This document shows positions 1 through 38,992 of a stretch of DNA of 38,992 nucleotides, piece after piece. Every line of letters starts with the position of its first letter. Within the stretch, counting starts at the first letter, position 1. The position numbers were made by a program, and so were the translations under genes. Where the stretch lies: the IMG/VR virus record IMGVR_UViG_3300027906_000052, positions 1 through 38,992 of that record; one strand, given 5' to 3'. The notes under the pieces are model-generated. The model was not told where the DNA came from, made no database searches, and worked only from the letters and a program-made list of their open reading frames with translations. Origin of the DNA: a virus.

Positions 1-2
1 TG

Positions 3-29
3 CAAGAAGTAGAAAAACTGACAAAATAG
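3..29 (+). CDS. 3' end of an upstream gene (partial)
   Basis: The reading frame beginning at base 3 is open from the window edge and ends with TAG, encoding QEVEKLTK. It sits just ahead of a late promoter, as a gene end would. Only eight codons are visible, so nothing can be said of function, and this may be chance. Confidence 0.3.
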   Translation, partial: QEVEKLTK

Positions 30-67
30 TGTGTCAAATTATTCTTGTTGTCAAAACTTTGACTCGA

Positions 68-75
68 TATAAATA
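68..75 (+). promoter_or_regulatory. T4-type late promoter TATAAATA
   Basis: An exact TATAAATA octamer lies 20 bp before the next start codon, with AGGAAGGA as ribosome-binding site between them. This is the motif read by T4 gp55-type late sigma factors with gp33; a gp33 homologue is encoded at 19191. A 14-base element, GTGTGTCAAATTAT (29-42), precedes it and recurs before another late promoter near 22.2 kb. Confidence 0.75.
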
Positions 76-94
76 GTATAGGAAGGATAAGATT

Positions 95-547
95 ATGGCG
101 ACTAAAGTGAATGAAAATACCGAAGTTGCGTTGCCGCTTAGAAATATACTTTCAATGATAGCTGGTGCTTCAATCGCTACTTGGGCGTATTTTGGTATTG
201 TTGAGCGTTTAAATCAAATAGAGACTCAACAAACAATGATGGAAAATGACGTTGTTATGAATACAGAATTTCGTATTAAATGGCCGAGGGGTGAAATGGG
301 TTCACTCCCAGCAGATAGTGAACAGTTTATGTTAATTGAACACCTTGCAGGCGAACTTGAAAAACTAACTAGTGAAATAGAAAGTGGACAGGCACCATTT
401 GACCAACAACAAAAACTAACACTAGAATTTTATGAAAAAAGAATTAATCAGTTGGAAGAATCAATTGAGAAAATTAAAGATGATATGATGGATATGATAC
501 ATGAGACAAGAGGAATTCAGAATGGTACTAACCATTCCAATCATTAG
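95..547 (+). CDS. small membrane-anchored coiled-coil protein, probably late/virion
   Basis: The 150-residue product has a hydrophobic segment near residues 17-36 (NILSMIAGASIATWAYFGIV) and then a long Glu/Gln/Lys-rich helix-forming region (about 80-135) with heptad character. The start follows AGGAAGGA and a TATAAATA promoter, so late expression is likely. The design (one membrane segment plus a coiled coil) is shared with the products at 826 and 24373. I do not recognise a named family. A structural or envelope-associated role is inferred only from late expression and neighbours. Confidence 0.75.
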   Translation: MATKVNENTEVALPLRNILSMIAGASIATWAYFGIVERLNQIETQQTMMENDVVMNTEFRIKWPRGEMGSLPADSEQFMLIEHLAGELEKLTSEIESGQAPFDQQQKLTLEFYEKRINQLEESIEKIKDDMMDMIHETRGIQNGTNHSNH

Positions 548-562
548 AGAAAAGAGAAGTAA

Positions 563-814
563 ATGGTAGTAGAGGGTGCGATAGTTCTTTTAATGTTCTT
601 TGGAAGTCCAATGGAACTTAAAGAATACACATTAAGAGATGGTCTAAGTGAATGTCTAAAAGCAAAACGTACAATTGAACGTAATGTTCAAGGGCCTTCA
701 CAAAAAACATATACTGGTACAATGAGACTTGCGTGTAAAAAATTTGATGTAAAAATTAGTGAACACGGAAGTATAGTTGAATTTATAAATGCAGACCCAT
801 TTCAATTAAATTAG
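563..814 (+). CDS. small exported two-cysteine protein
   Basis: The 83-residue product has a short hydrophobic N-terminus (MVVEGAIVLLMFFGSP), then a Cys at about residue 31 in the context SECLKA and a second at about 57 (LACKKF). The pattern of hydrophobic N-terminus, Cys in xEC, 20-35 residues, then Cys recurs at 18276, 36554, 38459 and 38680, so this looks like a dispersed paralogous family of small exported proteins. The ribosome-binding site is AGAGAAG. Function unknown. Confidence 0.7.
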   Translation: MVVEGAIVLLMFFGSPMELKEYTLRDGLSECLKAKRTIERNVQGPSQKTYTGTMRLACKKFDVKISEHGSIVEFINADPFQLN

Positions 815-825
815 TAGAGACTAGA

Positions 826-1269
826 ATGTCAGTGGAAACAGAAATTGCATTGTTGAAGAGAGAAGTATCGGATATGAAAGGTATTCATGTTCGTCTTGAT
901 TCTGCAATTGAAAAGATAGCAGAAGTGTCTTCTTCATTACACACAATTATGGCCGTCCATGACGAAAAATTAATAAGGCAGGAAGAAGCATTGGATGAAC
1001 AAGAGAAAAAACTTACACAAAATATTATGGAGTTACATTCTCGTATAACCACTAATGCAAAAGAAACTCACACCGCTATGGGTGATATGGAACGCAGACT
1101 TGTGGAACAGATGAATGCTCATAGTCAAAAAGAAGAAGAACATTTTCGTAAGATGCGTGAAGAACTCTCTAGTCGTGTTGGTATGTTAGAAAAGTGGAAA
1201 TGGGTTATTGTGGGGGGTTCAATTGTCGCAGGCTTTATCATACAAAAAGTAATTACCATAAATTTATGA
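826..1269 (+). CDS. coiled-coil protein with C-terminal membrane anchor
   Basis: The 147-residue product is almost entirely charged alpha-helix of coiled-coil character (residues 1-120). It ends in a membrane segment, WVIVGGSIVAGFIIQKVI, close to the C-terminus, so it should be tail-anchored with the coiled coil in the cytoplasm. It is the last gene before an early promoter for the primase, so it probably belongs to the upstream late transcription unit. No named family recognised; similar proteins are common in marine T4-like phages. Confidence 0.75.
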   Translation: MSVETEIALLKREVSDMKGIHVRLDSAIEKIAEVSSSLHTIMAVHDEKLIRQEEALDEQEKKLTQNIMELHSRITTNAKETHTAMGDMERRLVEQMNAHSQKEEEHFRKMREELSSRVGMLEKWKWVIVGGSIVAGFIIQKVITINL

Positions 1270-1270
1270 C

Positions 1271-1299
1271 TTGACTCTGGGAAGAGTTTAGGGTATTAT
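1271..1299 (+). promoter_or_regulatory. sigma70-type early promoter for the primase
   Basis: TTGACT (1271-1276), a 17-bp spacer, and TATTAT (1294-1299). The expected start of transcription, six to eight bases after the -10 box, falls on or next to the primase ATG at 1307, and no Shine-Dalgarno sequence is present, so the message may be leaderless. Confidence 0.75.
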
Positions 1300-1306
1300 C
1301 TACTAT

Positions 1307-2323
1307 ATGAGTACATTTGTAGATATAAAATATCTCAACTTAATGTCACACCGATTGCAAAGGTTCTCCAAAAAAGGAGATTACCTCTGGAATTTTCGTT
1401 GTCCATTTTGTGGAGATAGTAAGAAAAATAAATCAAAAGCTAGAGGTTATGTGTATAGGACAAAAAACGACTTGTTCTATAAATGTCATAATTGTTCTAA
1501 GGGAACAAACCTTGCGAACCTAGTTCTAGAGGTTGATGAATCCCTATATAAAGAATACCTTGTTGAAAGATACAAGGAGGGTTCTACAGCTAATGGAAGA
1601 GGTGGGAATGTTAAAAATCCAGAGTTCAATATACCAAAGCCAGTCTTCATTCAGAAAGACGTTTTATCAAAACATAAATCATTCAGAGAACTTGGACAAA
1701 TCCACCCAGCTGTACAATCTATTGAAAAACGTCTTATACCACAAAATAGATATAATGATATTTATTTGGTCGATAAGTTTTTTACTTGGACTAATGAGTT
1801 AATACCCAATAAGTTCAAGGATTTGACGAATGACCATCCAAGGATGGTGATTCCCTTTCGTGATGTAGATAATAAAATATTTGCGTATCAAGGAAGAGCA
1901 TTTGGAGAAGAACAACCAAAGTACATCACGATTGTACTTGACCAAAACCATAAGAAAATATTTGGTCTTGATAGGTTGGACGATAGTAGGAATATTATTA
2001 TCGTGGAAGGCCCTATTGATAGTCTTTTTCTTCCAAACTGTATTGCAGTCGCTCAAGGGGATTTACGCTTACCTCAGTACAAAGGTAAGAGTACGTTAGT
2101 ATTTGACAATGAACCTAGAAATAGGGAAATTGTAAAGAACATAGAAAAAGCGGTTGAAGAGGACTATAGTGTCGTAGTCTGGCCGAAGTATGTAAAAGAG
2201 AAGGATATAAACGATATGATAATAGGTGGAATGACAAATCTAGAAATCTCCGATATTATACATAAGAACACCTTTTCTGGTTTAGAAGCAAAGACACAAT
2301 TATCAAATTGGAAAAAAGTTTAG
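1307..2323 (+). CDS. 61: DNA primase (T4 gp61-like)
   Basis: The product makes RNA primers for lagging-strand synthesis with the replicative helicase. The N-terminal zinc ribbon has CPFC at residues 32-35 and CHNC at 60-63. A TOPRIM-type core follows with IIIVEGPIDSL around residue 235 and the acidic VFDNEP around 266. At 338 residues it is close to T4 gp61 (342). The start is the first ATG after an early promoter. The 3' end runs past the ribosome-binding site of the reductase gene, so the two are likely co-transcribed. Confidence 0.9.
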   Translation: MSTFVDIKYLNLMSHRLQRFSKKGDYLWNFRCPFCGDSKKNKSKARGYVYRTKNDLFYKCHNCSKGTNLANLVLEVDESLYKEYLVERYKEGSTANGRGGNVKNPEFNIPKPVFIQKDVLSKHKSFRELGQIHPAVQSIEKRLIPQNRYNDIYLVDKFFTWTNELIPNKFKDLTNDHPRMVIPFRDVDNKIFAYQGRAFGEEQPKYITIVLDQNHKKIFGLDRLDDSRNIIIVEGPIDSLFLPNCIAVAQGDLRLPQYKGKSTLVFDNEPRNREIVKNIEKAVEEDYSVVVWPKYVKEKDINDMIIGGMTNLEISDIIHKNTFSGLEAKTQLSNWKKV

Positions 2324-2334
2324 GAGAGAAATGG

Positions 2335-4257
2335 ATGTCACTATCGAATCAATTACCAACACAATATCAACAATTCATACACCTATCAAGATACTCTAGA
2401 TGGTTAGAGGGTGAAGGTCGTAGAGAAAATTGGAGTGAAACTATAGAAAGATATTTTAATTTCTTTGAAGAACATCTACAAGAGATGTGTGGATATAAGT
2501 TAGAACAAAAAGTAAAAGATGAACTAGAAGAAGCGATTATCGCAACTAGAGTAATGCCTTCTATGAGGTGTTTAATGACTGCTGGTGAGGCTTTGAAAAG
2601 AGAAAATATTGCTGGTTACAATTGTTCTTATGTTGCAGTAAATAGAGTTGCAGCTTTTGATGAAATACTTTATGTATTGATGAACGGAACTGGTGTTGGT
2701 TTTTCTGTAGAAAGACAGTACACTGCGGCTCTTCCAGTAGTTGCAGAAGAATTTTATTTGTCTGATACTGTTATTCAAGTTGCAGATAGTAAACTAGGTT
2801 GGGCAAAGGGATTTAAAGAACTTCTTGGTATGTTGTATATTGGACAGATTCCAAGATGGGATTTATCAAAAGTCAGAGAAGCAGGAGCTCCACTTAAAAC
2901 TTTTGGTGGTCGTGCATCTGGGCCAGAACCACTAGAAAGTCTTTTTGAGTTCTGTGTAACTACTTTTAAAAATGCACAAGGAAGAAAACTGTCATCTCTA
3001 GAGTGTCACGATATTGTTTGTAAGATTGCAGAGATAGTAGTGGTTGGTGGTGTTCGTAGAAGTGCATTGATTAGTCTTTCTAACTTGTCTGATGACCGTA
3101 TGCGTCATGCAAAAGCAGGCCAGTGGTGGAATACAGAACCACAACGAGCACTTGCAAATAACTCTGCGTGTTATTCTGAAAAACCAGATATTGGTATCTT
3201 TATGGATGAGTGGAAATCTCTTTATGATTCTAAGTCTGGTGAAAGAGGTATTTTTAATCGTGAGTCTGCAAATAAGATGGCTACACTTAACGGCCGTAGA
3301 GTTGTAGAGGGTTATGAGTTCGGCACGAATCCTTGTTCGGAAATAATTTTGCGTGATAGAGAATTTTGCAATTTATCGGAGGCAGTAATTCGTGTTACTG
3401 ATACAGAAGAGTCTCTAATGAAAAAGGTAGAACTTGCAACTATTCTTGGTACATTTCAATCTACATTGACAAACTTTAAATATGTTTCTGCAATGTGGAA
3501 AAAGAATTGTTCTGAAGAAAGATTACTTGGTGTATCGCTAACTGGTATTATGGATAGTCCTCTTACAAATGGTAAAAGAGAAGGTGTGGAACAATTACTT
3601 GAAAAGTTGAAAGCACACGCAGTTGCAACCAATAAGAAGTGGGCAAAGAAACTAGGTATCAATCATGCAGTTGCAATCACTTGTGTCAAACCAAGTGGAA
3701 CTGTATCACAGCTCGTTAATGCAGCTTCTGGAATTCATGCAAGACATAATCCATATTATATTAGAACTGTTCGTGGTGATAAGAAAGACCCACTAACGAA
3801 GATGATGGTAGATGCTGGATTTCCAGTAGAAGATGATGTAATGAATCCAAGTCATACATCTGTATTTTCATTCCCAATTAAAGTTGATGAGAACTCTGTT
3901 TTCAGAACAGATATGACTGCGATTGAACAACTTGAATTGTGGTTATTGTATCAGAAACATTGGTGTGAGCATAAACCATCTGTAACTATTTCAGTAAAAG
4001 AACATGAGTGGTTAGAAGTTGGTGCGTGGGTCTATGAACACTTTGATTATATGTCTGGTGTTAGTTTCCTACCATTTAGTGACCATACATATAAACAAGC
4101 ACCTTACCAAGACTGTGATGAACAAATGTATAAAGATATATTAAATAAAATGCCTAAAATTGTCGATTGGTCATTGTTAGGTGAATATGAGAAAACTGAT
4201 ATGACTGTCGGTTCTCAAGAACTTGCGTGTGCGGCTGGATTTTGTGAGATACAATGA
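2335..4257 (+). CDS. nrdJ: adenosylcobalamin-dependent ribonucleoside-triphosphate reductase (class II)
   Basis: This enzyme reduces ribonucleotides to deoxyribonucleotides using adenosylcobalamin. The sequence resembles monomeric Lactobacillus-type RTPR: an N-terminal QFIHLSRYSRW, AGYNCSYVAVN (first active-site Cys), GTGVGFSVE, FGTNPCSEIILR (radical Cys), FCNLSEAVIR (second active-site Cys) and TCVKPSGTVSQL. The C-terminal tail CAAGFC has the redox cysteine pair with the CxxxxC spacing of the Lactobacillus enzyme. At 640 residues it is shorter than that enzyme (739). ATG 2335 is preferred over the upstream TTG because AGGAGAG lies six bases ahead. It depends on host or environmental B12 and supplies precursors for phage replication. 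Confidence 0.93.
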   Translation: MSLSNQLPTQYQQFIHLSRYSRWLEGEGRRENWSETIERYFNFFEEHLQEMCGYKLEQKVKDELEEAIIATRVMPSMRCLMTAGEALKRENIAGYNCSYVAVNRVAAFDEILYVLMNGTGVGFSVERQYTAALPVVAEEFYLSDTVIQVADSKLGWAKGFKELLGMLYIGQIPRWDLSKVREAGAPLKTFGGRASGPEPLESLFEFCVTTFKNAQGRKLSSLECHDIVCKIAEIVVVGGVRRSALISLSNLSDDRMRHAKAGQWWNTEPQRALANNSACYSEKPDIGIFMDEWKSLYDSKSGERGIFNRESANKMATLNGRRVVEGYEFGTNPCSEIILRDREFCNLSEAVIRVTDTEESLMKKVELATILGTFQSTLTNFKYVSAMWKKNCSEERLLGVSLTGIMDSPLTNGKREGVEQLLEKLKAHAVATNKKWAKKLGINHAVAITCVKPSGTVSQLVNAASGIHARHNPYYIRTVRGDKKDPLTKMMVDAGFPVEDDVMNPSHTSVFSFPIKVDENSVFRTDMTAIEQLELWLLYQKHWCEHKPSVTISVKEHEWLEVGAWVYEHFDYMSGVSFLPFSDHTYKQAPYQDCDEQMYKDILNKMPKIVDWSLLGEYEKTDMTVGSQELACAAGFCEIQ

Positions 4258-4424
4258 CGAAAAAAGTACTCTACTGTGATGGGTGTGATGTGGAATTCAA
4301 GATACAATTTGGAATGTCTACAAATCACTACCACGCTAACCACTGTGTCTTTTGTGGTGGTGAGATAAATATTGAAGACGAAGATGAAGTAAACGAAGAA
4401 TACGAGGAGTATGACTATGACTAA
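4254..4424 (+). CDS. small zinc-ribbon-like protein with acidic tail
   Basis: A 56-residue frame whose ATG overlaps the reductase stop (ATGA). It carries CDGC near residue 8 and CVFCGG near residue 32, a four-cysteine zinc-ribbon arrangement, and a very acidic C-terminal third (EDEDEVNEEYEEYDYD). It is the first of three consecutive Cys-rich small genes downstream of the reductase. Function unknown; a metal-binding role is inferred from the cysteine pairs. Confidence 0.7.
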   Translation: MTKKVLYCDGCDVEFKIQFGMSTNHYHANHCVFCGGEINIEDEDEVNEEYEEYDYD

Positions 4425-4527
4425 ATGTAAAAATTGTCAACATGATTGTCATTGTGATAAAGAGTGTCCAGAATGTGTAAATGATGTTTGTGTGAATTGT
4501 GAATGTTCTGATGACAAAGAAATGTAA
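4417..4527 (+). CDS. cysteine-rich microprotein (36 aa)
   Basis: A 36-residue frame beginning MTKCKNCQHDCHCDKECPEC with nine cysteines. It overlaps both neighbours, as expected for translational coupling. Its N-terminus resembles that of the next gene (MTKKCKNCGYESHC), so the two may descend from a duplication. It probably binds zinc or another metal. Too short for confident family assignment. Confidence 0.55.
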   Translation: MTKCKNCQHDCHCDKECPECVNDVCVNCECSDDKEM

Positions 4528-4711
4528 AAACTGTGGATACGAATCACATTGTGATACTAAACTATTCAAAGACCTTGGTGAACAGAAAGAAGTATTAGTC
4601 TGTCACCATTGTCGTTGTGATGTGTGTGAAAAAGATTATAAAAGATGGTCTAATGTCTCAGATGATGTTTGGGATGAAACTTGGACTGATGAAGCGATAG
4701 TGACAAAATGA
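4511..4711 (+). CDS. cysteine-rich zinc-ribbon-like protein
   Basis: The 66-residue product has CKNC near residue 5, C13, then CHHCRCDVC near residues 30-38, enough for one or two metal sites. ATG 4511 is chosen over 4499 because it gives an N-terminus (MTKKCKNC) matching the preceding microprotein. The next gene begins in an ATGA overlap with its stop. Function unknown. Confidence 0.65.
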   Translation: MTKKCKNCGYESHCDTKLFKDLGEQKEVLVCHHCRCDVCEKDYKRWSNVSDDVWDETWTDEAIVTK

Positions 4712-5049
4712 ATCATTTAAGAAGTTATATAGGACTTTATATGACGGCTGCGTTGTTGCCGTTTATGTTTGGTTACGGAGTAAGTGAAGAACACCCAATT
4801 TGGGTATGGTGGATAGCATTTGGTTTAGTAATATTAAAAACACCACCTTACAATATTAGTGACCGTTTTTGGGGTGTCTATGGAAGATTAATAGATTGGA
4901 TATTAACACCTTTAAAAAAGTCTGTACCTAAATGGCCTTGGTGGTTAAGAGTCATCTGTGCTATAGCAATCTTTTACGTTATGGAAGAATACATTGCATC
5001 ACCACTAGGTTACACAATGTTACCTTGGAGAATGGATTTTAGTGGGTAG
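4708..5049 (+). CDS. small integral membrane protein
   Basis: The 113-residue product has three probable membrane segments: residues 8-24 (IGLYMTAALLPFMFGYG), 31-46 (IWVWWIAFGLVILKTP) and about 81-97 (VICAIAIFYVMEEYIA). It is Trp-rich. It is coupled to its neighbours by a short overlap upstream and a one-base gap downstream. No family recognised. Confidence 0.65.
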   Translation: MNHLRSYIGLYMTAALLPFMFGYGVSEEHPIWVWWIAFGLVILKTPPYNISDRFWGVYGRLIDWILTPLKKSVPKWPWWLRVICAIAIFYVMEEYIASPLGYTMLPWRMDFSG

Positions 5050-5050
5050 A

Positions 5051-5389
5051 ATGAAAACGCAAAGTGCGAAAGCGAAAGGTCGGAGACTACAACAGTGGGT
5101 TCGTGACCAACTAATAGAAAAACTTGAAGTGCATCCAGAGGATGTTGAATCTAGGTCTATGGGTGCTGGTGGAGAAGATTTAATTATGGCAAGGGCTGCA
5201 AGAGAGAAGTTCCCTTATTCAGTAGAGTGTAAAAATCAAGAAAAAGTAAACGTATGGGAATCATATTCTCAAGCAGTCGAAAATAGCAAAAACTATGAAC
5301 CAGTAGTTGTGATTAAACGGAATAATCATAAACCACTTGTTGTAGTTGATGCAGAATATTTTGTAGGACTGCATAAGGATGAATTATGA
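5051..5389 (+). CDS. PD-(D/E)XK-type nuclease (Holliday-junction-resolvase-like)
   Basis: The 112-residue product has a compact restriction-endonuclease fold signature: GGEDLIM around residues 41-46 supplies the acidic metal ligand and VECKN around 58-62 is the (D/E)XK element, followed by a helix with WESYSQAVEN. Size and motif order fit small phage resolvase or endonuclease proteins acting on branched or damaged DNA. ATG 5051, one base after the upstream stop, is preferred to GTG 5042. Exact substrate unknown. Confidence 0.7.
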   Translation: MKTQSAKAKGRRLQQWVRDQLIEKLEVHPEDVESRSMGAGGEDLIMARAAREKFPYSVECKNQEKVNVWESYSQAVENSKNYEPVVVIKRNNHKPLVVVDAEYFVGLHKDEL

Positions 5390-5723
5390 ACATAAACCCA
5401 CTAATACTATATTAGAGTTATGGAATAGCAAAGGTAGTCTTTTCCAGAACGGTAAATTAGTGTTTCGTGGTGATGGATACCTTGCAATTAAAATGTTTGT
5501 ATATAAAACTGGAAACGCACCAGAAGTTCTAGAAAGATTCAAAAGTCAATTAAGTATGCGTGAAGAGGTGAAGTGGAAAAGAAAAGATGAAGAAGTAAAA
5601 GCGAAAGAAAAAGCAAAAGCAGATAAAATGAAAGATGAACTAGAAAGTTCTAAAAAAGAAAAAGTAATAAGAAGAAGCTCTAAGATTAAAGGTAATAAGA
5701 TAGACACAATGTTTTCTAAGTAA
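5379..5723 (+). CDS. conserved phage protein with basic coiled-coil tail
   Basis: The 114-residue product has an N-terminal globular part ([19 protein letters not shown]) and a C-terminal half that is nearly all Lys/Glu helix (about 62-105), typical of a nucleic-acid or protein-binding coiled coil. It overlaps the nuclease gene by 11 bases, with AAGGA just before the ATG. Function unknown. Confidence 0.65.
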
Positions 5724-5731
5724 GGTACAAA

Positions 5732-6730
5732 ATGTTAATAAATGATGATATTAAACTGGACTACTCAGACGTATTAATTAGACCCAAAAGGTCAACAATG
5801 AATTCTAGAAGTGACGTTTCTTTGAAACGCACTCACACTTTCTTACACTCAAAAGAACAATGGACAGGCATACCAATTATGGCTGCAAATATGGATACCG
5901 TTGGTACACCAGAAATGCACCTTGCACTTTCTAGTTTTGATATGATAACTTCCCCAGCAAGACATTTTCTTAGAGATAATCCAAAAGCATTTGGTGCTGG
6001 ATATCATTTGTGTATGATGGGTGGTATCAATGATATTGATGTTCTTAGAATACATAAAAACTTATATAAGTTTATTGGTCTTGATGTTGCAAATGGATAT
6101 ACAATTCGTTTTGTAGACGCAGTAAAAGAACTAAGAGAAAAGTGTCCAGATAAAACTATTGTCGCTGGTAATGTGGTAACTGCTGATATGACCCAAGAAC
6201 TTATTCTTGCTGGTGCAGATATTGTAAAGGTTGGTATTGGGCCTGGGTCTGTTTGTACAACAAGAATTAAAACTGGTATCGGATATCCACAACTTAGTGC
6301 AGTAATAGAATGTGCAGATGCAGCTCATGGTTTGGGTGGACATATCATTGCAGATGGTGGTTGTACTACTTCTGGTGATATTGTCAAAGCCTTTTCTGGT
6401 GGTGCAGACTTTGTAATGGTTGGTGGAATGTTAGCAGGACATGATGAATGTGATGGAGAACTTGTAGATGGTGTTATGAAATTCTATGGAATGGCATCTG
6501 AGTCTGCAATGAATAGACACGGTAACAATAACGAATATCGTGGTGTAGAAGGAAAGACTGTAGAAGTTCCTTATCGTGGTAAGGTAGAAGATACAGTAAA
6601 AGATATTTTGAGTGGAGTTCGTTCTGCGTGTACTTATGTTGGTGCAACTCAATTAAAGTCACTTTCTAAATGTACAACTTTTATTCGTGTAAACAATACA
6701 CACAATACAGTATATGGAAAGGAGTCCTAA
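5732..6730 (+). CDS. guaC: GMP reductase
   Basis: GMP reductase converts GMP to IMP and ammonia with NADPH, moving guanine nucleotides back to the adenine branch point. The 332-residue product reads through the family almost motif for motif: [14 protein letters not shown] at the start, [45 protein letters not shown] (catalytic Cys175), [47 protein letters not shown] and [15 protein letters not shown] (Glu273). It lacks the CBS insert of IMP dehydrogenase, and the [13 protein letters not shown] region is GMP-reductase-specific. It is the last gene of the module; a terminator overlaps its stop. Confidence 0.93.
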
Positions 6731-6749
6731 ACGGACTCCTTATTTTTTT
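6719..6749 (+). terminator. intrinsic terminator after guaC
   Basis: AAGGAGTCC (6719-6727), a five-base loop, GGACTCCTT (6733-6741), then ATTTTTTT. The perfect 9-bp stem includes the last guaC codons and its stop. It ends the plus-strand module just before the convergent minus-strand gene. Confidence 0.9.
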
Positions 6750-7125
6750 AGAATGAGAAAGAAACTCCTAGTGTAATTTCTTCTCTTGCTTGTCTATTTA
6801 AATCCCATGCAGTTCCAAGAGACAACTCTAAGTTATCTCGTAGTTGATGAGTCAATTCAATATCTAAGTCTGGTTGTGAACCAGCATCTAAAGAATCAAG
6901 TAATACAAAGCTATCAGTAGAAGTAGAGTTCCATACTGGAATGTCCATACCTACTGTTAAAGCAGATGCACCCCTTGTGTATGTTACGTCTGGTTCTAAT
7001 GACATAGTTAATGCTTCTGCATCAACTTTATATTCTGCGTCTAATGCTCCACCCCAAGAAAGTCCATCCTCGGCTACAGCAGAAGTGCCTGCAAATAAAA
7101 ATGCAGATAGTATTAAATATTTCAT
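6748..7125 (-). CDS. small exported outer-membrane beta-barrel-like protein
   Basis: The 125-residue product has a clear signal peptide (MKYLILSAFLFAGTSAVA, cleavage likely before EDG). It then shows alternating hydrophobic/polar strands (ALTMSLEPDVTYTRGASALT, LELSLGTAWDLN) and ends ITLGVSFSF. A terminal Phe after alternating residues is the C-terminal beta-signal of outer-membrane barrels recognised by BamA. It is too short for a full porin, having perhaps six to eight strands. It stands alone on the minus strand with its own late promoter and an inverted repeat just before its ribosome-binding site (AAAGGA). Role unknown: envelope change late in infection, exclusion and lysis are all possible. 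Confidence 0.75.
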   Translation of the reverse strand: MKYLILSAFLFAGTSAVAEDGLSWGGALDAEYKVDAEALTMSLEPDVTYTRGASALTVGMDIPVWNSTSTDSFVLLDSLDAGSQPDLDIELTHQLRDNLELSLGTAWDLNRQAREEITLGVSFSF

Positions 7126-7146
7126 GTTTGTGATTTCCTTTAATTA

Positions 7147-7164
7147 TGCATATGAACATATGCA
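7147..7164 (-). promoter_or_regulatory. perfect inverted repeat in the leader of the barrel-like gene
   Basis: TGCATATG, AA, CATATGCA: two 8-base arms around a 2-base spacer, about 20 bases before the minus-strand start codon and directly ahead of its ribosome-binding site. It could be a protein operator or a leader-RNA hairpin. Confidence 0.55.
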
Positions 7165-7232
7165 GTGATGCCATTACTTATTCCAAATATGTCTAAATTA
7201 TAACATAAGAAAAAAAGAAATATTAACTGTAT

Positions 7233-7240
7233 TATTTATA
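7233..7240 (-). promoter_or_regulatory. T4-type late promoter (minus strand)
   Basis: TATAAATA on the minus strand, about 108 bp upstream of the barrel-like gene. The transcript would have a leader of roughly 100 nt containing the 7147-7164 repeat. It lies about 55 bp from a divergent plus-strand late promoter. Confidence 0.6.
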
Positions 7241-7294
7241 CAACACTTTACAAAAACGCATAACAGAATTGTCCATTTAAAAAGGGTCTTTGTG

Positions 7295-7302
7295 TATAAA
7301 TA
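7295..7302 (+). promoter_or_regulatory. T4-type late promoter
   Basis: An exact TATAAATA 47 bp before the ATG at 7349, in the context GTGTATAAATAATAG. The gene behind it is closed by a terminator at 7646, making a single-transcript late unit. Confidence 0.7.
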
Positions 7303-7348
7303 ATAGTGTAGTTTAAATCTAAACTATTTTTTCAAAAAGGAGACTAAT

Positions 7349-7576
7349 ATGTCAGTTGCAACTGCTGTATACGAGCAGACTTGTCATGTGTGTGATGCAG
7401 TCAGATTGTTTGTAATGAGAACATTTATTAATATGCAAAGAGCTAGACAACTTGGAGCAAATGAAAAAATATTCCAACATTACGGTCAATTCGATAGAGA
7501 AGCACCATACCACTTACAAAGAGTTCAAGAACAAACAAATAAAGAATATGACCAAAGAATTGCGAATTTAAAGTAG
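7349..7576 (+). CDS. conserved small phage protein with a CxxC motif
   Basis: The 75-residue product is largely helical and charged (QRARQLGANEKIFQHYGQFD). It has one CHVC motif at residues 12-15 and no signal peptide. The start follows AAAAAGGAG. It is preceded by a late promoter and followed by a tiny gene and a terminator, so it is probably expressed strongly and separately. The family resembles small late proteins of marine T4-like phages, but I cannot name it. Confidence 0.7.
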   Translation: MSVATAVYEQTCHVCDAVRLFVMRTFINMQRARQLGANEKIFQHYGQFDREAPYHLQRVQEQTNKEYDQRIANLK

Positions 7577-7582
7577 CGAATC

Positions 7583-7639
7583 ATGTGGCCATATACAGAT
7601 GAAGAATGGGAAATAATCTCTAAACCTAACCTAAAATAG
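7583..7639 (+). CDS. microprotein MWPYTDEEWEII (18 aa)
   Basis: A short frame starting seven bases after the previous stop, encoding MWPYTDEEWEIISKPNLK. The N-terminal MWPYT(D/E)EE pattern is one I associate with microproteins in T4-like cyanophages. No good ribosome-binding site is present, and its ATG lies at the end of the TAGCGAATCA element, so translation would depend on coupling. Confidence 0.4.
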   Translation: MWPYTDEEWEIISKPNLK

Positions 7640-7645
7640 TAAAAT

Positions 7646-7675
7646 AAACCCTTGATTTTCAAGGGTTTTTTTTTG
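7646..7675 (+). terminator. intrinsic terminator
   Basis: AAACCCTTGA (7646-7655), loop TTT, TCAAGGGTTT (7659-7668), then a run of T. The 10-bp stem is perfect. It separates the late unit at 7.3 kb from the early promoter at 7690. Confidence 0.92.
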
Positions 7676-7689
7676 GGCCTAAAAAAGAC

Positions 7690-7718
7690 TTGACTCTGTT
7701 ATTAAAACAAGGTATACT
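7690..7718 (+). promoter_or_regulatory. sigma70-type early promoter
   Basis: TTGACT (7690-7695), 17-bp spacer, TATACT (7713-7718), 30 bp before the next ATG. It follows a terminator directly, giving an insulated early unit. Confidence 0.85.
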
Positions 7719-7748
7719 CTTAGTATAACAATGAGAAAGAGGTAAATT

Positions 7749-7952
7749 ATGGGAAAACTTAAAAATTATATAATGGACGTTCAAGAGTTTGTTTGGGATT
7801 ATTTTGATGAAGATGGTCAGTTTGTCGCTATCGGTGAAATCAAGACCAAAGATGCTTTGTTGAATTTTGTTAAACACAAGTATGGTTCATTAGGTTTAGG
7901 TGTTGCAAAGGACGAAATCTTTGCGATTGAAACTGGTGACCATTTTAGTTAG
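7749..7952 (+). CDS. small early protein, unknown
   Basis: The 67-residue acidic product (VQEFVWDYFDEDGQFVAIGE) is soluble, with no membrane segment or cysteine. It is the first gene behind an early promoter, with AGAGG as ribosome-binding site. Early small acidic proteins often modify host functions, but nothing here identifies a target. Confidence 0.65.
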   Translation: MGKLKNYIMDVQEFVWDYFDEDGQFVAIGEIKTKDALLNFVKHKYGSLGLGVAKDEIFAIETGDHFS

Positions 7953-7965
7953 AAAGTGAGGATTT

Positions 7966-8172
7966 ATGTCACATTTAGTTAATGATGAGATAATGGAATC
8001 TATCGCAGATGAAATCTGGGGTAAGGTCGAGAATGGTGATTTCGATACTCATCAAAAAATGTCTGAAATTGGTCATCATAAAGGTTTACACTGTGATGAC
8101 GATATGGAAGAAATTGTCGAAATAATGATTGAGGAAGCTTGGGAAAATTACCCAGACGGCCCAATTAATTAA
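7966..8172 (+). CDS. small acidic early protein, unknown
   Basis: The 68-residue product is strongly acidic (DDDMEEIVEIMIEEAWENY), with several His (GHHKGLH) and one Cys. The ribosome-binding site is AGTGAGG. It is co-transcribed with the gene at 7749. No family recognised. Confidence 0.65.
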   Translation: MSHLVNDEIMESIADEIWGKVENGDFDTHQKMSEIGHHKGLHCDDDMEEIVEIMIEEAWENYPDGPIN

Positions 8173-8181
8173 AAATAATGC

Positions 8182-8210
8182 TTGACATTGTTATGAAAAC
8201 AGTGTATAAT
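8182..8210 (+). promoter_or_regulatory. consensus sigma70 early promoter
   Basis: TTGACA (8182-8187), 17-bp spacer, TATAAT (8205-8210): a perfect consensus. It is preceded by an A-rich stretch that shares a 16-base identical string, AAAAATAATGCTTGAC, with the promoter at 11380. Confidence 0.92.
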
Positions 8211-8238
8211 GTAAATATAATTGAGAGAGAGGTTAATT

Positions 8239-8463
8239 ATGCAAATTCAAAAGAAAATAGAAGATATCAATTTCACCACTGTAGATATTTTGGGTACAGA
8301 GATGCCTGTTTCTGACCCAATTGTAATGGCATCTGCCGCTGGGTGGTATGTCGGTGCAGTCTGTAAAGACCCAGATTGTGGTGGAATGGTTGTTCCTTAT
8401 GATAGGTACACCGATTATGTTGCAACGCCTGAAGAGGCAGAAAAATTATTGGAGATTTGTTAA
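8239..8463 (+). CDS. small early protein with CxxxxC motif
   Basis: The 74-residue product contains CKDPDCGGMVVPYDRY, where a CxxxxC pair could bind metal, and ends EEAEKLLEIC. ATG 8239 is chosen because GAGAGAGAGG (8223-8232) lies just ahead. That ribosome-binding site has ten bases complementary to the loop of the putative small RNA at 11244. The next gene begins in a TAATG overlap. Confidence 0.7.
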   Translation: MQIQKKIEDINFTTVDILGTEMPVSDPIVMASAAGWYVGAVCKDPDCGGMVVPYDRYTDYVATPEEAEKLLEIC

Positions 8464-8669
8464 TGAACAAAAAGTTGAAATATATTGTTTACACCCAAAT
8501 GAATAAGTTGGGTTTAAAAGGTGAGTTTGATAATGCAAGAGATGCTATCAAATGGGCGAAAGAGAATGTCTATATGTTCGATTACTTGAAAGAGAGAAAG
8601 GACACTTGGGAGATTTTGTTTGAAGAAAACCTTGTTTGGATTGGGAAAGGAGAGGTTATAGAATGTTAG
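8463..8669 (+). CDS. small early protein, unknown
   Basis: The 68-residue product (MNKKLKYIVYTQMNKLGLKG) is basic at the start and Trp/acidic-rich later. Its ATG shares a base with the upstream stop (TAATG), so it is translationally coupled. It overlaps the next gene by seven bases. No family recognised. Confidence 0.65.
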   Translation: MNKKLKYIVYTQMNKLGLKGEFDNARDAIKWAKENVYMFDYLKERKDTWEILFEENLVWIGKGEVIEC

Positions 8670-9052
8670 ATGCTACAGATAAAGTACTTGGGTTTGAGAA
8701 TGATGAATGTGTGAATATTAATCAGACTAGCTTAAAAGGTCATATTACTACAACATATGATAAATTAGTCGAAGTATTTGGTGAACCTACATACACAGAT
8801 GCGAGTCCTTATGAAAAGGTCAATGCACAATGGACGTTGGATTTTACAGTACATAAAAATGGTGACCCTTATGCACTATTGAGTGATTTCAAAATGTCTG
8901 AGGATTATGAAGATAATGTTGTCGCAACAATATACAATTGGAAAGATGGGTATGTTCCCACTGAAGAATATGAGTGGCATATTGGTGGTTTTAGTACTGA
9001 TGCAGTAGATTGTGTTCAGAATTGTCTTGACTCTGCTAAAGAATTAGTGTAG
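8663..9052 (+). CDS. conserved phage protein of unknown function (GHITTTY family)
   Basis: The 129-residue product carries the string VNINQTSLKGHITTTYDKLV, then FGEPTY, an internal Trp-rich core, ATIYNWKDG and YEWHIGG. I have seen this layout (LKGHI.ttY..L...FG.P....W.L.F...TIYNWK...WHIGG) in many phage and large-virus proteins without a known function. ATG 8663 follows AGGAGAGG at a good distance. A soluble single domain is likely. Confidence 0.7.
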   Translation: MLDATDKVLGFENDECVNINQTSLKGHITTTYDKLVEVFGEPTYTDASPYEKVNAQWTLDFTVHKNGDPYALLSDFKMSEDYEDNVVATIYNWKDGYVPTEEYEWHIGGFSTDAVDCVQNCLDSAKELV

Positions 9053-9055
9053 GAT
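9027..9055 (+). promoter_or_regulatory. possible early promoter inside the end of the previous gene
   Basis: TTGACT (9027-9032), 17-bp spacer, TAGGAT (9050-9055). The -35 and spacing match the other early promoters but the -10 is poor. It would start transcription near the next ATG, in front of the bS21 gene. Confidence 0.4.
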
Positions 9056-9061
9056 AAAATA

Positions 9062-9193
9062 ATGTTGAAATTTATCTTAGGGATAATTGTAGGTTTTGTG
9101 ATAATATCATATTACCCACAGATTGCAGTAAATACCACTTCTTTTATTTTAGAGAGTGGTGTGTGTGAACGAATATATAATAGTAACCAATAA
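9062..9193 (+). CDS. small membrane protein (43 aa)
   Basis: A frame encoding MLKFILGIIVGFVIISYYPQ and then a polar tail with ESGVCERIYN. The first 18 residues form one membrane segment. It begins ten bases after the previous stop, with AGGAT ahead, and ends eight bases before the bS21 start. Short single-span proteins of this kind are common in marine T4-like phages. Confidence 0.65.
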   Translation: MLKFILGIIVGFVIISYYPQIAVNTTSFILESGVCERIYNSNQ

Positions 9194-9201
9194 GGAGAAA
9201 T

Positions 9202-9501
9202 ATGAGATACAACAAATACAATAAGAAACCCTTTCGTGATAAGAAGGATAAGTTTCCAAGAGATGAAGGTATGACCGTCACAGTACGTCAAGTTAAAGAC
9301 AAAGATGGTAATGTAACTTCTGATGTTAACGGTGCATTGCGAGTTCTTAAAAAGAAACTAATGAAAGATGGTTTCTTTCAACAACTAAGAGAACGTAGTC
9401 ATTTCACTAGTAAAGGTGAAAAGAAACGTAAAGCAAAAGCTGCTGGTAAACGTAGGTATCTCAAGAAAATAGAAAAGAGACAAGCGGAGTTAGGTTATTG
9501 A
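9202..9501 (+). CDS. rpsU: ribosomal protein bS21 homologue
   Basis: Host bS21 sits on the platform of the 30S subunit, next to the anti-Shine-Dalgarno end of 16S rRNA, and is needed for normal initiation. The 99-residue product has a basic N-terminal extension (about 1-23) and then the bS21 pattern: TVTVRQVKDKDGNVTSDVNG, ALRVLKKKLMKDGFFQQLRER, SHFTSKGEKKRKAKAAGKRR and YLKKIEKRQ. That is a DV..ALR.fKk helix, a second helix and a basic tail. It starts after AAGGAGAAAT. Phage-encoded bS21 is known in pelagiphages and other marine phages. It could exchange into host ribosomes and favour phage messages. Confidence 0.88.
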   Translation: MRYNKYNKKPFRDKKDKFPRDEGMTVTVRQVKDKDGNVTSDVNGALRVLKKKLMKDGFFQQLRERSHFTSKGEKKRKAKAAGKRRYLKKIEKRQAELGY

Positions 9502-9893
9502 ACGATAATGTCATTAAATTTCCAACTAATTTTAAACCAAACGCACCAAAGATTGTAGATTTGGATGCTATAGCGATGCAAGAAGATTTAGACTTTGCAG
9601 ATAATCTTGCAGAAGGTCTTATGATTAATCTGATTCATAATGTAGGTGAGAATGGTTTTGATATTAAGAAGGATAGATTTATTGGTGACATAAGTTTCCT
9701 TAACGAAGTCGTTAGAGGAGCTCTTTACAGGCAGATGGGGTTTACTCACCCTATGCAAGACTTCATGGATTTAATCGTGAAGACAGAAATTAATCAAGAA
9801 GATAAGACAATTATGACTAAAGTGAACTTGAAGAAGATTGATGATTTACTCCCTCAATCGAAGGATGATGGTAACGGAGATGATATTAGTTGA
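9498..9893 (+). CDS. conserved T4-like phage protein, TTG start
   Basis: The 131-residue product begins MNDNVIKFPTNFKPNAPKIV if TTG 9498 is used; that codon overlaps the bS21 stop (TTGA). No ATG gives this conserved-looking N-terminus. It contains ADNLAEGLMINLIHNVGENG and an acidic C-terminus. It sits between bS21 and RNase H. Soluble; function unknown. Confidence 0.7.
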   Translation: MNDNVIKFPTNFKPNAPKIVDLDAIAMQEDLDFADNLAEGLMINLIHNVGENGFDIKKDRFIGDISFLNEVVRGALYRQMGFTHPMQDFMDLIVKTEINQEDKTIMTKVNLKKIDDLLPQSKDDGNGDDIS

Positions 9894-10734
9894 TATGAAC
9901 CAAGTGACACTATCTAATTTGATGGTGCAGATTGGTGGACGAAAAGAAGTAGAACCAGACTTAGTTAGACATATGGTTCTAAATTCATTAAGGGGATACC
10001 GAAGAAGGTTTACTGAAGAATACGGTGAACTTGTACTTTGTTATGATGACAAGACAAACTGGCGAAGAGATATATTCCCAAATTATAAACATGGTCGTAG
10101 AAAAGATAGAAAGGCCTCCAAATTAGATTGGAACGCTATCTTTGATACATTACATTTAATTCGTGACGAACTAGATGAATTTTTCCCATACAAAGTATTG
10201 CAAGTAGAAAACGCAGAAGCTGATGATGTAATTGCATCTATTGTATTTCATGTTGCGAAAGAACCAAAGAATTACGAGAAGGTATTGATACTTTCTGGAG
10301 ATAAGGATTTTATACAACTGCAACAACATAACTTTGTATCGCAGTATAGTCCGACACAAAAGAAATTTATGAACGGTGTAGACCCTACTACATATATTAA
10401 GACGCATATACTTCAAGGTGATAGAAGTGACGGAGTTCCAAACTTTTTATCACCAGATAATTGTTTTGTAGATGAGATTAGACAAAGACCTATCTCTAAA
10501 CGAAAACTTGAAACTTGGATTGAACTTGAACCTAAAGATTACTGTAATGAAGAGATGATGAGAAATTTTCATAGAAACAGAACTCTAATAGACCTCAACT
10601 ATATTCCAGAAGAAATAGTAAGTAAATGTATTCAAACCTATTTGGAAACACCAGATAAGGATAGAAAACAATTACTAAATTATTTTGTGAAGTATAAATT
10701 AAGAAACCTAATGGAAAATATTGGAGACTTTTAA
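9868..10734 (+). CDS. rnh: RNase H / 5'-3' flap exonuclease (T4 rnh-like)
   Basis: T4 RNase H removes RNA primers and flaps with gp32 during lagging-strand synthesis. The product has the FEN-family layout: ILVDMNQVTLSNLM (first acidic residue), VRHMVLNSLRGYRR, LVLCYDDKTNWRRDIFPNYK, VENAEADDVIAS (metal-binding acidic cluster), ILSGDKDFIQLQ, and a C-terminal half with LIDLNYIPEEI like T4 RNase H. About 288 residues, near the T4 length (305). Three in-frame ATGs exist: 9865 has AAGG directly against it and 9880 has none at proper spacing, so 9868 is a compromise. Confidence 0.9.
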   Translation: MVTEMILVDMNQVTLSNLMVQIGGRKEVEPDLVRHMVLNSLRGYRRRFTEEYGELVLCYDDKTNWRRDIFPNYKHGRRKDRKASKLDWNAIFDTLHLIRDELDEFFPYKVLQVENAEADDVIASIVFHVAKEPKNYEKVLILSGDKDFIQLQQHNFVSQYSPTQKKFMNGVDPTTYIKTHILQGDRSDGVPNFLSPDNCFVDEIRQRPISKRKLETWIELEPKDYCNEEMMRNFHRNRTLIDLNYIPEEIVSKCIQTYLETPDKDRKQLLNYFVKYKLRNLMENIGDF

Positions 10735-11207
10735 TGAATAAACCAGTGAAAACATATACACCCCTATTGTCAGAAGTGTTGACTAAGGTGAATAATGCAA
10801 AAGACAAACCAAAGAAGATTGCAGTTCTAAAGGAACACGATAGTGAACCTCTCAGAATGTTAATCAAATCTTCTTTTGACCCAAAAATTAAATGGGTTAT
10901 GCCTGAAGGTAATGTACCTTATAAACCAAATGAAGCGCCTGAAGGAACAGAACATACACTTCTTTCTCAAGAAGTAAGACGGTTCTATCACTATATCGAA
11001 GGTGCAGATAATAAAACACCTAGAATGAGAAAGGAAACTATGTTCATTCAGATGTTGGAAGGTTTGCATAAATCAGAAGCAGAAGTTGTCTGTTATGCAA
11101 AAGATAAAGTATTACATCAAAAGTATAAAGGTCTTTCTGATGCAGTGGTAAAAGCTGCATTTGGTTGGACAGATGATTATTGGATGCCTAACGGTAAAAT
11201 TATTTGA
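10734..11207 (+). CDS. DUF6433-like conserved phage protein
   Basis: The 157-residue product has SEVLTKVNNAKDKPKKIAVL, LRMLIKSSFDPKIKWVMPEG, GTEHTLLSQEVRRFYHYIEG and LHKSEAEVVCYAKDKVLHQK, then YKGLSDAVVKAAFGW. This is the pattern of a family found throughout T4-like marine phages next to replication genes. Its start overlaps the RNase H stop by one base (TAATG). The role is unknown; the neighbourhood suggests replication or recombination. Confidence 0.75.
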   Translation: MNKPVKTYTPLLSEVLTKVNNAKDKPKKIAVLKEHDSEPLRMLIKSSFDPKIKWVMPEGNVPYKPNEAPEGTEHTLLSQEVRRFYHYIEGADNKTPRMRKETMFIQMLEGLHKSEAEVVCYAKDKVLHQKYKGLSDAVVKAAFGWTDDYWMPNGKII

Positions 11208-11208
11208 C

Positions 11209-11237
11209 TTGACTTTGTATCTTGAATATGTTACAAA
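11209..11237 (+). promoter_or_regulatory. early promoter in front of the putative small RNA
   Basis: TTGACT (11209-11214; a second overlapping TTGACT starts at 11204), 17-bp spacer, TACAAA (11232-11237). No open frame follows before a terminator about 75 bases further on. Confidence 0.65.
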
Positions 11238-11243
11238 TATAGT

Positions 11244-11339
11244 TAATGATTCATAATATGGTAAAAACCTCTCACTCTCTCTCTCAACCATATTAGCGAA
11301 TCACCCTTGGGGGGTAGCTTAGTCTACCCCCTATTTTTA
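11244..11339 (+). ncRNA. putative small RNA with CU-rich loop
   Basis: A region of about 95 bases between a promoter (11209-11237) and an intrinsic terminator. It folds into a stem TAATATGGT (11254-11262) with ACCATATTA (11287-11295), extended by GATTC (11248-11252) with GAATC (11298-11302), around a 24-base loop of almost pure C and U (CCTCTCACTCTCTCTCTCA, 11268-11286). CTCTCTCTCA (11277-11286) is perfectly complementary to TGAGAGAGAG (8222-8231), overlapping the Shine-Dalgarno of the gene at 8239. Shorter matches exist at other GAGAGAG sites. It may be an antisense regulator of translation. The rest of the gap to 11438 holds a CCTTGATTT element and an early promoter. Confidence 0.6.
11310..11339 (+). 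terminator. intrinsic terminator of the small RNA
   Basis: GGGGGTAG (11310-11317), loop CTTAGT, CTACCCCC (11324-11331), then TATTTTTAT: an 8-bp perfect GC-rich stem followed by a T-rich stretch. Confidence 0.9.
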
Positions 11340-11379
11340 TTCCCCTAAACCCTTGATTTATATGGGAAAAAAATAATGC

Positions 11380-11408
11380 TTGACTTTACCCTTATTTTAG
11401 TCTAAAAT
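11380..11408 (+). promoter_or_regulatory. sigma70-type early promoter
   Basis: TTGACT (11380-11385), 17-bp spacer, TAAAAT (11403-11408), 30 bp before the ATG at 11439. It is preceded by CCTTGATTT (11351-11359) at the same 29-bp distance seen at 35.0 kb. Confidence 0.82.
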
Positions 11409-11438
11409 GATTATATAATGAAAAAAAGAGAGAAAAAG

Positions 11439-11876
11439 ATGAATTTTGTGACGGTTACTGGTGGTAATAAAACTCAGAGAAAAGTTGCTGAGACTACTAC
11501 TCACCAAATGATTGCAGAATTACTTCCAAGGTTTAGAACTTTGGACATTGAGGTAAAACTTAAAAAGTTTACTAAAACTGACAGAGATGCGATTGGTTGG
11601 TGTTTAATGGAAGATAACAATCGTACTTTTGTTATTGAAATTAACAAAGATATTGGTATCACTGAATTGGTTACTACAGTATGTCATGAAATGGTACATA
11701 TCAAACAGTATGCACGAAATGAAATGACTGACGAATGTGTTCAGTTTGGTGCAGCTACTTGGAAAGGTAGAAAAGTAAGTCCTAAAGTTAGTTACTATGA
11801 TTTACCTTGGGAAAAAGAAGCATATAGATTGCAAGATAAACTTGCACTTATGGTTTGGGAAAGTGGTGAAATTTAG
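11439..11876 (+). CDS. SprT-like zinc metalloprotease
   Basis: The 145-residue product has a zinc-binding HExxH in VCHEMVHIKQYA at about residues 82-90 and a downstream EKEA helix that may give the third ligand. IGITELVTTVCHEMVHIKQY is typical of small SprT/YgjD-type metalloproteases. ATG 11439 follows AGAGAG and replaces the upstream in-frame ATG at 11418. It has its own early promoter. A second HExxH protein lies at 35523. SprT-family proteases in cells resolve DNA-protein crosslinks; a phage role in removing bound proteins is inference. Confidence 0.78.
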   Translation: MNFVTVTGGNKTQRKVAETTTHQMIAELLPRFRTLDIEVKLKKFTKTDRDAIGWCLMEDNNRTFVIEINKDIGITELVTTVCHEMVHIKQYARNEMTDECVQFGAATWKGRKVSPKVSYYDLPWEKEAYRLQDKLALMVWESGEI

Positions 11877-11879
11877 TGC

Positions 11880-11908
11880 TTGACTTTGTTGTCAAAACAT
11901 GGTACTAT
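11880..11908 (+). promoter_or_regulatory. sigma70-type early promoter
   Basis: TTGACT (11880-11885), 17-bp spacer, TACTAT (11903-11908), immediately after the metalloprotease gene. It heads the operon at 11938. Confidence 0.85.
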
Positions 11909-11937
11909 GATTCGTAAATGAGAAAAGTGAGGAAAAA

Positions 11938-12153
11938 ATGGTAGAATTATTGTCAGATATCGAAACACTAGAAAGTGCAGTTATTAGTTTAACTGAAGGT
12001 GCGAGTGATGAGAAACGAATGGCTATTCATTCGCTTGAGAGTATGCTTGCTGAAAAGAAAGCATCTTTTGAGAAATTTGAAACTCAAATGGAAGAGGAGG
12101 CAGAAGTGTTTGAAATGCAAAAAGCTGCTGAATCTGGAACTAAATTATTTTAA
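11938..12153 (+). CDS. small helical acidic protein
   Basis: The 71-residue product is a continuous charged helix (SLESMLAEKKASFEKFETQM) of coiled-coil type. It is the first gene of an early operon, with GTGAGGAAAAA before the ATG. No family recognised. Confidence 0.65.
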   Translation: MVELLSDIETLESAVISLTEGASDEKRMAIHSLESMLAEKKASFEKFETQMEEEAEVFEMQKAAESGTKLF

Positions 12154-12167
12154 TGGGAGAATGTGAA

Positions 12168-12503
12168 ATGACACAAGTTGCTGTAATACACACTGCGTTT
12201 GAAGATAAACCTTCAACTGTAGCGTTTGTAAATGTACCAGAGTTACCATCACTTAGTGAAACTTTGGAATACGCTTATCGTTGGACTAACAATGTAATGG
12301 GTTCGTGGTCAATCAAAAAAGAAGTTTTTGAGGACGGTGAACCAAATGGTGATTTTAACCCTAACGTCACTGTAATGGCACCTTTACACGAAGGTGGTAT
12401 GGGTTTAAGGTCAACCTCTATGGGTGACCAAATGTTAGTTGGTAACAAGAAGTATGTTGTTGCTATGATGGGATTTGAAACATTAGAAGGAGAGAAAGTA
12501 TAA
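12168..12503 (+). CDS. conserved marine T4-like phage protein
   Basis: The 111-residue product begins MTQVAVIHTAFEDKPSTVAF and includes LEYAYRWTNNVMGSWSIK, NPNVTVMAPLHEGG and GLRSTSMGDQML. I recognise this layout as a conserved hypothetical of T4-like cyanophages and pelagiphages, without known function. ATG 12168 is preferred over 12153 because GGGAGA precedes it. It is coupled to the next gene by TAATG. Confidence 0.75.
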   Translation: MTQVAVIHTAFEDKPSTVAFVNVPELPSLSETLEYAYRWTNNVMGSWSIKKEVFEDGEPNGDFNPNVTVMAPLHEGGMGLRSTSMGDQMLVGNKKYVVAMMGFETLEGEKV

Positions 12504-12757
12504 TGTCAAATTTAGTGAAAGTGAATGACCAACTTATGGGTCTAACAATGTCTGAACTTACACAAGTTCAAGGTATGATTCAAGAAATCAAGACTATGAA
12601 AGCAAAAGCTGCAATCGTAGTCGGTGGAAATGTTTTTGTTGTTCAGAAAACAAAAAAGACGCCTGGAGTGGTTGAGAAAATCAATCAGACTAGAGCAATC
12701 GTTAATATGAAGGGTAGAAGTTATAATGTACCTTTCTCAATGTTGGAGGCTGCTTAA
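12503..12757 (+). CDS. small conserved phage protein, KOW-like C-terminus
   Basis: The 84-residue product has an N-terminal helix (LTMSELTQVQGMIQEIKTMK) and a compact basic beta half (KTKKTPGVVEKINQTRAIVN, then MKGRSYNVPFSMLEAA) resembling a small SH3/KOW-like barrel. It is translationally coupled on both sides. Nucleic-acid binding is possible but unproven. Confidence 0.68.
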   Translation: MSNLVKVNDQLMGLTMSELTQVQGMIQEIKTMKAKAAIVVGGNVFVVQKTKKTPGVVEKINQTRAIVNMKGRSYNVPFSMLEAA

Positions 12758-13029
12758 TGTCAGTAGTTGCAAAAGGTAGACCATCTACTACGGTCATAGA
12801 CCTAGATGGTTCTCAAGGGAACGCTTTCGTTCTCTTGGGATATGCAAATCAGACCATGAAACAAAGTGGGTTTGATAAAGAGACAATGGATAGTATCCTA
12901 AATGAGATGAAATCTGGAGACTATATAAATTTACTGAGAACTTTTGAAAAGTATTTCGGTAGCGTATATACACTTCAAACTTCTAATCCAGAATATCTGG
13001 ATGCGTTTATGGTAGAAAAAAGTGCTTAA
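12757..13029 (+). CDS. small conserved phage protein
   Basis: The 90-residue product (TTVIDLDGSQGNAFVLLGYA, then QTMKQSGFDKETMDSILNEM) is a soluble alpha/beta protein of a type repeatedly found in T4-like marine phages. It starts in a TAATG overlap and its end overlaps the next gene by eight bases. Function unknown. Confidence 0.7.
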   Translation: MSVVAKGRPSTTVIDLDGSQGNAFVLLGYANQTMKQSGFDKETMDSILNEMKSGDYINLLRTFEKYFGSVYTLQTSNPEYLDAFMVEKSA

Positions 13030-13567
13030 GGAATTATTAACTACCTTTGTTGTGTCTGCATCAGCCGCTGGTGTAGACGTAACTCCACATGATGCAACAC
13101 AGTATCTAGATAAACAAGCAACTTGTCTTGCAAAAAATATGTACTACGAAGCTCGTAGTCAAGGACTTGCTGGACAACTTGCAGTTAGTTTAGTTGTATT
13201 GAATCGTGTTAGAGATAGTAGGTATCCTAATACAATCTGTGAGGTTGTACATCAAGGGCCTGTTAGAGAATCATGGAAAACAAGAGGTAAAAATGTACCA
13301 GAAAGTCAAAGAACATATCACCCAATACGAAACCGTTGCCAGTTCAGCTGGTACTGTGATGGTAAAAGCGATGAACCAAACGAACCAACAACTTATGGTG
13401 CATTGTATGACATGGCAGTTGATTTGGTTTATGGTGATATTACAGTTGTTGATATAACTGAAGGTGCAACTCACTATCACGCAGATTATGTTTATCCTGC
13501 TTGGAGAAAAACCAAGACAAGGACAGTAGAAATAGAAGACCATATATTTTATAGATGGGAAAGGTAA
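13022..13567 (+). CDS. cell-wall hydrolase, SleB/CwlJ type
   Basis: Hydrolases of this family cut peptidoglycan. The 181-residue product has an N-terminal hydrophobic stretch that could act as an export signal. It then has the family signature CLAKNMYYEARSQGLAGQLA (Glu in YYEAR), VVLNRVRDSRYPNTICEVV, CQFSWYCDG and GATHYHADYVYPAW. The GTG at 13022 overlaps the upstream stop; no closer ATG gives the full domain. With the GH108 enzyme at 15753 the phage encodes two distinct murein enzymes; this one may act in lysis or in virion entry. Confidence 0.88.
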   Translation: MLKELLTTFVVSASAAGVDVTPHDATQYLDKQATCLAKNMYYEARSQGLAGQLAVSLVVLNRVRDSRYPNTICEVVHQGPVRESWKTRGKNVPESQRTYHPIRNRCQFSWYCDGKSDEPNEPTTYGALYDMAVDLVYGDITVVDITEGATHYHADYVYPAWRKTKTRTVEIEDHIFYRWER

Positions 13568-13818
13568 TGTTAGAAGGTTATAAAAGAAAATATAATATCC
13601 ACAATGGAGTTGGATATGTATATGAATTTGAAAATGGGTATGGTGCATCTGTAGTTTCTCATGATGTATCTTATGGAGGCGATAGAGGATTGTATGAGAT
13701 TGCAGTACTTGACTCCAAAGGAGATTTATGTTATAGTACTCCTATTACTGATGATGTAGTCGGCTATGCAGGCGTACAAACAGTATATGAAACTTTGGAT
13801 AGAATAAAATCATTATGA
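13567..13818 (+). CDS. small conserved phage protein
   Basis: The 83-residue product (MLEGYKRKYNIHNGVGYVYE, then FENGYGASVVSHDVSYGG) looks like a compact beta-sheet domain with a terminal helix (AGVQTVYETLDRIKSL). ATG 13567 follows AAAGG and overlaps the hydrolase stop by one base. No function recognised. Confidence 0.65.
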   Translation: MLEGYKRKYNIHNGVGYVYEFENGYGASVVSHDVSYGGDRGLYEIAVLDSKGDLCYSTPITDDVVGYAGVQTVYETLDRIKSL

Positions 13819-14414
13819 ACTTTTTTTACTTAGATGAAAACCCTTGGACTTCAATTGAGTATCATTGTGATAAACACATAGTCAAAATGCCTACAGAGTA
13901 CAAACAGATGTTGTGTACTGCACACAGAGTTCTTGACGGTGAAATGTACACTGATAGAACCAAAAGTGGTGCAAGGATTAAACGGTGGAAACACCCAGAC
14001 CGAAAGATGAACAAACATCTGTATCTTGCTGGTCATGTCAATCACCCAACTAACATATGGTTACGAGAATGTAGAGAAAACTATATGTTAATGTATACAT
14101 ATTATAGGTTGATTTGTGACGAATATACATATAGGTATAGTAAAGAACATGGTGCAAAAGAATATTGGTGGTTGTTACGAGAACCACCAAAGAATATTCC
14201 TAGTCTTGGAAAGACTACACCAGTTCCACAAGCTATGAAACAATATCCAGAGTGCATGGTAGAGGGCGACTCTATACAAGCATATCGAAATTTTTATGTA
14301 ATTGCAAAGAAATCATTTGCAACTTGGAAAGAAAGAGGTAGACCGTCATGGTACGAGAACATGACCCAGAACCAGAACCAGAACGATATTATGATTGGAT
14401 GCTCTGGAAACTGA
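13815..14414 (+). CDS. conserved phage protein (DKHIVKM...NHPTNIW family)
   Basis: The 199-residue product begins NFFYLDENPWTSIEYHCDKH and has IVKMPTEYKQMLCTAHRVLD, NHPTNIWLRECRENY, TYRYSKEHGAKEYW, PQAMKQYPECMVEGDSIQAY and ATWKERGRPSWYEN. This arrangement (CDKH..KM..E..QML, HP..IW.RE, EYT.RY, P.AMP.., AYR.YY, W..RG.P.WY) is widespread in T4-like phages. I know no established activity. It is rich in conserved His, Cys and Trp, so it may be an enzyme. Its last 67 bases overlap the next gene. Confidence 0.72.
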   Translation: MNFFYLDENPWTSIEYHCDKHIVKMPTEYKQMLCTAHRVLDGEMYTDRTKSGARIKRWKHPDRKMNKHLYLAGHVNHPTNIWLRECRENYMLMYTYYRLICDEYTYRYSKEHGAKEYWWLLREPPKNIPSLGKTTPVPQAMKQYPECMVEGDSIQAYRNFYVIAKKSFATWKERGRPSWYENMTQNQNQNDIMIGCSGN

Positions 14415-14635
14415 GGCAAGAAGAAATGGAACAAGATGACCCTACTGATGATGTAAGTGTTGGTGGTAAGTTACGAGATTGGATAGGACAAAATAAACCA
14501 TATATGTCGAAAGAAGATATGTGGATGAGAGAAATTGCAGAGATGCAAAAAACAAACCATTTATTAATGATGCGTGTGAAAGAACAGGCAGAAGAAATTA
14601 AAAAACTAAAAGAGAAGATTGATGCCAACTTATAA
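14348..14635 (+). CDS. acidic coiled-coil protein
   Basis: The 95-residue product begins MVREHDPEPEPERYYDWMLW and ends in a Lys/Glu coiled coil (VKEQAEEIKKLKEKID). The 67-base overlap with the preceding gene is unusually long here. A later in-frame ATG at 14399 (MLWKLRQEEME) would shorten the overlap to 16 bases, so the true start is uncertain. Function unknown. Confidence 0.6.
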   Translation: MVREHDPEPEPERYYDWMLWKLRQEEMEQDDPTDDVSVGGKLRDWIGQNKPYMSKEDMWMREIAEMQKTNHLLMMRVKEQAEEIKKLKEKIDANL

Positions 14636-14915
14636 TTTTAAAAATACTGAAACTGGAGAAGAATGGGAAGAACTATTCTCTATGTCAGAACGAGAAAAGT
14701 TCTTAGAACAAAATCCCCATATACAACAATTACCTTCATTATTTGCAATGTCTGGTGGAACTGGTGATAGAATTAAAAATGATGGTGGGTGGAAAGACCA
14801 AATGTCTAGAATTGCAGAAGCAAACCCAGGCAGTCCACTAGCAGATAGATATGGTAAGGAATCCACAAAGAGTATAAATACTAGAAACGTATTGAAAAAA
14901 CATGGGGTAATTTGA
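14622..14915 (+). CDS. conserved phage protein with FmdB-like N-terminus
   Basis: The 97-residue product begins MPTYNFKNTETGEEWEELFS, recalling FmdB zinc-ribbon proteins but without the cysteines. It continues SEREKFLEQNPHIQQLPS and GGWKDQMSRIAEANPGSPLA. The family is common in T4-like marine phages, usually near PhoH, as here. ATG 14622 follows AGAGAAG. It overlaps the previous gene by 14 bases. Confidence 0.72.
   Translation: MPTYNFKNTETGEEWEELFSMSEREKFLEQNPHIQQLPSLFAMSGGTGDRIKNDGGWKDQMSRIAEANPGSPLADRYGKESTKSINTRNVLKKHGVI
14873..14880 (+). promoter_or_regulatory. candidate late promoter before phoH
   Basis: TATAAATA lies inside the end of the previous gene, 35 bp before the PhoH ATG. Position and sequence fit a late start, but the octamer encodes Ser-Ile-Asn in frame and could be chance. 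Confidence 0.4.
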
Positions 14916-15619
14916 TGGCGAAAAAACAAGATGTAAAAATTGATGATTTGGTTGCAATTAAACCAATCACAGACAATCAAAAAGTTGCCTTTGAGGCATT
15001 TAAAAATAACAATAAAGAATTATTTCTTCACGGAGCTGCTGGAACTGGAAAGACTTTTATTTCCTTGTACCTTGCACTTGAGAAAGTATTAGACCCAAGT
15101 ACACCATATCATTGTGTGTACCTAATTCGTAGTGCAGTACCTACCAGAGAAATCGGTTACTTGCCTGGCGATGAAGAAGATAAAACTGCGTTGTTCCAAA
15201 TTCCGTATCAAAATATGGTACAGTTTATGTTTGAACAACCTAGTGATACAGCATTTACAATGTTGTATGACAGACTGAAAGCACAAGGTTCAGTTATGTT
15301 TTTGACAACATCATACTTGCGAGGTATTACATTAGATAATGCAATCATTATAGTTGATGAGTGTCAAAATCTTAACTTCCATGAGTTAGATACAATTATG
15401 ACTCGTGTAGGTCAAGATAGTAAGATTATTTTCTCTGGTGATTTTTTCCAATCAGATTTAGTAAAAAATTCAGACAAAGATGGTATGCCTAAGTTTATGG
15501 AAATCATTACAGAAATGGAAGAATTTACATCTGTAGAATTTAATATCGGTGATATTGTTCGTTCTGGTTTAGTTCGTAGTTACTTAATCAGTAAAACAAA
15601 AAAGGGAGTTGAAGTGTAA
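14915..15619 (+). CDS. phoH: PhoH-like P-loop ATPase
   Basis: The 234-residue product has Walker A LHGAAGTGKTFIS at about residues 41-50, an RSAVPTREIGYLPGD loop, Walker B IIIVDECQN and a FSGDFFQSDL sensor-like element. That is the PhoH/RhlB-type ATPase fold. PhoH is frequent in marine phages and is linked to phosphate-starvation regulons, but its biochemical role in phage is unsettled. ATG 14915 is preferred to the TTG three bases upstream. Confidence 0.9.
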   Translation: MAKKQDVKIDDLVAIKPITDNQKVAFEAFKNNNKELFLHGAAGTGKTFISLYLALEKVLDPSTPYHCVYLIRSAVPTREIGYLPGDEEDKTALFQIPYQNMVQFMFEQPSDTAFTMLYDRLKAQGSVMFLTTSYLRGITLDNAIIIVDECQNLNFHELDTIMTRVGQDSKIIFSGDFFQSDLVKNSDKDGMPKFMEIITEMEEFTSVEFNIGDIVRSGLVRSYLISKTKKGVEV

Positions 15620-15756
15620 TGGCTAAAATGTTTGCAAATGCTTCAGTTCACGAACCAGTGAAGAAAGGTACTTCAATTGGAAAGAAACCCAAAACTTCTA
15701 GTATGAATAAACACAAACGTAGAAGTTATAAGAAATATAGAGGACAAGGTAAATGA
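15619..15756 (+). CDS. basic 45-residue protein
   Basis: A frame starting in a TAATG overlap with phoH and ending in an ATGA overlap with the lysozyme gene. It encodes MAKMFANASVHEPVKKGTSI and then a strongly basic tail (KKPKTSSMNKHKRRSYKKYR). Such KHKRRSYKKYRGQGK tails appear in small proteins of T4-like marine phages. Nucleic-acid binding is likely from charge; function unknown. Confidence 0.7.
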   Translation: MAKMFANASVHEPVKKGTSIGKKPKTSSMNKHKRRSYKKYRGQGK

Positions 15757-16280
15757 TAAACAAAGAATATCAAGAATGTTTGGAGATGATTCTTCATCAC
15801 GAAGGCGGCTATGTGAATCATCCAGATGACCCAGGCGGAGAAACTAACTTAGGCGTGACTAAGAAAGTTTATGATGCATACTGTAAGAAAAATGGTCTAA
15901 GACCAAAAGATATGAAAAGATTAGAAGTCTTAGATGTTGCACCTATCTACAAAACCGAATATTGGGATAGAGTAAAAGGTGATAATCTTCACCCAGCGCT
16001 AGCACTTTGCATTTTCGATTTTGGAGTAAACGCTGGAACTGGAAGAGCTGCAAAGTTCATTCAGAAAATTGTTGGTACAACAGTTGACGGTGGTATCGGC
16101 CCCAACTCTCTTAAAATGATTGATGCATATGTTGATAAACATGGTATCGCAGAAGTTGTCAAAGAATATCAATTAGACAGACAAGAGTATTATGAGAAGT
16201 TAAAACACTTCAAAACTTTTGGTCGTGGTTGGACAAGAAGAGTTAACGAAACTACAGAAGCTGCACTAAAATTGACTTGA
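15753..16280 (+). CDS. endolysin, GH108-type muramidase
   Basis: The 175-residue product has the GH108 catalytic start ILHHEGGYVNHPDDPGGETN (catalytic Glu in HEGGY), then LGVTKKVYDAYC, IYKTEYWDRVKGDNL and FDFGVNAGTGRAAKFIQ. The C-terminal VDGGIGPNSLKMIDAY resembles the peptidoglycan-binding half of the family. No signal peptide is seen, so release would need a holin; none is obvious nearby. It would cleave host peptidoglycan at lysis. Confidence 0.92.
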   Translation: MINKEYQECLEMILHHEGGYVNHPDDPGGETNLGVTKKVYDAYCKKNGLRPKDMKRLEVLDVAPIYKTEYWDRVKGDNLHPALALCIFDFGVNAGTGRAAKFIQKIVGTTVDGGIGPNSLKMIDAYVDKHGIAEVVKEYQLDRQEYYEKLKHFKTFGRGWTRRVNETTEAALKLT

Positions 16281-16305
16281 CAAGTGTGTTGAGTTATGGT
16301 ATTAT
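16277..16305 (+). promoter_or_regulatory. sigma70-type early promoter
   Basis: TTGACA (16277-16282), 17-bp spacer, TATTAT (16300-16305), starting within the last codons of the endolysin gene, 28 bp before the next ATG. Confidence 0.85.
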
Positions 16306-16332
16306 GGATTAATTAAATCGTGAGGATATATT

Positions 16333-17016
16333 ATGTTTACACACAAGCCTGTAGAGATTACAGAACTCTCTACTAAAAACGTCAATCGCAAAAGATTCTA
16401 TGTAACTCCAGATGGAAAACTATATCCATCTATCACTACTGTTTTACAAAGACGTAAGATGGAAGGTCTTATGGAATGGAGAAAACGAGTTGGTGATGAT
16501 GTTGCAAACTATGTTGCGAGAACAGCAGCCGCAAGGGGTACGAAAGTACACCAAATGTGCGAAGACTTCTTAAATAACGACTTTGACGAAGAAACACATA
16601 AGAAGAACTTTCTTCCTTATACTTTGTTTGGTCAAATCAAACCAATACTAACTGAAAAAGTAGACAACATTATGTCTCAAGAATGTGGTCTGTATTCTGA
16701 TAAATATATGGTAGCAGGACGAGTCGATTGTATTGGAGAATACAATGGAATTCCTTCTATCATTGATTTCAAAACTTCTACAAGAGAACGAAATGATGAT
16801 TGGAATGAGTCCTACTATATTCAAGCATCTGCATATGCAGAAATGTTTGAAGAACGAACTGGAATTGAAATCAATCAGATTGTAATTCTAGTTGTAACAG
16901 AAGATGGAATTGTTCAAGAGTTTATAAAGACTAAACATGACTACTTACCACTATTAGTAGAATCTATTGACGATTTCACCACGCATTGGGAAAAAGAAAA
17001 TGAGACAGCTGCTTAG
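16333..17016 (+). CDS. RecB/Cas4-like PD-(D/E)XK exonuclease
   Basis: The 227-residue product has YPSITTVLQRRKMEGLMEWR at the start, AAARGTKVHQMCEDFL, then the nuclease core YMVAGRVDCIGEYNGIPSII with DFKTS (D...D...DxK) at about residues 130-152, and YYIQASAYAEMFEERTG. This matches the RecB-type exonucleases of T4-like marine phages. It may process DNA ends in recombination or degrade host DNA. It has its own early promoter and a clear ribosome-binding site (TGAGGA). Confidence 0.88.
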   Translation: MFTHKPVEITELSTKNVNRKRFYVTPDGKLYPSITTVLQRRKMEGLMEWRKRVGDDVANYVARTAAARGTKVHQMCEDFLNNDFDEETHKKNFLPYTLFGQIKPILTEKVDNIMSQECGLYSDKYMVAGRVDCIGEYNGIPSIIDFKTSTRERNDDWNESYYIQASAYAEMFEERTGIEINQIVILVVTEDGIVQEFIKTKHDYLPLLVESIDDFTTHWEKENETAA

Positions 17017-17359
17017 TGCATTGGGTTTATCACTTGTTATGAGTACAAGTGTATATGCATCTACAGTGAATTTTAATTCACAAAAACCAGTAAGTTGTAT
17101 GACAACTGAAGAGATGAAAAATCTAGTCGGTGGAAAATATGGTGAATTACCTTATATGCAAGGTGTAGGTATTGCATCAGCTACAGATGGTGAACAATTT
17201 ATCAGAACTACAGTAGTTGTTGCAGTAAATTTAGAGACTCAGACTTTTAGTATTATAGAGATTATTAATCCAGACCTTGCTTGTATTATTGCTGGGGGTA
17301 ATCAATTCCAATTTAACGAAGCTCAAACTCAAAGGACTAGTGTTGTATGGGAGAATTAA
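17000..17359 (+). CDS. exported protein with two cysteines
   Basis: With ATG 17000 the 119-residue product begins with a textbook signal peptide (MRQLLSALGLSLVMSTSVYA, cleavage before STV). The mature part has a Cys in KPVSCMTTEEM and another in PDLACIIAGGN, probably a disulfide. The upstream in-frame start at 16967 would bury the signal. It overlaps the exonuclease gene by 17 bases. Periplasmic; function unknown. Confidence 0.72.
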   Translation: MRQLLSALGLSLVMSTSVYASTVNFNSQKPVSCMTTEEMKNLVGGKYGELPYMQGVGIASATDGEQFIRTTVVVAVNLETQTFSIIEIINPDLACIIAGGNQFQFNEAQTQRTSVVWEN

Positions 17360-17770
17360 ATGTACGAGTATAAATGTAAATTAGTAAAAGTAGTTGATGG
17401 AGATACAGTTGATGTAGATATCGACTTAGGTTTTGGAGTTTGGATGCGAAATCAACGTATCCGAATGTATGGTATAGATACACCAGAATCCAGAACATCT
17501 GACCCTATCGAAAAAGTATATGGGAAAGCTGCATCAGCATTTTTAACAAAATGGACAAATTCTGGTGACCTTACTTTAAAAACTTTTAAAGATGGTAAAG
17601 GAAAATATGGACGTATTCTTGGAGAAATTTGGTATGGTGGTGAACACAATGTCAATCAACTCCTAGTAGAGAATCATCACGCAGTACGTTATCATGGTCA
17701 ATCTAAAGATGATATTGCTTATGAACATCTTGCAAATAGAACTAAATTAAACTTGACAACTGAAGAGTAA
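17360..17770 (+). CDS. thermonuclease (staphylococcal nuclease family)
   Basis: The 136-residue product shows the SNase fold: VVDGDTVDVDIDLGFGV, RIRMYGIDTPESRT (catalytic Arg and Asp region), GKAASAFL, KGKYGRILGEI (second catalytic Arg) and NVNQLLVENHHAV. It lacks a signal peptide, so it would act in the cytoplasm, presumably on host or phage DNA or RNA. It directly follows the exported-protein gene and its last codons contain the -35 box of the tmRNA promoter. Confidence 0.9.
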   Translation: MYEYKCKLVKVVDGDTVDVDIDLGFGVWMRNQRIRMYGIDTPESRTSDPIEKVYGKAASAFLTKWTNSGDLTLKTFKDGKGKYGRILGEIWYGGEHNVNQLLVENHHAVRYHGQSKDDIAYEHLANRTKLNLTTEE

Positions 17771-17783
17771 TATGGTATAAATA
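17753..17783 (+). promoter_or_regulatory. dual early/late promoter of the tmRNA
   Basis: TTGACA (17753-17758), 17-bp spacer, TATAAA (17776-17781), and the same box extends to TATAAATA (17776-17783). One site can thus be read by host sigma70 RNA polymerase early and by the phage late sigma system later. Transcription would start near 17788. Confidence 0.82.
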
Positions 17784-17787
17784 ATAC

Positions 17788-18262
17788 ATAGTTTGATGAT
17801 ACGAATCGAATAATGTTAGGACGAGGGTGCGATACCCTCCACCTCCACCATAACTAAACCTCGATTGAGGGGGTGAAATAGGTTCGACTGACTTTGCTAG
17901 AGGAGAGTAGAACTATCGGATGACTGCGTTATTGGTCAAAAAAACTAAGTGCAAACGATAATTTTGCGCCTGTAGATTACGCTCTCGCAGCCTAATCGTA
18001 CTGAGTTCGGTGGGTACTTGGAAACAGAAACCCACCACAGTTTTAGAGTTTTCGGTGACGGCCGAAATCGCATTGTGCAAGGAAGAATATCTCACCAAGA
18101 GATATGAACTTGACTAGTTAGAGGTGGTACTCAGGCATGGTTGCAGAAATGCGTTGTGTCACATCAATCTACCGATTGGAACTAGGTTCTGGGAATTAGC
18201 AAGAATGGTATCTTGGTTTCTCAGTTGTAGGTGTACCCAAGTCCTACCAATGCATTATTAAT
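17788..18262 (+). ncRNA. ssrA: circularly permuted (two-piece) tmRNA
   Basis: tmRNA frees stalled ribosomes and tags the product for proteolysis. The acceptor part comes first: T-stem GAGGG (17823-17827), loop TGCGATA, CCCTC (17835-17839), then CACCTCC, A and CCA ending at 17850. After 18 bases, GGGGGTG (17869-17875) pairs with CACCTCC in seven pairs whose third is G-U, the alanine identity signal. GGTTCGACTG is the conserved D-arm analogue. The tag frame from GCA 17951 reads ANDNFAPVDYALAA, stop at 17993-17995. Possible P2 helix: TTTGCTAG (17893-17900) with TTAGCAAG (18196-18203), and AGAACTATCGG (17909-17919) with 18172-18190. The 5' leader (17809-17821) can pair with the 3' trailer (18242-18259). 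Permuted tmRNA is typical of Alphaproteobacteria. Piece ends are estimates. Confidence 0.9.
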
Positions 18263-18275
18263 TATGGAGTGATGA

Positions 18276-18500
18276 ATGGAAAATTTATTTGTGTTAGTGA
18301 TATCTATGTGGGGAATGACCGCTGAAGGTAAATGGACTTATATAGGAAATCAAGATGTATTGAAACAAGAGTTTACACTAGCACAGTGTGAACAACTTTC
18401 TGATAAAAGTATGTGGAGTAAAAATCACTCTAATGAATATTATGACATTCAAGTTGATTGTTTTCCAGTAGATTGTCAAGGAAAAGATAAGTGTGAATGA
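18276..18500 (+). CDS. small exported two-cysteine protein
   Basis: The 74-residue product has a hydrophobic N-terminus (MENLFVLVISMWGMTAEGKW), a Cys in TLAQCEQL and further Cys in QVDCFPVDC and DKCE. It belongs to the same short family as 563, 36554, 38459 and 38680. It begins after GGAGTGATGA, 14 bases past the tmRNA region, and overlaps the next gene by four bases. Function unknown. Confidence 0.7.
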   Translation: MENLFVLVISMWGMTAEGKWTYIGNQDVLKQEFTLAQCEQLSDKSMWSKNHSNEYYDIQVDCFPVDCQGKDKCE

Positions 18501-19183
18501 CAAATATTAATTTTAAACCCATCTTCCCATCACCACTTGGATATGTAAATTTCGGTGAAGCTAATCGTGATTTAAATAAACGATTAATTGAAGACATTGA
18601 AACTGAAATGTCGGAAAGTGAAGGAAAGACAAAGACATTTAGAAAAAATGATATGTCTTGGCAGTCTTTTCCTAAGATGGAAAGAAAGTATAGTAGTTTT
18701 GAAGAACTTAGATTATACATTTCTGATTCTGCAAAACCAATACTACACGAAAGTGGTGTAGCTTATGCAGCCGCACAAGCACATAGAACAGAAGGACTTT
18801 GGGCAAATGTTATTCTAGGTGCTGGTGGTTATTCTAGACCACATATACATGGTCAAGGTAGAACTTTATGGAGTGGTGTTTACTACCCAAACGGTTTACA
18901 AGGTGATGAAAACCTAGATGATTTTAATGAAGATGATTATATATTCCATACGTTTAAAAGACATATAGACGGAGCATTGGTTTTATTTGATAATGCAAGA
19001 GTTGAGAAAGGATTAGTCCTTACCCAATTTGAAGATAGAGAATTTTATGGAAGTGAAATGATGGTGAAACCTAGAGAGTCATTACTTATACTTTTTCCAG
19101 TATGGTTAATGCATATGGTAACACCCTTGACAACGAATGAAAAAAGGTATAGTATATCTTTTGGAATCAATAAACCAGCGTGA
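18497..19183 (+). CDS. 2-oxoglutarate-Fe(II) oxygenase family protein
   Basis: The 228-residue product has a double-stranded beta-helix signature: GGYSRPHIHGQGRTLWSGVY (HxH iron-binding part), YYPNG, GALVLFDNARVE, and PVWLMHMVTPLTTNEKRYSI (distal His, then Arg for 2-oxoglutarate). This matches a group frequent in marine T4-like phages. Substrate unknown; nucleic-acid demethylation and protein hydroxylation are both possible. It stands just upstream of gp33. Confidence 0.85.
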   Translation: MTNINFKPIFPSPLGYVNFGEANRDLNKRLIEDIETEMSESEGKTKTFRKNDMSWQSFPKMERKYSSFEELRLYISDSAKPILHESGVAYAAAQAHRTEGLWANVILGAGGYSRPHIHGQGRTLWSGVYYPNGLQGDENLDDFNEDDYIFHTFKRHIDGALVLFDNARVEKGLVLTQFEDREFYGSEMMVKPRESLLILFPVWLMHMVTPLTTNEKRYSISFGINKPA

Positions 19184-19190
19184 GGTAATA

Positions 19191-19424
19191 ATGGAAGAAG
19201 TTGAAGAAAAACTAATGACACCAAAAAAGTTTTCTATTGCAATAGAGAAAACTGTCAGTGAAGGTGGTGGAACTTATATGGACGCATTATTAGATTATTG
19301 TGAAAAGTATCAGTTAGAACCAGAGATGATTAAACCCTTAATAACTAAATCTTTAAAAGAGAAGGTTGAGGTAGATGCAAGAAACCTTAACTATCTTCCA
19401 AAGGTTGCAACATTACCAATATGA
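19191..19424 (+). CDS. 33: late transcription coactivator gp33
   Basis: T4 gp33 bridges the sliding clamp and RNA polymerase with sigma gp55 at TATAAATA promoters. The 77-residue product aligns with the C-terminal two-thirds of T4 gp33: FSIAIEKTVSEGGGTYMDAL against FIIEKMVEEFGMSYLEATTA, then YCEKYQLEPEMIKPLITKSL and EVDARNLNYLP. The order gp33, gp59, gp32 follows T4. ATG 19191 follows GTGAGG; the longer frame from 19137 is rejected. The many TATAAATA boxes in the window are its expected targets. Confidence 0.83.
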   Translation: MEEVEEKLMTPKKFSIAIEKTVSEGGGTYMDALLDYCEKYQLEPEMIKPLITKSLKEKVEVDARNLNYLPKVATLPI

Positions 19425-20020
19425 TGGAAGCATTTGAAGCCTATAAAATATATCACGCACTAAAGTTACACTTTAATAGTGACTATGACTACAACAAATA
19501 TCATGGAAAAGCGAAAGTAACTGTAGATTCATATCTAAAGAGAAAAGATAGACCCTTCTTTGCAAAAGTAGCACGAAAGTATCTTACTCCAGAAAACACC
19601 AAGAACTTTTTCATATCTAATTTTATTATCAATCCCAAAGGTTGGGTTGGTAACTTTAACGAACAGAATTATGATGACTATCGTAAAAGAAACCAGAGTT
19701 TAAAGTATAATTACACAAATGAACTAAATGAATTATTTCAAAAGATATCAGTATTTGATGAATTATTTCATGTAAAAGAAGGTCAACACCCTTTGTTATT
19801 AAAACAATTTCTTGCAAAGAAAGTAAGTATAGAAACTATGTGTATTATGGAAAATCTATTAGAATATTGTAAGTATTGGAATGAGGATATAGAAGAGCAG
19901 TATGTCTGGAAAGAACAAGAAAAACTTATAAAAAATTACAGTTCTGTCTTGACTTTTAATAAAGATTCGTATAAAATGATAACAATGTCAACATTAAAGG
20001 AGTGTTTAGATAATGGATGA
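19421..20020 (+). CDS. 59: helicase loader gp59
   Basis: T4 gp59 loads the gp41 helicase at forks and recombination intermediates through gp32. The 199-residue product follows gp59 along its length: YKIYHALKLHFNSDYDYNKY, RPFFAKVARKYLTPENTKNF, FISNFIINPKGWVGN, LLLKQFLAKKVSIETMCIME and YVWKEQEKLIKNYSS. T4 gp59 is 217 residues. It overlaps gp33 by four bases (ATGA). A promoter-like element for the following genes lies inside its 3' end. Confidence 0.9.
   Translation: MMEAFEAYKIYHALKLHFNSDYDYNKYHGKAKVTVDSYLKRKDRPFFAKVARKYLTPENTKNFFISNFIINPKGWVGNFNEQNYDDYRKRNQSLKYNYTNELNELFQKISVFDELFHVKEGQHPLLLKQFLAKKVSIETMCIMENLLEYCKYWNEDIEEQYVWKEQEKLIKNYSSVLTFNKDSYKMITMSTLKECLDNG
19949..19977 (+). promoter_or_regulatory. 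possible intragenic early promoter
   Basis: TTGACT (19949-19954), 17-bp spacer, TAAAAT (19972-19977) inside gp59, about 35 bp before the next start. The match equals that of the promoter at 11380. It could give thyX transcripts independent of gp59. Confidence 0.5.
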
Positions 20021-20222
20021 CCAATCTAATAAAGTTCTTTCAGTGATGAAAGAAAGAGACTTCTACCATGCGAAGGTAGAAGAGCTTCAGAACAGAAATA
20101 AAGTTCTGGAGTATGACAATGCAGAACTCGTAAAGAGGGATGCAGAGTTGTCTGCAAGATGCAAAGACCTTGCATCTAAAACACCTTTCAAAAGACCCCC
20201 ACGGAGATTTGTTCGTGGGTAG
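20013..20222 (+). CDS. small coiled-coil protein with basic tail
   Basis: The 69-residue product is a single coiled coil (VEELQNRNKVLEYDNAELVK) ending in a basic PFKRPPRRFVRG. It overlaps gp59 by eight bases, with AAGGAG ahead of the ATG. It lies among replication genes; its role is not known. Confidence 0.65.
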   Translation: MDDQSNKVLSVMKERDFYHAKVEELQNRNKVLEYDNAELVKRDAELSARCKDLASKTPFKRPPRRFVRG

Positions 20223-20433
20223 GTCTTACAAGGTTTATCAAGCAAAGTACCTTATCCCTAAATCGGATAAGGGGCCTGCTTTTACACTCAATGCAGAACC
20301 AGTAAAGTTTCATGCAGAGATGTTTAAAGATGGGATACTGTCTGCGTTTATCACCAGAAATACCTATGCAGAAGCAAGGTCAGAAGGTGAAGACTATGTT
20401 AGGAGAGAAGAAGTTGCAAGTCAAACTAATTGA
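20215..20433 (+). CDS. small phage protein, GTG start
   Basis: The 72-residue product (MGRSYKVYQAKYLIPKSDKG, then FHAEMFKDGILSAFITRNTY and AEARSEGEDYVRREE) is a compact alpha/beta protein. GTG 20215 has GGAG eight bases ahead and gives a sensible length; the upstream in-frame ATG at 20140 would overlap the previous gene by 83 bases. Its 3' end overlaps thyX. Function unknown. Confidence 0.6.
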   Translation: MGRSYKVYQAKYLIPKSDKGPAFTLNAEPVKFHAEMFKDGILSAFITRNTYAEARSEGEDYVRREEVASQTN

Positions 20434-21067
20434 CCATATGGGTTCTGACCTAACAGTAGTAAACGCAGCTCGTGTCTCATTTGCAAAGAATTCAGAATGG
20501 GAAGCAATTCCAGAAGGTGGTGAAATAGAAGGATTGCTCTCAGCTGGAGATGAGAAACTTATCAAGTTTCTTGCAAAACACAATCATTGGAGTCCATTTG
20601 GACATTGTTCTATACAGTTCCATATTAAAGCTCCAATCTTTGTTGCAAGACAACTTGTAAAACACCAAGTCGGTTTGGTGTGGAATGAAGTATCCAGAAG
20701 GTATGTAGATGACGAACCAGAATTCTATACACCCAAAGAATGGAGACTTAAAGCCGATGATAAGAAACAAGGTTCTAGTGATGAAACTATTGAATATAAT
20801 ATTGACGGTGCGATACAGTTTGTAACACAGACTTATAAGAACTTGTTACGAGAACAAGTTGCACCAGAGATGGCAAGAATGGTTTTACCACAGAATTTAT
20901 ACACTGAATGGTATTGGTCTGGTACACTGATGGCTTTCGCAAGAGTATGTAATTTGCGTTGTGCAAAAGATACTCAATGGGAAACTCAACAGATTGCAAA
21001 TCAGATTGATGAAATTGGTAGTAAACTTTTTTCATATTCTTGGAAAGAATTACGAGAAAAGACTTGA
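20396..21067 (+). CDS. thyX: FAD-dependent thymidylate synthase
   Basis: ThyX makes dTMP from dUMP using methylene-tetrahydrofolate and FAD. The product has VNAARVSFAKNS, LIKFLAKHNHWSPFGHCSIQ, FVARQLVKHQVGLVWNEVSR with RY (the ThyX R..K/HR...NE.SRRY motif), EQVAPEMARMVLPQNLYTEW and FARVCNLRC. ATG 20396 has AAGGTG ahead. TTG 20414 has an even better AGGAGAG and gives the typical start MQVKLIDHMGSDL, so it may be the true start. With NrdJ it builds the dTTP supply for this AT-rich genome. Confidence 0.92.
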   Translation: MLGEKKLQVKLIDHMGSDLTVVNAARVSFAKNSEWEAIPEGGEIEGLLSAGDEKLIKFLAKHNHWSPFGHCSIQFHIKAPIFVARQLVKHQVGLVWNEVSRRYVDDEPEFYTPKEWRLKADDKKQGSSDETIEYNIDGAIQFVTQTYKNLLREQVAPEMARMVLPQNLYTEWYWSGTLMAFARVCNLRCAKDTQWETQQIANQIDEIGSKLFSYSWKELREKT

Positions 21068-21094
21068 CTTTCAAGTTATTATAGTGTATAAATA
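21064..21094 (+). promoter_or_regulatory. dual early/late promoter of gp32
   Basis: TTGACT (21064-21069), 17-bp spacer, TATAAA (21087-21092), extending to TATAAATA (21087-21094). This is the same overlay of early and late boxes as at the tmRNA, allowing gp32 to be made throughout infection. Confidence 0.8.
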
Positions 21095-21104
21095 AGGTTA
21101 TATT

Positions 21105-21146
21105 ATGAATAATGTGAAATATTTAAACATACAAAACATACGATAA
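21105..21146 (+). CDS. possible 13-residue leader peptide in the gp32 leader
   Basis: A frame MNNVKYLNIQNIR with AAGG nine bases ahead lies wholly inside the gp32 leader. The RNA from here to the gp32 start is A-rich and nearly without G or C, and has four ACATA units. This may be chance, or part of autogenous control by gp32. Confidence 0.3.
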   Translation: MNNVKYLNIQNIR

Positions 21147-21172
21147 ACATATATTAACATAAGGAGAATAAT

Positions 21173-22054
21173 ATGTCAGTTAGTACTCTACGCAAGTCCA
21201 ATACGTTGGACAAACTTCTTGCACAAGTTCAACAAGAAAGTGCCCCCCAAGAAAAGAAATCCTATGTGGATGAAAGGTTGTGGAAACCAGAACTAGATAA
21301 ATCTGGTACTGGACAAGCAGTCCTACGTTTCTTGCCTGCACCAGATGGTGAAGAACTTCCTTGGGTAAAAGTGTTCAAACACGCCTTCCAAGGCCCTACT
21401 GGTAAATGGTATATTGAGAATTCATTAACCACTATCGGTAAACAAGACCCAATGAGTGAACACAATACTCAATTGTGGAATACTGGTCTTGAAAGTGATA
21501 AAGAACTTGCAAGAAAGCAAAAGAGAAAGTTGGAATACTACTCAAACATCTATGTGGTATCCGACCCAAAACACCCAGAAAATGAAGGGAAAGTGTTTCT
21601 ATTTCGTTATGGTAAGAAAATCTTTGATAAGATTATGGCTTCAATGCAACCAGAATTTGAAGATGAAACACCTATTAACCCATTTGATTTCTGGGAAGGT
21701 GCGAACTTCAAGTTGAAGATTCGCAAGGTTGATGGTTTCTGGAATTATGATAAGTCTGAGTTTGATAGTGTAACTCCACTCGCAGACAGTGACGAGAAAC
21801 TTGACGGTATTTGGAAGACGCAGTATTCACTGCAAGACTTCCTTGCACCTACCAACTTCAAATCATATGATGAGTTGAAGAAAAGGTTAGATGATGTTCT
21901 CTCTGGAACTGTCACTGCAAGTGCAGCCTCTATGATTGACGAAGATGTTGTGGAAACACCACAGTTCAAATCTGAACCTCAACCTAACATTCCAAGTGTT
22001 GATGAAGGTGATGACGATACAATGTCATACTTTCAGAAACTTGCGAATGAGTAG
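21173..22054 (+). CDS. 32: single-stranded DNA-binding protein gp32
   Basis: gp32 coats ssDNA in replication, recombination and repair. The 293-residue product follows T4 gp32: a basic N-terminus (STLRKSNTLDKLLAQVQQ) for cooperativity, RFLPAPDGEELPWVKVFKHA, YYSNIYVVSDPKHPENEGKV with FLFRYGKKIFDKI, FDFWEGANFKLKIRKVDGFW and NYDKSEFD, and an acidic C-terminus (DEGDDDTMSYFQKLANE). The zinc-binding Cys of T4 gp32 are absent: the SCPVC region reads PMSEHN. The leader is long and A-rich, and a terminator follows. Confidence 0.93.
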   Translation: MSVSTLRKSNTLDKLLAQVQQESAPQEKKSYVDERLWKPELDKSGTGQAVLRFLPAPDGEELPWVKVFKHAFQGPTGKWYIENSLTTIGKQDPMSEHNTQLWNTGLESDKELARKQKRKLEYYSNIYVVSDPKHPENEGKVFLFRYGKKIFDKIMASMQPEFEDETPINPFDFWEGANFKLKIRKVDGFWNYDKSEFDSVTPLADSDEKLDGIWKTQYSLQDFLAPTNFKSYDELKKRLDDVLSGTVTASAASMIDEDVVETPQFKSEPQPNIPSVDEGDDDTMSYFQKLANE

Positions 22055-22101
22055 GGTGACTCCTCAATAAGTCCGTCCAAACCCACGGTAAGGTTAGGGG
22101 G

Positions 22102-22137
22102 AAAGGGAGTAGATTAATTTCTGCTCCCTTTTTTTTA
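22102..22137 (+). terminator. intrinsic terminator after gp32
   Basis: AAAGGGAGTAG (22102-22112), loop ATTAATTT, CTGCTCCCTTT (22121-22131) with one G-U pair, then T-rich. It ends the replication module. Confidence 0.9.
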
Positions 22138-22228
22138 TTTGGTACGAATATTGCAAGTGTCAAACTAATGACAAGAAATGTGTGTCAAATTATCTTTGAG
22201 TCATTTCATTGACTTGGGGTGTTTTCAT

Positions 22229-22236
22229 TATAAATA
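22229..22236 (+). promoter_or_regulatory. T4-type late promoter
   Basis: TATAAATA 27 bp before the ATG at 22263. A TTGACT lies upstream but at 14 bp spacing, so only the late reading is credible. GTGTGTCAAATTAT (22180-22193) precedes it, as at the window's first late promoter. Confidence 0.75.
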
Positions 22237-22262
22237 CTCTTGTATACAACAAAGGGAAAATT

Positions 22263-22811
22263 ATGGCAAAACTTTTATTGGTTGCACTATTACTAGTGGT
22301 TACAACCACAGCGACTTTCGCTCAAACCACAACAGTAGAAACGACTACTAATAGTAAATCTGATGTGACTTCAGAAGGAAGGACAATAGTTATATCTCCA
22401 CCACCTTCTGCAATTTCTCCCTCAGTTGGTTCTTCCTCATCTGACCTATGTACCGTAGGTGTGTCTGGAGCAGTTCAAACACAAATCCTTGGTATTTCCA
22501 CTGGTGAGATGGTTCGTGATGCAAATTGTGAAAGATTAAAAATTTCAAAAACATTATACGATATGGGAATGAAAGTTGCCGCTGTATCTGTTCTGTGTCA
22601 AGACAGAAGAGTATATGATGCAATGGAAATGGCTGGAACTCCTTGCCCATTCTTGGGTAAGATAGGCGAACAAGCCTCAGACGAATGGAAAGCAAATCCA
22701 CAGAAACGTCCAAAACCAGTTGTAATGGAGACTAAAGAAGATGTTCAAAAACGAAATGCTACTATCGCTGGTACTATCGGTGGTATTGCTCTTCTCCTCC
22801 TCTTACTCTAA
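22263..22811 (+). CDS. exported late protein with C-terminal membrane segment
   Basis: The 182-residue product has a signal peptide (MAKLLLVALLLVVTTTATFA, cleavage before QTT), then a Ser/Thr/Pro-rich linker and a domain with four Cys (SDLCTVGVSGAVQTQILGIS, DANCERLKISKTLYDMGMKV, VLCQDRRVYD, GTPCPFLG). A C-terminal membrane segment follows (IAGTIGGIALLLLLL). It probably sits in the envelope or goes into virions. The last 71 bases also encode the signal peptide of the next gene. ATG 22263 replaces an upstream start. Confidence 0.8.
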   Translation: MAKLLLVALLLVVTTTATFAQTTTVETTTNSKSDVTSEGRTIVISPPPSAISPSVGSSSSDLCTVGVSGAVQTQILGISTGEMVRDANCERLKISKTLYDMGMKVAAVSVLCQDRRVYDAMEMAGTPCPFLGKIGEQASDEWKANPQKRPKPVVMETKEDVQKRNATIAGTIGGIALLLLLL

Positions 22812-24363
22812 CGCACAATCATTTACTGGTGACCTATTAGAAGATAGTGCTACTAACTGGACAGGCAATTATGGTTCTGGTTATTGGGGTGGGAGTCGAA
22901 ACCCTGCTGGTACAAATCCTAGTATCCCTAATAGAATACCAAACGATAGTGGGTTTATTTGGGGTGGTGCAAATGAAATTATCAGTACAACGATTGCAAT
23001 TAATACTGCATTAGCACAAGCAGGAATCCAAGTTAATGGATTTTCTTATGCATGGAGAGTTAAAAACGGTAATGCAAATATATTTGCGACACAACCAGGC
23101 ATAGATGATTTTGAGATAACTGTAGATGTTTTAGATTCTAATGGAAACATCTATCAAACATACACATATGATTACAGTCATTCACACAACTGGACTACTC
23201 ACTCTGGTGCAGAAACATTTCCAGACCCATTTTTACCCCCATCATATTTTTCTAATATCAACATATATGCAGAAGGTAGTGATAGTGCAAATTGGGCTGG
23301 TTGGTATGGGCCTGAGTTTAATGTAGATGTGTCAGAACTAAGATTATTATTCTCACCTAATCCTTGTCATACTAATCCTCTATATGACCCACAGTGTCAA
23401 GGTTATGCAACTGCGTTATTTAATCAACAATGTACATGGGATGCATTGTTTGACCCTACTTGTACTGGATATGCAGCCGCATATTTAACACAACAATGTG
23501 CCGCTAATTCTTTGCATGACCCTGCTTGTCCAGGCTATGCAACTGCATATTACAATCAACAATGTGATTTAGACCCATTGTATGAAGTAACTTGTCCAAA
23601 TTATCAACAAGCATATTTGGAACAACAATGTGATTTAGACCCTTTGTATGATGTAACTTGTGTAGGGTATCAAGAGGCGATTTTTAATGAAAGTATTATT
23701 GATGATATAGAAGATACGGAAATAGATGTTGTTACAACAACTATAATTGAAGGTGTTCCTAATTTTTTATCGTTACCAGAAATTCCAACAGTGCAGATAA
23801 TTATAGAAGAAACATTCGTAGAAGAAGAATATGATATTGTAGAGAGTGATGCACTTGCAATGGAAGATGATATTGAAAAAGAAATTGCAGAGTTGGAAAA
23901 GGCCGAAGAAGAACCAGTTGAAGAAGAAGTTGTTGTCATAACAGATGATGGTTCAGATGAAGAACTGCCTGGCAACTCTGACGGTTCTACAAGTGGTGGT
24001 GAGTCAACACAAGATGATGATATTGAAAAAGAGATTGCAGAGTTAGAGAATAAAACAAAAGAAAAGAAAGACGCACCAAAGAAAACTTCAAGAAACGAAA
24101 AGATAAAAATGTTACTTGCACAAAAAGCTATTGAACTAACTAAGAAAGTAGAAAAGTCAGTATCTATAGAACAACAGATGTTAGTACAGAGACAATTACT
24201 TGCATTGATTTCATATGTGCCTGGATTTGATTATGCAGAGAAAAAACTAAATCAAGTTAACTTTTATCCACCAAAACCAGTGGTTGACCACGCATATGCA
24301 AGATGGTTTTTGAATGACCCAAGATTTGGTGAGATGGAAGATTCACAATATAACTTCAAATAG
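22741..24363 (+). CDS. large exported protein with Cys-x9-Cys repeats
   Basis: The 540-residue product has a signal peptide (MLLSLVLSVVLLFSSSYSNA, ending near residue 25). An N-terminal beta-rich domain (27-205) is rich in Trp, Gly and Asn. Then come five 22-residue repeats of the type QQCxxDPLYDPxCxGYxxAY (about 207-317). A very acidic stretch with DDIEKEIAELE twice leads to a basic helical region and a conserved-looking end (YARWFLNDPRFGEMEDSQYN). The repeats probably form disulfide-linked rods. It sits in a late cluster, so a surface fibre-like or envelope role is possible. Confidence 0.8.
   Translation: MFKNEMLLSLVLSVVLLFSSSYSNAQSFTGDLLEDSATNWTGNYGSGYWGGSRNPAGTNPSIPNRIPNDSGFIWGGANEIISTTIAINTALAQAGIQVNGFSYAWRVKNGNANIFATQPGIDDFEITVDVLDSNGNIYQTYTYDYSHSHNWTTHSGAETFPDPFLPPSYFSNINIYAEGSDSANWAGWYGPEFNVDVSELRLLFSPNPCHTNPLYDPQCQGYATALFNQQCTWDALFDPTCTGYAAAYLTQQCAANSLHDPACPGYATAYYNQQCDLDPLYEVTCPNYQQAYLEQQCDLDPLYDVTCVGYQEAIFNESIIDDIEDTEIDVVTTTIIEGVPNFLSLPEIPTVQIIIEETFVEEEYDIVESDALAMEDDIEKEIAELEKAEEEPVEEEVVVITDDGSDEELPGNSDGSTSGGESTQDDDIEKEIAELENKTKEKKDAPKKTSRNEKIKMLLAQKAIELTKKVEKSVSIEQQMLVQRQLLALISYVPGFDYAEKKLNQVNFYPPKPVVDHAYARWFLNDPRFGEMEDSQYNFK
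23359..23691 (+). repeat. five tandem 66-bp repeats coding for Cys-x9-Cys units
   Basis: Protein repeats of 22 residues begin at Cys209, 231, 253, 275 and 297, each with a second Cys ten positions later followed by xGY or xNY and an AY. The last two units are nearly identical (QQCDLDPLYEVTC and QQCDLDPLYDVTC), suggesting recent duplication. Confidence 0.85.
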
Positions 24364-24372
24364 GAGAGAGAA

Positions 24373-24939
24373 ATGGCTGAAGTAGAATATGGGGGAGTAA
24401 GACTTACTGGAAGTAAACTCTTTATGATTATACCACTGGTATCAATGTTAGGTGGTGGATTATGGGCAGGCTTTGAATTTTACAAAGACTATATGGATAT
24501 GAAAGAACAAATACAAGAATATGTTGCACCAGACTTATCAGAGTTTGATAAGAAACTTGCAGTAATTTCTGAAGAGATGAAAGTAACTAAAGAAACAGTT
24601 GCAATCTTCAAAGAAGAGATTATCATTATTAGAGATAGTGTCAATGAATCAGTGGATATGATGCGTGATACAAAACACGACTTGCGTGACGAAATCATTC
24701 GTACAGAGAAACTACTGGAAAAGGTAGAGAACGATATTGACAAACTGGAAGATGAAGCAACTGCATTGATGGATAGAACTAAGAAAGAAACCAGAGATGC
24801 AATTTCAGATGCGAATGATAGGTTCAATGATAAGATTGATGGTATGGAAGGTTATGTCAAAAGAGAGTTGCAATCACTAGAAGATGAATTAAATATGAAG
24901 CTTCAGAAATCTTTAGACAATCCACTTGCAAATCGTTAA
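24373..24939 (+). CDS. membrane-anchored coiled-coil protein
   Basis: The 188-residue product has one N-terminal membrane segment (LFMIIPLVSMLGGGLWAGFEF, about residues 16-36) and then about 130 residues of coiled coil (EKLLEKVENDIDKLEDEATA). AGGAGAGAGAA is the ribosome-binding site, one of the GAGAGAG sites that match the small-RNA loop. It follows the repeat protein in the same late operon. No family name; structural in look. Confidence 0.75.
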   Translation: MAEVEYGGVRLTGSKLFMIIPLVSMLGGGLWAGFEFYKDYMDMKEQIQEYVAPDLSEFDKKLAVISEEMKVTKETVAIFKEEIIIIRDSVNESVDMMRDTKHDLRDEIIRTEKLLEKVENDIDKLEDEATALMDRTKKETRDAISDANDRFNDKIDGMEGYVKRELQSLEDELNMKLQKSLDNPLANR

Positions 24940-24966
24940 TTAAGATTCATTCTTACTTCCAGTTCT

Positions 24967-24974
24967 TATAAATA
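24967..24974 (+). promoter_or_regulatory. T4-type late promoter
   Basis: TATAAATA 30 bp before the ATG at 25004, with GGGAGG between. It restarts late transcription inside the cluster. Confidence 0.72.
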
Positions 24975-25003
24975 CTTAATGAGGGAGTGGGAGGTACTAA
25001 TCA

Positions 25004-25492
25004 ATGATAGAAATCGTGGCCGCAGTTTCAGCTGCAACTGGCGCCTTCAACACAATTAAAGCAGGATTTGCCGCTGGGCGTGAAGTTGAATCTATGGCAA
25101 GTGATTTGTCACGCTGGATGGGCGCTGTTAGCGATATCAAGAAGGCAGATGAGTACAACAAAAAACCTCCTATATTTAAGAAAATCTTTAATGCTGGTTC
25201 TGTTGAAGAAGAAGCAATGCAAATCTTCATGGCTAAGAAAAAAGCAGAAGATATGAGAAATGAGTTAAAACAGTTAATTTCTTGGACAAGAGGCCCATCT
25301 GCTTGGGAAGAGCTTTTGCGTACAGAAGCAGACATTCGTAAGAAACGACAACAAGCAATCTATGACCAACAAGAAAGAAGAAGACAGATTATGGAAGTAA
25401 TAGGTGTTATTGTTCTAGTATTAGTAACCGCTGGTTTCTTGGTTGGTTTGGGTTGGATATGGTATGCAAACAGAGGTGGGGGTATTTACTAA
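25004..25492 (+). CDS. conserved late phage protein with C-terminal membrane segment
   Basis: The 162-residue product has IVAAVSAATGAFNTIKAGFA and then FKKIFNAGSVEEEAMQIFMA with KKKAEDMRNELKQLI. A basic helix with an RKKRQQ motif leads into a membrane segment, IGVIVLVLVTAGFLVGLGWI, near the C-terminus. I recall this arrangement from virion-associated or late hypothetical proteins of marine T4-like phages. It is followed four bases later by an exported protein. Confidence 0.75.
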   Translation: MIEIVAAVSAATGAFNTIKAGFAAGREVESMASDLSRWMGAVSDIKKADEYNKKPPIFKKIFNAGSVEEEAMQIFMAKKKAEDMRNELKQLISWTRGPSAWEELLRTEADIRKKRQQAIYDQQERRRQIMEVIGVIVLVLVTAGFLVGLGWIWYANRGGGIY

Positions 25493-25495
25493 CCC

Positions 25496-25852
25496 ATGTT
25501 AAAATTCATTGTTGTTATCGCAACAATATTATTTTCAACCCCAGTGTTCGCAGACATTTGGGGTTATTGTTTTACTTGCGACCTACCAAAACCAAGTGAG
25601 AACTGGACTCAACAACAGAAGTTGAGAAAGGGTCTTATAGACAATAAAAAGTATACGACTTGTAGACTCAAGAAAAGAGTTAAGTCAAAGTATACTGGTA
25701 GACAAGCTTGTATTTACATTGGGGGAAATCAGACATTTAAACTAATGTACGAAGATAACTGTCCTTCATCATATCAATGTGTATATGACCCAGGCGGTAA
25801 AGAACCGAATATTGATGATATTATTGATAGTTTAAATAACGCAACAAAATAA
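25496..25852 (+). CDS. small exported Cys-rich protein
   Basis: The 118-residue product has a signal peptide (MLKFIVVIATILFSTPVFA) and six Cys in the mature part (WGYCFTCDLPKPS, YTTCRLKKR, RQACIYIG, EDNCPSSYQCVYD), probably three disulfides. Its stop abuts the stop of the convergent tape-measure gene with no gap. Function unknown; co-expressed with late genes. Confidence 0.75.
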   Translation: MLKFIVVIATILFSTPVFADIWGYCFTCDLPKPSENWTQQQKLRKGLIDNKKYTTCRLKKRVKSKYTGRQACIYIGGNQTFKLMYEDNCPSSYQCVYDPGGKEPNIDDIIDSLNNATK

Positions 25853-27784
25853 TTATTTTGCTGGGGTTAATTGAGTACCGTCCATTGCAGCCCCATCAGT
25901 TAATTGTGTAGAATTAAGATTTTGAGTATTAGTATTACCACTGTTATTTGTACTGTTGTCAATATTATTAATAATAGTTTGTTGTGCTTTTTGTGCTCTT
26001 AACTCTTCTAGTTCTTTTTGTGCTTCTGCAAGTTCTTCTAAGTTTTTCTTTTTATTGCCTTCAGTTTCCCAGAAACCATCATCATTAACATCTGCTTGAA
26101 TACTTGCAAGGTTTTTCTCTGCATCTGCAATCTTTTCATCTATAGTATCATCTTCAAAAAGACTTAAAAGGAAACCACCGCCTGGGATACTTTTGAGTAC
26201 ACTCTTGACATCAATATCAAGTAAACTTTTGAAAAAGTCTACGATACCAAACAGTGCATCTTTTATGATACCCATGATTGTATATTCTTTACCAGTTTCT
26301 GGATTTATTGGTGTTTTAAAACCAAATACTCCCATAACCCATTTTAATGCTTTATCAATTGGTGAAAATATTAAATCAATCAAACCACCTTCTCCCACAA
26401 GACCTTCCCAAAGTTGTGCAAGTGCCTCGCCTGGGTCTGTGAATAAAGTCTTAATCCATTCATATGCACCCTTAATCATATCAAATGGTAACCTTACCAT
26501 TTTACCTATAGTTTCTGTAAAACTAAATCCCTCTAGTGCCTCTGTAACTACTGATTCACCAAAGAATGTTTTTATCAACCAAGTTAAACCACTTTTAAGA
26601 AGGTCAAGTGGTAAACCGATTAAGTTTTCAACAACTTTTGCAAGTCCTTCCCTTATACCAGCAAAGATTTTATCACCAGTGTTACCTTCCTCATCTGCAT
26701 AACCAGACATAAAACCAGTTATAGCATCATATGCACCCATAAGAATAGTTAGTGGTAAAAAGATTTTACCAAGGAATGTTCCTACACCCTTTGCAAAGTT
26801 TACTACTGGTTGAACACCAGCCATAAATGGGTCAACAATCGCAGCTGTAGATTTGACATAACCAATTGCTTTTGTTATAGGATTGAATATACCTTTTATA
26901 AAACCAACAATACCCTTTGTTGCACCAGCACCTTTTGGCCCCTTACCAGCAGAACCAGTAATTAATTCGGTAACTGGTTTAAAAAACTTTTTTATTGATT
27001 CTCCAGTTGATTTAAGACTTTCACCTATACCTTTTATTGTTTCCAAGCCTGGAACTTTGAGACTTTTTAAATTAGTACCAACTCTGGTAAAGTATCCTTT
27101 TGTTTTAAGAACAATATCATCAAAGTAACCAACTATCTTAGAGTTTTTAATATTAGTACCAACAGAAGTAAAAAATGTTTTGACACCTTTAACAACATCA
27201 TCAAAGTAAGTTACCACCTTAGAGTTTTTAAATTTTGTTCCCAAGTTAGTGAAGAAGTCTGCAATTGCTTTTATTGGTTTGACAAAGATAAAATTACCAG
27301 CTTTTTTCAACACTGCAAGTTCTTTAGCAAGTTGTGTAAAGAAAGACGTTAATAGTGCAAATGGAGCTGCAACAAGACCAGCAAGTAACCCTAAACCATA
27401 TAGACCACCTTTACCAACATTTTTTAATCCCTCTAAAAGATTTTCACTAATTGCATAGATACCGTCACGAATGTCTGAGAATAGATTTTCTAGTAAAGTA
27501 TCTTTTCTTTCTTTTTCATTTTCTTTTTTCTGATTTTCAACATTCTCTTTTGTATCAGCTGCAAACGCACTTTTCAGTGGTTTAGAAACAGCAGAAAATA
27601 ACTTTTTAGTAACACCAACGCCTGGAAGACTCTCAATACCAGCCTTCATTTGTGTAAGAGGCGCTAGTAGTTGGTCAGTAAAAGGTTTGAACTGGTCTTT
27701 TAGTTCTTCCTTAATAACACTAGCCGCTTGTTTGTTACTTTCTTTTAAGGCATTTATCATGCCTGCGTTGTTAGTTTCTGCCAT
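25853..27784 (-). CDS. tail tape-measure-like protein (position of T4 gp29)
   Basis: The 643-residue product has charged helices at the start (about 1-120), long hydrophobic segments (GLLAGLVAAPFALLTSFFTQ; FLPLTILMGAYDAITGFMSG), a 27-residue repeat set (177-250) and a coiled coil plus Asn/Thr-rich tail at the end. Such hydrophobic, repeat-bearing proteins directly after tail-assembly chaperones are tape measures that set tail length and enter the host. T4 gp29 is 590 residues. Assignment rests on position and composition. It is the last gene of the minus-strand operon. Confidence 0.7.
   Translation of the reverse strand: MAETNNAGMINALKESNKQAASVIKEELKDQFKPFTDQLLAPLTQMKAGIESLPGVGVTKKLFSAVSKPLKSAFAADTKENVENQKKENEKERKDTLLENLFSDIRDGIYAISENLLEGLKNVGKGGLYGLGLLAGLVAAPFALLTSFFTQLAKELAVLKKAGNFIFVKPIKAIADFFTNLGTKFKNSKVVTYFDDVVKGVKTFFTSVGTNIKNSKIVGYFDDIVLKTKGYFTRVGTNLKSLKVPGLETIKGIGESLKSTGESIKKFFKPVTELITGSAGKGPKGAGATKGIVGFIKGIFNPITKAIGYVKSTAAIVDPFMAGVQPVVNFAKGVGTFLGKIFLPLTILMGAYDAITGFMSGYADEEGNTGDKIFAGIREGLAKVVENLIGLPLDLLKSGLTWLIKTFFGESVVTEALEGFSFTETIGKMVRLPFDMIKGAYEWIKTLFTDPGEALAQLWEGLVGEGGLIDLIFSPIDKALKWVMGVFGFKTPINPETGKEYTIMGIIKDALFGIVDFFKSLLDIDVKSVLKSIPGGGFLLSLFEDDTIDEKIADAEKNLASIQADVNDDGFWETEGNKKKNLEELAEAQKELEELRAQKAQQTIINNIDNSTNNSGNTNTQNLNSTQLTDGAAMDGTQLTPAK
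27035..27256 (-). repeat. 27-residue tandem repeats in the tape-measure-like protein
   Basis: Units begin FFTNLGTKFKNSKVV (residue 177), FFTSVGTNIKNSKIV (204) and YFTRVGTNLKSLKV (231), with YFDD(V/I)V in the first two. This is an 81-bp period, with the third unit partial. Repeat number in tape measures can track tail length. Confidence 0.8.
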
Positions 27785-27793
27785 TCTTCTTCT

Positions 27794-28141
27794 CTACTTT
27801 TTTGCGATTGCTTCTTTTGCATAGAAAGCTGCAACAATAGCAGCAACTGATACAAAGTATGTTGCAGCCATATCACCTAACACTTTTCCTGCTTGTTCTA
27901 GTCCAATAAAATATGCAAGTACTACTGCAAAAGGATAAAGTAACATCCCAAATAAAGCGAACCAAGCCATATTTCTTTGTGCATCCGCCTTTTTATCTTC
28001 ATTTTCAATATCGCTCTTCAAGTCTTGAAGGCGAAGCATTTTCTCATCCATAGCGAGCTCCTCATCAGTGACGATACCATCACCGTCTTTATCTAAATGT
28101 GCATATTCAGAATCTTTTTCTAGTTTCTTTTGTGCAGCCAT
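27794..28141 (-). CDS. EF-hand membrane protein
   Basis: The 115-residue product has one canonical EF-hand loop, DKDGDGIVTDEE (about residues 18-29), with all calcium-ligand positions filled. A charged helix follows, then two membrane segments (AWFALFGMLLYPFAVVLAYF; ATYFVSVAAIVAAFYA). It lies between the gp26 frameshift product and the tape measure. GAGAGAGAAGG is its ribosome-binding site. A calcium-responsive membrane protein in the tail-assembly block could be a virion or holin-like component; neither is shown. Confidence 0.78.
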   Translation of the reverse strand: MAAQKKLEKDSEYAHLDKDGDGIVTDEELAMDEKMLRLQDLKSDIENEDKKADAQRNMAWFALFGMLLYPFAVVLAYFIGLEQAGKVLGDMAATYFVSVAAIVAAFYAKEAIAKK

Positions 28142-28142
28142 C

Positions 28143-29038
28143 TTATCTATTCCTTCTCTCTCTTTTTATTCTTTCGTTTTCTTCTTTTACCCACTGAGAT
28201 AACATAGAAACATATATTTCCCTTTCCCATGGCATCATATTATCGAGTTCAGTTAAACTATACTTATAATGTGTAACCATATTAAAGTTAATCTTGAAAT
28301 ACGATTCAAGACTATCATGTGAAAGGGCTATTCTAAAAAACTTTGCATCCCTTCAAGTGCAACTTCACTTTCAACACCAGTGTTTGGGTTAGTAACTTTT
28401 ACGATATGTTTTAACTTAGGCATAGTTGTAAAAAAGTCTGTAACCTTAACAAACTGGTCAGTAGTCATTTGTTCAATAAAATCTTGAACTTCTTTATCAG
28501 ACCAATCTTCCCAAACTTCATCTTGATTAAATACATTCACTAAACAGTCATTAATAATACCGAATGAACTTTCAATACCATCCATATTTACCAAATCATA
28601 ACTCATAATTTGTTTCATTGTAGGATGTTTCATAGTCAAACCTATGGTATCAGTAATCATAACAATCTCACTGTGTCCTTCTGTTTTCATAATATTAATG
28701 TCCTCTAGATTAATAGAAACTGGTACTTTAGTTTCTTCATCATCTGGACAAGTAATCATTAATTCTACAGTTTCACCTACAGATTTACATCTAATCTGTA
28801 AAAACATATATTCAATATCATAAGTTGGTAATTTTTCAAGTTTATCATCCAATTTACCAAATGTACAATTTTGAATAATATCAGTTATTGCTCTAGTTTG
28901 TGAAGACGTATCTTTACTTTCCAAAGCCATCATCAAAATTTTTTGTTCTTTTACCAAGAACGGTCTATACTCAATTTTTTCCCCAGTTGATGGTAATACC
29001 ATCTCATAATTTGGGTTATTCAACACGGGCAAAGCCAT
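28143..29038 (-). CDS. gp26 plus extension made by -1 frameshift
   Basis: Beyond gp26, the -1 frame stays open for 63 codons past the heptamer T_TTT_TTA (28340-28334) and ends with TAA at 28145-28143. The extension reads RIALSHDSLESYFKINFNMV, then HYKYSLTELDNMMPWEREIY, VSMLSQWVKEENERIKRERR, and is clearly protein-like. No start codon with a ribosome-binding site precedes it. Slippage would give a product of about 298 residues ending MQSFLRIALSHDS... The design (short form plus frameshifted long form just upstream of the tape measure) equals lambda G/GT tail-assembly chaperones; T4 uses separate gp26 and gp51. GAAGGG (28354-28349) lies eight bases before the heptamer. Confidence 0.75.
28328..29038 (-). 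CDS. 26: baseplate hub assembly protein gp26
   Basis: The 236-residue product begins MALPVLNNPNYEMVLPSTGE and has IEYRPFLVKEQKILMMALES, LPTYDIEYMFLQIRCKSVGE, VPVSINLED, and a C-terminal part with FIEQMTTDQFVKVTDFFTTM, PKLKH. This is the T4 baseplate/gp26 family layout. In T4 gp26 acts with gp51 and gp29 in hub assembly. AGGAGAA is the ribosome-binding site. It is the unshifted product; see the frameshift entry. Confidence 0.85.
   Translation of the reverse strand: MALPVLNNPNYEMVLPSTGEKIEYRPFLVKEQKILMMALESKDTSSQTRAITDIIQNCTFGKLDDKLEKLPTYDIEYMFLQIRCKSVGETVELMITCPDDEETKVPVSINLEDINIMKTEGHSEIVMITDTIGLTMKHPTMKQIMSYDLVNMDGIESSFGIINDCLVNVFNQDEVWEDWSDKEVQDFIEQMTTDQFVKVTDFFTTMPKLKHIVKVTNPNTGVESEVALEGMQSFLE
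28334..28340 (-). other. -1 ribosomal frameshift heptamer T_TTT_TTA
   Basis: In the gp26 frame the codons are AGT TTT TTA GAA TAG, so P- and A-site tRNAs can slip back one base onto TTT TTT. This is the heptamer class used by HIV-1 (U_UUU_UUA). Downstream, a 10-bp stem (28314-28305 with 28298-28289) starts about 19 bases later, and a Shine-Dalgarno-like GAAGGG lies upstream, as at E. coli dnaX. Confidence 0.75.
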
Positions 29039-29061
29039 AATTTATTCTCCTATATTAATAA

Positions 29062-29805
29062 TTAAAATCCACCTAGTCTTCTTACAAAGGGGGGTAAGCT
29101 TGTTTGTACTTGTTTAAGAATTGAGTTTTTCAATATATCTTGTAAAGTACTATCAAGACTTGCCTTTTGTGGTTCAGTTGCAATGTTTCTCCAATATCTA
29201 TATGCAAACTCAACCGACACTTTTTGTATGGAATTACTATTCGCATGACCATAAGGCATAGCACCAATAGTCACTGGAAATACTTCTTCCAATTTACACC
29301 CATAAGTTCTTTCGTCTTGTTCATTCAGTTGGTAAATCTCAACTGAACCAATATATTCTTTATAATAGTTAATATTGTATGTATCTGGGTTATATGTAAT
29401 CTTTTGCCACTCTTCAAAGAAGTATCTCTCTGCGAGGTCTGAACCACAGTAAAAAGATGCCTCTACTGGTGAGAAGGTCTGACCTTGTACTATTTGGTGT
29501 ACTGGGCCGTACTGGTTACCATTCGTTTGTGTTCTTAAACTTCTTGCTGGAATAGATATACTATCACAACGAAACGAGATGCGTCTTGCAGTTTCACCAT
29601 GTAGTTTTGATAACACATTAGAGGACATTGCAGAGTCACCAGCCTGTTGAGCACCAGCATTAGTGACACCAGATGGTAAAAGTATAATAACTTCATATCT
29701 GTTCTGTTTTGCAAATCCATCTCTGGATGCATTATGTTGTAGGAAAGCATTTATCCCACCAAATACTGCACCACCTAAAACATTTGAAAAGTTAAATTTT
29801 GCCAT
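29062..29805 (-). CDS. tail-tube-family baseplate protein (gp54/gp19-like)
   Basis: The 247-residue product has the tube fold pattern: RISFRCDSISIPARSLRTQT, QIVQGQTFSPVEASFYCGSD, YFFEEWQKITYNP, INYYKEYIGSVEIYQLN, CKLEEVFPVTIGAMPYGHAN and VSVEFAYRYW. It begins MAKFNFSNVLGG with a Gly-rich start, like tube initiator proteins. Being beside gp26 and gp48 genes, it is probably the tube initiator (gp54 role) rather than the major tube protein. It overlaps the upstream stop by one base. Confidence 0.7.
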   Translation of the reverse strand: MAKFNFSNVLGGAVFGGINAFLQHNASRDGFAKQNRYEVIILLPSGVTNAGAQQAGDSAMSSNVLSKLHGETARRISFRCDSISIPARSLRTQTNGNQYGPVHQIVQGQTFSPVEASFYCGSDLAERYFFEEWQKITYNPDTYNINYYKEYIGSVEIYQLNEQDERTYGCKLEEVFPVTIGAMPYGHANSNSIQKVSVEFAYRYWRNIATEPQKASLDSTLQDILKNSILKQVQTSLPPFVRRLGGF

Positions 29806-30326
29806 TAAATCATCTTCCTAGAATCACCCCAGACTCTACTGTCTGATGCTTTCTTAAACCTTTGTACTGGTAACATAATCGCAGTTAAATTATCTTCTGG
29901 TTCTATCTTTAAACACATTGACCTTAAATACCCATACAAATATCGTTTAATAGTAGGTTTAGTTAATCTACTTCCTTCAACTGCACTAACACTTAATCTG
30001 TCTTGACCAGCTGCATCTAAAAGTCTTGCTCTTAGTGCATATGGTAGGTAGTGGAAGTTTAATCCATAGAACCCACCCTTTGCTGGTTTCAAGTACATTA
30101 TAAGTGGAAATGTATCATAATATGGTAATGTCTTTGCAAACTTTGGTGCATAGATAAACATATTTAGGTGACGAGGTGTAGGTTGTTTGTTAAGTTTCCC
30201 AGAACGCAAAAGTTCTGCCGTATTAGGAGTACCAAGTTCCTTAATACGGTTACGATACCATGAATATGGTTCGGTGCCAGTTTTAATCTGCGTTGAGATT
30301 TTATCAAAATAAGTTTCTTCTGCCAT
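29805..30326 (-). CDS. conserved T4-like morphogenesis protein, role uncertain
   Basis: The 173-residue product has TEPYSWYRNRIKELG, NMFIYAPKFAKTLPYYDTFP, LIMYLKPAKGGFYGLNFHYL and PYALRARLLDAAGQDRLS, then RYLYGYLRSMCLKIEPEDN. It is basic and conserved-looking. It sits between gp4 and the tube-family gene; in T4 gp4 is flanked by gp2 (DNA-end protector) and gp53. gp53 is clearly the gene at 31930, so a gp2-like role is possible but not shown by motif. Confidence 0.65.
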   Translation of the reverse strand: MAEETYFDKISTQIKTGTEPYSWYRNRIKELGTPNTAELLRSGKLNKQPTPRHLNMFIYAPKFAKTLPYYDTFPLIMYLKPAKGGFYGLNFHYLPYALRARLLDAAGQDRLSVSAVEGSRLTKPTIKRYLYGYLRSMCLKIEPEDNLTAIMLPVQRFKKASDSRVWGDSRKMI

Positions 30327-30334
30327 ACTATTAT

Positions 30335-30772
30335 TTATATCATCAATTCAACTTCTGTTAAGATGATAAACTCCATATTCCTATCCTTGCAATACTCTAT
30401 TGCGTGTTTCCATTTTGCATCATTGACAGCCCAAGTACGAACCTCATTTAGATACTTCTTAGTTTTTCTTTTTGGTGTTCTGGGGGGTTTGCATTGTGCT
30501 TTGGGTTTTACTTCTACTACCCACTTTTTACTACCAGTTGGTGTTTTTACCTTCACATAAAAGTCTGGGAAGTATCGGTGTAATTTGCCATCTAACGGTG
30601 AACGGTAAGGAACGAAAAACTCTTCAGAACCCCATTCCATTATCTTATCATTACGGTCACAATACACCATAAACTTCCTTTCCCACAAACTTCTATAAAT
30701 AATATTAGAAGGGTCACCCTTATACTTTTTTGGTTGGGTTGGTATATATCTTCCACGGTATGCCATCATCAT
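30335..30772 (-). CDS. 4: head completion protein gp4 (nuclease-like fold)
   Basis: The product, up to 145 residues, has YRSLWERKFMVYCDRNDKIM, EWGSEEFFVPYRSPLDGKLH, RYFPDFYVKVKTPTG and WVVEVKPKAQ. The E...D...ExK arrangement is the PD-(D/E)XK-like fold of T4 gp4/gp50, which completes packaged heads before tail joining. T4 gp4 is 150 residues. The start is ATG ATG ATG; with AGGTG so close, the second or third ATG (30769, 30766) is more likely than 30772. A plus-strand late promoter lies inside it. Confidence 0.85.
   Translation of the reverse strand: MMMAYRGRYIPTQPKKYKGDPSNIIYRSLWERKFMVYCDRNDKIMEWGSEEFFVPYRSPLDGKLHRYFPDFYVKVKTPTGSKKWVVEVKPKAQCKPPRTPKRKTKKYLNEVRTWAVNDAKWKHAIEYCKDRNMEFIILTEVELMI
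30694..30701 (+). promoter_or_regulatory. T4-type late promoter for the gp48 operon
   Basis: TATAAATA on the plus strand, inside the minus-strand gp4 gene, 109 bp before the gp48 ATG. The gp48 leader would be antisense to the start of gp4. Confidence 0.68.
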
Positions 30773-30798
30773 TCACCTAAATAGTATGTAACTAAGGA

Positions 30799-30806
30799 TA
30801 TTTATA
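30799..30806 (-). promoter_or_regulatory. T4-type late promoter for the minus-strand operon
   Basis: TATAAATA on the minus strand, 27 bp before the first gp4 ATG, leaving a short leader with AGGTG. It can drive the whole 30.8-25.9 kb operon. Confidence 0.7.
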
Positions 30807-30809
30807 CAG

Positions 30810-31928
30810 ATGCGAGGATTCCTAAACGAAATCAAAAATGTTGCGATTAACCAAGTAAACAACAGAATATCTAATATGGTATCTGATGCTTTAGGTGGTG
30901 GACGTAAGACTAACCCAGGCGGTAGAGGTGGAGTTAATAGAAGTAGTTATGCAACTCTGACACCATTCAAAGGTAAGCACGTTGCTTATCCAGAAGACTT
31001 GGGTTCTAATGACCAAGGACATTATGTTGTTTTTCATATTAACGAACAACAAAATGCAAACGTAAAGTTTAGTCAAGGTAGAGGTTTAAAAACACCATCA
31101 AAGTATGGTAGTGATGAACTTGCAAATTTAGAGCCAGGCGGAATAAATTCTAATAATTTGGAAGATAGAGGTGGTAGATTTAGAACTGCTGGTCGCCGTA
31201 CAGTAGGTACAACTGTAAGTGTTCCTACAAATGCGACTAAAAGACTTGAAGCATCTATTGCAATGTATATGCCTGCAACCGTTAATGTTGCACAACAATC
31301 TCAATATGGTGAAGTAGAAATGGGAATACTTGCAACTGCGGCTGCAAACCTTGTTAAACAAGGTAGATACGGTGGAGTGTTTAATAAAGAATTTGCAAAT
31401 GCAGTTATTGACCAAGCAGGAGGTTCATTAAGTGATGCTGGTGAAGTTGTATTAAAGAAAGCCGCAGATACTATAGCGCCTGGCGCAAAAGCAGCGATTG
31501 AACTTGCATCTGGTAAAGTTACCAATAACAGATTAGAGATGGTCTTTCAAGGTCTTGGTAGACGAACATTTAGTTATTCATTTAAGATGATGCCTAAATC
31601 AGAAGCAGAGGCAAATCAAGTAGACCAAATTTGTAGAATGTTTAGATTTTACATGGCGCCAAGTTTTGATGGAGACATAGGTAGTTCTAGAACTATGATT
31701 GTTCCTGCTACATTTGATATTACATATATGAATATGAACATAGAAAATGGATATCTAAACAAAATATCTACTTGTGTATTAGAGAGTTGTAATGTCACAT
31801 ATGGTGGTGAACGAGTACAATTCTTCAGACCAAATGCAGATGGTGCTCCACCAGTAGAAACAAATATAGAATTACAATTTAAAGAACTGGAACTTATCAC
31901 CAGAGAAAAACTTGCGTTAGGATACTAA
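30810..31928 (+). CDS. 48: baseplate tail-tube cap gp48
   Basis: T4 gp48 sits on the hub and primes tube polymerisation. The 372-residue product has SVPTNATKRLEASIAMYMPA, TVNVAQQSQYGEVEMG, NRLEMVFQGLGRRTFSYSFK, MMPKSEAEANQVDQICRMFR, FYMAPSFDG and VLESCNVTYGGERVQFFRPN. That fits the gp48 layout and length (T4: 364). An amphipathic, Gly-rich region lies near the start. AAGGA is the ribosome-binding site. It heads the plus-strand baseplate operon. Confidence 0.85.
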   Translation: MRGFLNEIKNVAINQVNNRISNMVSDALGGGRKTNPGGRGGVNRSSYATLTPFKGKHVAYPEDLGSNDQGHYVVFHINEQQNANVKFSQGRGLKTPSKYGSDELANLEPGGINSNNLEDRGGRFRTAGRRTVGTTVSVPTNATKRLEASIAMYMPATVNVAQQSQYGEVEMGILATAAANLVKQGRYGGVFNKEFANAVIDQAGGSLSDAGEVVLKKAADTIAPGAKAAIELASGKVTNNRLEMVFQGLGRRTFSYSFKMMPKSEAEANQVDQICRMFRFYMAPSFDGDIGSSRTMIVPATFDITYMNMNIENGYLNKISTCVLESCNVTYGGERVQFFRPNADGAPPVETNIELQFKELELITREKLALGY

Positions 31929-31929
31929 T

Positions 31930-32454
31930 ATGTCATACTTTGATATGTTTCCAAATATTTTATATAGTGCAAAAGGTGACGGTAAATATACTGTCATGAA
32001 AGATATAATGTCTAGAGTTAAGTTGATTGCAAATGTTAAAAATAATATTGTAGGGTTCGATTACTACAATGTACAAGATGGAGAAACTCCAGAGATGATT
32101 GCACACAAATACTATGGTGATGTAAACCTACACTGGACAGTTTTAGTTGCAAATGATATTATTGATTACTATGAAGACTGGCCTATGAGTGTACAACGAT
32201 TTGAAGAGTTTGTTAAGAATAAGTATGACAATCCACAAGCGATACATCACTACGAAATCACACAAACATCTGGAGACACATCTGTAAAAATTGATGTTGG
32301 TATGAATACAACTGATTATTCTGGTACTGCAATATCTAATTACACATATGAAGATAATTTACAAGAAAAGAAAAGACAGATTAGACTTATTGGAACTCAA
32401 TACATAAATGATTTTGTAAAAGAGTTTGAGAGAAAAATGCAAGAGGCATCCTAA
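31930..32454 (+). CDS. 53: baseplate wedge protein gp53
   Basis: The 174-residue product matches T4 gp53 in its LysM-like core: FDYYNVQDGETPEMIAHKYY, GDVNLHWTVLVANDIIDYYE and DWPMSVQRFEEFVKNKY parallel T4 YYIKGSPRPEELANAIYGNP...LLMCNDNYDPYYGW. The end KKRQIRLIGTQYINDFVKEF parallels T4 KLRQIKIIAKSDINSFMNDL. It starts one base after gp48 and is coupled to the next gene by TAATG. It joins wedges around the hub. Confidence 0.9.
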   Translation: MSYFDMFPNILYSAKGDGKYTVMKDIMSRVKLIANVKNNIVGFDYYNVQDGETPEMIAHKYYGDVNLHWTVLVANDIIDYYEDWPMSVQRFEEFVKNKYDNPQAIHHYEITQTSGDTSVKIDVGMNTTDYSGTAISNYTYEDNLQEKKRQIRLIGTQYINDFVKEFERKMQEAS

Positions 32455-33896
32455 TGGCTGCAAAAAGTGAAATACAATTCGCTGGTGAATTTTTAATTGA
32501 AGAATGTAGGATTATTGCTACAAGCGGTAAGTCATTTGATATTACTGAACTTGTAGAAGAAATAAACATTTTTGAAAACATATATTCATTTGGTCTTAGT
32601 GGTGATATTGTAATCAAAGATACAACTAATATTGTAAAAAACTTTCCTATCATTGGTGAAGAAAGATTAGCGTTAAAATTACAAACTCCACAAAATTCTC
32701 CAGAACCAGAGACAACGATTGACTATACCCTTTCACCACTAATTATCTACAAGATTAATTCTCAGACTCAAGCTGGTGAAAAAGCACAAGTTATATCTTT
32801 ACAGTTTGGTTCTGTAGAGGGATTTAGGAATACAACTTGTAGAGTATCACAATCCTATAGTGGACAACCAAACGAAATTGTAGAGAAAATTCTTAGAGAT
32901 GAAACATACCTAAAAAGCAAAAAAACATTCTATTTTGAACCTACTGCAAATCTTACTAAAATTGTTTTTCCTAACAAGAAACCGTTTGCGTGTATTAAAC
33001 ACTTGACAGATATTTCAAATTCTGCTGTCAATAATTTATCACCATCATATCTTTTTTATGAAACTACCAAAGGTTTTCATTTTAGAACATATGATAGTAT
33101 GTGTAGAGAAGACCCTAAGTTTTACTTCAGAGAGAATGTTGGAGCTCAGTTAAATGAAATAGGTGTAGTTGATGTACAAAAGAATCTAGATACTCTGGTG
33201 AATTTCCAAAGAGTATCATCAAAAGACACAGTAAAAAATCTAAACAGTGGAATGATTAGTTCTAAACTTATTGCACATGATGTATATAACAAAAAACTTG
33301 ACTTATATAAATATAATTATCTAGACAACTTTGATAAAGATATACATCCAGACAATGGGGAGTCGACTCCGATTATTTCAACCTCACCAGACCCAGATAC
33401 ATACAAGTCACTAATTGATAACGAAGATACTAGATTATTCGTAGTATCAACTGCATCTGGATACTCTTTTGAAGAGAATGGAAATTACCCATACCAAAGT
33501 GACAATAAAAATCAAACACTTCAAAGAAAACTTGGAAGAGTAAAACAGTTTGAACACGGTTACATTCTTAATATAGAGGTAAACGGTCAAACATTCATTC
33601 AAGCTGGTGATAAAATCCAGCTAGAAATCGGTGCAAATAGTTCATTAACAAAAGATAAAGAAGATAAACAATTGTCTGGTAATTATATTATTACACACCT
33701 CAGACATACCTTTACACAATCTAGACAACTTAAACATAAAATAACTATGCAAGTTGCAAAAGATTCTGGTAAAGGTGACCCACTACCAAGTGTTGGTGTA
33801 TCACAAGGTGGTAGTTTGGGTATCGACACTAACTCAGCAAAATCAATAGATGTATCAGCAGGATACTCTGCTGGAAGTGACTACACAGTAGCATAA
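32454..33896 (+). CDS. probable baseplate hub protein (gp27-like)
   Basis: The 480-residue product begins AAKSEIQFAGEFLIEECRII and has FDITELVEEINIFENIYSFG, LSGDIVIKDTTNIVKNFPII, VISLQFGSVEGFRNTTCRVS and PFACIKHLTDISNSAVNN. This is the layout of hub proteins with two tube-like barrels (NI.eDi.. LS g.ivi.D). RLFVVSTASGYSFEENGNYP and QAGDKIQLEIGA follow, then a Ser/Gly-rich tail. In marine T4-like phages a protein of this kind follows gp53. Hub assignment is by pattern and position, without clear T4 gp27 sequence match. Confidence 0.7.
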   Translation: MAAKSEIQFAGEFLIEECRIIATSGKSFDITELVEEINIFENIYSFGLSGDIVIKDTTNIVKNFPIIGEERLALKLQTPQNSPEPETTIDYTLSPLIIYKINSQTQAGEKAQVISLQFGSVEGFRNTTCRVSQSYSGQPNEIVEKILRDETYLKSKKTFYFEPTANLTKIVFPNKKPFACIKHLTDISNSAVNNLSPSYLFYETTKGFHFRTYDSMCREDPKFYFRENVGAQLNEIGVVDVQKNLDTLVNFQRVSSKDTVKNLNSGMISSKLIAHDVYNKKLDLYKYNYLDNFDKDIHPDNGESTPIISTSPDPDTYKSLIDNEDTRLFVVSTASGYSFEENGNYPYQSDNKNQTLQRKLGRVKQFEHGYILNIEVNGQTFIQAGDKIQLEIGANSSLTKDKEDKQLSGNYIITHLRHTFTQSRQLKHKITMQVAKDSGKGDPLPSVGVSQGGSLGIDTNSAKSIDVSAGYSAGSDYTVA

Positions 33897-33955
33897 AGGA
33901 GAAAAGTAACAACAACTTATATCATGTTCAACAACTAGTTAAAGAGGGAATGAAA

Positions 33956-34132
33956 ATGACAAATAAAGCAAAACTGAAAATGAGAAAATTTACAAACCTA
34001 CAGAGACAAGAAAGAAAGATTGAACCTATGAATGAAAAAGAAACTAAATACATAAAACAGTTGTTACAAAGGATTAATGATGAAAACATTCCAACAAATC
34101 CAAGAGGGAGTTTACGACCCCAACATATTTAA
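33956..34132 (+). CDS. small basic protein
   Basis: A product of about 58 residues, Lys/Arg/Glu-rich (KAKLKMRKFTNLQRQERKIE). AGAGGGA precedes; ATG 33956 has better spacing than 33950. It overlaps the next gene by 53 bases, so it may be spurious, but no other frame fills this gap. Confidence 0.4.
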   Translation: MTNKAKLKMRKFTNLQRQERKIEPMNEKETKYIKQLLQRINDENIPTNPRGSLRPQHI

Positions 34133-34751
34133 CGCAATATTTCTTGCTGGTGGGCCAGGCAGTGGTAAGTCCTACGTTGTGAGGAAGACCACTGGTGGTC
34201 TTGGTATGAAGGTTGTTAATTCAGATGATATCTACGAGAAAGACCTAGAAAATGCTGGTCTGGACATTGGTAAACCAGAAGACATCTTTTCAGATAAAGG
34301 TCAAGAGATACGTCTACGGTCAAAAGCAAAAACCAAAGCAAGACAAAGTGGTTGGGTTGACGGTAGACTAGGTATTATCATTGACGGTACTGGTAAAGAC
34401 GTTGCGAAGATTGGTAGACAGAAAGCACTGTTAGACCAACTTGGTTACCAGTGTGCAATGATATTTGCAAACACTTCACTAGAAGTTGCACAGATACGAA
34501 ACAAAGAAAGACCAAGAACATTACCAGAGAAATCTGTAGAACAAATGTGGAATGGTGTACAGAGGAATATTGGTGCATTTCAATCATTATTTGGTTCTAA
34601 ACATTTTATTATTGTTGATAACAATGATGCTGGTGAAGATGTATTCAATAAAGTTTACAAACGTATTCGTGGTCTAGTTACCAAGAAACCGAATAAACGA
34701 CAAGCTAAACAGTGGATTGCAAACGAACTCAAGAAGAAAGATAGAAGATGA
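34080..34751 (+). CDS. P-loop kinase, zeta-toxin/PNK-like
   Basis: The 223-residue product has Walker A FLAGGPGSGKSYVV (about residues 21-32), then VNSDDIYEKDL (acidic substrate-binding motif), GIIIDGTGKD (Walker B type) and the arginine-bearing NKERPRTLPEKSVEQMWNGV lid. This is the AAA_33/zeta-toxin group of small-molecule or polynucleotide kinases. Substrate not predictable. ATG 34080 is three bases after another ATG; AAAGG spacing favours it. The next gene overlaps by ATGA. Confidence 0.78.
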   Translation: MKTFQQIQEGVYDPNIFNAIFLAGGPGSGKSYVVRKTTGGLGMKVVNSDDIYEKDLENAGLDIGKPEDIFSDKGQEIRLRSKAKTKARQSGWVDGRLGIIIDGTGKDVAKIGRQKALLDQLGYQCAMIFANTSLEVAQIRNKERPRTLPEKSVEQMWNGVQRNIGAFQSLFGSKHFIIVDNNDAGEDVFNKVYKRIRGLVTKKPNKRQAKQWIANELKKKDRR

Positions 34752-34942
34752 TTAGTCGTAAGTGTAAACTACATCTAGAAGAAGTAAATGAAACTGGATT
34801 GCAACATATGACACACGCATTGTGGGCTGCAGTCAGATTACAGTTAGTAATACCAGCACTAATTATCCACGCAGTTGCACCTAGTTTTTTCACACACACT
34901 GCATCTAATATGATGAAAAGTATTCTCAAAGAACGAAAATAA
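34748..34942 (+). CDS. DUF6356-like membrane protein
   Basis: The 64-residue product has LHLEEVNETGLQHMTHALWA and AVRLQLVIPALIIHAVAPSF, then FTHTASNMMKSILKERK. The HL.EV..T...HM..A.. start, hydrophobic centre with IHA..P..F and TAS end match a small family widespread in marine phages and bacteria. One membrane segment. Function unknown. Confidence 0.75.
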   Translation: MISRKCKLHLEEVNETGLQHMTHALWAAVRLQLVIPALIIHAVAPSFFTHTASNMMKSILKERK

Positions 34943-34993
34943 CGAATCACTTAACAAAATTTGTTCTAAAAACAAAATATCCAACAAAACTCA

Positions 34994-35030
34994 CCCTCAT
35001 AAGTCCTTGATTTATGGGGGTTTTATTTTT
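34994..35030 (+). terminator. intrinsic terminator
   Basis: CCCTCATAA (34994-35002), loop of nine bases with CCTTGATT, TTATGGGGG (35012-35020) with one U-G pair, then TTTTATTTTTT. It precedes an early promoter by only a few bases. Confidence 0.88.
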
Positions 35031-35033
35031 TAC

Positions 35034-35062
35034 TTGACTCTGCTATCTAGCTGTGGTACTGT
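35034..35062 (+). promoter_or_regulatory. sigma70-type early promoter
   Basis: TTGACT (35034-35039), 17-bp spacer, TACTGT (35057-35062), 32 bp before the ATG at 35095. It heads the last module of the window. Confidence 0.8.
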
Positions 35063-35094
35063 ATATATGTAATCAGAGAGAAAGAGAAAAAAAT

Positions 35095-35361
35095 ATGACA
35101 AATGAAAAGGTTTACGGTAGTCACCACGAAACAGTTTTTATTGATGCAGAAGAAGGTGCTCGAGTCGGTGTTTATATCGGTGCTGGTAACCAAGTTGGTG
35201 CTGCTTCTACTCCTAGTATGCTTGCATATATCCTAGATACACACAAAATCTTTGGTGAGGTTATGTTTTGTAGTACTATGGACTTTGCAACCGAAGTTGG
35301 TTTCCCTACAGATAGTGGTGCGAAAGAACTTTTTGATGCCGCTGTCGCAATGAGGTCTTAA
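35095..35361 (+). CDS. small early protein
   Basis: The 88-residue product (EKVYGSHHETVFIDAEEGAR, then VGVYIGAGNQVGAASTPSML) is a soluble alpha/beta protein. ATG 35095 lies after CAGAGAGAAAGAG; the longer frame from 35053 would begin inside the -10 region and is rejected. First gene of an early operon. Function unknown. Confidence 0.68.
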   Translation: MTNEKVYGSHHETVFIDAEEGARVGVYIGAGNQVGAASTPSMLAYILDTHKIFGEVMFCSTMDFATEVGFPTDSGAKELFDAAVAMRS

Positions 35362-35363
35362 TT

Positions 35364-35522
35364 ATGGAAAAAGAAAAAAGATTACAACTCTTACAAGAGT
35401 TATTGACAAAACTAACAGATGCATATTATGATGCAGAAGAGTTAGATGATGACTGTGCAAGTGCAATAGGTGCTGCTGAGAACACAGTAATTAGTACAAT
35501 CAACTATTGGAAGGGAAAATAA
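35364..35522 (+). CDS. small acidic helical protein, paralogue of 36173
   Basis: A 52-residue frame encoding MEKEKRLQLLQELLTKLTDA and then YYDAEELDDDCASAIGAAEN with TVISTINYW. It abuts its neighbours (stop directly followed by the next ATG). It is alike in plan and residues to the product at 36173 (LLNKLTE...GDEDTANAISCAEDTLINSI), so the two flank the metalloprotease as duplicated copies. Confidence 0.65.
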   Translation: MEKEKRLQLLQELLTKLTDAYYDAEELDDDCASAIGAAENTVISTINYWKGK

Positions 35523-36176
35523 ATGAATTTCCAATCTGGAACAGATGCATATCAAGCTGCAAGTAAAATCATGTCACATGATTATGCACACAAATATGCA
35601 AACTATTGGTCTAAGAAACAAAAGACCATCAAGTCTGGTAAAGCAAACTTCAAAGACTCTGGTCGCCAGAAAACTTACAATGCAGAGTTCAAAGCTCTTG
35701 CAAAGTATGGTAAGTTGTATCCAAATGATGCAAGGTTCAAAACTGTAAACTGGAAAGGTTCACAAAAACTTTTCAAGAAGATTGCAAAGTCTGCTACCTA
35801 TCAGAAGTTGTGTAACAATACACAAGGTTCAAGAGGTGGGTTCACACAACCGACACTTCAGAAAGCAAACTTTCGTGGTGCAACTGCTGGTCAAGCGACT
35901 TGGTACGGTGCAATGCGATTAAAAGAGAACAACTGTCCTTATACAATCGTTCACGAATTTGCACACTTGTGTGGTAATATGCACCACGACATAGGTTTTC
36001 GTAGAGATGTAATCAAACTTGCATCTATGTTTATGGGAAAAGAGTTTGGTAACATACTCAAGAAGTGTTTCAAAGAAGCAAAACTGAAGATAACCACTGG
36101 TTCACATATTATGTCGCCTGAACAGTGGATTGCGTCAGTGATGCGAATGGAAAAAATTAGGGAGAGTAAATCGTGA
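35523..36176 (+). CDS. SprT-like zinc metalloprotease domain protein
   Basis: The 217-residue product has a basic N-terminal half with a helical YANYWSKKQKTIKSGKANFK. A C-terminal metalloprotease-like core contains TIVHEFAHLCGNMHHDIGFR (HExxH, then a His-rich GNMHHD where a third ligand could come from). It differs from the HExxH protein at 11439 in length and arrangement. It may act on DNA-bound proteins, as cellular SprT does; this is inference. It overlaps the next gene by GTGA. Confidence 0.75.
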   Translation: MNFQSGTDAYQAASKIMSHDYAHKYANYWSKKQKTIKSGKANFKDSGRQKTYNAEFKALAKYGKLYPNDARFKTVNWKGSQKLFKKIAKSATYQKLCNNTQGSRGGFTQPTLQKANFRGATAGQATWYGAMRLKENNCPYTIVHEFAHLCGNMHHDIGFRRDVIKLASMFMGKEFGNILKKCFKEAKLKITTGSHIMSPEQWIASVMRMEKIRESKS

Positions 36177-36349
36177 AGATTGTTGACCTTGATACTAAAG
36201 TAGAAATGATGGAATTATTGTTAAACAAATTAACAGAATTACATTGCGTTGCAACTGAATTAGGAGATGAGGATACTGCAAATGCAATTAGTTGTGCAGA
36301 AGATACATTAATAAATTCAATAATATTTGAGAAAGCGAGTTTAAAATGA
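36173..36349 (+). CDS. small acidic helical protein, GTG start, paralogue of 35364
   Basis: A 58-residue frame starting GTG in a GTGA overlap with the metalloprotease stop, after GGGAGAG. It encodes VKIVDLDTKVEMMELLLNKL, then TELHCVATELGDEDTANAIS, CAEDTLINSI. It shares the (L)xxLLxKLTE...E(L)xDxxxxxAIxxAExTxIxxI pattern with the gene at 35364. It also overlaps the following ATG. Confidence 0.65.
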   Translation: MKIVDLDTKVEMMELLLNKLTELHCVATELGDEDTANAISCAEDTLINSIIFEKASLK

Positions 36350-36549
36350 TAGTAACATATGATGTTTTTAGTGAGAAAACTGGTACTGTGAGTAGACATA
36401 AATCTTTAGAAGAGGCACTCAAAGCCGCAAAAAAGATAGGTAATATACCGTTTGCTATATTTAAAAGTCACTGTTTAGTACATTCAGTTGATAGTGAGAT
36501 TACACAAATGCCTGAATTAGTAAAGTGGGTATTTCCTAAGAAAAGGTGA
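36346..36549 (+). CDS. small soluble protein, unknown
   Basis: The 67-residue product (MIVTYDVFSEKTGTVSRHKS, then LEEALKAAKKIGNIPFAIFK) looks like a small beta-alpha-beta domain. Coupled by ATGA to the previous gene. No family recognised. Confidence 0.62.
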   Translation: MIVTYDVFSEKTGTVSRHKSLEEALKAAKKIGNIPFAIFKSHCLVHSVDSEITQMPELVKWVFPKKR

Positions 36550-36553
36550 TGTT

Positions 36554-36742
36554 ATGAAAACATTTCTACTGATTACAACAGTACTATTTACAACTCCAGA
36601 GAAAGACTTTTCTGGGGTTGTTGTTCAACAGTTTGACCAAAAAGTTGGTTGTATAGTCGCACTTGAAAAACTCCAAGAAGTAGATATGTCTTTTGGTGTT
36701 ATGAAGGTGCAAATTTTACATAAATGTGAGGAGAAACAATAA
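36554..36742 (+). CDS. small exported two-cysteine protein
   Basis: The 62-residue product has a hydrophobic start (MKTFLLITTVLFTTPEKDFS), a Cys in QKVGCIVALEKL and a second in ILHKCEEK near the end. It belongs to the dispersed family also at 563, 18276, 38459 and 38680. AGGTGATGTT precedes the ATG. Likely periplasmic with one disulfide. Confidence 0.65.
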   Translation: MKTFLLITTVLFTTPEKDFSGVVVQQFDQKVGCIVALEKLQEVDMSFGVMKVQILHKCEEKQ

Positions 36743-36888
36743 TGTCAGAAGAATTACTTGACAAACGTATCGGTTGGGCGTATAATGCTTTAGAGTGGAG
36801 TTATCACTATAAAACCGATTGGGGTATTAAGTATTGGTCTGGTGTTCTGGAAAAACTTTTAGAGATGAAACCAATCACTTATCATTAG
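36742..36888 (+). CDS. small Trp/Tyr-rich protein (48 aa)
   Basis: A frame starting in a TAATG overlap and encoding MSEELLDKRIGWAYNALEWS, YHYKTDWGIKYWSGVLEKLL. Conserved-looking aromatic spacing; no family known to me. A perfect sigma70 promoter lies inside it (36758-36786). Confidence 0.6.
   Translation: MSEELLDKRIGWAYNALEWSYHYKTDWGIKYWSGVLEKLLEMKPITYH
36758..36786 (+). promoter_or_regulatory. consensus sigma70 promoter inside a small gene
   Basis: TTGACA (36758-36763), 17-bp spacer, TATAAT (36781-36786). A perfect match, inside the 48-residue frame, about 110 bp before the next start (36897). It could feed the phosphoribosyltransferase genes. Confidence 0.7.
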
Positions 36889-36896
36889 GGTATGGT

Positions 36897-37181
36897 ATGA
36901 AAAGATTTGAATTTGTGAAGGGTAGGAAATCACCCAAAGATACGATTATGTTATTTAATGGTGTTGCTGTTAAATTTGAGGACGTTGCAAAGATGTGTCT
37001 ATTCTTTATGAAGAATGAGGACAACCTCTATCCACCATCACAAGGGTTCAAGGGTGCAGAGCTATTCAAGAGTTATATGAATGAAGTTCTGGAAACAAGA
37101 GAAATACCCAAGGACAGAAAGTACGACATTAAGAAGAATAAATTAACCAAGATTACAGAACATGGAGAGATATATGAATAA
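36897..37181 (+). CDS. conserved small phage protein
   Basis: With ATG 36897 the 94-residue product begins MKRFEFVKGRKSPKDTIMLF and continues NGVAVKFEDVAKMCLFFMKN. Soluble, basic N-terminus. The longer frame from 36834 would overlap the previous gene and is rejected. It overlaps the phosphoribosyltransferase start by eight bases. Function unknown. Confidence 0.65.
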   Translation: MKRFEFVKGRKSPKDTIMLFNGVAVKFEDVAKMCLFFMKNEDNLYPPSQGFKGAELFKSYMNEVLETREIPKDRKYDIKKNKLTKITEHGEIYE

Positions 37182-37707
37182 GATACCAAATGATTATACA
37201 GTAAATTGGGATGAATACTCCAAACATATAGAAGAACTTGCAGTAGAAGTCTATGATGATGGGTATGAATTCAACCAAATAGTATGTATCGCAAAAGGTG
37301 GTCTGAGGGTTGGGGATATATTTCAACGTATATTTGATGTACCACTTGCTATAATGAGTGTTGAATCCTATCACGGAAATGGTGTTAAAAACCAACAAGG
37401 AGAGATAGTATTCGGTAATTCTCTTGCAAAAACGACACCAAACTTGGGTAGTAAGGTGTTATTAGTAGATGACCTCTGTGATTCTGGGTTGACATTAGAT
37501 AAATGTGTGTCGTGGTTAAAACATTACCAAGGGTTCTTTATAGAGGATATAAGGACTGCTACTCTATGGGTAAAGGGTGTAAGTAAGGTTAAACCAAACT
37601 ATTTCGTTAAATACCTAGAAGATTCACCTTGGATACACCAACCAATGGAACGCTATGAACAAATGACTATCGAAGACATTAAAGCTTCAATGAGAATAAA
37701 GGTATGA
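37174..37707 (+). CDS. purine phosphoribosyltransferase
   Basis: Enzymes of this family join a purine base to PRPP. The 177-residue product has the type I PRTase fold: FNQIVCIAKGGLRVGDIFQR, then the PRPP motif KVLLVDDLCDSGLTLDKCVS, and a C-terminal PNYFVKYLEDSPWIHQPMER. The WI..P.E end is typical of xanthine/guanine or hypoxanthine PRTases. ATG 37174 follows GGAGAG; the frame start at 37162 is rejected. With GMP reductase (5732) it suggests phage-directed purine salvage. Base specificity not resolved. Confidence 0.83.
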   Translation: MNKIPNDYTVNWDEYSKHIEELAVEVYDDGYEFNQIVCIAKGGLRVGDIFQRIFDVPLAIMSVESYHGNGVKNQQGEIVFGNSLAKTTPNLGSKVLLVDDLCDSGLTLDKCVSWLKHYQGFFIEDIRTATLWVKGVSKVKPNYFVKYLEDSPWIHQPMERYEQMTIEDIKASMRIKV

Positions 37708-37928
37708 ACAATCTCTTATATGTAGAAGATGAACCAAACAAAGGTAACGAACATTTTTCTAGGATTATGCGTTTTAGAAACAATAGAGTTGCAAGGTTTT
37801 TTGCAGATGTTCACGGCGGAATATATAAAGGGTGGGTACAAGGAAATACCACATTCAATATCACAAGAAGTTCGGGCACTGTCTCTGCAAAAGAGAATGG
37901 GTGCTATATCGTAGTCTGGGAGCATTAA
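37704..37928 (+). CDS. small basic protein, unknown
   Basis: The 74-residue product (SRIMRFRNNRVARFFADVHG, then GIYKGWVQGNTTFNITRSSG) is likely a small beta-rich domain. It starts in an ATGA overlap with the phosphoribosyltransferase stop. No family recognised. Confidence 0.6.
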   Translation: MNNLLYVEDEPNKGNEHFSRIMRFRNNRVARFFADVHGGIYKGWVQGNTTFNITRSSGTVSAKENGCYIVVWEH

Positions 37929-37929
37929 T

Positions 37930-38148
37930 ATGTCACATGAAGAAGTGAGGTCTATGAACTCACTGAATAATTACAATATACAAATGAAATTTGACTTTGG
38001 AGAAAAACGTCTAGTCAAGGAAACTGTTATCAAACATTATGAAGTAACAGATACAAAAGGTAAACGTAGAATCCATAAAGAAACAACAGATAAGAAATGG
38101 AATGGTGGTAATACGCCAACTGTTTCTCATCATTCAGAGTACCTATAA
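37930..38148 (+). CDS. small basic protein, unknown
   Basis: The 72-residue product (NIQMKFDFGEKRLVKETVIK, then HYEVTDTKGKRRIHKETTDK) is soluble. GGGAG lies eight bases ahead of ATG 37930; an internal ATG at 37954 also has GAGG. Coupled to the next gene by TAATG. Function unknown. Confidence 0.6.
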   Translation: MSHEEVRSMNSLNNYNIQMKFDFGEKRLVKETVIKHYEVTDTKGKRRIHKETTDKKWNGGNTPTVSHHSEYL

Positions 38149-38462
38149 TGAAGTGTTGGGTATGTAATCACGAATTAATCTGGGGTGGTGACCACGATTT
38201 AGAAGACGTTGTAGATGACCACACTATTATAACCAACCTCTCTTGTCCAGAGTGTGACGCATATGTAGAGGTCTATCACGGAAAGGATATACCAATGAGT
38301 AGAAGTAGAATGATGAATCATGTTACATATTTACGAGATGAAATCAAACACCTAGAAACACTCATACAGCCCCACGATACTGGTCATATACACACCACGA
38401 TTGGTGTATTAGAGGAAAGAGTAAAGGAAATCGACAAACAATTAAAAGAGGATGATGAATGA
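38148..38462 (+). CDS. zinc-ribbon protein with coiled-coil tail
   Basis: The 104-residue product begins MKCWVCNHELIWGGDHDLED and has NLSCPECDAYVEVYHGKDIP: CxxC near residue 3 and CPEC near 33 form a zinc ribbon. A helical tail (LEERVKEIDKQLKEDDE) follows. The MKCW.C...L.WGGDHD start is common in marine phages. Possibly nucleic-acid binding; no function known. Confidence 0.75.
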   Translation: MKCWVCNHELIWGGDHDLEDVVDDHTIITNLSCPECDAYVEVYHGKDIPMSRSRMMNHVTYLRDEIKHLETLIQPHDTGHIHTTIGVLEERVKEIDKQLKEDDE

Positions 38463-38683
38463 TTTGGATGATATTTGTTGCAATAACTAACGCAGAGTCC
38501 TTTGTAATACCTATATTAGAATTTGAAACAAAGAACGAGTGTATAGAGTATGTAAACAACCCAGAGAACAGTGACCACCTTGCAATTGAGGTCATTGGTA
38601 TTGCTGGGTTTAATGCACAGATTACAGAGTTGTCTTGTTTACACAAAAGTGCAATATACAAACGAATAGGACAAATTGCATGA
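38459..38683 (+). CDS. small exported two-cysteine protein
   Basis: The 74-residue product has a short hydrophobic start (MIWMIFVAITNAESFVIPIL), a Cys in TKNECIEYVNN and a second in TELSCLHKS. Family member with 563, 18276, 36554 and 38680. Overlaps neighbours on both sides by four bases. Confidence 0.65.
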   Translation: MIWMIFVAITNAESFVIPILEFETKNECIEYVNNPENSDHLAIEVIGIAGFNAQITELSCLHKSAIYKRIGQIA

Positions 38684-38865
38684 ACGAAGTTATACTAGGG
38701 TTTTACCTTGTTATGGTATCAATCACACCACAAGGAGAAGTAATAGGAGAAGCGGTCAATTATTTCCATGAACCATTGGAATGTATATACGCTGGGAATA
38801 CAGCTGAAGAAAACTCTGAATTCGGAATAGGGTATGTATGTCTAGAGGACGTAGTAAAAGAATGA
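38680..38865 (+). CDS. small exported two-cysteine protein
   Basis: With ATG 38680 the 61-residue product begins MNEVILGFYLVMVSITPQGE and has Cys in PLECIYAGN and GYVCLEDV. It follows directly on a member of the same family, suggesting tandem duplication. It overlaps the next ATG by four bases. Confidence 0.62.
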   Translation: MNEVILGFYLVMVSITPQGEVIGEAVNYFHEPLECIYAGNTAEENSEFGIGYVCLEDVVKE

Positions 38866-38945
38866 AAAATATGGACGCAAATGATTGGTATGTACTCTTT
38901 ATATGCGTCTTCCTAGTAAGTATGGTTATATTCAGTTATGAATAA
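38862..38945 (+). CDS. membrane microprotein (27 aa)
   Basis: A frame encoding MKNMDANDWYVLFICVFLVS, MVIFSYE. It is essentially one membrane segment and is coupled by ATGA to the previous gene. Function unknown. Confidence 0.5.
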   Translation: MKNMDANDWYVLFICVFLVSMVIFSYE

Positions 38946-38992
38946 CGAAGCGTTACTAACACACATTGTTATGTTTTTACTTGGTTGTTTCG
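38938..38992 (+). CDS. start of a further small membrane protein (cut by window edge)
   Basis: A frame MNNEALLTHIVMFLLGCF runs off the end. It overlaps the previous gene by eight bases, as its neighbours do. The hydrophobic start suggests a membrane segment. Confidence 0.4.
   Translation, partial: MNNEALLTHIVMFLLGCF

Follow-up and report, generated by a model that had tools for sequence, protein, structure and literature searches.

Permuted tmRNAs encoded by phages have been published for Methylophilales phage Melnitz (accession no. MZ577095) and for Pelagibacter phage Mosig (accession no. MT647606), so the kind of gene studied here is already known. The report that describes the Melnitz tmRNA (PMC9004378) gives a total of 53 two-piece tmRNAs in phages, with marine or aquatic samples as the source of 50. 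In both phages, as at the locus described here, a permuted alphaproteobacterial-type tmRNA lies near gp33 and thyX in a marine T4-like phage. The alphaproteobacterial tmRNAs themselves (RF01849; Caulobacter, Candidatus Pelagibacter ubique) share with this locus the gene order, the G3-U70 acceptor, P2, the terminal hairpin and an ANDN...ALAA-type tag, whereas the phage gene has a coding piece reduced in length (with large deletions relative to the model), a phage-type promoter and a place in a clade apart from the sampled sequences. The DNA analysed, termed the window, is a 38,992-base virus record with T4-like genes, whose gp32 is 66.6% identical to that of Melnitz and about 58% identical to those of HTVC008M and cyanophages.

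The segment from 17788 to about 18039 is a real circularly permuted, alphaproteobacterial-type tmRNA encoded by the phage. In a check against permuted-tmRNA models set beforehand, RF04321 (tmRNA_permuted) matched at 17788-17995 (125.7 bits, E 2e-24, cut-off 47) and RF01849 (alpha_tmRNA) at 17749-18039 (108.6 bits, E 6e-29, cut-off 50), both above cut-off. ARAGORN also called a permuted tmRNA in the window, with the tag ANDNFAPVDYALAA, the same tag as read in the original prediction. The features of the locus are as follows.

17753..17758, + strand: -35 hexamer TTGACA, with a 17-nt spacer to TATAAATA (sequence)
17773..17783, + strand: extended -10 TGG plus T4-late box TATAAATA (17776-17783)
17788..17850, + strand: acceptor piece (RF04321, RF01849, covariation)
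17788-17794 and 17815-17819, + strand: P2 5' strands in the acceptor piece (models, covariation)
17823-17839, + strand: T-arm (RF04321, RF01849, covariation)
17840-17846, + strand: acceptor 3' strand, then A73 and CCA (17848-17850)
17851..17868, + strand: intervening segment of 18 nt, between CCA and the acceptor 5' strand
17869..18039, + strand: coding piece (RF01849, covariation), 3' end uncertain by several bases
17869-17875, + strand: acceptor 5' strand GGGGGTG
17888-17892 and 17910-17916, + strand: P2 3' strands in the coding piece
17951..17995, + strand: tag reading frame ANDNFAPVDYALAA with stop TAA (ARAGORN, sequence)
18009-18015/18030-18036, + strand: terminal hairpin of the coding piece
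18050..18257, + strand: manA RNA, a separate cis-regulatory RNA (RF01745, 73.7 bits, cut-off 55.2, full length)
18276..18500, + strand: 74-aa ORF directly after manA, no family found; its position is shared with a 118-aa protein of most tandem relatives
19191..19424, + strand: gp33 late-transcription coactivator, third gene after manA (PF16805, E 8e-21; phrog_254, E 7e-21)

The T-arm and CACCTCCACCA (17840-17850) stand upstream of the intervening segment, GGGGGTG, the D-analogue GGTTCGAC (17881-17888) and the tag, which is the permuted order originally proposed; the alanine G3-U70 pair of the acceptor stem and the D-analogue, both part of that proposal, are likewise present in the window sequence. 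The tag frame called by ARAGORN has a hydrophobic ...AA end, and the tag is of the proteolysis type. Removal of 17851-17868 from the precursor is expected by analogy with known permuted tmRNAs. Within the precursor, CCTC-GATT-GAGG (17859-17872) could fold into a hairpin that covers the 5' terminus of the coding piece and competes with the acceptor stem. Phages whose tags differ widely repeatedly show a comparable ACCTCGATTTA segment, and unusually long tags were predicted in three other loci, with 31 residues in L034 and L112 (AKATVNNGEFNFVDFGALNKFAATEDFALAA) and 22 in L105 (ANKKALGFADLTVSTSELRLAA).

Because the single-sequence fold of the window precursor gave no useful information (z -2.4; the MFE structure lacked the T-arm), the helix evidence was taken from covariation among 65 divergent phage representatives. 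The acceptor, T-arm and P2 helices covary in these related phages. The acceptor stem (7 bp) and the T-stem were paired in 65/65 representatives, and acceptor pairs 5:68 and 6:67 showed compensatory changes through all four Watson-Crick types; the acceptor pairing to which the original prediction had tied its reading is thus conserved, while the G-U pair has no independent comparative support because G3 and U70 were fixed in the search patterns that gathered most relatives. In P2, formed by 17788-17794 with 17910-17916, 78% of cells showed pairing, and each position had several pair types; shuffles averaged 52% and reached at most 57%, and slid registers gave 34-49%.

These helices do not fit the anatomy first proposed, in which one tmRNA extended over 475 nt (17788-18262) with a 335-base coding piece, both strands of P2 inside that piece, and the break beside the T-arm. 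In favour of such a reading, the manA stretch is structured and no gap is visible by eye between it and the tmRNA, but the reading is already refuted and has practically no chance of being right: the manA stretch fits its own family, RF01745, over the full length, relatives L008 and L121 carry the tmRNA without that stretch, and P2 covaries with the acceptor piece, which it joins to the coding piece (78% paired versus 57% or less in shuffles). The tmRNA ends near 18039, and since the manA RNA (18050-18257) takes up most of the 213 bases at the 3' end of the interval, the coding piece has about 171 bases and ends in the terminal hairpin (18009-18036).

A composite promoter that combines predicted sigma-70 and T4-late elements ends at the 5' end of the tmRNA, and is new as far as we found. 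Compared with the sigma-70 consensus, it reads TTGACA-17-TATAAA with TGG ahead, the hexamer lacks the final T, and a simple sigma-70 scan omits the site. In the window, TATAAATA stands 75 nt before the CCA end, and the register is 74-80 nt in most loci; the gap between TATAAATA and the P2 strand is 2-6 nt in most loci, so that a start at the usual distance would fall on the first bases of the tmRNA. After removal of near-duplicates at 75% identity, 67 promoters remained, part of them from a scan requiring ATAAATA, which selects neither -35 nor TG. TTGACA (at least 5/6) at exactly 17 nt was found at 59/67 phage tmRNA TATAAATA sites versus 32/373 other TATAAATA sites, and TG before the -10 at 48/67 versus 38/373 other sites in the fetched contigs; many of the tmRNA loci are mutually related, and the Fisher test (p ~1e-50) refers to an earlier, less reduced set. 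In a promoter-blind set, exact TATAAATA occurred in the same register at 16 of 37 distinct loci. The TTGACA-17-TATAAATA promoter of Melnitz is as in the window, whereas Mosig is without the composite promoter. TATAAATA is enriched in the window (12 versus 4.7 expected). A second composite promoter, TTGACT-17-TATAAATA, lies at 21064-21094 before gp32 (at 21173), and the remaining window sites are mostly without a -35.

From this conserved sequence we infer promoter use, and the arrangement suggests early and late modes at one site. Early expression had been inferred for the published phage tmRNA from an early promoter (PMC9004378), and late promoters could not be predicted in the pelagimyophage survey (PMC7029224). 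The expression late in infection that was originally proposed is plausible in view of the exact T4-late -10 box, but exclusively late expression is not supported, since the same promoter has a consensus sigma-70 -35 and an extended -10.

The manA RNA starts 10 nt past the end of the tmRNA model, matches RF01745 over model positions 1-192, and lies in the likely 5' UTR of the following gene, with its end at 18257, GGAG at 18266-18269 and ATG at 18276. To our knowledge, manA has no known ligand. In the literature, manA RNAs have been reported upstream of mannose/fructose, nucleotide, ibpA and photosynthesis genes (PMC2864571); the window copy is likewise a full-length match above the curated cut-off in a 5' UTR, here of a phage gene, but it differs from these contexts in lying directly after a tmRNA and before genes without known function.

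The tmRNA-manA tandem, 10-13 nt apart, was found in about 20 contigs. The spacing was determined from covariance-model limits in the window, L179, L240, L244, L252, L260, L261, L268, L155 and L315, and the same tandem class was assigned from a fixed distance of 123-129 nt between the tag end and the manA core in L028, L044, L249, L251, L256, L257, L258 and L267, among which manA was above cut-off in L028, L044, L251 and L256. In L155 (repeated by L233) and L315, the manA RNA in this place differs greatly in sequence. The tag of the window also occurs in L315, and in L121, there without any manA; relatives without manA have the slot empty. In Melnitz and L357, a glutamine riboswitch directly follows the tmRNA; RF01739 gave no covariance-model match in the window. 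The order in L365 (3125-3815) is tmRNA-tRNA-manA. A tRNA gene directly follows the permuted tmRNA in L365:3125-3815 and in L309:2157-2585. The gene after the slot also varies, being the 74-aa ORF in the window, L044 and L256 and the 118-aa protein in most others, so that the slot, and not the gene, is common to the loci. The tandem is a minority arrangement (2/44 IMG/VR records in sets gathered without reference to manA); a gapped tmRNA-manA junction pattern was too loose and gave mostly chance matches. A limited literature search, in which absence is not proof, found no description of a tmRNA beside manA, and the tandem, with slot contents that vary among manA, a glutamine riboswitch, a tRNA and nothing in close relatives, appears to be new as far as could be found.

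In Melnitz, as in the window, a regulatory RNA thus stands directly after the tmRNA, with the glutamine riboswitch in place of manA, while Mosig carries manA 3.3 kb further on, before rubrerythrin. The Melnitz riboswitch was placed inside the ssrA 3' domain in PMC9004378; covariance-model limits (L002: tmRNA end 5172, riboswitch start 5180) suggest that it lies outside the tmRNA, by 8 nt. Away from tmRNAs, phage manA was also seen directly before rubrerythrin genes (L001, L243, L259, L265) and directly before redoxin (peroxiredoxin-like) genes (L246, L247, L248, L253, L262, L269), neighbours that hint at an oxidative-stress or redox link of the manA signal.

A candidate new structured RNA of about 50 nt was observed elsewhere in the window (22052-22103), in L002:5342-5393, and in L155, L244, L261, L279, L281, L287, L307, L317, L348 and L360. 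It would form two hairpins, GGGU-N4-CC..AAUA-N4'-CG and then a stem closing UCAYGGUUAA, with 88.8% of cells paired and a covariation score of 0.727 versus 0.278 in shuffles; helix 1 was required when most rows were chosen, yet it was paired in 10/10 rows chosen on helix 2 only. No Rfam family matches the candidate. Of the 23 loci that have an ORF, 15 carry it ahead of gp33, and it was also seen by eye before Hsp20 (ibpA-like) and IscU-like genes; the window copy (model match, 36.7 bits) is at the gp32 end, before a terminator-like hairpin.

The IMG/VR pattern scan, with no promoter in the pattern, returned at least 119 stretches, and ARAGORN called a permuted tmRNA in about 50 stretches among these matches listed. 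The RF04321 cut-off was exceeded by all 46 IMG/VR and isolate records tested. On the same strand, gp33 follows the tmRNA in 70 of the 95 phage loci with enough downstream DNA, mostly within 2 kb, and is, as far as we found, a new syntenic partner of phage tmRNAs. A search for SmpB in 12 phage records, including the complete Mosig and Melnitz genomes, gave no match. The proposal that the phage supplies its own ribosome rescue is thus only partly borne out, as the phage would depend on the SmpB, AlaRS and proteases of the host.

A DNA search of 385 genomes from the class to which Caulobacter belongs returned 46 matches, many of these from genomes sized 0.9-1.5 Mb. The tree comprised 113 tmRNAs and 245 columns, with unsettled bootstrap values and few hosts; in it, the window tmRNA was nested in a 24-row phage-only clade (support 96/90), and 13 alphaproteobacterial sequences from the DNA search formed their own clade (97/88). 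Capture from the host had been proposed; this nesting does not support a recent one, and an old alphaproteobacterial origin is plausible. As thyX flanks ssrA in P. ubique (PMC2704228), recent joint capture of both genes from SAR11 was considered and rejected, because phage ThyX is just 32-35% identical to the ThyX beside eight alphaproteobacterial tmRNAs. A pattern search of genome contigs for the exact window tag found none, a looser tag pattern returned mostly Caulobacterales and two viral-looking MAG contigs, and a DNA search against plasmids gave no match. Alpha-type permuted tmRNAs were also seen on Bacteroidota-binned contigs, L390 (Muricauda sp. TMED12 MAG) and L408 (Bacteroidota MAG); L390 falls among phage tmRNAs in the tree and is probably a phage contig in the bin. 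That the locus is a host DNA fragment or an assembly chimera on a viral contig is scarcely credible: the cellular matches are indeed alphaproteobacterial, many from the small genomes mentioned above, but the tmRNA lies inside the supported phage-only clade and is syntenic with gp33, and such tmRNAs occur in complete isolate phage genomes.

Taken together, the phage, a marine T4-like one of the Melnitz/pelagimyophage type, very probably encodes a two-piece tmRNA that looks functional. The start of transcription would lie a few nt downstream of TATAAATA, where P2 begins, which would leave the acceptor piece with a 5' end that hardly has to be trimmed, if at all. Host tRNA enzymes would cut out the 18-nt intervening segment, with the acceptor stem and P2 keeping the two pieces together. 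Aided by the SmpB and AlaRS of the host, the RNA would act on ribosomes stuck on broken mRNA in infected cells, releasing and tagging them. Through the composite promoter, early RNA may come from the host sigma-70 polymerase and late RNA from the phage-modified (gp55/gp33) polymerase. As a separate RNA in the 5' UTR of the next gene, manA most likely controls the extent to which transcription from the tmRNA promoter leads to expression of the downstream genes (the small ORF, a 2OG oxygenase and gp33).

Two other uses of the RNA were weighed against ribosome rescue. Tagging of host proteins for degradation and amino-acid recycling, mainly early in infection, was put forward as an alternative in PMC9004378. 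The consensus sigma-70 -35 with its extended -10 and the retained ALAA end of the tag agree with it, but the exact T4-late box and the gp33 synteny indicate late use as well. In addition, tmRNA acts on stalled ribosomes and not on selected proteins, and we regard host-protein tagging in place of phage ribosome rescue as improbable. Still less probable, to the point of being remote, is a decoy that occupies host SmpB and blocks host trans-translation. A phage RNA without a phage SmpB must compete for the host protein, and a block of this type has been reported for the tag-less form of phage DS6A (PMC4131195, PMC11915505); the DS6A form, however, is without a reading frame, while here even divergent phages retain the tag, its stop and every helix. 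Ribosome rescue by a two-piece tmRNA is the preferred reading.

Novelty lies in the composite promoter, in the RNA slot with exchangeable content (manA in the window), and in the corrected anatomy, which is now settled for a type of phage tmRNA often met in marine virus collections. The conserved promoter indicates selection for expression in both early and late infection. It is a tentative and rather unlikely extension that the slot 3' of this clade's tmRNA (two manA types, glutamine riboswitch, tRNA or none) and the composite promoter together yield one transcript that serves as rescue RNA and as a gated leader toward gp33; if true, it would link translation stress with late gene control. 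The locus thereby offers a testable link between ribosome rescue, the manA regulatory RNA and late transcription control.
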